Origin: a virus
Virus record (IMG/VR): IMGVR_UViG_3300009093_000042
Coordinates: 64,001 to 101,913 of that record
Strand: one strand, 5' to 3'
Length of the DNA stretch: 37,913 nt
A model generated the notes under the pieces. That model made no database searches. It was not told the DNA's origin and saw only the letters and a program-made list of their open reading frames with translations. Below, piece by piece: positions 1-37,913 of the stretch. The stretch's first letter is position 1. Each line of letters begins with the position of its first letter. A program made the translations under genes and the position numbers.

Positions 1-316
1 GTTGAGACGTAACGATGGCGTTCAGGATGCGCGCTTCAAAGCCAGCCGGGATGCGGTAGTTGAGCACCACTTCTTCAGAGTTCGGCGGCAGGGTTGTGCG
101 CAGCGGGAGCAGCGGGACAAATTGTTCCTTGTTGTTTACGACCGCGATGGTCTCGTTCAGCTTCTTCGCGAGGGCGGCGTCGCGGGCGGCGAGATTGCGC
201 GTGGGCCGGGAAAGCCCCGGCACGTCCATGGCGTCGCCTTCCGAAAAGTGGCGAACGTCAAGCTCGCCATAATTCAGTCCTGCTGCATCGGGTAAACTGA
301 TCGGGTCAATCGGCAT
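1..316 (-). CDS. Unknown virion-type protein, N-terminal 105 residues (cut by left edge)
   Basis: Reading leftwards from an ATG at 316, the frame stays open to the window edge. The N-terminus reads MPIDPISLPDAAGLNYGELD and continues with an Ala/Lys-rich helical stretch and then a beta-type segment (VVLNYRIPAGFEARI). It begins 9 nt after the stop of the HU-like gene and lies in the same minus-strand run as the gp25-like and portal genes, so a role in the virion is likely by context. In T4 the neighbour of gp25 is gp6 (baseplate J), but I see no clear baseplate-J signature in this N-terminal part. A TAATTA element lies 6 nt before the ATG and there is no Shine-Dalgarno sequence. Function unknown. 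Confidence 0.7.
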   Translation of the reverse strand, partial: MPIDPISLPDAAGLNYGELDVRHFSEGDAMDVPGLSRPTRNLAARDAALAKKLNETIAVVNNKEQFVPLLPLRTTLPPNSEEVVLNYRIPAGFEARILNAIVTSQ

Positions 317-325
317 ACGCTTTAA

Positions 326-673
326 TTACTTGTACCAGTTCAAGTGACTCCGGTTTATCCACTTTTTGTAAATCTTGAACTTATAGCGGATTCTCGGGTC
401 CAGGATGTATTCCTGCTTTTGTTTAACTACTCCACCCGGTATGCGACGGAATCCCATTACCGCCGTGCGGCTTTCCTGCCAGTGCGGCACCAGGGCACCG
501 AGTTCCCCGATGGTGACCTTTTGGCCGTTGGCGACACCGTCCTCGAACGTGGACACCATGGTCCGGTAAATCTGGCAGGCGGCATCGTAAGTGACACCGC
601 ATTCCTGCATCCACTTGCGGATGAACTCTTTTCTGCCGATTGTCTGCGACTCGCTTGGCTCAGAGTTGATCAT
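326..673 (-). CDS. HU/IHF-like DNA-binding fold protein
   Basis: The 115-aa product resembles the HU/IHF family along its length. It has an N-terminal helical pair (GRKEFIRKWMQECGVTYDAA), a second helix ending in DGVANGQKVTIGELGALVP, which corresponds to the family's 'G-x-x-V-x-I-x-G-F-G' turn, and a C-terminal basic segment PRIRYKFKIYKKWI resembling the 'kFkpgkaLK' end of HU. HU proteins bind and bend DNA as dimers. The long DNA-contacting arm is short or altered (QESRTAVMGFRRIPGGVVKQ). The start overlaps the stop of the gp25-like gene by 4 nt (ATGA), so the two are translationally coupled. An HU-fold protein inside a baseplate/portal operon is unusual; it could bind genome DNA in the head or reuse the fold structurally. 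The family call is by pattern only. Confidence 0.6.
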   Translation of the reverse strand: MINSEPSESQTIGRKEFIRKWMQECGVTYDAACQIYRTMVSTFEDGVANGQKVTIGELGALVPHWQESRTAVMGFRRIPGGVVKQKQEYILDPRIRYKFKIYKKWINRSHLNWYK

Positions 674-1377
674 TGAGTGAACGGAAGGGACAGCGAGAAC
701 GTGGACTGGCTGATCTTCGACAGAAACGTGGCGTTGACGGTCACCGACCGGTTGGCCTGCTTCTGGATTTCAAAGGTCTGGAGGCTGACACGCGGCTCGA
801 ACTGGTTCAGGGCGTCGGTGATCTCTTGACGAATGACGGTCGTGATTGAGTCCGTGCTCGGCTGGAAAACGGCGCGCCGCAGGAGCGTGCCGTAGGTTGG
901 CTGCATGATCCGCTCACCTTTAGTCGTGATCAGCAGCATTTTCACCGAGGACTTCAACACGTCCAGGTTGGTGCCGAGGTTGAAGTTCCACTGCTGAGCA
1001 TTCGGGAATCCGCTATCGAGCGGAAGAATCGGACCAAACAGATAATCCTGCGGCACCGGGATGCGCGTCTCCGGCTGAACCTCCACAGAAAAGTAAACAG
1101 ATTTTTGTTCGCGCTTGGGTTGAGCGTAATTGAAAGCCGTGAGCGTGATGTAGTAGGTGCCGTAGAAAAGGTTCCGCGTGGTGTCGATGTTGATCGGCTT
1201 CGCGGGAGTGAACACAACAGGCGGAGTGCCGTCGTTCCAGTCGAGCGTGGCTCCGACCACACTCAACGCGGGATTGGTTTCCGTGACGACGGCCTGGATT
1301 CGCACGGGAGAGTAATTCTTTCCCGGCAGCACCATGGCGCTGATCGTACGCTCCGTTTGTGTTGTGATAGTGACCAT
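670..1377 (-). CDS. gp25: Baseplate wedge protein, gp25-like, with N-terminal Ig/PKD-like domain
   Basis: The C-terminal half (about residues 110-235) has the GPW/gp25 pattern: a hydrophobic start (LFGPILPLD), a middle helix (LDVLKSSVKMLLITTKGERI), the conserved 'P-x-Y-G' turn (MQPTYGTLLRRAVFQP), then IRQEITDALNQFEPRVSLQ and a beta strand. In T4, gp25 is a baseplate wedge component that touches the sheath; it is about 130 aa. This protein is 235 aa because about 95 residues resembling a PKD/Ig-like beta sandwich precede it (ATLDWNDGTPPVVFTP and YYITLTAFNYAQP). The start overlaps the portal stop by one base (TAATG) and the stop overlaps the next start (ATGA), so it lies in a tight operon. Confidence 0.8.
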   Translation of the reverse strand: MVTITTQTERTISAMVLPGKNYSPVRIQAVVTETNPALSVVGATLDWNDGTPPVVFTPAKPINIDTTRNLFYGTYYITLTAFNYAQPKREQKSVYFSVEVQPETRIPVPQDYLFGPILPLDSGFPNAQQWNFNLGTNLDVLKSSVKMLLITTKGERIMQPTYGTLLRRAVFQPSTDSITTVIRQEITDALNQFEPRVSLQTFEIQKQANRSVTVNATFLSKISQSTFSLSLPFTQ

Positions 1378-3329
1378 TAGCTCATCCTTTCAGGATAAAA
1401 CTGGCGATAGGGTCCTAGCGGTTCAGCGGGTTTTTCAGACTCATTGAGCGGTTGCGCGCCGTTCATCGAGACCGTGGTGCCGGTGGCCTGGTTGTTCTCA
1501 CCGGTGTCAGCGCGCTTCATGTGCAGCGGGTGCTGGCCGTAAGATGAAACGACGAGGTCAAAGTCTTTGAGCTGCCGTTTGATGTGCAGGCTTTCCTGCT
1601 TGAACATGTTTTCGTACATCCGGCGTTGAGCGCGGGTGTGCGCCACATCTCCAGCGCCTTTGATGGACGACTTCAATTCCTCGACGAGCTTCACCAGCGA
1701 ACCGTCCTGGCGCACTTTGTCTTCCAGCTCGCGCAGAATCTTGTAGGTGTACGGAGCGGGACGACGATTTTGTAAACTTTCTGTGGCTGGTTCCTGGATG
1801 TCGGTCGGGAGCGCGGTGATGAACATCGTCACCACGTCATCCGGCAAGTGCATGTAGCGTTTGAAGATGGTCTCGATCCAGGCTTCACGCGGCAGGTTGT
1901 ACTTCTGCATCACGTCGGCCAGGATGTCGAGGACTTCGGCGTGCTGGCGCAGCATCTCCAGTTTCATCTGGTCTTCCAGTGAGCCGATGGGTGCCATGCA
2001 GGCGCGGATGTCCATCTCGCGGATGTCTTTGCCTTTGAGCACGGCGTGGAAATATCCGAGCCACGTGTACGTGTTGATGATGGGAGCGCGAATGCTTTTG
2101 ATCTTTCGCAGGAACCGCATGTCCTGGGCGAGAAGGGCTTTGCCGCTCATGGCCTGTTCGCCGCCAGCGCTGCCCGTCTTGGCTCCGAACCACGATCTCG
2201 GCATACCGATGATCGAGTAAAAGAGGTCCGTCAATAGTTCGATGTCGTAAACATCAGGAACGTTTTGCGTGCCCTGCATCTTCTCGATGGCGTGCTCGAA
2301 ACCCGTGGGTTTGGCGACCCAGAGAATGGTGTCGAGCGACCACGCGTTGTAAAACGACTGGAATCCGGCTGGATCGGTCAGCTCGTTCGTGAGGCCGGTG
2401 CTGCCCTGGTTGGCGAGGCCGAAGGAAAGCTTGCTGCGCAGGGTCTGCTTCCAGCGCTGGACTGTTTTCATTTGGTCCATGGGCGTCTGGTCCTTCGTGT
2501 CGATGTTGATCACGTAGCGGTCCGGCTGCACCTGGGCGCGATGAACGACCATCTGGTCAATGGCCAGGCGCAGCTTTTTGTAGATGCCCTGCGCTTCGTC
2601 AAAGATCGGTTCGCCGTGTTCGCTGATGCGCAAGCGATACATGCGGCGGAAGTGGAGCATGTCCCAGGGATACCAAAGTTCTTCCACGTTCTGGCCGTCG
2701 CTGATGGCGACGCGTTCGATGGGAGTTTTGTTGTCCGGGTGGACGAAGGCGGCTTCCTTGCTTGGTTTGTGGCCGCTCCAGCGGTAGCCGACGCACTTGC
2801 GGTTGCGCTCCAGCCAGTAGCGGCGCACGTCCATGGGATGCACGAAGGACATGCCCATGACGCCTTCGCCGGGCGCGTACTCCAGCTTTTCGAAATGGTT
2901 GCCGAGCGCGGCCAGGTAATAGACCTGGGAATAAATCAGTTCCTCGCTGTTGAGTTCGAGGAGCATTCCGTTGAGATCATCTTCGAAGTCGCGGTCGTTG
3001 CACTGGAACCAGATTTTGGCCGGGCTGTTCTGGTCGGTCTGCGTAGCTTCGTCAACAATTTCTACTAGCGCCGCCGCCATCAGGTCCCATCCGGCCATTT
3101 CGTCCCAGAGCTGGAGCATGGCGTCGAAAGTGACCGGTCGCCGCATGTAGGCGTTGAACCTTGACCACACATCCGGGTTCGCAACACGGCCAGCGTCCTG
3201 GAAGTCCTTGAAAAGCTCTTGGTCCGCCGTAGGGGTTCCGGCACGCGGGACGAGACTTCCGGTCGGCTGGCCGGATGTGCCGATGAGGCCCATGTACTTT
3301 AGCAGGGACGTGGCTGTAGTGTTTGCCAT
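1377..3329 (-). CDS. gp20: Portal vertex protein, gp20-like
   Basis: This 650-aa protein has the order and motifs of T4-type portals: an N-terminal segment on the target lattice (RPVTFDAMLQLWDEMAGWDL), a central core (MDVRRYWLERNRKCVGYRW, LWYPWDMLHFRRMYRL), the helical YKKLRLAIDQMVVHRAQVQP segment, and a conserved C-terminal core (DLFYSIIGMPRSWFG, then a long helix MRFLRKIKSIRAPIINTY). T4 gp20 (524 aa) forms the dodecameric ring for packaging and head-tail joining; this one is longer, mainly at the C-terminus, which is charged and Gln/Asn-rich. It is the first gene of its minus-strand run. Upstream is a TAGTTA element 9 nt before the ATG and no Shine-Dalgarno sequence. Confidence 0.9.
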   Translation of the reverse strand: MANTTATSLLKYMGLIGTSGQPTGSLVPRAGTPTADQELFKDFQDAGRVANPDVWSRFNAYMRRPVTFDAMLQLWDEMAGWDLMAAALVEIVDEATQTDQNSPAKIWFQCNDRDFEDDLNGMLLELNSEELIYSQVYYLAALGNHFEKLEYAPGEGVMGMSFVHPMDVRRYWLERNRKCVGYRWSGHKPSKEAAFVHPDNKTPIERVAISDGQNVEELWYPWDMLHFRRMYRLRISEHGEPIFDEAQGIYKKLRLAIDQMVVHRAQVQPDRYVINIDTKDQTPMDQMKTVQRWKQTLRSKLSFGLANQGSTGLTNELTDPAGFQSFYNAWSLDTILWVAKPTGFEHAIEKMQGTQNVPDVYDIELLTDLFYSIIGMPRSWFGAKTGSAGGEQAMSGKALLAQDMRFLRKIKSIRAPIINTYTWLGYFHAVLKGKDIREMDIRACMAPIGSLEDQMKLEMLRQHAEVLDILADVMQKYNLPREAWIETIFKRYMHLPDDVVTMFITALPTDIQEPATESLQNRRPAPYTYKILRELEDKVRQDGSLVKLVEELKSSIKGAGDVAHTRAQRRMYENMFKQESLHIKRQLKDFDLVVSSYGQHPLHMKRADTGENNQATGTTVSMNGAQPLNESEKPAEPLGPYRQFYPERMS

Positions 3330-3376
3330 ATTCGTTTTTAACTACCAAAAAGAACTGAAAGCTTCGTGGACAAATC

Positions 3377-3389
3377 CGTTCTATCTTCC
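3377..3389 (+). promoter_or_regulatory. CGTTCT box 7 nt before an ATG
   Basis: CGTTCT at 3377-3382 is followed by exactly 7 nt and the ATG at 3390. The same arrangement precedes the genes at 4646, 7194, 11816 and 24637, and at 8579 on the minus strand. If it acts as a -10 element the start codon would lie at or next to +1. Confidence 0.45.
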
Positions 3390-3602
3390 ATGGCTGACAA
3401 GACGCTTAAAGAACATATCGTTTCCTTCCGAATCCCGAAGGACCAGGCCGCCGTGGTCGTGAAGATGCTGAAGGAGCAACCGATCATCGGCGTAAAATCT
3501 GTGAACCAGTTTTTCCGCAAGCTCGGAAGGGACTACCTCGCGGGCCGCATGTCCTATAAAAATCCCCAGGACATGCTCGTCGATACCGACATCAGTGGGT
3601 GA
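3390..3602 (+). CDS. Small basic protein of unknown function (70 aa)
   Basis: I chose the ATG at 3390 rather than the in-frame GTG at 3366 because the CGTTCT box lies 7 nt before it, as in several other genes here. The product begins MADKTLKEHIVSFRIPKDQA and continues as a mixed helix/strand sequence with 'MLKEQP', 'VNQFFRKLGRDYLAGR'. The pattern of a strand followed by two helices is compatible with a ribbon-helix-helix regulator (residues about 9-45), but that is only a suggestion. It stands alone on the plus strand between two minus-strand runs and its end overlaps the end of the convergent gene by 11 nt. Confidence 0.6.
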   Translation: MADKTLKEHIVSFRIPKDQAAVVVKMLKEQPIIGVKSVNQFFRKLGRDYLAGRMSYKNPQDMLVDTDISG

Positions 3603-3921
3603 TGGGTTCGACCCGTTTGATGCAATGCGTCACCGGGTTTAGGTGGAATTCCACCATCATCGCGAAAGTGGACGGGCTTTCGTGATCAGCCACACGACAG
3701 GGGATTTTCAGTTTAATCGTTTCGGGATCGGCACTCTCAACAAGCACCAGGTCAGGACGTAATGGTTCTGGATGGTGCTTGACTGCTTCCTCCACGGTGC
3801 GCCGAAAGCAACCATGACGGCATTCCGATTGAATCCAGTCCAGCAGAGGAGGTTTGGGCACCTTTTCGTCTTCAATGAAGGTCCCGGCTATTTTCCGCAC
3901 GGTATCAGAAGGAGTACTCAT
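3592..3921 (-). CDS. Unknown protein (109 aa)
   Basis: The ATG at 3921 (MSTPSDTVRKIAGTF) is preferred over an in-frame GTG at 3942, since it shortens the overlap with the upstream gene to 17 nt. The product has a Cys/His-containing segment (IQSECRHGCFRRTVEEAVKH, then HHPEP), which might bind a metal, and a C-terminal beta-rich half ending MMVEFHLNPVTHCIKRVEPI. No family is recognised. It is the last gene of a three-gene minus-strand run (4593 to 3592) whose genes all overlap. Confidence 0.55.
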   Translation of the reverse strand: MSTPSDTVRKIAGTFIEDEKVPKPPLLDWIQSECRHGCFRRTVEEAVKHHPEPLRPDLVLVESADPETIKLKIPCRVADHESPSTFAMMVEFHLNPVTHCIKRVEPITH

Positions 3922-4357
3922 ACTCGTCGCCGGGGAAGTCACTCGGCTTCAGCACGACCTCGACACCCAGGCGGGCCGAGCCATCTTTGGTGTAACGGGT
4001 CAGTTTTGGTTCCCGAGGAGCTGCAATCAGACGAATCAAAGGAGAAATCACTTCTTGGGGCAGACGCCGGAAGCAGAGCTGGAGATGGACCACGGAGTCG
4101 GGGTCTTGCTCGACCTCAACGTCAGGACGGTTTTCCTTTTCCTCCGGTTCCTCGTGGAATTCGCCGTCTTCGACCTGGTCGGTCGTCTCCGTGTCGATGC
4201 CAGGCTTGAACAGGCTTACGTCTTCGAGATTCGCCATCAACGCGGGCTGTGAATGAAGGCGCAGCATCAGCCGGTTGGCGTAAACGGCTATCTTCTTGTC
4301 GATGTTTGCGTCAGACACCTTTTCGATCAGGAGCCTGGCGAATTCTCGGTTAGTCAC
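3905..4357 (-). CDS. Unknown acidic protein (150 aa)
   Basis: It starts with GTG at 4357, overlapping the upstream gene's stop as GTGA; a TAGTTA element ends 4 nt before this start codon. The N-terminal 45 residues are helical (REFARLLIEKVSDANIDKKI). The middle (about 50-85) is strongly acidic and probably disordered (DQVEDGEFHEEPEEKEN). The C-terminal part (about 90-150) looks globular, with VVHLQLCFRRLPQEVISPLI and LGVEVVLKPSDFPGDEYEY. I do not recognise it. Coupling to both neighbours by overlap suggests a shared process or simple co-expression. Confidence 0.55.
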   Translation of the reverse strand: MTNREFARLLIEKVSDANIDKKIAVYANRLMLRLHSQPALMANLEDVSLFKPGIDTETTDQVEDGEFHEEPEEKENRPDVEVEQDPDSVVHLQLCFRRLPQEVISPLIRLIAAPREPKLTRYTKDGSARLGVEVVLKPSDFPGDEYEYSF

Positions 4358-4593
4358 GCTCTAACTACTTCACGCTTTTCAGCGTTTCGCTTGCGCAGAA
4401 AATAGCTGTTGAGCGCCGTCGCGAGGACACCCCTAAGCCAACTGTTGTTGATCTTGGGAGGGATACCGAAAAGCAACGGGTAATCGGCTGTGACTTCACA
4501 GACGACTTCGTTTCCCATTTGGATACTGCACAGCTTCACGTTATTAACTCTGCGTGTCTCACAGAACGAATTTGATCTGCCGTCTTTTCGCAT
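4354..4593 (-). CDS. Unknown small protein (up to 79 aa)
   Basis: The frame is open from an ATG at 4593; GTG at 4542 and an ATG further in would give shorter forms, and the N-terminal 17 residues (MRKDGRSNSFCETRRV) look less protein-like than the rest, so the true start may be internal. The core reads VKLCSIQMGNEVVCEVTADY then LLFGIPPKINNSWLRGVLAT and a basic tail (FLRKRNAEKREVVRA). It overlaps the next gene as GTGA. The promoter would lie in the 52-nt divergent gap shared with the SbcD-like gene. No family recognised. Confidence 0.45.
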   Translation of the reverse strand: MRKDGRSNSFCETRRVNNVKLCSIQMGNEVVCEVTADYPLLFGIPPKINNSWLRGVLATALNSYFLRKRNAEKREVVRA

Positions 4594-4632
4594 CCAAGGA
4601 TATTGAATCTTAATTCGCCACTACCGAAAATC

Positions 4633-4645
4633 GGTTCTACACCCT
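4633..4645 (+). promoter_or_regulatory. GGTTCT variant of the CGTTCT box before the SbcD-like gene
   Basis: GGTTCT at 4633-4638 is followed by exactly 7 nt and the ATG at 4646, preceded by an A-rich stretch (GAAAAT). Same geometry as the boxes before 3390, 7194, 11816 and 24637. Confidence 0.4.
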
Positions 4646-5692
4646 ATGCGTGTTTTGATTTATTCCGATGGTCAGGCCACAGACGGGCACGAGCGTTGCT
4701 TCACGCAGCCCGATAAGCCGCTCCAGTTGTGGAGGATCGAGCACCTTTACGCGGAGATTCAGCGCATCTATAACGAGCAGAAATGCGACGCTCTCTGGGA
4801 TTTGGGGGACACGACCGACGATCGTACGTCCATTCCTGTCTCCGTGATCGACCTGATGTGCGACGCCCTGGAGGCTTTTGACGGCAAATGGAACCTGAAG
4901 CTGGTCGGTAATCACGAACAATTTTTGCGGGACACCCGCATTCACGCAGGCAAGATGTTCCGTCATTTTTTCCATGTCGTGGATTCCTGCGAGACGATCA
5001 AGTGTGGAAAAGTAAACATTTTGTGCATCAGTTACCACGATGACGTGAACACGATCATCGACTTTCTGCGGCGCGCACCCAAGACCAAGCCGTGCGTGAT
5101 TATCGGCCATTTCCAGGTGGCAGGCTGCCAGATGAATTCCGGCGTGGCCGCTACCGGCGTCCCTCGCGAAATGCTGGAATTTGCCAACGTCGTTCTCCTC
5201 GGTCATATCCATAAACCGCAGTCGTTGGGGACCGGCTTCATCCATTACGTGGGATCACCGTTTCAGCAGAACTGGGGAGAATCTGGTGAGAATAAGCGCG
5301 TGGGAATCCTGGACATCACCGACGAGGCGATCCGGCTGGAGTGGGTGCCGCTGGAGGGTTTCCCGCGCTATCGCCAGGTCGGCTTTCAGGAGTTTTGCCA
5401 GCTCGTGAATGAGAAGTCGGAAGATCGCTATAAGGTCGTGCTGAACAGCCTGGATGAGACGGAGCAGTTCTACGCTCACCCGTTGTTTAACCGCGCTGAT
5501 GAGGCGATCTACGCTTACGACATTCCACCAGCAGACGCGCCCAAGGCGGATGAGCCGGTGACCACCATTCCGCGCAGCAAGCGGGACGTGCTCGTTAAGT
5601 ACATGGAAAAGTTTCCACCGGCTGTTTCAGGCATCCAGTTGGATAATGACGCCATGCTGGAGTTTGGAGAGTCGATCACAAATCATTTATGA
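4646..5692 (+). CDS. gp47: SbcD/Mre11-like metallophosphoesterase (T4 gp47-like)
   Basis: The 348-aa protein has the calcineurin-like phosphoesterase motifs in order: motif I SDG at 7-9, motif II GD at 54-55 (LGDTTDD), motif III GNHE at 88-91, motif IV GH at 154-155, and GHIH at 186-189. The family is the nuclease subunit of the SbcCD/Mre11-Rad50 complex, which processes DNA ends; in T4 gp46/gp47 drives recombination-dependent replication. The usual Asp-x-His of motif I reads D8-G-Q10 here, so one expected metal ligand is missing. The C-terminal third (about 230-348) would carry the capping/partner-binding part. The partner ATPase is at 24637-26586, about 19 kb away. It overlaps the next gene as ATGA. 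Confidence 0.85.
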   Translation: MRVLIYSDGQATDGHERCFTQPDKPLQLWRIEHLYAEIQRIYNEQKCDALWDLGDTTDDRTSIPVSVIDLMCDALEAFDGKWNLKLVGNHEQFLRDTRIHAGKMFRHFFHVVDSCETIKCGKVNILCISYHDDVNTIIDFLRRAPKTKPCVIIGHFQVAGCQMNSGVAATGVPREMLEFANVVLLGHIHKPQSLGTGFIHYVGSPFQQNWGESGENKRVGILDITDEAIRLEWVPLEGFPRYRQVGFQEFCQLVNEKSEDRYKVVLNSLDETEQFYAHPLFNRADEAIYAYDIPPADAPKADEPVTTIPRSKRDVLVKYMEKFPPAVSGIQLDNDAMLEFGESITNHL

Positions 5693-5940
5693 AACCGTGG
5701 TTATTAGCGTTGCCGTTGCTGCTCGCAGGCTGTGTGCCGTTCCAGTATCACGGCCAGAGCTATCATCTGATTCTTGGGGCGGGTCTCGTTCGAGTCACTG
5801 AGACCAACCAGGTGACAGTAGTGAAATCTCAGTCGCTCGGTCTGTACGTCGGGGACGGGCGCGCCAACCTGGGCCTGTCTCAGGTGTACGAGGCGAAAGT
5901 GCCGACCAACGCAAATGTCGTTCTTGAAGTTACGAAGTAG
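5689..5940 (+). CDS. Small lipoprotein (83 aa)
   Basis: The N-terminus has a type II signal peptide: basic start (MK), hydrophobic core (LLALPLLL) and lipobox LAGC with the acceptor Cys at residue 15. About 68 residues remain after cleavage, with beta-type sequence (YHLILGAGLVRVTETNQVTV, LGLYVGDGRANLGL). The product would be attached to a membrane through the lipidated Cys. The start overlaps the SbcD-like stop (ATGA). Phage lipoproteins include superinfection-exclusion factors and outer-membrane spanins; nothing here decides between them. A second lipoprotein gene follows 7 nt downstream. Confidence 0.75.
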   Translation: MKPWLLALPLLLAGCVPFQYHGQSYHLILGAGLVRVTETNQVTVVKSQSLGLYVGDGRANLGLSQVYEAKVPTNANVVLEVTK

Positions 5941-5947
5941 CTAATTT

Positions 5948-6352
5948 ATGAAATCGCGCCATATTCTTCTCCTTTCAATCGTCGCCCTGCTCACGGGCTG
6001 CAAGGTACCGACCGCCGTGATCAGCAGCACTCAAACTTGTCTCGGGGTCAGCGTTCAGGAAAATCCAGCGACTCAGCTTTACGAAGCTCGCCTCGGGTAC
6101 GCTCGAAATGAGTTCGCTTACGTGCCAGGCAACACGAACTGTCCAACGTCTGTCCCCGACGTGATTCTGGAGCTGAAGGTGAATAACATTTTTGGCGGCG
6201 GCATGATCTATCAGCGCTTGGCCGTTGGCGCGGTCGCCTGTGCGCAACCGGGAGCGTCGCTGATGTTTTCCAAGGATTCCACCGGCAGTTTTGGAACCAA
6301 TTTGGTTCAGCAGCTCCCGCTTTTGTTTCCGAAAGCTCCGACCACGAAATAG
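5948..6352 (+). CDS. Lipoprotein (134 aa)
   Basis: Another type II signal peptide: MKSRH, hydrophobic ILLLSIVAL, lipobox LTGC with Cys at 18. The mature part contains Cys31, Cys64 and Cys97 after the lipidated one and is Gly/Val-rich (VPDVILELKVNNIFGGGMIY). It lies 7 nt after the first lipoprotein gene and probably shares its transcript, starting at the SbcD-like gene. Its stop is followed by a TTGTTTAC-type element (minus sense) and a 29-bp inverted repeat. I do not recognise a family; exclusion, envelope modification or lysis are all possible. Confidence 0.75.
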   Translation: MKSRHILLLSIVALLTGCKVPTAVISSTQTCLGVSVQENPATQLYEARLGYARNEFAYVPGNTNCPTSVPDVILELKVNNIFGGGMIYQRLAVGAVACAQPGASLMFSKDSTGSFGTNLVQQLPLLFPKAPTTK

Positions 6353-6371
6353 TAAACAATTTATTTCGCGG

Positions 6372-6400
6372 CCAATACGATTAAGTCTTAATTGTATTGG
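6372..6400. other. 29-nt near-perfect inverted repeat
   Basis: CCAATACGATTAAG at 6372-6385 is the inverse of CTTAATTGTATTGG at 6387-6400 apart from one position that would be a G-U pair in RNA. As RNA it would fold with a stem of about 11 bp. There is no T run after it on either strand, so it is not a typical terminator. It lies 92 nt before the ATG of the 205-aa virion-like gene and could be an operator or an mRNA 5' structure. Confidence 0.6.
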
Positions 6401-6461
6401 AAAACGAAGTGGAAATAAAAGTGCTTACGTGTGAATAAACACGCGCCCCAGGTCAGACCGA

Positions 6462-6492
6462 AGGGTGCTGAAAACAAAAACACAAGCACACT
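6462..6492 (+). promoter_or_regulatory. A/C-rich SD-less leader before the 205-aa gene
   Basis: The nucleotides just before the ATG at 6493 are A/C-rich and contain AAAACAAAAACACAAGCAC, with no Shine-Dalgarno sequence. Similar leaders precede the DUF932 gene (31911; shares AAACAAAAACA) and the major capsid gene (CAA repeats). Likely an unstructured ribosome-loading leader. Confidence 0.45.
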
Positions 6493-7110
6493 ATGAGCAA
6501 TCAAGCATCCGCAGTTCCGTTTGGAACAGACGCGACACGATTGGCCGGTTATGCAATGACCGCGAATGAGCGGTTGGGCGCAATCGACTTTTCGTTCTCG
6601 AATGAAGGTTCCATTCCGGCCTACATCAAGGTCATGGCCTACATCGGGCCGACGACGACTCCGTCCGGTTACGCCGACGTTCTCCCGCTCGACAGCGAAG
6701 CGATGAACAACGTCACGGCTAACCCGCCGTCGAGCGCGATCACCGGCTTTACCACGGTTGGACCGCCCTTCGTGGTTCAACCCAGGGGCACGATCACGCG
6801 CAGCTACAACCTGTTGACCAGCCGCATCGGCTTCTTCGGTTCGGGCATCGCGGGCAACGTGGTTCAGCAGCAGGCTCCGTACAACACGGTGCGTGTCAGC
6901 TCGACCATCGTCAACATCACCGCGATTCTCCGCAATCCTGGCAATTTGCGCGGCGCGCAGATCGACATCTCCCAGGTGGGTCGTCAGGGTTGGGGCTTCG
7001 ATCAGGCGTTCAATACGCCGAACCTCACGAAGAAATGGGGTTCCGTCAACACCACGACCGGTATCATCAATCCGGCAGGCAACAACTACAACGAGCCTGC
7101 GGCGTCTTAA
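6493..7110 (+). CDS. Virion-like protein of unknown role (205 aa)
   Basis: It is a single-gene unit: a 140-nt upstream gap with an inverted repeat and A/C-rich leader, and a strong terminator 20 nt after the stop. The sequence is low in Lys, rich in Gly, Asn, Thr and Ser, and beta-strand-like throughout (MAYIGPTTTPSGYADVLPLD; VRVSSTIVNITAILRNPGN), as in head-decoration or fibre proteins. No signal peptide or membrane segment. The isolated, terminator-bounded arrangement and special leader suggest high expression. I do not recognise a family; decoration protein is a guess. Confidence 0.7.
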   Translation: MSNQASAVPFGTDATRLAGYAMTANERLGAIDFSFSNEGSIPAYIKVMAYIGPTTTPSGYADVLPLDSEAMNNVTANPPSSAITGFTTVGPPFVVQPRGTITRSYNLLTSRIGFFGSGIAGNVVQQQAPYNTVRVSSTIVNITAILRNPGNLRGAQIDISQVGRQGWGFDQAFNTPNLTKKWGSVNTTTGIINPAGNNYNEPAAS

Positions 7111-7132
7111 GTTTAGTCGCGGTATTCATCGA

Positions 7133-7158
7133 AGGCCGGGCGAGTGCCCGGCCTTTTT
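7133..7158 (+). terminator. Rho-independent terminator
   Basis: AGGCCGGGC (7133-7141), loop GAGT, GCCCGGCCT (7146-7154) and a run of five T ending at 7158. It closes the single-gene unit ending at 7110. Confidence 0.93.
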
Positions 7159-7180
7159 CATTGCAATCTGGTCGTTTTAC

Positions 7181-7193
7181 CGTTCTTTATGTC
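7181..7193 (+). promoter_or_regulatory. CGTTCT box 7 nt before an ATG
   Basis: CGTTCT at 7181-7186, preceded by TTTTAC, with exactly 7 nt to the ATG at 7194. It follows directly after a terminator, so a new transcript is expected to start here, which supports a promoter role. Confidence 0.5.
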
Positions 7194-7811
7194 ATGCGCC
7201 AGATCGGTTTTATTGCCGCACAGGACGGCCAGGTCGTTAAGTACGATGCCAGCCTTCATTCACCCAAGCCGCGCCAGCCGTTGACGCGGCATCAGCGGGC
7301 CACTCTTTACTTCAAGGCGGTCCGGTTTATTCACAGGTTATTCCAGGAGGTTGGGTTCAGGGACATCACATTGGAAAATCACAGCTCATTCACCGCTGAG
7401 CTTGGCCGTTTTATTTTGGACATCACGGTGAAGGAGTCCAACTCGATGCCCATCGCGCACGTAACCAGCTATCCAGGTTACACCTATGACCCGGAGACTA
7501 TTCGCGCAAAGGTCACGGGATATTCTCTTGGTGAGCACGGCGAATACGTCATCCAGGTGGGAGCGGTGCTTCCGAACATGCGCAGCAGCCTGCCGACCTT
7601 CGTGGTTATTGACAAGGATTCGCCGAATCCGCTGAAGGACGCTTTCATGAACACGCTCGCGGCGGCAAAACAACTCATTCAGCAGGACCCAGAGACGCTG
7701 CGAAAAATTCAGGCAGCACTGGCGTCGCGCAACCTGGAAAAGGATTTCGAGAAGTTTAGCTCAGAGGACGATACTAGGCAGCTTCCCCGGACTTCTCAGG
7801 GAGCGGCGTGA
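7194..7811 (+). CDS. Unknown protein (205 aa)
   Basis: The frame is open further upstream, but that part overlaps the previous gene and its terminator; the ATG at 7194 (MRQIGFIAAQDGQVVKYDAS) follows a CGTTCT box by 7 nt. The product has a helical segment (RATLYFKAVRFIHRLFQEVG), a beta-rich middle (TAELGRFILDITVKESN; HGEYVIQVGAVLPNM) and a charged helical C-terminus. The C-terminal coding region overlaps the convergent zinc-site gene by 38 nt. No family recognised. Confidence 0.65.
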   Translation: MRQIGFIAAQDGQVVKYDASLHSPKPRQPLTRHQRATLYFKAVRFIHRLFQEVGFRDITLENHSSFTAELGRFILDITVKESNSMPIAHVTSYPGYTYDPETIRAKVTGYSLGEHGEYVIQVGAVLPNMRSSLPTFVVIDKDSPNPLKDAFMNTLAAAKQLIQQDPETLRKIQAALASRNLEKDFEKFSSEDDTRQLPRTSQGAA

Positions 7812-7986
7812 AGACGGCGTCGAGGACTTTGCGCTGCCATTCCAGACAGCGCGGACAAGTGACGTGGGCGCAGATGGAGGAACTTTTCACGAAATTGATG
7901 TCCTCACCACAGGCAATTTTATGCCCTGGGCCGTCAGCATCTGCGCCCCGGTCGCGAACTTTTTGATGGATGATCTCGGTGCTCAC
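7774..7986 (-). CDS. Small putative zinc-binding protein (70 aa)
   Basis: It starts with GTG overlapping the stop of the co-chaperonin gene (GTGA). Residues 22-47 hold His22, Cys26, Cys39, Cys44 and Cys47 in the order H-x3-C-G ... C-x4-C-x2-C (GHKIACGEDI, then ICAHVTCPRCLEW). This is a layout seen in many small phage zinc-ribbon-like proteins. Binding partner unknown. The last 38 nt overlap the end of the convergent plus-strand gene. Coupling to the co-chaperonin suggests co-expression but not necessarily shared function. Confidence 0.65.
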   Translation of the reverse strand: MSTEIIHQKVRDRGADADGPGHKIACGEDINFVKSSSICAHVTCPRCLEWQRKVLDAVFTPLPEKSGEAA

Positions 7987-8579
7987 TTCAGGGTCAGCGC
8001 GCCGTCGATGAATAATTGGTCCACGAAACAGAGTTCATCGTTGTCGATGACGATGGGGTTGACGCGACCACGGTGAGGAAAGACTTCCTGGCCAGCGTAC
8101 AGGTCGAGCTGAACGTCTTTGCCCATCTGCACCACACTGAAATGGGTGCTCTCCTTTTTGGCTTCTTCAGCAGTGTCAGGCACGATGATGATTTGATCCT
8201 TGGCTTTGCGCACCGTGGGGCGCAGCAGCGCGAAACGACCAGCAATGTGGAAATTTTCCAGCGCGATCACGTTTTTGTCGAGTTTGGCGATCACGTCGGC
8301 CACGTTCAAAAAGATGTGGATGACACCGCCGATTTCATGTGCAATCAATCCGGCTTGGTGCTGCGGGAGCTGGAACAGGACAATCTGTCCAGGCTGAAAT
8401 TCTTCCAGGGTGGATTCCCGGCCCTCGTAGCCGAATTTATCCAGACTTCCAGTGCATACGACTTCGGCGAGATCGTAGAGCTTGGACCGGCTGGCGGGCA
8501 GTTCGAGGCCGCCGCGCAGCTTGGCTTTTTCTTCGAGGCGTTTGACGGCTATTTTACCAGGAGCAAGTTTCAATTTCAT
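7983..8579 (-). CDS. Tandem GroES-like co-chaperonin (two domains in one chain)
   Basis: Residues 1-100 match GroES end to end: KLAPGKIAVKRLEEKAKLRG (first strands and mobile-loop start), GGLELP at the place of the GGIVL chaperonin-binding tip, FQPGQIVLFQ for the 'vGDiVif' strand, and a final strand GVIHIFLNVADVIAKLD for 'eevliMsesDIlAiv'. Residues about 110-198 repeat the same order: RFALLRP, a loop with hydrophobic IIIVP followed by TAEEAKKES, HFSVVQMGKDVQ, LYAGQEVFPHRG, then DELCFVDQLFIDGAL. GroES is about 97 aa and forms a heptamer that caps GroEL; T4 gp31 replaces it to fold gp23. A two-domain chain resembles plastid Cpn20. A TGTTCT box lies 7 nt before the ATG. Confidence 0.75.
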   Translation of the reverse strand: MKLKLAPGKIAVKRLEEKAKLRGGLELPASRSKLYDLAEVVCTGSLDKFGYEGRESTLEEFQPGQIVLFQLPQHQAGLIAHEIGGVIHIFLNVADVIAKLDKNVIALENFHIAGRFALLRPTVRKAKDQIIIVPDTAEEAKKESTHFSVVQMGKDVQLDLYAGQEVFPHRGRVNPIVIDNDELCFVDQLFIDGALTLK

Positions 8580-8592
8580 ATTTCTAAGAACA
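8580..8592 (-). promoter_or_regulatory. TGTTCT box 7 nt before the co-chaperonin ATG
   Basis: On the minus strand TGTTCT (8592-8587) is followed by exactly 7 nt and the ATG at 8579. It is the same geometry as the plus-strand CGTTCT boxes. A TTGTTTACAA element sits just upstream at 8602-8611. Confidence 0.4.
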
Positions 8593-8601
8593 GGTCTTAA
8601 A

Positions 8602-8611
8602 TTGTTTACAA
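8602..8611. repeat. TTGTTTACAA element
   Basis: Perfect 10-mer in the gap between the co-chaperonin and primase genes; other perfect copies lie at 19877, 25961, 29904 and 30571 (either orientation). Confidence 0.6.
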
Positions 8612-9673
8612 TTTATTTCCAGAGTGGGCTGCCACTCTCCGGCCATGGTCAGTTTCCGCGAGGTTGATTTTTACTTTTCTGGCTGTGGGTTTTGACCGGT
8701 TGTGGACCGCCGTGAGTCCGGCGATAACGTCGTCGTTTGCGTCGTTTGTTGTCCGAGCAGTACCATCAGGATTGATTCCCGGTGGCATGGCGGCCACGGT
8801 CATCGGCATGATCGAGTTGAGATTCAGAGCGGTTTCTTCGGCCAGGTGGGTCGAGTCGCTGTCGAACAACAGGCACCACTCTTTGACGTGCTTGTAGCGC
8901 AACATTTTGAACACCTGTGAGCGGGTGATGAAGTGGGTAAAGACGCATATCGGCATTGCGTATTCCAGGAGGTTTCCTTCACGCAGTTTCCGTTTCAGCG
9001 ACAGGTAGTTGAGGATGGATTCGACGATGATCACCAGTTCGATGGATGGGGTGCGCAGAGCGTCGAGGCCATAAATCCAGTAGCTGGCTCCGTACGGCAC
9101 GATTTTCTTGCTTGGGAATTTTTTGGTCTTGTCGAACCCTTCATCTGAGTACGTGCGTCCCTGGTAGTAAACCGTTCGCGGGCCTTCGCGCACCGGGAAG
9201 ATGCAGAATGGTTCCCACTCTCCTTCGCGGGTGAAACCGGCTCCGGCCTCCTCCAGGTCTTCGATGCCCAGGTGCTTGCGCTCAGCCATGTTTTTGCAGA
9301 ACTTCCAGTAACAGCTCTTTCGGTTTTCGATTAGCGGTAGGAACCCTGAAGGCAGTGGGACCTCTTGGATCGGAGTTAGAGCTTTTTCCGGCTTTTCCGC
9401 GAGGATTGTCCGCAGCTCGTCTGGCTCCAGGATGGCATTGTCTTCGAGGTCAATACCTAACAGGCGGAACAGGCTTTTTACGTGCCTCGGTTGAGTAGTT
9501 CTGCTGCAACGCCAGCAGTTTGTCCGCTGTGTCTTGAGGTTGATGGAGCGGTTACCGGTCAGGTCGCCACAGCCCGGCACCGGGCAGATGATCATCAATT
9601 CTTCACTGGTGGACCTCTCTTTGACCACTTGGAAGTTTGACGAAATTTCGATTTTAAGCCGGTCGGGACTCAT
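8606..9673 (-). CDS. DNA primase (zinc-binding and TOPRIM domains)
   Basis: The N-terminus carries a zinc site, Cys30-x4-Cys35 and Cys53-x2-Cys56 (ICPVPGCGDL ... TNCWRCS), typical of DnaG-type primases and used to read template DNA. A TOPRIM fold follows: the acidic Glu218 in VIIVESILNYLS and the Asp271-Ser-Asp273 pair in LLFDSDST. The family makes RNA primers for lagging-strand synthesis. At 355 aa it is compact and lacks a helicase domain, as in stand-alone phage primases; a helicase would be encoded elsewhere. A CGTTCT box precedes the ATG by 8 nt, in a divergent gap of 16 nt shared with the gene at 9690. Confidence 0.85.
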   Translation of the reverse strand: MSPDRLKIEISSNFQVVKERSTSEELMIICPVPGCGDLTGNRSINLKTQRTNCWRCSRTTQPRHVKSLFRLLGIDLEDNAILEPDELRTILAEKPEKALTPIQEVPLPSGFLPLIENRKSCYWKFCKNMAERKHLGIEDLEEAGAGFTREGEWEPFCIFPVREGPRTVYYQGRTYSDEGFDKTKKFPSKKIVPYGASYWIYGLDALRTPSIELVIIVESILNYLSLKRKLREGNLLEYAMPICVFTHFITRSQVFKMLRYKHVKEWCLLFDSDSTHLAEETALNLNSIMPMTVAAMPPGINPDGTARTTNDANDDVIAGLTAVHNRSKPTARKVKINLAETDHGRRVAAHSGNKL

Positions 9674-9687
9674 CAGTAGTTAGAACG
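9674..9687 (-). promoter_or_regulatory. CGTTCT box before the primase ATG
   Basis: On the minus strand CGTTCT (9687-9682) stands 8 nt before the ATG at 9673. The same bases read on the plus strand form TAGTTAGAACG just before the ATG at 9690. Confidence 0.35.
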
Positions 9688-9689
9688 TT

Positions 9690-9878
9690 ATGGATTTGAA
9701 TCAACACATTGATACGGCTCAGCAGTTCGCCGGAAATCAGCAGAAGCTCAGCATGGAACAGGACAACGCCAATAAGACTGCCTTCGCGCTGAGAATGATC
9801 GAACGCCTGCCGCAGGAGCCTACGGCTTCGGAGCCGCCGAAAATCCCTTCACTGGGCGCGCTGGCGATTCCGAACTAG
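9690..9878 (+). CDS. Small unknown protein (62 aa)
   Basis: The product begins MDLNQHIDTAQQFAGNQQKL, is Gln/Asn-rich and helical in its first 40 residues, and ends in a Pro-rich tail (EPPKIPSLGALAIPN). It starts 16 nt from the divergent primase. The start context GAACGTTATGGATTTGAA closely resembles that of the spike gene at 10672 (CTACGTTATGGACTTAAA), which also encodes MDLN, so the two starts may be related. No family recognised. Confidence 0.55.
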   Translation: MDLNQHIDTAQQFAGNQQKLSMEQDNANKTAFALRMIERLPQEPTASEPPKIPSLGALAIPN

Positions 9879-9934
9879 GGAAGTAGGTCCAGTCGTCGAG
9901 GGTCACGACAAGCTTTGGTCGCCCAAGCAGGCGA

Positions 9935-10657
9935 TTAGTTCCCTGATTTAACTTGGAGGATGTCTTCAGCGTAGAAGATGGACTCAATCTGCAAGAGTTT
10001 GGCTGATTCATAGGTCAGTTCAGTTGTCTTGAAAGAACTGAGCCAGCAGTTTACCAGTCGGAACCTCAAAGAGTATTCCAGATCGTTTGACACGGCTTCC
10101 GAGGCGGTACGGAAAGAAGTGGCCGTGGACGCCGGTGTCACCTGTGGGTTGGAGGACCCGCGCAGGAAATTCACTCGGACATCGAAGGCATAATTCATCG
10201 AGTAATTTTCGTTCAGGGTGATGGCGTACTCGCTAGACATCTGTCCGCGCCCGGCGCGCACCACGGCGCGCCAAGCTTCCAGCATCTGGTAAAGGTCAGA
10301 CTGAAATGGGTTTACCGCGCTGCCACCGGTTTTGTAGCAGTCCAGCCAGAAGACCACGCGGATCGCGTCGAGCGGATCGTCCCAGGACGGCATCTGGTAG
10401 GGCCGGGAATCTCTCCTGACCGGCTCTGCGCGCACTTTGAGTTCTGGCATGGAGACCGAGGCCGCGTAGTAGGTGGACAGCTTCATCGGCACGTACGGCG
10501 CTGTTACGCCGGTGCTCATGGCCCCGGTGTCAGTCAGAGTGGAATCCAAATTGGCGAGCACGTGGTTGAAGTCAATCACCCAGAGGTCTGAGCGTTGAGC
10601 GTCAACGCCTTTTTCCCGGCCCCAGGTGTTGATCTGGTCATTGATAATTCTCGCCAT
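9935..10657 (-). CDS. Tail-tube-like structural protein (240 aa)
   Basis: It opens MARIINDQINTWGREKGVDA and then RSDLWVIDFNHVL, which parallels the RQDLFKFTINLP start of the tube protein at 15294-15902. It closes with LRFRLVNCWLSSFKTTELTY, then AKLLQIESIFYAEDI, which parallels the CLPKGLKFSDADM ... LSLQIDRYY end of that same tube. This end pattern is typical of gp19-family tube folds. T4 uses tube-like proteins gp48 and gp54 to start the tube on the baseplate, so a tube-initiator role is plausible. It is divergent from the spike gene, 14 nt away. A TAGTTA element ends 4 nt before the ATG. Confidence 0.5.
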   Translation of the reverse strand: MARIINDQINTWGREKGVDAQRSDLWVIDFNHVLANLDSTLTDTGAMSTGVTAPYVPMKLSTYYAASVSMPELKVRAEPVRRDSRPYQMPSWDDPLDAIRVVFWLDCYKTGGSAVNPFQSDLYQMLEAWRAVVRAGRGQMSSEYAITLNENYSMNYAFDVRVNFLRGSSNPQVTPASTATSFRTASEAVSNDLEYSLRFRLVNCWLSSFKTTELTYESAKLLQIESIFYAEDILQVKSGN

Positions 10658-10671
10658 GCAGTAACTACGTT

Positions 10672-11787
10672 ATGGACTTAAACGCGACATTTTGCGGAAC
10701 AGTCGAGGATAATAAAGACCCTGAAAAACTGGGCCGTTTGAAAGTCCGTGTCCCGTTGGTCTATGGCTGCGTGGGTGGATTTTTCGGTGCGATCACGACA
10801 AATGACCTTCCATGGGCGCTTCCAGCCGGTCTTCCGAATGGTCTCAGCCAGCAAAGCGGCGGCGCTGACTGGACACCTGAGATCGGGGACCAGGTGCTTG
10901 TCCGTTTTCTTGACGGCGAGCCGGAGAAACCGATCTGGGAGTGGTTCATGCAGACGCAGGCCGCCGCTGAGGACTTCCAGCTTCATGCCTATAACACCAA
11001 CGCCAATGGCAGCGTAGGCGGTCCCAAGCGTGGGGCCTGGGTGCGCTACGGCCACACGCTGGAGTGGAACAAGGACGGCGTGATCATGACCACCAGCAAG
11101 GGTTATCGCGTGCTCTTGACGGATGCGAGCAGCGCTGGAAACGATGGCGACATCACCATTGAGACCCAGGCAGGCCAGTTCCTGGAGTTTGACGATTCGG
11201 TCAATGGCGGCACGATGAACGTCAACGAGGACTTCCAGATGAACATCGGGAAGCAGCTCCTGGCTCTGTGTGACAGCATCAGCCTTCAGTCCCAGGGAAA
11301 TGAGATCGAGTTCATCAGTGGAAAATACCTCTCCATCGAGACTCAGACTGATCTCAAGGGCACCGTCCACCAGGACTGGACCATGGGCGTGGACGGGAAA
11401 ACGAATTTTACGCTGACTGGTGATTATGCCTTGACCGGTTCAGGCAAGGTCTCGATGTCGGCGGCGGCAGACCTGGTGCTCAGCTCCACCCAGAATACCA
11501 CCATTAAAGCTACAGGCACGCTCGGGATCAGCAGCGCGGCCCAGATGAATATCCAGTCTCAGATCGACATGAATCTGGCGTTTACCCGGTTGGTGCTCGG
11601 CCAGGGAGCGTCTTCGCCGTTTGTTTTGGGAGACCAGTTGCTGGCGTATCTCGAACAAATGGTGACCATTCTGCTGACGCACACGCACACCGGCGTTACC
11701 TCGGGCGGCAGCAGCACCGGTCCCATGGTGCCTCCACTGACACTGCCGACGCCTGCCTTGCTCAGCCAGATTATCGTCGGAAAATAG
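10672..11787 (+). CDS. Baseplate central spike protein (gp5/gpV-like)
   Basis: Residues about 8-95 form the OB-fold seen in gp5, gpV and VgrG: CGTVEDNKDPEKLGRLKVRV, then PEIGDQVLVRFLDGEPEKPI. The middle (about 150-310) is a repetitive Gly/Ser/Thr/Gln-rich beta sequence, consistent with the beta-helix spike. Near the tip is THTHTG with His337-x-His339; in P2 gpV an H-x-H motif binds iron at the spike apex. There is no lysozyme domain as in T4 gp5. The protein would trim the tail hub and pierce the envelope. The next gene follows after 28 nt. Confidence 0.85.
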   Translation: MDLNATFCGTVEDNKDPEKLGRLKVRVPLVYGCVGGFFGAITTNDLPWALPAGLPNGLSQQSGGADWTPEIGDQVLVRFLDGEPEKPIWEWFMQTQAAAEDFQLHAYNTNANGSVGGPKRGAWVRYGHTLEWNKDGVIMTTSKGYRVLLTDASSAGNDGDITIETQAGQFLEFDDSVNGGTMNVNEDFQMNIGKQLLALCDSISLQSQGNEIEFISGKYLSIETQTDLKGTVHQDWTMGVDGKTNFTLTGDYALTGSGKVSMSAAADLVLSSTQNTTIKATGTLGISSAAQMNIQSQIDMNLAFTRLVLGQGASSPFVLGDQLLAYLEQMVTILLTHTHTGVTSGGSSTGPMVPPLTLPTPALLSQIIVGK

Positions 11788-11802
11788 TTTACAAAGTTTT
11801 TC

Positions 11803-11815
11803 CGTTCTACTCGCT
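11803..11815 (+). promoter_or_regulatory. CGTTCT box 7 nt before an ATG
   Basis: CGTTCT at 11803-11808 with exactly 7 nt to the ATG at 11816; an AGTTTACAAAG element lies 8-18 nt further upstream and the box is preceded by TTTTTC. Confidence 0.5.
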
Positions 11816-12670
11816 ATGCCGTTTCAATCGAAATTAAAAGATTTGAGGCCGCGCAGGTTGCAGTTCCAAAAGCGCATCACACTGCTCTCGCACGGATTCA
11901 CCAAGCCCGATTCGTTTCCGAACGGGGAAATCACGGTCTTTCCGTGGGATACTGACGTTGACGACTGGTTGTTCGAGCGCATGAAGAAAGGCGACCAGCA
12001 CATGGTCATGTACGACATGGCCGCCAAAGTGTGCGATCTAAACGGCTGCCCGCTGGACAACTTCATCGTCGGCGACATAAGCACGGTGCTCCTGGTCTCG
12101 CGGTCGTTGCGCTACAACAGCGTGATCGAATACGATGCCGAGTGCCCGCATTGTAGCTTCAAGTCGTTCGAATCCATCCGGGTTCCTGACGAGCTTGGGC
12201 GCATTGGCGAAAAGTCTGCGGACTATCCCGGCTTTGATGAGATCACTTTGCCGGATTGTCAGGACGTGGTGCGAATCCGCCCGCTGCGCGTGCGCGATGA
12301 ACGCAATATCTCCGACCGCGATGAGGCTTCCCGCGCCATGATGACGGACCATGTGGCGCGCATCTTGACTGGTATCGTCACGATCAACGAAGGCACACCT
12401 TCAGCCCTGGAGGAAGTGCTGCGCTGGTGGCAGGCAATTTCACCGCGTGATTGCGCCTTCCTGGAATCAGAGCAAAAACGGTTGTCGCCGGTACTCGACT
12501 CGGACATCCCGCATGTCTGTGATCGGTGTTCGAAGAAATTCGTACACACGATAGAATTCAGCAAAGACTTTTTTCGTCCGAGCCTCAAGCCAGTCCAAGG
12601 AAATAAGGTTGAAGCAGATGTTCGACCTGGCCTGGAACAGCGAGGGGCGACTGACATTCAATCTAAGTGA
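11816..12670 (+). CDS. Baseplate hub assembly candidate (gp26-like) with two CxxC sites
   Basis: The 284-aa protein carries two Cys pairs, Cys110-x2-Cys113 (YDAECPHCSFKSF) and Cys235-x2-Cys238 (HVCDRCSKKF), likely a zinc site. Other parts are an N-terminal basic stretch, ITVFPWDTDVDDWLFERMKK and a helical core (LEEVLRWWQAISPRDCAFLE). The overall shape, an initial membrane-free alpha/beta part, a 'CPHC' and a hydrophobic helix with a D/E-rich end, recalls T4 gp26-type hub chaperones, and it directly follows the spike gene. This is position plus weak similarity only. Its last 53 nt overlap a 44-codon gene in another frame. Confidence 0.55.
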   Translation: MPFQSKLKDLRPRRLQFQKRITLLSHGFTKPDSFPNGEITVFPWDTDVDDWLFERMKKGDQHMVMYDMAAKVCDLNGCPLDNFIVGDISTVLLVSRSLRYNSVIEYDAECPHCSFKSFESIRVPDELGRIGEKSADYPGFDEITLPDCQDVVRIRPLRVRDERNISDRDEASRAMMTDHVARILTGIVTINEGTPSALEEVLRWWQAISPRDCAFLESEQKRLSPVLDSDIPHVCDRCSKKFVHTIEFSKDFFRPSLKPVQGNKVEADVRPGLEQRGATDIQSK

Positions 12671-12752
12671 CGTGCCCGACCGCTATCTGGACTTGGTCGT
12701 CGAATGGGCGAACGAGCGGATAGAGGCGGAAAACGAGCAGGCAAAGGCATGA
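12618..12752 (+). CDS. Hidden small gene (44 aa) between gp26-like and exonuclease genes
   Basis: ATG at 12618 opens a frame ending in TGA at 12750-12752. The product starts MFDLAWNSEGRLTFNLSDVP and ends with a helical, acidic part (VEWANERIEAENEQAKA). It overlaps the preceding gene by 53 nt in a different frame and overlaps the exonuclease start as ATGA, which is the coupling used by real genes throughout this window; without it a 78-nt gap would separate the two large genes. The amphipathic helix and position next to hub genes fit a tail-assembly helper. Function unknown. Confidence 0.55.
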   Translation: MFDLAWNSEGRLTFNLSDVPDRYLDLVVEWANERIEAENEQAKA

Positions 12753-13639
12753 CAGACTTATTAGTCGATGGGAATTCCTTGTTTGCGCAGTGCTGGTACG
12801 CCGTAAAGGAGGACCCAGACGAAGCGCTCCGTCTGTGCGTGACCGCGACGCTTCGTCTGCTGGATCAGGGGCACGATGGCCGCATCAAAGTGCCGATTCA
12901 CCGCACGCTCTTTGGGTGGGACGGCAAGGCCAAGACGAACAAGAACCGTGCTCCCAAGCCAAAGGCTTATATCGACACGCGCTTCCGGTTTCAGGAGGTC
13001 CTGTTGTCGTTGTTCAATACTGTCCACGGTTATCACGCCGAGTACGAGGCGGATGATGTCGTGGCCACGGCAGCGTACGCGAGCAAGGCTGAGCGTGTTT
13101 TCATCGCCAGTGGGGACAAAGACCTCATGCAGCTCCAGGGTGGAAACGTTTTCTACTACGATCTCAATGAGAAAGTGGTGACTCCGGCCCGCAAGATTTG
13201 CGCTAAGTTTTCGATCAAGAAGCCCTGTCAGATTCCTCTCGCGCTGGCCATTATCGGTGACACGAGTGACGGCATCTCAGGAATTCCACGGTGGGGTCCA
13301 AAGAAGTCCGCGAAGCTGTTTGAGGCCGTCACGGAAGACATGGATTTCGCCCAGGCGTTGGAAGCCATCCAGAGCCAGATACCTGAAGGTCCATTGTTGG
13401 ACGCCTTCCTGGACTCGCTGGATAAGACTCTCCTGCATACGGATGTGCCGGATACTGCCGAGCCGTCGCCGTTGCGTTTCTACCTGGAGCCAGGCGTATT
13501 GGATGAACTGGACGGTGTGGCAGTCGCGTACGATCGCGTGGCGAGCCAATACGAAGACCGAGCTGCGGCCAACGATGAGATGCTTAGAGGTTCAAGATCG
13601 GGATCGCGCCGCCCGAGGCCCGATCAAAGTAACGAGTGA
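12749..13639 (+). CDS. 5'-3' exonuclease / flap endonuclease (FEN family)
   Basis: The acidic metal-binding positions of the family are present: Asp7 (LLVDGNSLF), Glu100-x-Asp102-Asp103 (EYEADDVVATAAY), Asp123 and Asp125 (ASGDKDLMQL), and Asp171/Asp174 in IIGDTSDGISGIPRWGPKKS, which leads into the helix-hairpin-helix (H3TH) DNA-binding part. The family removes RNA primers and 5' flaps, as T4 RNase H and T5 D15 do. At 296 aa the length is usual. The start is the ATG at 12749, coupled to the small gene. The C-terminal tail (about the last 18 codons) is basic and Ser/Arg/Pro-rich and overlaps the end of the convergent gene by 56 nt. Confidence 0.88.
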   Translation: MTDLLVDGNSLFAQCWYAVKEDPDEALRLCVTATLRLLDQGHDGRIKVPIHRTLFGWDGKAKTNKNRAPKPKAYIDTRFRFQEVLLSLFNTVHGYHAEYEADDVVATAAYASKAERVFIASGDKDLMQLQGGNVFYYDLNEKVVTPARKICAKFSIKKPCQIPLALAIIGDTSDGISGIPRWGPKKSAKLFEAVTEDMDFAQALEAIQSQIPEGPLLDAFLDSLDKTLLHTDVPDTAEPSPLRFYLEPGVLDELDGVAVAYDRVASQYEDRAAANDEMLRGSRSGSRRPRPDQSNE

Positions 13640-13937
13640 TCGAGAATTCCAGGAACGCGCCGCCCGAGGCGTTGCCAATCATCTGCACTTTGGAGTTGCT
13701 GGAAGCCAGCTCAATCAGTTTCGTCTCATTGGCCTGGAGAGTGTTGTTGAAGTCACTTCCCGCCGAACCCATGTCCACCCAGGCGCTGCCATTCCATTCC
13801 TGGAACAGGTAGTTCATCGTGTTGACGCCGGAGTTTTTGATGATCGTGGCGGCGTCAATGGGCGCGGGCTGGATGATGGTGAACAACGTGGCCAGTGTTT
13901 CGCCGACGACTTGAGAATCAGTGACTTGGACGATCAT
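13584..13937 (-). CDS. Virion structural candidate (117 aa)
   Basis: A beta-rich sequence with MIVQVTDSQVVGETLATLF, YLFQEWNGSAWVDMGSAGSD and a C-terminal FLEFSITRYFDRASGGAIPI. The 'W-N-G-S-A-W-V-D-M' segment resembles short repeats in tail-fibre and tail-spike proteins. It lies 3 nt after the stop of the tail-fibre-like gene in the minus-strand tail run, so it is probably a tail appendage component. Its last 56 nt run antisense to the end of the exonuclease gene. Confidence 0.6.
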   Translation of the reverse strand: MIVQVTDSQVVGETLATLFTIIQPAPIDAATIIKNSGVNTMNYLFQEWNGSAWVDMGSAGSDFNNTLQANETKLIELASSNSKVQMIGNASGGAFLEFSITRYFDRASGGAIPILNL

Positions 13938-13940
13938 AAA

Positions 13941-14477
13941 TTAAAAGCGAATGCGCCAGGTTAAGGTTGGTGAAAAATCCGAGGTCTTGTTGATTCCCAC
14001 GCTGCGGATCATGCGCGCCATGAGCGTGCCGTTGCCAGAAAAGAGACCCATCTCGGTGAGTAGGTTGCCATTGGCGTCGCCCACAGCGATGGTGAAGCTG
14101 ACGCGCACGACAAAGGACGTGAGAAAATCAATGTTGGTGACGGGTGCTGTAGTGGCTCCGCCCTGAGATGCCAAGGTGACGGGTGAAAGCAGAGCCACGT
14201 CGGTCACTTGGGCTGGCACCAGGCTCGTGCCAACGCCGAACTGCTGGCAGGTATAGTTCTGGATCGGAGCGCGGAAACCGAAGGCGTAGCACATGAGCTG
14301 ACGGCCCTGGTCCACAAACAGGTTTTTACCAAGGCAGACTTCGTCCGCGCCGACACCCCAACCAGCGGGAGAACGTTGCGGGGCAATGAACCCGTAATCA
14401 CAAGCTTTGCGGAGCGACATTTTACTGCCGTCCGCAAGTGTGATCCCTGAAACGGTGACTAAACCTTTGGGTCGCAT
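13941..14477 (-). CDS. Tail-appendage-like protein (178 aa)
   Basis: The frame is open upstream, but the ATG at 14477 overlaps the stop of the previous gene as TAATG, and sequence upstream is a shadow of that gene. The C-terminal part, FTIAVGDANGNLLTEMGLFS followed by GTLMARMIRSVGINKT and a final LTWRIRF, matches a pattern common in tail-fibre or tail-collar proteins: 'E-x-GLF-x-n-g-x-L-x-AR ... I-x-Kt ... L-t-x-x-W-x-i-x-F'. The N-terminal half has Cys27, Cys48 and Cys63 and a Gly-rich beta portion. Adjacent to tube and sheath genes, it is probably displayed on the tail. Confidence 0.65.
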   Translation of the reverse strand: MRPKGLVTVSGITLADGSKMSLRKACDYGFIAPQRSPAGWGVGADEVCLGKNLFVDQGRQLMCYAFGFRAPIQNYTCQQFGVGTSLVPAQVTDVALLSPVTLASQGGATTAPVTNIDFLTSFVVRVSFTIAVGDANGNLLTEMGLFSGNGTLMARMIRSVGINKTSDFSPTLTWRIRF

Positions 14478-15289
14478 TAACGTTGACCAGGAGCGGGCAG
14501 GAGCTTGTCGGCCATTTCCTGGATGGCTTTGGACGGGTCTTTGGCGCTGTCCAATTTTTCCATGGAAGGCTGATTGCTCGCGTACGGGCCGCCTGAAAGA
14601 TATTTCGCCGGAGTGCCCAGGGCTTTGGTGCGCGGAGCAGCCGGATGACGGAAGCCCATGCGGCCAGCCGGAGCGGCACCAGGACGAGCCATCGGGGGTT
14701 TTCCACCCATGGCTCGCATCGGAGGCTTGCCGCCCATCGGGCGCATCGGAGGCATGGCATGTTCCTGCATGTCCTCTTTGCCTTCTTCCTTCTCGCCACC
14801 TTCGCCACCCTCGTCCTTTTTCTTGCCGAACTTGCCCTTGTTCTTGCAGAAGCCGCATTGGCAGCCCGCTTTGTGGCCACCTTCGCTGATGTCGGCCTGG
14901 GCGATCAGAGCAGCCACATCGACATCACCGTCACTGTCCAGGATGTCGCGGATGAGGTTTTCCTTCATCGCTTCCTTGCTGATCTTTTCGCCTTCGTCCT
15001 TGCTCTTGCCTTCGCCGCTGGTCTTGTAACCCGCCGAGCTGGTCGGATTATGGGACGGCGCTTTGGCGATGGGCGCGGGGATCGAAGTTTCGGACTTTTT
15101 GATGGCGTCCTTTTCGCCGCCATTTTTTTCGCCTTCGTCCTTGCTCTTGCCACTGCTCGGGGTCTTGTAACCTGCCGAGCTGGTGGGAGCATGGGAAGGA
15201 GACTTGGCCACGTCAGCGGTATCTTCAGCGACGCGGCGACGGCCATATTTGGCTTCGTCCAGAGAGGAGATGAATTCGTGTACTTTCAT
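14477..15289 (-). CDS. Repeat-rich charged protein with Cys cluster (270 aa)
   Basis: It has a short ordered start (MKVHEFISSLDEAKYGRRRV), then two copies of a 26-residue unit at about 30-55 and 77-102 (both with PTSSAGYKT and GKSKDEGEK). A folded-looking stretch follows (NLIRDILDSDGDVDVAALIA), then a Cys cluster C143-x-C145-x2-C148 (GCQCGFCKNKG), and a Met/Gly/Pro-rich zone with the unit MGGKPPM twice. The C-terminus is helical (MEKLDSAKDPSKAIQEMADK). Most of it would be disordered. It begins 4 nt after the tube gene stop, where neither T4 nor P2 has such a gene. Function unknown. Confidence 0.7.
   Translation of the reverse strand: MKVHEFISSLDEAKYGRRRVAEDTADVAKSPSHAPTSSAGYKTPSSGKSKDEGEKNGGEKDAIKKSETSIPAPIAKAPSHNPTSSAGYKTSGEGKSKDEGEKISKEAMKENLIRDILDSDGDVDVAALIAQADISEGGHKAGCQCGFCKNKGKFGKKKDEGGEGGEKEEGKEDMQEHAMPPMRPMGGKPPMRAMGGKPPMARPGAAPAGRMGFRHPAAPRTKALGTPAKYLSGGPYASNQPSMEKLDSAKDPSKAIQEMADKLLPAPGQR
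14987..15203 (-). repeat. Two 76-nt direct repeats, 141-nt period
   Basis: The segments at 14987-15062 and 15128-15203 are closely similar at the DNA level (both contain TTCGCCTTCGTCCTTGCTC and CTTGTAACC). They encode the repeated unit of the 270-aa protein. Confidence 0.75.
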
Positions 15290-15293
15290 GTGA

Positions 15294-15902
15294 TTACGGG
15301 ATCGGAACGATCATGTTGTCGATGTTTTGTGGGTAATACCGGTCGATCTGGAGAGACAACTGGCAATCCACTTTTCCGCTCGTGGTCATGTCCGCGTCGG
15401 AGAACTTCAGTCCCTTCGGGAGACAGCCTTCCAAAGAGAAGATCAGGCCAGACTGCATGGTGTTCTGGCTGGTTTGCGCGTTGCCACGGATGTCAGCTTC
15501 CTGAGCAACCTGGTTGGGCACAATCCAGGTGAAATAACCGTTGGTCTTCACGACGCTGGTGAGACCTACACCGCCAGTGCGCGGGTTGCGGACGAGCCAC
15601 ATCCACTTTTCGAGAGCCTGGGCGGTGTTCTGACCGAACGCATACCGGATCGGCACTTCGACAGCCGGAGTGGGCGTGTCGCCACCGATCAGGTAGTTGG
15701 TCTGCTGCATGTACTTCACCCCGATGACTTCGATGCTGCGCTCGGGGAAAGGAAACTTCTCGACGGCGAACTCGACGTTCTCCGTCCAGTCCAATCCAAT
15801 CGCCTGCGGGAGGTTGATGGTGAACTTGAACAAGTCCTGGCGTTGCAGGTCCAGGCGGGAGTTCTGCGAGCCAAACGTGTTTTTGAATAGCATTCGTGCC
15901 AT
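15294..15902 (-). CDS. gp19: Tail tube protein, gp19-like
   Basis: 202 aa with the classical tube pattern: an N-terminal strand (RQDLFKFTINLPQA), a mid part with YAFGQNTAQALEKWMWLVRN, and the conserved end LIFSLEGCLPKGLKFSDADM followed by a Gly-Lys and LSLQIDRYYPQNID. Tube proteins form stacked hexameric rings inside the sheath and conduct DNA. It lies 5 nt after the sheath stop, the gene order of T4 (18 then 19). T4 gp19 is 163 aa, so this one is slightly longer. Confidence 0.85.
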   Translation of the reverse strand: MARMLFKNTFGSQNSRLDLQRQDLFKFTINLPQAIGLDWTENVEFAVEKFPFPERSIEVIGVKYMQQTNYLIGGDTPTPAVEVPIRYAFGQNTAQALEKWMWLVRNPRTGGVGLTSVVKTNGYFTWIVPNQVAQEADIRGNAQTSQNTMQSGLIFSLEGCLPKGLKFSDADMTTSGKVDCQLSLQIDRYYPQNIDNMIVPIP

Positions 15903-15907
15903 AAATC

Positions 15908-18127
15908 TTAGCCGGTTATATTGTTCACAATCGCACCCGATTCGAGCACCGTGGCGTTGATGTAAATCTTCTCCACCGAGTCCGTGGGCACGATATTGAG
16001 ATCAACGATGACCTCACGCAGATTGCGCGTCTGCGCGTTGTTGTTCGAGGAATCGCAGACCAGCTCGTAAGCTTCGATGCCGCGCAGGTTGACCACGCTG
16101 TCGAGGAACTGAGTCATCGCCAGGTTGAGCTGCTGGAGCAAAGTGAGGTCGTTTGGATCGAAGACCTTCGTGCGACCGATGGCCGCGAGACCCTGCACGA
16201 CATACTCGACCAGCACCAGGTTGTGGATGGCCGTGAGCTTGTCCGTGGTGCCGGGCGGGATGCGCAGGAGCGTAAGCTCGCCGTACACTTTGACCTGGCC
16301 TTGGCTTTTCAGCACGATGTTGATCGGCGTCTGGCCTGCCACGTAGGAGGCTTCTTTCGCGTTGTTCGAAATCTTTGGGAACGCCACTGTGGTTGCTTCC
16401 GGGATGACGCCGCGCACGTCGCCTGCTGCCGCATACCACGGCTGGTCGTTGAGCCAAGTGAACGCCATGGCGCGCAGAGCACCGATGGTCGGAGGAGCCG
16501 AGATCGTTTGCTGAGTGATCGGGTCCTGCATCGTGATCCAGTTGAAGAACGCCGCCATGTAAGGCGTGTTGAAGAATCCACGGGACACAAACTGGCCTGC
16601 GCCATTGACCCAGTCGATAGCGTTCCAAATGGTGAGCGGCACGCTGGCGGCATTGTTCGGCGGAAATGTTTCAGGGTTGTTCGCCGGAATGTCGATCAAG
16701 GCAACGGACTTAGTGACCGTTGCGGTGTCACGAAGCTGAGCGTGAACGCTGACAGTGCTGGTGTCGGTGCTGGTCACGCCCGGCGCACACAGGACGTTGA
16801 TGGTCACGTTGTCCGTGTCCTCAAAGGACTTGATGCCGGTCATCACGTCGTTCACCGGGTCGAAAGCCCCGACGAAGTCCGCTGCTTGCGCATTCTCACC
16901 GTTGAATCCGTTGCTGAAGGAGCCGGAGTCGCCGACCGCCGCATCGTTCGTGGGCGCGCCGACAACCGGATGAGTTGCAGACAGGTTCCACGGGTTGGTC
17001 GTATTGGCAGGAACCACTGTGCCGAGCGTCTTGATCGTGATGTAGTTGGACGGCACTGTCTGGTTGATCATCGTGGCGAAGTCGCTGGCTACCGTGGGCA
17101 CCGTGAAGAAGCCAAGGTTGTCATAGACTTCGACCAGAGCCGAGTTCCAGGAGATGCTGATTTTCTTGGTGCCCGCGTTTGTGCCGGGTCCCACCAAAAC
17201 TTTCAAACCGTTGGCGCTCGCGTCGCTGGTCGTGTTCGCCCAGGTACCAGCGCTGGAGGCGTAGATCAAGGCGGCAGGAGTTTTTCCAACAACCCGAGTG
17301 ACGGTGGCCGCTGTGTAATTGTCCTGGAGGCTGAGCGCCTGGTAGCCGCGTTCCGAGTCATTGGTCGGCTGAATCTGGATGATTGCTGTGCCGTTGACAA
17401 TCGGGTTCACCACGGTCACATAAACTTCCTGGGTCGGGGCTTTGTTCGACTGCGAGAGGATCAGCAGGTCGCCCACGTTCAGGTTGGTCGGAGTCGCGGT
17501 GACGGTGAAATAATAATTGCCCTTGGTGCCTGCCACCGTTCCCACCGAGACGTTCTGGTAGGTGTAGCCGTCGAGCTGGCCTTCAGCCTTGCTGGCCGCA
17601 TTCTGGTAGTAGCTGAATTGCAGGTCGCCGTTGGTGTAGGTGTCGTTGAGCGAAGCACCTTGCAGCGTGCCGAAGGAGCCGTTGATGCTGACCACCTGAG
17701 CGTTGGTGGTGCTGCGCTTTCCGTCCTGCGTGATTTGCACGAAGACGTTGCCGGTTGGAGAGAGCGCTGGATCAACCAGCGGAGCGCCCGCTGAAATGAA
17801 ATAGCCTTTTCCGACCGCGCCGGTGGCCGGATAGTTCACGCCGCCAGGCAAGTCCTGATAACGCGCACCCACGCGCACAATCGTTGAGCCGTTGGTGAAG
17901 GGAGCAATGATTCCCAAGGCCGTGCCCAGGAAGTAGCCGGAAATCGGCTGACCGAAAGTGTTGATGAAATCCTGGACCGTTGCGATTGGAGTTGGCGTAT
18001 CGAAGGGTCCTTTGCTGGCGACGCCGATCAGGCCGGGCTGAAATCGGCTGGTGGACGTGGCAGAAAGAGACTGGTCGATGATCTGGGTGTAAACTCCAGG
18101 AAAATTTTTTACATTGATGTTTGCCAT
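15908..18127 (-). CDS. gp18: Tail sheath protein, gp18-like
   Basis: A 739-aa protein opening MANINVKNFPGVYTQIIDQS, the usual 'f-PGVy-x-x-e-x' start of contractile sheaths, then RFQPGLIGVASKGPFDTPTP. The C-terminal domain is typical: YAAAGDVRGVIPEATTVAFP, NIVLKSQGQVKVYGELTLLR and a final region INATVLESGAIVNNI. The middle (about 100-370) contains beta-rich inserted domains that would face outwards. T4 gp18 is 659 aa. It is first in its run after an 89-nt gap that holds an ATGTTTACAAAA element (minus sense) and an AG-rich leader just before the ATG. Confidence 0.92.
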   Translation of the reverse strand: MANINVKNFPGVYTQIIDQSLSATSTSRFQPGLIGVASKGPFDTPTPIATVQDFINTFGQPISGYFLGTALGIIAPFTNGSTIVRVGARYQDLPGGVNYPATGAVGKGYFISAGAPLVDPALSPTGNVFVQITQDGKRSTTNAQVVSINGSFGTLQGASLNDTYTNGDLQFSYYQNAASKAEGQLDGYTYQNVSVGTVAGTKGNYYFTVTATPTNLNVGDLLILSQSNKAPTQEVYVTVVNPIVNGTAIIQIQPTNDSERGYQALSLQDNYTAATVTRVVGKTPAALIYASSAGTWANTTSDASANGLKVLVGPGTNAGTKKISISWNSALVEVYDNLGFFTVPTVASDFATMINQTVPSNYITIKTLGTVVPANTTNPWNLSATHPVVGAPTNDAAVGDSGSFSNGFNGENAQAADFVGAFDPVNDVMTGIKSFEDTDNVTINVLCAPGVTSTDTSTVSVHAQLRDTATVTKSVALIDIPANNPETFPPNNAASVPLTIWNAIDWVNGAGQFVSRGFFNTPYMAAFFNWITMQDPITQQTISAPPTIGALRAMAFTWLNDQPWYAAAGDVRGVIPEATTVAFPKISNNAKEASYVAGQTPINIVLKSQGQVKVYGELTLLRIPPGTTDKLTAIHNLVLVEYVVQGLAAIGRTKVFDPNDLTLLQQLNLAMTQFLDSVVNLRGIEAYELVCDSSNNNAQTRNLREVIVDLNIVPTDSVEKIYINATVLESGAIVNNITG

Positions 18128-18216
18128 AACAAGTCGTCTTCTCTTTTATTTACTCCCCGTGACTGCCAAATCTTCGGCCCGTTTTTGTAAACATTATTCG
18201 TTGTCTGCTTCTCATC
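18128..18216 (-). promoter_or_regulatory. Intergenic leader upstream of the sheath gene
   Basis: The gap holds an ATGTTTACAAAA element (18186-18197, minus sense), about 60 nt before the sheath ATG, and an A/G-rich stretch (GGGGAGTAAATAAAAGAGAAG) ending 12 nt before it. A short stem GTCTG/CAGAC sits just after the previous gene's stop without a T run. It is a probable promoter and leader region; no clear -35 is seen. Confidence 0.4.
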
Positions 18217-19257
18217 TTACAGACTACCTACAGTGATAATGCCGTAGCCTGACGATTGCGGTATCCCGCCCATGAATAGAGGATCAGTTGGGTTGGTGCT
18301 CGAAAAGCTGAAGCGGTCGTAAAACAGCGGTTGATCGCTGCCAGAAAGCGTGATGTCGTGCGGAGGATAGGTGCCGTTGGACAGCAAGCTGCTCTGCGCG
18401 TCAGGCGGGACATTGGCGCGCATATTCAACGTGGGATTGTTGTCGTCGATCCGCAAGTCCACGCGCACCTGGCTGTTGAAAGCGTTGTCCAGCTCGCTCG
18501 GGTTGCTGGAAAACTGAGAGGGGCGCACGAGCAATTCCCACAGCGCGGGGATGAACTGGATGTTTTGGTCGATGCTGTAGCCTTCGACCACCAGGTTGAT
18601 GGTGGTGCGGAATTCCACGTTGGCGCGGTCCTCTGGTTCTTCCAGGGTGCTGTTCTCGATGTTGCCGTCGATGTACATTCGAATCCGCTGAAATCCGAGC
18701 GCCGGGTAGTGGACCGTCATCCAGGTCTGAGCAGTGCCGCCGCCCACGGCAAAGGCGCGCATGAACTGTTCGATGAAGCTCGCTTGCGTGTCAGGCCGCA
18801 TCGCGTAGTGATCAATTTGAAAATGGTAGTCCCAGGCGTTGGGGCGGAAGCTTACGGCCACGTGCCCGAGTTCGGACTTGGTGATGTCCGAATCGACCGT
18901 GGGCCAGTTCATGTGCCGGAATTGATGGACGCCGTAGCTCTGCTCAGCGCGGTAGCGCCAGTTGCGACGAAACACCGAGATCAGCGGATACCGGAGATTG
19001 TGCGGGTAGGGTTCGTACAGCGGAGTTCCCTGTTCGGTTTTGAGGTCGAACAGGTATTTGAAAGGATTGTTGTCACTTTTCCAGAGCTGGTCGAAGTTGC
19101 CGAAGGCGTCCATCGGCGTCGCAAAGACCACTGGAATGGGATAACCAGCGCGAACGAAGAAAGTGGAATAAAGCCACCGTTGCAGAGCCAGCTCATGGTA
19201 GCGCATTCCGGTAGCGCCCATGGTGCCCATTCTCACGCTGAGTGTATCGTCTGCCAT
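18217..19257 (-). CDS. Tail terminator / sheath stabiliser candidate (gp15-like, 346 aa)
   Basis: By pattern the protein parallels T4 gp15: helix plus 'P-I-P-V-V-F-A-T-P' strand (VRAGYPIPVVFATPMDAFGN), a strand YPLISVFRRNWRYRAEQSYG, then AWDYHFQIDHYAMRPDTQAS leading into a helix (FIEQFMRAF), and FRTTINLVVEGYSIDQNIQF. In T4, gp15 caps the last sheath ring and joins tail to neck, and its gene precedes sheath as here. The C-terminal 80 residues are Asn/Ser/Pro-rich. Similarity is weak, so an unassigned neck protein is the alternative. Confidence 0.55.
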   Translation of the reverse strand: MADDTLSVRMGTMGATGMRYHELALQRWLYSTFFVRAGYPIPVVFATPMDAFGNFDQLWKSDNNPFKYLFDLKTEQGTPLYEPYPHNLRYPLISVFRRNWRYRAEQSYGVHQFRHMNWPTVDSDITKSELGHVAVSFRPNAWDYHFQIDHYAMRPDTQASFIEQFMRAFAVGGGTAQTWMTVHYPALGFQRIRMYIDGNIENSTLEEPEDRANVEFRTTINLVVEGYSIDQNIQFIPALWELLVRPSQFSSNPSELDNAFNSQVRVDLRIDDNNPTLNMRANVPPDAQSSLLSNGTYPPHDITLSGSDQPLFYDRFSFSSTNPTDPLFMGGIPQSSGYGIITVGSL

Positions 19258-19294
19258 ATCCTAAATAGGGCGACGACCGCGAATAACCGCGAGA

Positions 19295-19573
19295 TTACTT
19301 CAGCTTGAGAAGGAGGCTCGACTGGACAGGGACTTTGGTTCCGCCTTCCGTCTCAACGTCCACCCAACCGCCACCTTTGTCAGAAGGCCCGATGACACGG
19401 ACTTTCTGGCCAGGATAGGGATACGTCGGGTCGTCGATGATACCCACGGTCTCACCGGCGCTCACGTAGCCATCTTCGGTCAGGATGGTGTTGACGGCTT
19501 CCTTGAGGGTTTCCGGTTTCCTCAAGTCCACTTGGCCGACTGCTTCCTGAATTTTTTGGTCGATGTTCTTCAT
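19295..19573 (-). CDS. Small SH3-like protein (92 aa)
   Basis: The ATG at 19573 is chosen over the in-frame GTG at 19597, which would overlap the upstream gene. After a helical start (MKNIDQKIQEAVGQVDLRKP) the rest looks like a small beta barrel: YVSAGETVGIIDDPTYPYPG, QKVRVIGPSDKGGGWVDVET, VPVQSSLLLKLK. That resembles SH3/KOW-type barrels. It lies between the gp15-like and 117-aa genes in the neck/tail run. Function not known. Confidence 0.6.
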   Translation of the reverse strand: MKNIDQKIQEAVGQVDLRKPETLKEAVNTILTEDGYVSAGETVGIIDDPTYPYPGQKVRVIGPSDKGGGWVDVETEGGTKVPVQSSLLLKLK

Positions 19574-19586
19574 GCTATTATTTAAC

Positions 19587-19940
19587 CTACGATCCACTGG
19601 CCAACGCCAACAGGATCGCTCCGTTCACGTCGGGATGCGGGCTAAACCAGGAAGACCCTCGCCGAAACAAGTTCAGCAGAGACTCCGATTCCGCGTCCGT
19701 CTTAATTACGACCTTTCCCTCCATAATGCTCACGTCCAGGTTTTTGGCCATTTTACTGAGCTTTGGACCCATTTCCATCAGCTTCTGCTGAAGGTCAGGA
19801 ACAGGCTTCAAATGCGCTTTTTTGTTGAGCCAATCCAGGAACATAGCGACGACGGCGTCCTCTTTTGACTTCGTAATTGTAAACAAACTTTTTTTGAATC
19901 CGTCCGTCAGGGCGTCCATTATGAAGCCGCTGTCTTTCAT
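19587..19940 (-). CDS. Unknown small protein (117 aa)
   Basis: The start overlaps the stop of the gp14-like gene as ATGA; an in-frame ATG at 19919 (MDALTDGFKK) is a second option. The sequence is largely helical with a basic start (FKKSLFTITKSKEDAVVAMF, LDWLNKKAHLKPVP) and a small beta part (VSIMEGKVVIKTDAESE). Codons near the start contain a perfect TTGTTTACAA element (19877-19886). No family recognised; by position a neck or tail-joining factor. Confidence 0.6.
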   Translation of the reverse strand: MKDSGFIMDALTDGFKKSLFTITKSKEDAVVAMFLDWLNKKAHLKPVPDLQQKLMEMGPKLSKMAKNLDVSIMEGKVVIKTDAESESLLNLFRRGSSWFSPHPDVNGAILLALASGS

Positions 19941-20575
19941 GGCCAGTTGTGTGGAATGTTGGTCGGGCCGGTGGGCGGAAACCCAGGCCAGTCCGCAGGC
20001 ACCGGCGCGGTGGGTTTCTCAGCCGGGGCGGTTTCTCCGAGATTCGTTAGCGGGCGCGCATCGCCGTCCGGCGCGATGGTGGCTTCACAGATCAGGCCCA
20101 TCCACACGTTGGTCTGGCCCCAGTAGGCTTCAGGAGCCAGGACGACGTTCGTGATCATCAGCCGATAGCCGAGATAATAGATCATGTCGCCACGCAGCGG
20201 AAAGTAATCCAGGCGAACGACTTCTTTCTCAGCAATGGACGGCAGGCCGGAAGGTTGCAGGTGCAGGTTGGCGATGATGAAATTGAACTGCTGGACCGGT
20301 TTGATGCCGAGCTTGGTCATTTTCCAGTTCGGCTTTTCAAACTTGGCAATGACAGGCACATCCAGCTCTCGCGTGAAAGTAGTTCTGTCCGTCAATGGCA
20401 TGTGCCAGAGCGTGTCGATTTTCGTGATGTCGCGGTTGACCTCAAAGAATTTCGGCCTGGGTTTCGGGGAGCTGATTCGAACCCACTCGGCGTACATGGT
20501 GAGAGCGATTTGAGTGTCCCGCAGCTTGAAGACCTCGGTGTCGTAAAGGAACTCTTTTCGCTCTGTATAACGCAT
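19937..20575 (-). CDS. Neck protein candidate (gp14-like, 212 aa)
   Basis: The protein begins MRYTERKEFLYDTEVFKLRD. Its later part resembles the T4 gp14 neck family: RLDYFPLRGDMIYYLGYRLM corresponds to 'GDLIYF ... l-F-EI', followed by an aromatic-Trp turn (APEAYWGQTNVWMGLICEAT). The C-terminal 35 residues are Pro-rich. In T4, gp13/gp14 join the head to the tail. It is the first gene of the long minus-strand tail run and diverges from the hub operon, with 19 nt between starts. TAGTTA lies 4 nt before its ATG. Confidence 0.45.
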   Translation of the reverse strand: MRYTERKEFLYDTEVFKLRDTQIALTMYAEWVRISSPKPRPKFFEVNRDITKIDTLWHMPLTDRTTFTRELDVPVIAKFEKPNWKMTKLGIKPVQQFNFIIANLHLQPSGLPSIAEKEVVRLDYFPLRGDMIYYLGYRLMITNVVLAPEAYWGQTNVWMGLICEATIAPDGDARPLTNLGETAPAEKPTAPVPADWPGFPPTGPTNIPHNWP

Positions 20576-20594
20576 ATTGTAACTAGCTTAGAAC

Positions 20595-20891
20595 ATGAGA
20601 TCGCCCGAACTGGAACAACTCATAACGGAACTACGAGCGGAAAACCCTGTCAGCCACGTTGTCACCAATGCTGACAGCAAGGTGGTGGTCATCATCGAGG
20701 AGACAAATGAGCGCCTGGAGTTCAAAGCGGACGAGTGCCGGTTGATCCTGAGCAGCGCCGACACGGTACGTCGTTTGTTCGACGCCCTGGATTACCCGGA
20801 GGAGACGTTTGTGGAATTTTACGGTATCGAGGTCGATCCTGATGTCATGTCCGAGCTGGAGGATTTCGCGTCCAGCGTGGATGAAATGTAA
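20595..20891 (+). CDS. Unknown acidic protein (98 aa), upstream of the hub
   Basis: It begins MRSPELEQLITELRAENPVS, then a strand pair (SKVVVIIEETNERLEFKADE) and ends in an acidic helix (PDVMSELEDFASSVDEM). It lies 2 nt upstream of the hub gene and probably shares its transcript, so it could be a hub assembly factor. No family recognised. The start is 19 nt from the divergent gp14-like gene; no Shine-Dalgarno sequence. Confidence 0.6.
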   Translation: MRSPELEQLITELRAENPVSHVVTNADSKVVVIIEETNERLEFKADECRLILSSADTVRRLFDALDYPEETFVEFYGIEVDPDVMSELEDFASSVDEM

Positions 20892-20893
20892 TT

Positions 20894-22237
20894 GTGGCTG
20901 TTACCTCTGCCAATCAAAACGTCGAAGGACGCGTTGTCGTCGATGTGGAGCTGTGGCTGCCCAATAACAAGTTTGTGCCGTTCAGCAGCCTGAGCGTCAT
21001 CCACGTGAAGTCGGTCATCGAGGAGTCGGTGAAAGGAACCAGCACCCACGAACTTTTTGTGCGCGCCCCGACGACGGATTACGTGGACAGCGTTATCCGG
21101 GCTGCCCAGTCTCAGGGATCGCCTTTTGTCCGCTATCGTATCGGCATCGGTCTTCCCGGCCAGATGTCCTACCTGCCGTGGCAGGATATGATCCTGCCTG
21201 ATTTTAGCGCGCCGATTGAGGGTGTTGGAAAAACAGCGGGTCACTTCGTCAGGATGATGCTGAAAGATAATTTGTTTACTTTTTCTCGCGCCACCAAAAC
21301 TGCCGCCCGGCGCGGACTGGTGAGCGACGTGGTGAAGCAGATCGCAAGTGAGAATCAGATCGCGAACACGGTCATCGAGCCTACGGTCGGCCAGGGCCTG
21401 TGGATTCAGAGCTTTGTGGACGACGTGGACTTTATCCGTACGCGCATGGTGCCACGCGCCATCAACGCCAAAGGCCGAGGGGCCTACAATTTTTATTTTC
21501 AGGATGGCGCGCTACACTTTCACACTCCCGACTACCAGGCGCAGCTCAAAGACCTGGTTTATTACCAGGTGGATAATTTCGGTCTCACGCAGCTTGACGA
21601 AACCCAGAACATGCTGGAGTTCGGCGCTTCAAATGTGCGCGTGGTGACCTATGATCCGTACACTGCCACTTTTGGAGAAATCGTTTCTGACCCTACGAAG
21701 TCACTTCGCCTGGGGAACGTGCTGACACCGGTAGCCAGCGTTCAAGGGGCGGAGTTGAACTATCCCTTTCACCTGAGCACGAACACCGCCCAGGAAGCAT
21801 CGAACCTTGCTCAGGCGATTTATGACAATGCGAGGATGCAGACGCTCGGTTTGAAGATCGACATTGCGCGTTCCATTTTCCTTCGGGTTGGTGACCTTGT
21901 GCAGGTGACGATCAGTCCGTCGCAGTCGAAAAACAGCGTCTGGTCCGGGGTCTATTTTGTGACCAATGCGTGTTACACCATTGAGAGTGGCACGCTGATT
22001 TCCAACTTCGTGGTGAAGCGTGGAGAGTTCCAGACTGATTCCATGAGTCCCGCGCAGGTCAACATTCTGGGGGACAATCTGGTGCTGAACAATCAGCAGG
22101 CTCCGGGGCAGCCGCTGAATGTGAAAGGGGTCGAAAGCTCGGTGCTGACGCACGGTGCCGGACAAGCAGGATACACTTCGATCTTCGTACAGACTCAGGA
22201 CCCGAACGCAGCGCCGAACCCAAATCCGGCGCTTTAA
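20894..22237 (+). CDS. Baseplate hub protein (gp27/gpD-like)
   Basis: The start is a GTG 2 nt after the upstream stop. The 447-aa protein has the gpD/gp27 pattern: an N-terminal barrel (VELWLPNNKFVPFSSLSVIH), the 'SDVVKQIASENQI' helix, then QSFVDDVDFIRTRMVPRAIN with GAYNFYFQDGALHFHTPDY, a region conserved in hub proteins of contractile tails, and a second barrel with FLRVGDLVQVTISPSQSKN. The trimer would mount the spike encoded at 10672-11787. The C-terminal 60 residues are Gln/Pro/Asn-rich. Its stop TTAA is shared with the convergent gene. Confidence 0.8.
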   Translation: MAVTSANQNVEGRVVVDVELWLPNNKFVPFSSLSVIHVKSVIEESVKGTSTHELFVRAPTTDYVDSVIRAAQSQGSPFVRYRIGIGLPGQMSYLPWQDMILPDFSAPIEGVGKTAGHFVRMMLKDNLFTFSRATKTAARRGLVSDVVKQIASENQIANTVIEPTVGQGLWIQSFVDDVDFIRTRMVPRAINAKGRGAYNFYFQDGALHFHTPDYQAQLKDLVYYQVDNFGLTQLDETQNMLEFGASNVRVVTYDPYTATFGEIVSDPTKSLRLGNVLTPVASVQGAELNYPFHLSTNTAQEASNLAQAIYDNARMQTLGLKIDIARSIFLRVGDLVQVTISPSQSKNSVWSGVYFVTNACYTIESGTLISNFVVKRGEFQTDSMSPAQVNILGDNLVLNNQQAPGQPLNVKGVESSVLTHGAGQAGYTSIFVQTQDPNAAPNPNPAL

Positions 22238-22755
22238 GAAGTCGGGAACGGAGGAGGAGCCACCACGCCGCCAGAGATGAACTTCTGGTTCCAAAGCTGA
22301 GGCGCAAAGAATGGATCGCTCTTGTCGTAGGCCATTTCTTCGAACTTCAAACGAGCAGCCAGTTGAGCGCGGATGTTGCCACCACCACCGGTGCATTTGA
22401 TTTCGACGAAAGGCGCATTGACGAAGAAGTCGATCGTACGCCGACCGCCAGGAACGATGCTGTATTCAGCCGAGATAGGAGTGCGTGTACCGGAGGAACC
22501 GTCATCCAGCGATTGCTGAATTTTGAAAAAGATCGTGGTTCCGTTGAACGTCAAGCCGGTTGCCGGAGGGAAGGCGACGTTCTCGATCATCAGGTGAACC
22601 TGGTTGTCGGGATTCGTCGTGGCTGCGGCGACCGTGAGGTTCGTGCCAAAGGCATAGTCGGCGATGCGCAGACGGCTGCCAACATAGCCGGACACCATCG
22701 GGGCCTGGACAAACGTTGTCCTTAGCAGTGGCTCTGGATATGCGCCTGGGTCCAT
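22234..22755 (-). CDS. Virion structural candidate (173 aa)
   Basis: The product opens MDPGAYPEPLLRTTFVQAPM and is beta-rich with few Lys, reading IENVAFPPATGLTFNGTTIF, then IVPGGRRTIDFFVNAPFVEI and GGGGNIRAQLAARLKFEEMA. It is reminiscent of decoration or appendage proteins and shares its general composition with the 205-aa gene at 6493. It lies 4 nt after the SWIM-protein stop and its end shares the TTAA stop with the hub gene. No family recognised. Confidence 0.65.
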   Translation of the reverse strand: MDPGAYPEPLLRTTFVQAPMVSGYVGSRLRIADYAFGTNLTVAAATTNPDNQVHLMIENVAFPPATGLTFNGTTIFFKIQQSLDDGSSGTRTPISAEYSIVPGGRRTIDFFVNAPFVEIKCTGGGGNIRAQLAARLKFEEMAYDKSDPFFAPQLWNQKFISGGVVAPPPFPTS

Positions 22756-22759
22756 AGTA

Positions 22760-24082
22760 TTACTCCACGCCGGAGGTTACGGGCATCGGGCGTTTGCCCG
22801 GTTGAAATTCTTCGTCGGCATCCTCGCTGGTCCCTTCGTTGCCGTCGTGCGGACCTTCGTCGCCTTCGTCTTCTTTGGGCAAGTCAGGAACCTCACCGCC
22901 TTCCGCACCTTCTTCAGAAACCAGCTCGGCGAGCAGGTCGCGGATTTCGCGCAGGAGGCTGAGCGCGGCGTTGTCTTCGGTCGAAGCGCCGATGGCACTA
23001 TCCGACACCGGTGGCTCGATTGGCATGTCCTCGCCATTCGGTGGCGGCATTTCGCCCATGCCGTCCATGGGACTTTCACCGCTCACGATTTCTTCCTCCA
23101 TCTCCTCCACGATTTTGATCGCGCCGGTAACGACTTTGGATTCCTGCAAGTTCAAAGTTTTCATGTTCGTCGTATTATCTACACTCTCAATGTTCAAGAT
23201 TCGTTTAGGTGTTTTACTGTCCATCATCGCATAGGCACCGTGCGGGAGAGGTCCGGGCGGTTTAACCGTAGGCTTTGATGGTTTCATTACCGTGGACTTA
23301 GTTTTCGGGGCGGGTTTCTTTACCGGCTTGACCACTGGCGGGCGCTTCGCAGGCTTCTCTCCAGGCAACGGTGGAGGCTCGTCTGCATCAATCGCATTGA
23401 TGGGTTGATTCTGTCGTTCAGGCGGTAATCCAATGTTTCTGCGGGCTTTAGCAGCCGCGATTTTCGCGTCTCTTTCACGCGCTTTTTCCATCTCCTGATC
23501 GAAGTTGAGCCAGCGGCGGGTGGCGCGCTTGGTGAGCCGGTCGAGCTTCTGCGTGTCGCCTACCCAGGGCGGAAAACCAGAGAGCAGGCCGTAAATGTAG
23601 TCCCGCGTAGCTAAAATATGTTTACAAAGTCCAGGTGCGCCTTTTGGATTTGTCTGGCGCGGGGCGCGGTTGATGCACTGATTTAAGGAATTGGCTCCAA
23701 TGGGACCGGCTGAACGCTGGTGGTTCGCCCAGGCCCACCGGTAGCGATAGTCCGGGCACATGCAATCAACTTCGACCGGCAGCTTGGAGAGCGGCGTGTT
23801 CTTGTGCGCGTGGCTGCGCTTGGGTTTTTTGAAGCGGACGTAGCCCTTATGGCGCAGGCCAGTTGTGGACGGATTCCCTTTGGCGTTGAAATAGTATTCG
23901 AAGGCCCAGTGCTGGCCGGTCTGGTACTGCTGCATGTCCAGCGGCGGCATCTTGACCGTCAGTGAGCGGTGGTAGCGCTTTGGCTCAGACATGCGGAAAA
24001 GCTGATCGTACGTCAGAACCTCCAGAATCACTTCCGGCAATTCTTCCGCAGCCATCAGCTCCTCAAAAGTCATCGAGCGCAT
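22760..24082 (-). CDS. SWIM zinc-finger protein with acidic tail (440 aa)
   Basis: The SWIM motif C-x-C...C-x-H is present: Cys107-Met-Cys109 (VEVDCMCPDYRYRW) and Cys153-Lys-His155 (GLCKHILATRDYI). SWIM domains bind zinc and contact DNA or protein. The stretch between (about 110-152) is long and contains a Trp-rich helix and RAPRQTNPKG. Residues about 190-290 are basic, Lys/Pro-rich and likely disordered; the last 130 residues are strongly acidic (EMEEEIVSG, EDEGDEGPHDGNEG). The start overlaps the 176-aa gene stop as TAATG. It sits in a minus-strand run with virion genes, so it may be packaged or bind DNA. Confidence 0.75.
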   Translation of the reverse strand: MRSMTFEELMAAEELPEVILEVLTYDQLFRMSEPKRYHRSLTVKMPPLDMQQYQTGQHWAFEYYFNAKGNPSTTGLRHKGYVRFKKPKRSHAHKNTPLSKLPVEVDCMCPDYRYRWAWANHQRSAGPIGANSLNQCINRAPRQTNPKGAPGLCKHILATRDYIYGLLSGFPPWVGDTQKLDRLTKRATRRWLNFDQEMEKARERDAKIAAAKARRNIGLPPERQNQPINAIDADEPPPLPGEKPAKRPPVVKPVKKPAPKTKSTVMKPSKPTVKPPGPLPHGAYAMMDSKTPKRILNIESVDNTTNMKTLNLQESKVVTGAIKIVEEMEEEIVSGESPMDGMGEMPPPNGEDMPIEPPVSDSAIGASTEDNAALSLLREIRDLLAELVSEEGAEGGEVPDLPKEDEGDEGPHDGNEGTSEDADEEFQPGKRPMPVTSGVE

Positions 24083-24612
24083 TATTCAGGAGAATCAGAT
24101 TTTCCGCTCAGGTAGTCCCACTCATCTTTTTTCAGTGGGCCGGGGCTATACCACTTTTTCTTCTTTTCCCGTTTGGTTTCTTTGCGCGGTTCCAGTGTCC
24201 GCTCTCCGAAAATAACCTCGCGGGCGGGGAGTTCCTTGGGTTCTTTGAAAACGTCATCACTCCACAGAACGGCGCTGTCAGGCATGATGCCAAAGCTGCG
24301 GCGCAATCGGTCAGTAAATGGCAGCGGCAGGCGGTTGATGTAGTTCACGCTCCAGCAGAGAGTGGACCCTTCGTGATCGCGCACGACCGCCACCAGGCCG
24401 TAGTTGCGCAGGTACTCGTTCAGGGCGTTGTCAGGGAATTTGAGCACCAGGCGCGGCAGCTCGATTCCTTTCTCCTCGGACAGAAGTTTGAAAAACTGGG
24501 AGAAGATGTAACCCCCGCTGTCGTCAGTGAAAATGCCACCATCCCGCGTCATGCGCGGGACGTAGAACAGTCCTATTGACCCGGTTGATTTTGATTTTCC
24601 GCGACCAAGCAT
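24082..24612 (-). CDS. Unknown protein (176 aa)
   Basis: A folded N-terminal part (GSIGLFYVPRMTRDGGIFTD, FSQFFKLLSEEKGIELPRLV, YGLVAVVRDHEGSTLCWSVN) precedes a Pro-rich and then highly basic Lys/Glu-rich tail (KETKREKKKKWYSPGP). The start lies 24 nt from the divergent SbcC-like gene. ACGTATTTAAGGCG precedes the ATG, similar to ACGTAGTTACTGC before the 10657 gene. No family recognised. Confidence 0.6.
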   Translation of the reverse strand: MLGRGKSKSTGSIGLFYVPRMTRDGGIFTDDSGGYIFSQFFKLLSEEKGIELPRLVLKFPDNALNEYLRNYGLVAVVRDHEGSTLCWSVNYINRLPLPFTDRLRRSFGIMPDSAVLWSDDVFKEPKELPAREVIFGERTLEPRKETKREKKKKWYSPGPLKKDEWDYLSGKSDSPE

Positions 24613-24623
24613 CGCCTTAAATA

Positions 24624-24636
24624 CGTTCTCTTGGTC
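24624..24636 (+). promoter_or_regulatory. CGTTCT box 7 nt before the SbcC-like ATG
   Basis: CGTTCT at 24624-24629 with exactly 7 nt to the ATG at 24637, preceded by TTAAATA. The SbcD-like gene has the same box geometry, so both subunits of the nuclease could be expressed together despite lying far apart. Confidence 0.45.
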
Positions 24637-26586
24637 ATGGCTGACCTCAAGATCAAGAGCATCAAGATCAGGAACTGGATGACCATCCGGGAAGCGGACA
24701 TCGCATTCCCCGAGAAAGGGTTAATCCTGGTCCTCGGATCGAACCTGGCTTCTGACGGAAAAATGCAGAGTGTCGGCTCAGGAAAAACCGGTCTCGGGGA
24801 GGCACTGTCCATCGCACTGGCCGGAGTAAAAGGACGTTACGGAGAGTTTGGTCACTACGCGGAAGATCGCGGCGGGAAGGACATGTACGTGAAGGTGGAG
24901 TCCAGCCTGCTGGCCAAGCCGCTGACGGTGGAGATGGGTTTCAAATGCGCGGAACTTTCGAAGACCGGTGAGGGTCTGAAGTTCACGTACGCGGACAAAC
25001 CTTCGGTTCAGCGCGGCGACCCAGACCAGACGCGGCGCGAGCTTCAACGCATGATTCGTGTGACGCCGGAATTGGCCAACTGGACAGTGTTTCTCAGTGG
25101 CGTCCGGTTGAACTTCGACAAAATGTCTCAGGATAATTCCGTGAATTTGCTGATGTCAGCTCTGGCGCAGCCGCCTTGGACAGAATACTTCGAACTAGCG
25201 AAGGCTAAGCTTCAGGCAGCTAACCGTCAGTTGGCGGTTTCAGCCCAGGCTCTGGAATCAGCCCGGATGCGCGAAAAGAATGCTGCGGATGATCTCAGCG
25301 ACGCGGTCGAGGAGCACAAACAGGCTCAGGAAGATTATCAGCGCCAGTTGGAACAGCAGTCGGACCGTCTCGCGGAACTGAAGCGCCAGAACGGTGCGGA
25401 CCTTTCGGCGATCTCAGGGGCCGAAAAGGAAATGACGAAAATAAAGAAGCAGCTCGCGCTCCTGGAGGAGCAGAAGGCGACGCAGAATCATCAGTGGGAA
25501 ATCCAAAAACAGAACCTGCGGGATGACCTGGCAGAGCTGGATGAGAAGCGATTGACGGCGGCGGAAAAGCGCACGGAGGCGAACAGCAAGTATAACGATC
25601 TGGATGATCAGCTCGCCAAGATGAAGAAGGTGCCAAAGAATTGTCCCACCTGTAAAAAACCATGGGATAAGGCGCACAGCGAGGAGGAGTTAGCGAAGAT
25701 GGAGGAAGCTTTGGAAAAGGCCGGTAAGGTCTGTGACCAGGCCGACAAAGTCTATTCTGACATCGACAAAAAGCGCCGGGAGATCAACGACAAGATCGGT
25801 CAAATCGAGCAAAAGATGCGGACCCAGGGACACGTTGCCGATGTGCGCCATCTGGGTGATCTTTATACGGCCCAGGAACGACTGATCCGAAATCTGAACA
25901 CTTCGATCCATGAGCGCGAGTTGAAAATTGTGAAGCTGGCGGACGGGGTTGACAAAAGTTTTGTAAACAAAAAATCGGCTGTCGTTGAGGAGAGGACGCG
26001 GGCGCTGGCGAAAGCCAAGGAGGCGATTGAAACATCGGCTTCTGATTTGGCGATGGACGAGGAGGTCGTCAAAGCGGTGCAATACTGGTACCGGGCCTAC
26101 GGACCGACCGGCATCCCGAATATGATTTTGAGTGAGGCTATTCCGCTGATGAATCGCGTGGCGCGCCGCATTTCAGCCATGATGACCGGAGGCACGCTGG
26201 AGATCAACTACTCGACGACAAAGGTCCTGGCGTCCGGGGAATCGCGCCAGAAGCTCATTACGAAGGTGAACAACCGCATCGGTAGCAAGCGGTCAGAAGG
26301 AAGCTCAAACGGCGAGGGCGGTCTTACGAATTTGATCATTGCTGAAAACCTCAATGAGATCGGACAGGTTTCGAACCGCGTCGGGTTCCGCTGGTACGAC
26401 GAGATCACCAACGGCCAGGACTCCGTGGTGCGCCGCAGCATTTTTGCCTACCTGAAGGAAGTGGCCGAACGTTTGGGCATCCTGGTGTTCGTTGTGGACC
26501 ACCATCCTGAAGTGGCCAGCTTTGCGGATTACGTGCTCGTGGCCGAGAAGTCCAGGGAGCACGGTACCCGCTATTTCTGGCGCTAG
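24637..26586 (+). CDS. gp46: SbcC/Rad50-like ATPase (T4 gp46-like)
   Basis: The ATG at 24637 is chosen over the TTG 6 nt upstream. The 649-aa protein has the SMC/Rad50 layout: N-terminal ATPase half with LVLGSN and a Walker A ending VGSGKT at about 46-51 (with an unusual insertion between the Gly-x-Asn and Gly-x-Gly-Lys parts), a long coiled coil (about 190-470) with the zinc hook Cys336-x2-Cys339 (KNCPTCKKPW) midway, and a C-terminal half with the signature region SSNGEGGLTNLIIAENL, Walker B acidic pair Asp588-Glu589 (FRWYDEITNG) and an H-loop (VVDHHPEV). It pairs with the nuclease at 4646-5692. It ends with a CTAG stop shared with the convergent gene. Confidence 0.87.
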   Translation: MADLKIKSIKIRNWMTIREADIAFPEKGLILVLGSNLASDGKMQSVGSGKTGLGEALSIALAGVKGRYGEFGHYAEDRGGKDMYVKVESSLLAKPLTVEMGFKCAELSKTGEGLKFTYADKPSVQRGDPDQTRRELQRMIRVTPELANWTVFLSGVRLNFDKMSQDNSVNLLMSALAQPPWTEYFELAKAKLQAANRQLAVSAQALESARMREKNAADDLSDAVEEHKQAQEDYQRQLEQQSDRLAELKRQNGADLSAISGAEKEMTKIKKQLALLEEQKATQNHQWEIQKQNLRDDLAELDEKRLTAAEKRTEANSKYNDLDDQLAKMKKVPKNCPTCKKPWDKAHSEEELAKMEEALEKAGKVCDQADKVYSDIDKKRREINDKIGQIEQKMRTQGHVADVRHLGDLYTAQERLIRNLNTSIHERELKIVKLADGVDKSFVNKKSAVVEERTRALAKAKEAIETSASDLAMDEEVVKAVQYWYRAYGPTGIPNMILSEAIPLMNRVARRISAMMTGGTLEINYSTTKVLASGESRQKLITKVNNRIGSKRSEGSSNGEGGLTNLIIAENLNEIGQVSNRVGFRWYDEITNGQDSVVRRSIFAYLKEVAERLGILVFVVDHHPEVASFADYVLVAEKSREHGTRYFWR

Positions 26587-27428
26587 GGATTGAACCCTTT
26601 GTAGCTGCGGTCGGAGACGAGGCTGAGATCGGCAGTGTTGAACAGCTTGGTCCGCACGTCGTCAGCAAAAGCCTGCGCCATTGAAGCGTCAGTTCCTGCG
26701 GTGTTGGACGTGATCGAGAAGTTGTTGCCGTAACCGGGCACGTGAACAAAGGTGAATTCAAATTCTCCCGATGACGGCAGATTGCAGGATCGACGCGGGC
26801 CGCGCAGCCAGGGACCTTTGAGCCGTGCTTTAACATCTTTCACGTATCCAGTGCAGACGATGCCGGGCTTGTCCTCGTCAATGAAGATCAGTTCCAGGCG
26901 CAGAGTCACGGGCGGATAGAAATCGCTGCCAGATTCCGGCGTCACGTTGTAAGGATTGTCGGCTGACTGTGCCCGGCTCACCTGCGAGTCGGTCGATCCG
27001 CCCGGCGTTGTTTGCGGCTGACTTTGGGCCACTGTGACGCGCAGCGGAGTTCTGCCGTTGTTGCTGGAAATCGGCACGTTCAGGGATTCCAGGAGCGCCG
27101 CTGTTTGCATCAGGGAGAGAGCACCCTGCGGGCAGTATTCGTGGTCGAAGGCGTGCAGGGAAAACGAAAACGGGATGTTCAGCGGGTTGGTGGCTTTGTA
27201 CTGATGGATGCCATCCGGCATGACCTGGCTGTTCACCACCAGGTATTCCGCGCTGCGCGCCAGTTCGATAGTCTCCGGCATGGCGGGGAAGTTGATGGCA
27301 ACAAACGAGGACAGACCGGCGAACGGATCAAAGCCACTGGTGCGTCCAGAATCGAGCACGATGAGCCGACCTCCAAACGGGAAGTTCTTCCGCTGAAGTT
27401 GGGCTGTGGTGCTGCTCGGTGTCGGCAT
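26583..27428 (-). CDS. Tail/baseplate protein following the tape measure (281 aa)
   Basis: The gene begins 7 nt after the tape-measure stop, where contractile phages encode tape-measure-proximal baseplate or tube proteins (for example gpU/gpX in P2, gp53/gp48 in T4). A conserved-looking stretch reads VAINFPAMPETIELARSAEY, then IPFSFSLHAFDHEYC with helices (GALSLMQTAALLESLNVPIS), and later a beta region FTFVHVPGYGNNFSITSNTA. A linker about 140-165 is Ser/Gln/Pro-rich. I do not match it confidently to any one family; a baseplate component is the best reading. Confidence 0.6.
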   Translation of the reverse strand: MPTPSSTTAQLQRKNFPFGGRLIVLDSGRTSGFDPFAGLSSFVAINFPAMPETIELARSAEYLVVNSQVMPDGIHQYKATNPLNIPFSFSLHAFDHEYCPQGALSLMQTAALLESLNVPISSNNGRTPLRVTVAQSQPQTTPGGSTDSQVSRAQSADNPYNVTPESGSDFYPPVTLRLELIFIDEDKPGIVCTGYVKDVKARLKGPWLRGPRRSCNLPSSGEFEFTFVHVPGYGNNFSITSNTAGTDASMAQAFADDVRTKLFNTADLSLVSDRSYKGFNP

Positions 27429-27435
27429 ATTAAAA

Positions 27436-29745
27436 CTACGGGGCCAGTGCGCCCTTTTGGATCATGCTCTTGTCTTGGAGCATACGGAACTGCGCGGATT
27501 TTGCCAGTTTGTCTTTGTGGGTCTCCGCCATCTGCACGGCTTGGAAGGTGTCGCGCTGAGTGTTGGCGTCTTTCAGCAGCTTCTTCGCGCCGCCTGTGTT
27601 TTCGAGTTGCTGCTTGGTCAGCTCGATCATCTGACGGTCATGCTCCAGCGTGGCTTTCTCGTTGGAGGTCACTGTGGTTAGCGCGATGCGCTCGCGCACT
27701 TCGGCTGCCGTCTTCTTGTACAGCTTCATGTACCCTTCGGCGGCTTTCTCGCTATTCATTCCCTGGACCTTGAAAGCCTGGAGCCGGAAGATGCGCTCAG
27801 CTTCAGTGAAGTTTCCCTGGAGCATTTTCTTGCGGACTTCGGCCATCACGTCGAACGCGGTCTTTTGACCTGGCAGCGACTGAACCACGTTGGCGGTGTA
27901 GAACTTGTCAGATTGGACGGCCAGCGCCCGTGACCATTTTGCGATGATATTGTCGGGAAACTTTTTGTCGATCACCCGGCCAATGGCAAAGCCAGCGGCA
28001 CCAGCGGCAACGACCAGGAAGGCCGGGCTGCTGAGGAAGCCGAGCAAGCGTGAGAACAACGGCACCAGTTTGGAGACCGAGCTGGCCAGGCCACCACCGC
28101 TAAAGAGGCTTCCCAATCCGCCACCGCCCAGGATGCCACCGCCTGACTTAAGTCCCTGCATTCTTGTGGCGACGGCAGAGGCAGCGGCCACTTCGTAGAG
28201 AGCCACCGCAAGGCGCATCAGCGAGAAAGTGGTGCGCGCTGCGGCTGCCACGACGATGCCGGTGAAAATGTAAACGGTTGTTTTGTGCGAGGCCAGGAAG
28301 GAAACGAATTGTGCGGTGTAACCGAACAGCCCACGGATGGCCGGGAGCAGCGGCATGAACGCCTGCTGAATCAAAGAGACGAACGATTCTTCCAGTCGCC
28401 CGAGCGCCTTGTTTGCATTGGTGACTTGCTCACGCCAGCGCTGCTGGAGCTTCGCGTGTTCGTCCAGCGGTTTGTTGGACTCCGCAATCATGTCCTTGTA
28501 CAGCCGGACCGTTTCGGTGCTGGTGCCGATGACCTGGGCGGCAGCTTCGAGTTGAGCCGTGTAGGCCATTGTGCCAGGGCGCGCCGTGACGATCTTGTCG
28601 ATGAACCGACCCAGGCCCTGGAGCGCCTGCTGCGCGCCCTGTCCGCTGCCGAGCGCGCCGGGCGTGTTGACGCCAGAAAGACCCCGCAGCATGAATGCCT
28701 GCTGTGAGCCTTTCGTCATCTCGTTGAACAGCTTGACGACCTCGCCCGCGTCGCCGCCCACATCCTTCATGCGCGCCGCCATCATCGTGACGTAGCCAGC
28801 AGCTTCCCTTGCGCCCGGCGCGGCACCTGGTCCCAGGAGCCGTAAAGCTTTGCCGATCTCGGTCGCGAACCGCGTGGCTTCGTCGGCGGCCAGTGACGTG
28901 TTGTTCGCGATCACGGCGATCTGATCGGCGACTTCGCGCACGTTCACCTTCAGATTCACCTGGAAAATTCGGGCAAGTTGAGCCGAGTGCTCGAAGCTGA
29001 CGCCCAGGCCCTCCTCCATTTCCACCATCACTTCCAGGCTCTCTTTGAATCCGCGATGCGCCTTGGGCCAGATGTCCGTCAGCGAGCGCGCCGCCGCGTT
29101 CATGGTCTCAAAGGATGCGCCGGTTTTAGCCTGCACTTCGAAAATCTGTTTCGTGAGCCGGTCGCGTACGCTGGTCATCGAGTTCGCCTGGATGAGCGAT
29201 TGATTCAGCTCTCCGCTTTTCTTGATGGCTTCCGCGAAGCCTTTGATCAGCATGTACTCGATGGCCAGGTGCTTGCCGGTGACAGCCGAGATGGATTCCC
29301 GCAGAACGAGACGCTTTTGCTCCAGGTCGAGCAGGTTTTTGGCGTTGGTCAGATTCTCCTGCGCGAGTTTTTTGTAAACTTTAGCCTGGTCGATGCTGTC
29401 TTTGTCCGCCGTGGTGGACTTGCGTTTCTCGTCGTAAAGCCGCTTGTGCATCTTGAAGATGGACTCGGCTTCACGGAGTTCATCTTTTCGGGCTTTGATT
29501 GTTTCATTGATCACGTCTTTCGACGTGATCAGCGCCCGCGAAGCCTCTTTCAGTACCGGAGGCAGCTTCATGTTCTGAGCCAGGTACTCCGTGAAGCTGC
29601 GGTGGGTGTTCTGGGTCTGATGGTGCAACTCAGAAAAGTTTTCTGCAATCGAACGGCTCATCTTTTCGATGCGCTGAACGTCGTCAGCGAAAAGGTGCAG
29701 CCCCTTTCGCATTGCTTCCAACTGTTCTGCTCCGCTCAATGCCAT
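27436..29745 (-). CDS. Tail tape measure protein (769 aa)
   Basis: A long helical protein with a coiled-coil N-terminal third (LFADDVQRIEKMSRSIAENF, KMHKRLYDEKRKSTTADKDS) and an Ala/Gly-rich middle that includes GEVVKLFNEMTKGSQQAFML, typical of tape measures. Two hydrophobic stretches (about 490-530, VYIFTGIVVAAAARTTFSLM; and about 570-590, AFLVVAAGAAGFAIGRVID) could cross the host membrane on injection. The C-terminus is again helical and charged. The number of residues sets tail length; at roughly 0.15 nm per residue this predicts about 115 nm. It is flanked by two small genes upstream and a baseplate-type gene downstream. Confidence 0.82.
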   Translation of the reverse strand: MALSGAEQLEAMRKGLHLFADDVQRIEKMSRSIAENFSELHHQTQNTHRSFTEYLAQNMKLPPVLKEASRALITSKDVINETIKARKDELREAESIFKMHKRLYDEKRKSTTADKDSIDQAKVYKKLAQENLTNAKNLLDLEQKRLVLRESISAVTGKHLAIEYMLIKGFAEAIKKSGELNQSLIQANSMTSVRDRLTKQIFEVQAKTGASFETMNAAARSLTDIWPKAHRGFKESLEVMVEMEEGLGVSFEHSAQLARIFQVNLKVNVREVADQIAVIANNTSLAADEATRFATEIGKALRLLGPGAAPGAREAAGYVTMMAARMKDVGGDAGEVVKLFNEMTKGSQQAFMLRGLSGVNTPGALGSGQGAQQALQGLGRFIDKIVTARPGTMAYTAQLEAAAQVIGTSTETVRLYKDMIAESNKPLDEHAKLQQRWREQVTNANKALGRLEESFVSLIQQAFMPLLPAIRGLFGYTAQFVSFLASHKTTVYIFTGIVVAAAARTTFSLMRLAVALYEVAAASAVATRMQGLKSGGGILGGGGLGSLFSGGGLASSVSKLVPLFSRLLGFLSSPAFLVVAAGAAGFAIGRVIDKKFPDNIIAKWSRALAVQSDKFYTANVVQSLPGQKTAFDVMAEVRKKMLQGNFTEAERIFRLQAFKVQGMNSEKAAEGYMKLYKKTAAEVRERIALTTVTSNEKATLEHDRQMIELTKQQLENTGGAKKLLKDANTQRDTFQAVQMAETHKDKLAKSAQFRMLQDKSMIQKGALAP

Positions 29746-29746
29746 A

Positions 29747-30262
29747 TCAGATTGCCTTTATAGTTTTGCCGTGGATGAAATAGGTTCCCCACGGCGCATT
29801 GAAAAATGAACCGTCCGGGTAGTCCCGCGTGCGCGCCAATTCAGCCATTCGGTCCTCGATCTGTTTGCGCGTGGTCTCGTCGAACGGGACTTTGAGGTCT
29901 ATCTTGTTTACAAAAATCTGATTACCGACCGGTACCTGGATGTTGTACGTCATTGAGCCGGGATCGGTGCCCATGCGGAGAAAGCTCTCGTCAGGATAAA
30001 CCTGGTATTCGAAGTATCCCTCCGTCTGTTCGTCTTCCAGGATGGCAGCTACGATCTGGCGCGCCGCCTCCTTGATCGCGTGCGGGACTTTTCCAGCCGC
30101 ATCGACATTGCTGAAGCCGTGCTTTTTGGCGCGCTGGCCGCTGACGGCTGCCGCCATGTCGATAAAGGATTGAGGCTGTTTTTTCATCGCGCTCAGGCCG
30201 TGCCTGCGGGCGTAAGTCTTTGCTTCCTTCGGGAGTGGAAGATTTTTTAGATCGTCTCTCAC
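29747..30262 (-). CDS. Unknown protein next to the tape measure (171 aa)
   Basis: It starts with GTG overlapping the upstream stop (GTGA). The first 60 residues are basic and helical (KEAKTYARRHGLSAMKKQPQ; FIDMAAAVSGQRAKKHGF) and the rest mixed, with GYFEYQVYPDESFLRMGTDP and MTYNIQVPVGNQIFVNKIDL. The VNK codons hold a perfect TTGTTTACAA element (29904-29913). Its place, one base before the tape measure, is where tail-assembly chaperones are often found, but no chaperone family or frameshift signal is recognised. Confidence 0.6.
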   Translation of the reverse strand: MRDDLKNLPLPKEAKTYARRHGLSAMKKQPQSFIDMAAAVSGQRAKKHGFSNVDAAGKVPHAIKEAARQIVAAILEDEQTEGYFEYQVYPDESFLRMGTDPGSMTYNIQVPVGNQIFVNKIDLKVPFDETTRKQIEDRMAELARTRDYPDGSFFNAPWGTYFIHGKTIKAI

Positions 30263-30507
30263 ACGCCGTGCATCCGAAGAAGTGAGTTGGCCGAAGCGCG
30301 GATGGTCGTCATGTCATGCTGCTGATCCGGTGTCGCGTTGGGCAGGCTGGCCTGGAGCGTGTCCAGGGCGCTGAGGATGGACCGAGCCGAGTTCACTTCG
30401 GCTTGTTCATCGTCTTCCATAACCCGCTCGCTATCATCGTCGAGCACTTGCGACACGATCTTTTTCGCGGCCTCGGTCATCTGCTGCTTTTTGCTGGCGC
30501 TTGGCAT
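30259..30507 (-). CDS. Unknown small protein (82 aa)
   Basis: A helical protein (MPSASKKQQMTEAAKKIVSQ, then VLDDDSERVMEDDEQAEVNS and LSALDTLQASLPNATPDQQH). It overlaps the next gene as GTGA and is the first gene of the tape-measure run. The upstream 125-nt divergent gap carries a TTGTTTACAA element and the promoter of the 383-aa gene on the other strand. No family recognised. Confidence 0.6.
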   Translation of the reverse strand: MPSASKKQQMTEAAKKIVSQVLDDDSERVMEDDEQAEVNSARSILSALDTLQASLPNATPDQQHDMTTIRASANSLLRMHGV

Positions 30508-30570
30508 AGTCTGTAATATCTACCCCGTCAGATCAGCTTCTCAGGCGTTGGTTTGCAGTCGTTCACAAGA

Positions 30571-30580
30571 TTGTAAACAA
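30571..30580. repeat. TTGTTTACAA element (minus sense)
   Basis: Perfect 10-mer TTGTAAACAA on the plus strand, in the divergent promoter region between 30507 and 30633, 16 nt upstream of the plus-strand -35 element. Confidence 0.55.
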
Positions 30581-30595
30581 TTTCTATTATGGGTA

Positions 30596-30624
30596 TTGAC
30601 CGTTAAGAAAATTTTGTTTACATT
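30596..30624 (+). promoter_or_regulatory. Sigma70-like promoter
   Basis: TTGACC at 30596-30601, a 17-nt spacer and TACATT at 30619-30624. The start codon of the 383-aa gene is only 9 nt after the -10 element, so the transcript is predicted to be leaderless or nearly so. The -10 lies inside a TTTGTTTACATT element. A Bacteroidota-type reading (TTG, then TAnnTTTG) also fits partly. Confidence 0.6.
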
Positions 30625-30632
30625 TTCTTCGC

Positions 30633-31784
30633 ATGATTGGAAAGAAATTCAAAGACATGGTGGATGACCTGGCCGCTCAGCATCCTCTCGCCTGGAAAGC
30701 AACCTACCCGCGCAACATCACCACTCCAGAAGGCTACGCTGATCCCAAGTATTATGCGGCCACCATGCTCGGGTGCCTCTTTTCCATCCAGGACCCGCGC
30801 ATGAGGGAGTTTGCCCACACCTGCGAATACCTGATGACGCTGGCTTTGATGCAGCACCGGGTTCCTACTTATTTCATTGCGCCGGAGTTCGCGTATTCCG
30901 TGGCTAATACCGATCTGCCGGGTGACTTCAAATTCATCGAACTGCTGTGGCCGCTTCCGGCGATGCTCTTTGTTTTGCCTGATGAATTCGTCAAAGATTA
31001 TTACGGATTTTACGCGCCGTTTCTGGCGGTTTCTAACACTCCCTCAGCGATTTATCCGAATTACTATAATCGGTTGCCGAAGATCAATATGCCGTATTTT
31101 GAGATGCAGGTAAACAAGGACCGGATCAACGTTGATTATCCCGTTTATCGGGTGAATGAGGTCCCCTGCGATTACAACGGCTCCTACCGATTGACGGATG
31201 GGGTGGAAGTTTTTCGATCTGCGCCGATGCACGATACGACGGAATGGGAGCAGCGTGTGCGCGGGATCACTGTAGCGCACGACGGCGAACCTCGTAAAGG
31301 GGAGGAGGAAATAGAGTTCATGGATAAAGCCGCGCAGCTCGCGGTGAAGATGCTGCTCACGATTGCCGCACTTCCGGCCATGATCGAAAATGGCAGAGTG
31401 ACCCGTCCGGCCAGGACCAACCAGCAGGGAAAACTGGTGCTGCCCGAGATGGTGTCACCAAACATGATCGGGCGCGCCTACCGCATTCCCAGGAAGTATT
31501 CGGAGCGGGCTGAGAGCGCTGGCAGCCGGGCCAAGCCGAGATTCGTTTATCGCCGAGGCCATTACACCTGGCAGGCGAAGCGTTTCAAAAACATCGAGTT
31601 TGTTTCAGTGAACCAGATGCCGCGCAAACTGGACGGTACGATCGACTTCGATACCGCAGGCGACGTGATGAGCAATAAGTTCCGGGCTTGCCACGAGCGC
31701 ATTCGAATTGAGGGCTTCCTTTTCGGGGATGTTGATCCTAATGAAGGTAAGGCTACCAGCAATGCCGGTGCCACTTCACAGTAA
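30633..31784 (+). CDS. Unknown protein (383 aa), possibly leaderless
   Basis: Not recognised. The protein begins MIGKKFKDMVDDLAAQHPLA, has a hydrophobic middle (IELLWPLPAMLFVLPDEFVK; YYGFYAPFLAVSNTPSAIYP) without clear membrane segments, and near the C-terminus the basic RFVYRRGHYTWQAKRFKNIE followed by VSVNQMPRKLDG. A 'R-R-G-H-x-x' segment near the end is found in several uncharacterised phage and plasmid proteins. A sigma70-like promoter ends 8 nt before the ATG. It heads a plus-strand cluster of non-structural genes and is probably expressed early. Confidence 0.65.
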   Translation: MIGKKFKDMVDDLAAQHPLAWKATYPRNITTPEGYADPKYYAATMLGCLFSIQDPRMREFAHTCEYLMTLALMQHRVPTYFIAPEFAYSVANTDLPGDFKFIELLWPLPAMLFVLPDEFVKDYYGFYAPFLAVSNTPSAIYPNYYNRLPKINMPYFEMQVNKDRINVDYPVYRVNEVPCDYNGSYRLTDGVEVFRSAPMHDTTEWEQRVRGITVAHDGEPRKGEEEIEFMDKAAQLAVKMLLTIAALPAMIENGRVTRPARTNQQGKLVLPEMVSPNMIGRAYRIPRKYSERAESAGSRAKPRFVYRRGHYTWQAKRFKNIEFVSVNQMPRKLDGTIDFDTAGDVMSNKFRACHERIRIEGFLFGDVDPNEGKATSNAGATSQ

Positions 31785-31824
31785 TCGTGGTAAATTTATT
31801 GTGATTAGAATGACACTTTAACTA

Positions 31825-31852
31825 TTGACACTGGGTGGAATTTGTTTACATT
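31825..31852 (+). promoter_or_regulatory. Sigma70-like promoter for the DUF932 gene
   Basis: Consensus TTGACA at 31825-31830, a 16-nt spacer and TACATT at 31847-31852, within a TTTGTTTACATT element as in the promoter at 30596. A 12-codon ORF (31864-31902) starts 11 nt after the -10 and could be a leader peptide. An A-rich leader follows before the ATG at 31911. Confidence 0.6.
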
Positions 31853-31910
31853 GTTCGCGTAACGATGATTGAGCCGTGCTCAGTCGAGAAACAAAAACAA
31901 TAAAAAGCTT

Positions 31911-32693
31911 ATGCAAGAATCCAAACTAATGCTCCATTGCGGCGGTCAACTCGCCACCCGTGAACAAGTCGCCTCCGTCTTCACTCCCGCCGCCACCGAA
32001 ACGTGGCAACCAGTTCCCCACATCGAAGTCATCAACAGTACCGAACGCGCCCTAGCCAATTTCAATATGCGCGTGGTCAGCTCGGCATTTGCGCTCGCCA
32101 AGGAAGGCACTCGCTTCTTCGGTCTCATGCAGGTCGCGCTCAACAACGAGGAACAAAACAAGGATTACGGGTACGTCGTCAGCCTCCGCAACGCGCACGA
32201 CAAAGCCTGGAAAATCATGATGGGCGTCGGTTCCTCCGCTTTTGTCTGCGACAACCTCGCCTTCTCGACCGAAATCCAGGTCACCCGCAAGCACACCAAC
32301 CGCGCTTTGATTCAACTCCCTAACCTCATCAGCACCGCTGCCGGTCAACTCGCGCAGAGCTGGAACAACCAGGGCAAACGCATCGAAGCGTACAAGAATT
32401 TCGAACTCACCGACACGCAGGCCAACGATTTGATTGTGCGCGCCTACGAAGGCGGTGCGGCTCCGATTACGCTCCTTCCGGCAGTCATCAAGGAATGGCG
32501 CACCCCGCGCCACCCGGAGTTTCAGCCGCGCACGGCCTGGAGCCTCTTTAACGCCTTCACGGAATGCCTCAAGCCGACTGATACTCGCGGCAGCGTCTGG
32601 GAGCTTCCGCGCCGGACGACCGTCCTGCACGGCCTGATGGACACCACGGTCGGCATCCTGGGCAAAGAAACGTCTCTCGCCCAGAACAATTAA
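31911..32693 (+). CDS. DUF932 (phage/plasmid-like) protein (260 aa)
   Basis: The ATG at 31911 is chosen over a TTG at 31869, as that stretch (encoding SRAQSRNKNNKK) is the A-rich leader. The product shows the DUF932 pattern: LMLHCGGQLATREQVASV, then ANFNMRVVSSAFALAKEGTR, DYGYVVSLRNAHDKAWKIMM, the conserved FVCDNLAFS, and a helical C-terminus (SLFNAFTECLK). DUF932 proteins are widespread in phages and plasmids, some linked to replication, but their function is not settled. Leu codons are mostly CTC, unlike the CTG-rich neighbours, which suggests high expression or separate ancestry. A GC-rich hairpin follows the stop. Confidence 0.75.
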   Translation: MQESKLMLHCGGQLATREQVASVFTPAATETWQPVPHIEVINSTERALANFNMRVVSSAFALAKEGTRFFGLMQVALNNEEQNKDYGYVVSLRNAHDKAWKIMMGVGSSAFVCDNLAFSTEIQVTRKHTNRALIQLPNLISTAAGQLAQSWNNQGKRIEAYKNFELTDTQANDLIVRAYEGGAAPITLLPAVIKEWRTPRHPEFQPRTAWSLFNAFTECLKPTDTRGSVWELPRRTTVLHGLMDTTVGILGKETSLAQNN

Positions 32694-32715
32694 CCACCAA
32701 CCCGCCCCACCCCCA

Positions 32716-32741
32716 GGGCTGGCCGGGAAACCGGCCAGCCC
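32716..32741 (+). other. Perfect 11-bp hairpin with GAAA tetraloop
   Basis: GGGCTGGCCGG (32716-32726), loop GAAA, CCGGCCAGCCC (32731-32741). The tetraloop belongs to the stable GNRA class. No T run follows, so it is not a standard terminator. It lies between the DUF932 stop and the next ATG (16 nt downstream) and may stabilise the upstream mRNA or tune downstream translation. Confidence 0.7.
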
Positions 32742-32757
32742 ACCCTAAAAGACCAGC

Positions 32758-33516
32758 ATGAGCGACGCATCAGATAAAAAACGGGAAGACCTCCTGGCCG
32801 AGATCACCAAGTGGGCCATGATCTCCAAAGCTCCAGACCCGATGCTGGAGTTGGAAATCGTGAAGTCCATCGACTTCCTTCGGAACAACGCCAAGGTCGC
32901 GCCCGATCAGATCGCCGCCCTGGAGAAGATGGTGCGCAATCCGGCTGAGCTGGTGTGGAGGCTCATGCCGCCGTTACCGGATGCTCCGTTGAAGTGGACG
33001 CCGTCGAATTATCAGGTGGATTGGTTCCGCGACATGATCGTCAAAGCCAAGGACGGCATGATGTGGAAGGTGCCAAGCACGGGCCAGGTCTATAAGATCG
33101 ACAAAGTAAACAAAACTTTCACGTTGGTCATCGACACGGACGACGACCACGACCGCTGGCATGACCGCAACAAGATGATCCTGGGGCTGCTCGGCTGGAA
33201 GATGATCGACAACAAGTCCAGTTCTAAGAGCTATACCGCGACCGATGGCAACTGGGTCATCGGTGTTTTTGATTTTTCAATCGCGGAGCAGACGAATCCG
33301 AAGACCGGTGAGAATTTTCCACCAGGGTCTCGTGGTCAGGACGCTGTGGCCACGTTGGGCAAGATGGCGGTCTTTGCGCGCCTGGGTCACGTGATCGGCG
33401 CGCATCTGTGGAAGTTCACTCAGAAGCAGGCTGACCCGGAAGCATTCGGGTCTGGCAAAACAAACGCAGCGTGGTTGAATATCAAGGAAAAGCATGGAAA
33501 CAACGAGTCAAACTGA
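32758..33516 (+). CDS. Unknown protein (252 aa)
   Basis: It starts MSDASDKKREDLLAEITKWA with a helical N-terminal half (LELEIVKSIDFLRNNAK; QIAALEKMVRNPAELVW), then a more beta-like middle (GMMWKVPSTGQVYKIDKVNK, FTLVIDTDDDHDRWHDRNK) and a basic C-terminal helix. A GTAAACAA-type element lies inside the coding region (33104). It overlaps the next gene by 23 nt. Not recognised; co-expressed with the DUF932 gene. Confidence 0.6.
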   Translation: MSDASDKKREDLLAEITKWAMISKAPDPMLELEIVKSIDFLRNNAKVAPDQIAALEKMVRNPAELVWRLMPPLPDAPLKWTPSNYQVDWFRDMIVKAKDGMMWKVPSTGQVYKIDKVNKTFTLVIDTDDDHDRWHDRNKMILGLLGWKMIDNKSSSKSYTATDGNWVIGVFDFSIAEQTNPKTGENFPPGSRGQDAVATLGKMAVFARLGHVIGAHLWKFTQKQADPEAFGSGKTNAAWLNIKEKHGNNESN

Positions 33517-33790
33517 AAAGACAGAAGCGCAACCGGCCAATTTTAAGGCCATCCTGGATTGGTGCGAGGTCAACCGACCCGACCTTTACCCGGTGGTCAT
33601 GGCGGAGCGCAATAACGACGGTTTTATTCTCCTGATGACGGTCGGCTTCGAAGCCGGGCGCACCTTTCAGAAGAACAATCCCGAGTATCCGTTCAACCAG
33701 GGTTACGCTCCGGTTGAAGTAACCGCGCCGGTGGAACCTCCCCCGATCTCAAATGAAATCGCACAAAAGCCTGTTGAGCCGAGCTGTTAA
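33494..33790 (+). CDS. Unknown small protein (98 aa)
   Basis: It starts at ATG 33494, preceded by AAGGAAAAGC, one of the few Shine-Dalgarno-like sequences in the window. The core reads FKAILDWCEVNRPDLYPVVM then AERNNDGFILLMTVGFEAGR, and the tail is Pro/Glu-rich (VEVTAPVEPPPISNEIAQKP). It overlaps its neighbours by 23 and 38 nt. No family recognised. Confidence 0.6.
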   Translation: METTSQTEKTEAQPANFKAILDWCEVNRPDLYPVVMAERNNDGFILLMTVGFEAGRTFQKNNPEYPFNQGYAPVEVTAPVEPPPISNEIAQKPVEPSC

Positions 33791-34055
33791 TGGTATCGGT
33801 TGGTCGATCGTACTGCTGTGGCTCTTTGAGTTCCTGTTCAGCACTGCCTTCGGCATGTTCGTGGTCTTCTCGCTCCTGTGGTGGATGTTCATTGGTCTCC
33901 TGGGTGGGGCTGTGATCAACACGCTCTGCGAGCTGCCAGTGAGCGGGGAACCCTGGTTTCTCTGTCTCAGTGCCGTGATCGCGTTGGTCTGTGGGTTTGT
34001 CTCGATGAGGAAGACCTGTGGTCCGTCAACGACCGTTCCGCCCGATGATGACTAA
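33753..34055 (+). CDS. Small membrane protein, three predicted TM segments (100 aa)
   Basis: Hydrophobic segments at about 14-33 (IGWSIVLLWLFEFLFSTAF), 35-58 (MFVVFSLLWWMFIGLLGGAV) and 68-85 (FLCLSAVIALVCGFVSM), with a basic N-terminus and an acidic C-terminus (PPDDD). The size and three segments are compatible with a class I holin, but no lysis gene is adjacent, so that is only a possibility. It is the last gene of the plus-strand cluster and is followed by two hairpins. Confidence 0.6.
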   Translation: MKSHKSLLSRAVNGIGWSIVLLWLFEFLFSTAFGMFVVFSLLWWMFIGLLGGAVINTLCELPVSGEPWFLCLSAVIALVCGFVSMRKTCGPSTTVPPDDD

Positions 34056-34059
34056 TTTA

Positions 34060-34075
34060 GGACCGTGGCCGGTCC
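34060..34075 (+). other. Short hairpin after the membrane-protein gene
   Basis: GGACCG (34060-34065), loop TGGC, CGGTCC (34070-34075), followed by TTGTA. Probably part of the termination region with the larger hairpin downstream. Confidence 0.5.
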
Positions 34076-34086
34076 TTGTATAAGCG

Positions 34087-34118
34087 CAGCCTGCTGAGTG
34101 ATCTCGGCAGGCTGTTTT
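34087..34118 (+). terminator. Rho-independent terminator of the plus-strand cluster
   Basis: CAGCCTGC (34087-34094), a 12-nt loop, GCAGGCTG (34107-34114) and TTTT. The T tract overlaps the stop codon of the convergent gene (34117). Confidence 0.78.
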
Positions 34119-34299
34119 AGTTTCGATCCTTGCCGCCGAGCGCTGCCACCAGTTCCTGGACAATGCCGCGTAGATCAAGCGCCGGTACGATCTCGGCCCG
34201 GTAACCCGTGGCTGTCACCTGGTAGGCTCCGCCGTGAACCGGCTGGTAGCAAACCCATCCTTCTTTGCAGCGCACGAATGTTTTTGATTGCTCAGCCAT
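34117..34299 (-). CDS. Small unknown protein (60 aa)
   Basis: It begins MAEQSKTFVRCKEGWVCYQP, followed by AYQVTATGYRAEIVPALDLR and a short helical end. Two Cys (11 and 17) and a Gly/His-rich region suggest a small fold. It is isolated between two terminators with its own promoter-like upstream sequence (TTGTAA ... GATAAT). TAATTA lies 4 nt before the ATG. No family recognised. Confidence 0.55.
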   Translation of the reverse strand: MAEQSKTFVRCKEGWVCYQPVHGGAYQVTATGYRAEIVPALDLRGIVQELVAALGGKDRN

Positions 34300-34305
34300 G
34301 CTCTA

Positions 34306-34333
34306 ATTATCCAGGAGAGGAAAAAGTTTACAA
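34306..34333 (-). promoter_or_regulatory. Promoter candidate for the 60-aa gene
   Basis: Minus-strand TTGTAA (34333-34328), 16-nt spacer, GATAAT (34311-34306), then only 6 nt to the ATG. The -35 overlaps an AGTTTACAAA element. It again predicts an almost leaderless transcript. Confidence 0.45.
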
Positions 34334-34335
34334 AT

Positions 34336-34366
34336 AAAAAACCCGCTCGAATTTCTCCGAGCGGGT
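34336..34366 (-). terminator. Rho-independent terminator of the major capsid gene
   Basis: On the minus strand ACCCGCTCG (34366-34358), loop, CGAGCGGGT (34349-34341), then a run of T (the complement of AAAAAA at 34336-34341). It lies 22 nt past the capsid stop. Confidence 0.88.
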
Positions 34367-34387
34367 CTTGTTAATCCTTCAGATCGC

Positions 34388-35842
34388 TTAGCCGATCACC
34401 GAGCCGAAGCTCGTCGGGCTGTTCAGAATCAGACCACGGCAGTACATCTTGCTGTTGATCATCTTCCGGGCGAACGAGGTCGCGAAACCGCGTTGGTGGA
34501 TGAAGTCAGGCAGCACCACGTCCGGCGTAGTGTAGAGCTTCTGGTATTCCGCGAGCACGTAGCCGGTCGTGAGGAATTGGTCGCCCTTGTGACCAATCAG
34601 CCACTCATTCACCGGATAGTGCGGATCGGCAAACACCTTCTTGTTGCCGAGGTCGCCGATGTAGGTGATGCCCTGCATCTGCGTGCGGTTGTTGCGCGAA
34701 ACGAACTGCGGCAGCGTGGCAACCACGGTTGCGGCCTGGAGACCCAAGAGCATCCAGTTACCGGCCACCATGTTGGTCGCGCCGAAGATGAAGTTCGAGG
34801 CCGTTTCAAAGGCGTCGATGATGGAGAACTTGTGGGTCTGGTAGTTCACCGAGGGCGGAGCCACGGCATCCCACACGACGAAGCCAGCGTCCGCACGGGC
34901 GCGCAAGTCGAAGATCACCTGGCGGTGCTTCTGATACGTGAGCGCATTCGTGAGGGCGTTGAGCAGAACGCTCTCGGCCTTGATGTTGTACATCGCCTGG
35001 AGGTTCTGATCCGCTTCTTCGGACCACAGAGTCTTCAGCTTCATCACCTTCGCCGTTACCGGCGTGGAGCTGAGCTTCATCTCGTAGTCCATGATGTTCA
35101 GGTTGCCTTCCGCGTTGAACGCGTAGGTGACGCTGTATGTCGCCGTCGCGCTGACACCAGTGACGGTGAATGCGCCGGTAACATAGTTCACCGTGCCGCC
35201 TGCGATGGCACCGGAGGGAATCAGGTTGCCGTTGCTGTCGTCCGTGGTCACGTCCGAGCCGACCGTCACGGTGACGGTACCAGCGCGAATCGGGAACCAT
35301 TCCAGGTTGCCAGCGTTGCCGGACAAGGCACCGGTCTCGTCCTGGACGAGTTCGTCGGCGTCATCATCGCGGTCCACGGCACCCTGGAGGGCGCGCCACA
35401 TCTGCGCACCAGCGGGCGTGCGGCCTTTGCGGCGACCAGTCACGATGTCCATGTAAACGATCTGGCTCACCGGGCCAGCCATGGGCTGGAGGGCGACGAG
35501 CTGGTCGATCACATCGTTTTCGCTCATGTTCGCGATAATAGGAAAAATCCATTTATCGAAAGTTCCGAGCGAGGACGTGCGGGTCACTTCGTCCAGTTGG
35601 CCAAACCGCGCACGGCAGTTTTCGAGCATGATCGCGGCGTAAGCGCGTTTGTGCTCCGGCATGTGTTGGACGAATTCCTTCCAGCCTCTTGCTTCCCAGA
35701 GGCCCTTGGGGTTCTTTTCGGTAATTCCGACAGGCGTTTCTGCGAGCTTATAGCCCCATTCCAGCGTCTCCGTGAAACGAGCAATATGTCCGCCGTTGGT
35801 CGCCAGCATCGGCCTACCGGTCTGTGAGTCTTGAATAACCAT
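34388..35842 (-). CDS. gp23: Major capsid protein, gp23-like (HK97 fold)
   Basis: The 484-aa product matches the gp23 pattern: FDKWIFPIIANMSENDVIDQ, then LVALQPMAGPVSQIVYMDIV, a beta-rich inserted region (about 187-245, with TVNYVTGAFTVTG and YSVTYAFNAEGN), LWSEEADQNLQAMYNIKAES, and the C-terminal domain with NEWLIGHKGDQFLTTGYVLA and a conserved RGFATSFARKMINSKMYCRG. Candidate protease sites of the [IL]-x-E type near the N-terminus are Ile40-Thr-Glu42 and Leu83-Asp-Glu85; neither is proven. A terminator follows the stop. Upstream is a CAA-repeat leader. It is encoded next to the prohead protease, as in T4. Confidence 0.92.
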   Translation of the reverse strand: MVIQDSQTGRPMLATNGGHIARFTETLEWGYKLAETPVGITEKNPKGLWEARGWKEFVQHMPEHKRAYAAIMLENCRARFGQLDEVTRTSSLGTFDKWIFPIIANMSENDVIDQLVALQPMAGPVSQIVYMDIVTGRRKGRTPAGAQMWRALQGAVDRDDDADELVQDETGALSGNAGNLEWFPIRAGTVTVTVGSDVTTDDSNGNLIPSGAIAGGTVNYVTGAFTVTGVSATATYSVTYAFNAEGNLNIMDYEMKLSSTPVTAKVMKLKTLWSEEADQNLQAMYNIKAESVLLNALTNALTYQKHRQVIFDLRARADAGFVVWDAVAPPSVNYQTHKFSIIDAFETASNFIFGATNMVAGNWMLLGLQAATVVATLPQFVSRNNRTQMQGITYIGDLGNKKVFADPHYPVNEWLIGHKGDQFLTTGYVLAEYQKLYTTPDVVLPDFIHQRGFATSFARKMINSKMYCRGLILNSPTSFGSVIG

Positions 35843-35863
35843 AGGTCAGTGTTGTTGTTGTTG
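35843..35863 (-). promoter_or_regulatory. CAA-repeat leader of the major capsid mRNA
   Basis: Read on the minus strand the leader is CCAACAACAACAACACTGACCT just before the ATG: an unstructured A/C-rich stretch with no Shine-Dalgarno sequence, similar in type to the leaders of the 6493 and 31911 genes. Confidence 0.45.
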
Positions 35864-35894
35864 GAGTTTCGGTTATTGGTTTGGCTTTCCAGAT

Positions 35895-37568
35895 TTAACC
35901 GGCAATCGCTTTGGACAACCGGCCCACCATGCTGATGGCTTCGGTTACCCCACGCGGATCGGTCGGCGCAGTGCTGAGAATTGCCACCCCTTCGCTAACC
36001 GGAGCTGTGGGGCTTCCTGCTGCTGCCGCAGGCTTGTTACCCTGCGCTACGGGCGCAGCCGCCGTCTTCGACTCCGTCACCGGAGCCGCAGATTTGCCGT
36101 CCGCGCCTTTCGAGGCGTCCGGCGAAACTTTTCCTTCGAGCACGTTGCGGATCGCGACGAGCGCCTTCGGCACCTTCGCTTCGTTCAGCATCTTCTGAAC
36201 TTCCGGCGTGATCTTTTCTTTGAATTCCAAAGCCAGGTGCGCTTTGCCCATCTCGGTGATGTCGGTTTTGTACTTGCCGCCGAGTTGGTAAACTGCCTCC
36301 GAGGCCATCATGAAACGGCTGCGATACTTGATCGCTTCCTGTTCCATCGCCAGGGCGTGCTGACGCCAGGCTTGGCCGCGCTCTGTGACTTCATGGAGGA
36401 GGGCGTTCTGACGGTTTTCGCGCTTGGCGGATTCCGCCAGCTTGCGTTTGAACGTCTGAGCCGTCTCCGCCACCGCTTTCACGACGCGCAGGAGTTTGCT
36501 GTTGTTTTCGTTGAGCTTCGACACCGCTTTTTGCGGAGCGAGCTGGCATTCCGACCAGGAAGTCTCAATGTTCGCGATCTCATTGTGGAGCTGCGTACCC
36601 TGCCAGGAACGTTTGGCGTCCTCGGCAACGTAATTCGCGACTTCCTGATGGAGCGCACTCAGTTGAGACATCCCTTCGGCGAACTGCGTCGGATTGAGCT
36701 TGGCCGGAGCCGTGCCCTTCAACGCGATAATCTGCGACTTGATTTCACTCAGTTGCATAGTTTTCGTTTGGGATGATTCAGTTACGGGTTTCTGCGGAGC
36801 GGCTGCTCCTGGAGCCTGAGAACCCTCCTCAGATTCCAAAGTGACTTTCACGCCAGGCGTGAGGTTTTGAACTGTCGGTTTGCCGTCGCTGCCGGTGACA
36901 ATGGCCGTGACGGTTACTCCAGGAGTATCGGAAGTGGTGACGACAGTTTCAGAAATTGGTGCGGTGGGAGCGGGCTTGGATTCGGGAACGGATTCTTCGC
37001 GAGGCGGCGTGAGGATGGCAGACTCAAAGGAGGGCTTGGCCACTACGTCCCATCCTTCACAAACGTAGTCTTCCTGGACATCGTCCACGCCATCCGCAGC
37101 GCGCACCAGGGAGCCGAAACCACGGCTGGAAACCCGAGGGTTATATCCAGCTTCGATCAGGGCCGTCAGCTTCTTGCCTTCCTCCGTGCCCACAATCGCG
37201 ATCTCGCCGACGACTTCGTGGACAATTTTGCCACCCTGATCACGGCCTTCGCGCAGTTGCGCTGCCGTAGTGAGAATTGCGATGGGAGACTGAAGCGTTA
37301 CCTGACCGTCCTTGGGATGTTCGAGAAGACCAAAAGCTGCGTTTTCGGAAATGGACTGCATCAGCAGCGAGCCATTCTGGAGATTCTTCTCCCAGACCCG
37401 CTTACCGTAGCGACGGCCATTGCCGTTCACCGAATCGCAGACGCTAAAGCGCCCAGGAATGCGGGTGCGGGTTTTGCCGTTTGGAAGACTCTCAACGACG
37501 ATTTTAGTCGTGTCTGCTATGAAGGGAAAGGACCCCTTCAAACCTTCAGCAAGTAATTGGCGCGCCAT
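35895..37568 (-). CDS. gp21: Prohead protease fused to scaffold-like region
   Basis: Residues 1-190 (from ATG 37568) are a gp21/S80-type prohead protease: MARQLLAEGLKGSFPFIADT, the catalytic His84 in FGLLEHPKDG and Ser147/Ser148 in NPRVSSRGFG, with a GWDVVAKPSF end. Residues 190-270 are a Pro/Thr/Glu-rich linker. Residues 271-557 are helical and charged (MQLSEIKSQIIALKG; LAESAKRENRQNALLHEVTE; MGKAHLALEFKEKITPEVQK) with an Ala/Pro/Lys-rich tail, as in scaffold proteins. T4 makes these as separate proteins (21 and 22). An in-frame GTG at 37595 is an alternative start. Met271 (ATG 36758) has the A-rich upstream AAACGAAAACT and could start a separate 287-aa scaffold. Confidence 0.82.
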   Translation of the reverse strand: MARQLLAEGLKGSFPFIADTTKIVVESLPNGKTRTRIPGRFSVCDSVNGNGRRYGKRVWEKNLQNGSLLMQSISENAAFGLLEHPKDGQVTLQSPIAILTTAAQLREGRDQGGKIVHEVVGEIAIVGTEEGKKLTALIEAGYNPRVSSRGFGSLVRAADGVDDVQEDYVCEGWDVVAKPSFESAILTPPREESVPESKPAPTAPISETVVTTSDTPGVTVTAIVTGSDGKPTVQNLTPGVKVTLESEEGSQAPGAAAPQKPVTESSQTKTMQLSEIKSQIIALKGTAPAKLNPTQFAEGMSQLSALHQEVANYVAEDAKRSWQGTQLHNEIANIETSWSECQLAPQKAVSKLNENNSKLLRVVKAVAETAQTFKRKLAESAKRENRQNALLHEVTERGQAWRQHALAMEQEAIKYRSRFMMASEAVYQLGGKYKTDITEMGKAHLALEFKEKITPEVQKMLNEAKVPKALVAIRNVLEGKVSPDASKGADGKSAAPVTESKTAAAPVAQGNKPAAAAGSPTAPVSEGVAILSTAPTDPRGVTEAISMVGRLSKAIAG

Positions 37569-37586
37569 AGTAGTTTCCGAACTACT
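37569..37586. other. 7-bp hairpin abutting the protease start codon
   Basis: AGTAGTT (37569-37575), loop TCCG, AACTACT (37580-37586); it ends directly next to the ATG at 37568 on the minus strand. If translation starts there, the hairpin would cover the initiation region; if the GTG at 37595 is used, it is coding. Confidence 0.5.
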
Positions 37587-37677
37587 TGTAAGCACGGCTA
37601 GGGTGTTTACCTAACTTGCACAACTATGCTTTCACACCCAAAACGATTGAAAATCAATTCGACACTAACTAATAACT

Positions 37678-37701
37678 GTGGACAAAAAAGGTCCACTTTT
37701 T
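37678..37701 (+). terminator. Terminator-like hairpin (plus sense)
   Basis: GTGGAC (37678-37683), loop of seven, GTCCAC (37691-37696) and TTTTT. It has the T run only in the plus direction, where no gene precedes it, so its role is unclear; it might block antisense transcription. It overlaps the end of the partial gene. Confidence 0.35.
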
Positions 37702-37913
37702 AGTCGATGTTCGGTCGGAGAGCAGCGTTTTTGACGGGAGGTTCCTTGTAGGAAGCGGCGTCGATCTCGACGGCACCTTTGGCGAAATTCCAGATGTGAT
37801 CCAGTGCCTTTTCCAGAAGGTCAGCGTTGGCACCACGGGACTTAAACCATTCGACGGTTTCATCCACATCCAATTCTTCGCTTTGACCGTTGGGCTTGCC
37901 GGTCTTCAGGTCG
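37700..37913 (-). CDS. Unknown protein, C-terminal 70 residues (cut by right edge)
   Basis: The frame is open from the right edge to TAA at 37702-37700. The visible part reads LKTGKPNGQSEELDVDETVE, then WFKSRGANADLLEKALDHIW and ends AALRPNID. The sequence is acidic and helical. It lies upstream of the prohead protease in the same direction, so it may be a head gene (T4 has small prohead-core genes here), but nothing in the visible part identifies it. A competing frame over the same bases is a shadow. Confidence 0.6.
   Translation of the reverse strand, partial: DLKTGKPNGQSEELDVDETVEWFKSRGANADLLEKALDHIWNFAKGAVEIDAASYKEPPVKNAALRPNID

Follow-up and report, generated by a model that had tools for sequence, protein, structure and literature searches.

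Bacterial GroES (Cpn10) is a single-domain protein that assembles into a heptamer, and co-chaperonins comparable to the one reported here have been described in T4-type phages and in plastids. T4 gp31 and RB49 CocO are phage-encoded GroES substitutes of T4-type phages with gp23. T4 gp31 replaces GroES as a heptamer of a single-domain protein with longer loops; its roof loops are reported to be absent and its opening to be wider, and the chamber of the gp31-GroEL complex to be slightly larger (PMC6318259). Plastid Cpn20 (Cpn21, Cpn23; chloroplast and apicoplast) instead joins two GroES-type domains head to tail and has been reported to carry a mobile loop and a roof in both of them (PMC3542282).

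Here we describe a phage gene that combines aspects of these systems. It lies in a window of 37,913 nucleotides, which is the whole stretch of DNA analysed and corresponds to bases 64001-101913 of the 101,913-base virus record IMGVR_UViG_3300009093_000042. The encoded protein of 198 residues consists of two GroES/Cpn10 domains in tandem. As in Cpn20, the domains are arranged head to tail and each has a mobile loop; unlike Cpn20, the protein is phage-encoded and its second domain lacks a roof. It shares with gp31 and CocO its origin in a T4-type phage with gp23, but it has two domains where the gp31 family has a single one, and only domain 2 resembles gp31 in being roofless, whereas a roof is present in domain 1. 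The fold and the mobile loop are shared with bacterial GroES, as is the roof in the case of domain 1, while GroES has one domain and the phage protein two.

A phage gene encodes two GroES-type domains in tandem

The preliminary description of this DNA, made from its letters alone, had placed a double GroES gene at positions 7983-8579. These coordinates are correct, with the gene on the minus strand. The features of the gene are as follows.

7983..8579, minus strand: tandem GroES/Cpn10 co-chaperonin gene, open reading frame of 198 aa (ATG at 8579, TGA ending at 7983)
8280..8579, minus strand: domain 1, GroES-like with roof loop (residues 1-100; hhalign, Pfam)
8478..8534, minus strand: mobile loop of domain 1 (residues 16-34; alignments), with the hydrophobic tip GGLELP at 8496-8513
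8388..8450, minus strand: roof-loop span of domain 1 (residues 44-64, 21 aa; alignment)
7986..8279, minus strand: domain 2, GroES-like without roof loop (residues 101-198; hhalign, AlphaFold, Foldseek)
8151..8213, minus strand: mobile loop of domain 2 (residues 123-143; alignment, model), with the hydrophobic tip IIIVP at 8178-8192
8091..8123, minus strand: position in domain 2 at which the roof loop is missing (residues 153-163, 11 aa; alignment)

Pfam Cpn10 (PF00166) matches the whole protein in two stretches (E = 6.1e-7), in agreement with PHROG 3188 (co-chaperonin GroES). Residues 1-100 and 101-198 by themselves match Pfam Cpn10 with E-values of 0.0024 and 0.016, and because these single-protein half matches are weak, relatives of the protein were sought. 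All ten members of the resulting alignment match Pfam Cpn10. When the two halves of this ten-member family profile are compared separately with three GroES sequences in hhalign, as the preliminary description had proposed, both match: half 1 at 98.9% (E = 1.7e-17) and half 2 at 95.5% (E = 1.4e-8, score 48.7). The highest half 2 score against GroES among 100 column shuffles is 17.8, and the reversed profile reaches 20.7. The second half alone exceeds the curated Pfam cut-off of 21.1 bits in the relatives L062 (30.3) and L054 (23.4); in some relatives the match of domain 2 to Pfam Cpn10 is weak or absent. A match of the second half to BamB has an E-value of about 1 and is not significant, and an hhalign comparison with gp31 was uninformative, as even GroES has no match to gp31 in this setting.

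The profiles of the two domains hardly match each other (4%, hhalign). This rules out a recent internal duplication, and the fusion is therefore either old or built from two different GroES genes.

AlphaFold predictions, computed for single chains, gave a full-length model with a pLDDT of 84.7 and a pTM of 0.81, in which the sole segment below 50 pLDDT is residues 125-133, inside the mobile loop of domain 2. Foldseek returned one PDB match with E ≤ 1e-3 for this model, namely chloroplast Cpn20 (7ekq_R), which aligns over the full length (E = 9.8e-6, TM 0.61, about 19% identity in the structural alignment). Plastid Cpn20 is thus the best full-length structural match, and it is also the best profile match (7ekq_Q and R). 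Half 2 folded alone reaches a pLDDT of 82.3 and a pTM of 0.72, and its top 35 PDB matches are exclusively GroES, Hsp10, gp31, and plastid co-chaperonin chains. Pfam, hhalign with its shuffled controls, and AlphaFold/Foldseek therefore agree on two GroES domains in one phage protein, as had been claimed for this gene, with the β-barrel fold of the Cpn10/GroES family (PF00166) in each half. A second half without a GroES fold, which the preliminary description had named as the outcome that would speak against it, was looked for and is contradicted by profiles, AlphaFold, and Foldseek alike.

Upstream of the tandem gene we noticed the motif GTTCT[A/T]. Of 38 chosen gene starts in the window, 7 have it in the 40 bases that precede them (0.52 expected; P = 1.3e-6, a post hoc value, the motif having been picked after it was seen at this gene). 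The seven starts lie at 3329(-), 4646(+), 5948(+), 8579(-), 9673(-), 11816(+), and 20575(-), and most relatives of the tandem gene also carry the motif a short way upstream. It is possibly a promoter or leader element. Shine-Dalgarno-like 4-mers are not enriched upstream of the same 38 genes (4/38 versus 13% at random), so translation in the window may start without the usual ribosome-binding site.

The second domain has a mobile loop and no roof loop

Each half carries its own mobile loop with a hydrophobic tip, as the preliminary description had read from GGLELP and IIIVP, and throughout the ten-member alignment both tips keep this type, hydrophobic residues followed by a proline. The halves differ chiefly in the roof, a point on which that description did not remark. 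Counted between two conserved glycine positions, E. coli GroES has a roof-loop span of 19 residues and T4 gp31 one of 12. Among the ten aligned members, this span covers 17-23 residues in domain 1 and always 11 in domain 2; the roof loop is kept in domain 1 and absent from domain 2 in every one of them. In the distant L042 protein, which stands outside the aligned ten, domain 1 seemingly also lacks a roof, as read from its sequence.

A roofless second domain might be a degenerate one, a spacer or ring-closing copy beside a domain 1 that alone works as the GroEL-binding lid, so that the protein behaves as a bulky single-domain lid. The weaker Pfam match of domain 2, with its loss in some relatives, would fit such decay, as would the poor match between the two domain profiles. 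However, the two domains show similar conservation within the family (mean column identity of 46% for domain 2 and 50% for domain 1), the loop tip of domain 2 persists in ten out of ten aligned members, and gp31 works without any roof (PMC6318259). We therefore consider it unlikely that domain 2 is degenerate.

The phage encodes a gp23-type capsid protein

The window contains genes for a portal protein, a gp23-type major head protein, a head maturation protease, a tail sheath, and a tail tube, together with baseplate genes and SbcC/SbcD-like genes. By these genes, the phage is a distant T4-like myophage, and its lineage is one of uncultured phages. The gp23-like capsid protein that the preliminary description had assumed for it is present, with a match to phrog_138.

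34388..35842, minus strand: major capsid protein of the gp23 type, 484 aa, probable client of the tandem protein (match to phrog_138 major head protein with E = 2.3e-25)

No close capsid protein was found among deposited phages, where the best matches (Bacillus phage SP-15 and Listeria phage LIS04) are about 30% identical. Among deposited phages with a co-chaperonin, these two are the nearest by gp23, and both encode the co-chaperonin in short single-domain frames. The annotation of SP-15 joins its capsid gene (L078:117-2634) from two pieces that flank a putative endonuclease gene, a break that resembles an intron or a similar insertion. A 595-kb uncultured phage (L083, LR756511.1) also encodes a gp23-type capsid protein, of 26% identity, and has one Cpn10 match in a short frame at 310252-310500.

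A Cpn60/GroEL gene was not found in the phage records, which are fragments and possibly incomplete, and the partner of the tandem protein is therefore presumably the host chaperonin. Nor did these possibly incomplete records yield a second Cpn10 locus or a separate single-domain GroES, so any single-domain partner would be host GroES. Presumably, then, the protein acts with host GroEL, perhaps together with host GroES.

A proposed two-domain cap for the host chaperonin

We propose that the two-domain protein is probably a lid that closes the chamber of host GroEL during folding of the gp23-type capsid protein. The fold, the loops, the roof difference, and the conservation of the gene are observed; we infer that the protein forms rings and binds GroEL, that it can share a ring with host GroES, and that gp23 is its client. 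Both flexible loops of each chain, with their hydrophobic tips, are of the type that docks GroES on GroEL, and, as the preliminary description suggested, the two might differ in their preference for GroEL-type rings. Several tandem chains could assemble into a ring with six to eight domains, either by themselves or together with host GroES; seven would result from three tandems and one single host GroES. The tandem ring would take the place of the host lid on the GroEL chamber, and since about half of the roof hairpins are missing, its dome may be wider or partly open, as has been proposed for T4 gp31. Inside this chamber, the 484-residue capsid protein would fold.

The preliminary description pointed out that fused pairs do not simply match sevenfold symmetry. 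This question has already been addressed for plastid Cpn20 (7EKQ; PMC5780408; PMC3542282). The chloroplast cap in 7EKQ consists of one Cpn11, one Cpn23, and two Cpn20 chains, which amounts to 1+2+2x2 = 7 domains, and concatemers of 6 or 8 GroES domains function with GroEL (PMC5780408). More tentatively, the phage cap could be a half-and-half structure with a lopsided, partly open chamber, in which three tandems and one host GroES let roofed and roofless domains alternate in an arrangement tuned to the capsid protein; we regard this refinement as rather doubtful.

The position of the gene counts against a role in capsid folding, as it sits with a primase-like gene and away from the capsid genes.

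8606..9673, minus strand: primase-like gene, directly upstream of the tandem gene; resembles annotated phage primases

Its place beside a replication gene and outside the head-gene cluster, as well as the failure to find a phage GroEL, would suit a protein that takes over host GroEL, interfering with it or remodelling it, for example by entering and altering host GroES rings, and that folds no capsid protein. Yet T4 gp31 is also encoded among non-head genes and still serves gp23, and the GroES fold and both loop tips are retained here as in an active lid. Such a takeover appears improbable to us, and we favour the capping of host GroEL during folding of the gp23-type protein.

The fusion is conserved beside the primase-like gene

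Single-protein scans of viral contigs with the co-chaperonin or with the tail-sheath protein found no relatives, and gp23 was therefore used to reach the lineage; an 8-member alignment was too divergent to serve as a scan query. The gp23 search drew 33 related loci. Searching the longer records, together with additional scans, showed a homologous two-domain gene in 13 virus records, which represent 11 distinct proteins. The most distant of these shares about 21% identity with the window protein, and the matched frame has no internal stop in any of the 13. Relatives with the same fusion, for which the preliminary description had advised a search, thus exist. The tandem gene adjoins the primase-like gene in each of the 12 records that hold this primase. 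Given the 13 records and this constant neighbour, the fusion is not accidental. Where related records have no tandem gene (G003, G004, G005, G007-G010), the primase is absent too, so the stretch is probably missing from these fragments or has been replaced. Each single-protein match of the second half is weak by itself, but a frameshift, a misassembly, or chance similarity is scarcely credible as the source of the two-domain reading, since 13 records share the same open frame and neither shuffled nor reversed controls reproduce the half 2 match.

Outside this set, close-subfamily relatives were not found in GTDB genomes, and the window protein has no tblastn match among deposited phages. Two of its relatives gave partial tblastn matches only, several of them to ordinary GroES genes.

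Tandem-length co-chaperonins in deposited phages

A search of full-text literature, with limited coverage of subscription journals, found no paper on tandem co-chaperonins in phages. Tandem-length proteins have nevertheless been deposited: gp096 of Cellulophaga phage phi18:3 (200 aa, annotated as chaperonin cpn10) and three kin resemble the present protein in length. The second half of gp096 matches Pfam Cpn10 (E = 8.5e-8), its first half is similar to domain 1 (78% in hhalign), and there is a two-domain structural match (S0A356). The profile of the present family has no match to gp096. The settings of the two genes also differ. The podovirus-type phage phi18:3 carries its co-chaperonin gene beside the terminase, whereas the present gene lies beside a primase, and phi18:3 encodes a separate single-domain GroES (gp080) as well, whereas the possibly incomplete records of the present lineage show the tandem form only. 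In phi18:3, the single-domain GroES gene is at L073:31108-31362 and the 200-aa co-chaperonin gene at L073:41458-42060. Flavobacterium phage elemo and the MW202828 phage each have a single-domain Cpn10 match and a weakly similar gene of 180 or 187 aa (loci L076:3001-3543 and L077:2896-3459); that these genes are tandems is only suggested.

The tandem phage lid is accordingly less new than the preliminary description implied. Tandem GroES in plastids and tandem-length Cpn10 proteins in phi18:3 and its three kin are already known; the present lineage is set apart by the tandem-only form seen in its records, the roofless second domain paired with a roofed first one, and the occurrence in T4-like phages. 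These findings add a T4-like phage lineage to the plastids as a source of tandem GroES lids and provide a natural fusion of roofed and roofless lid domains. Two questions thereby become directly accessible to experiment: in what way lids with an even number of domains function on sevenfold GroEL, and whether it is the loss of the roof that lets phage lids take large capsid proteins.
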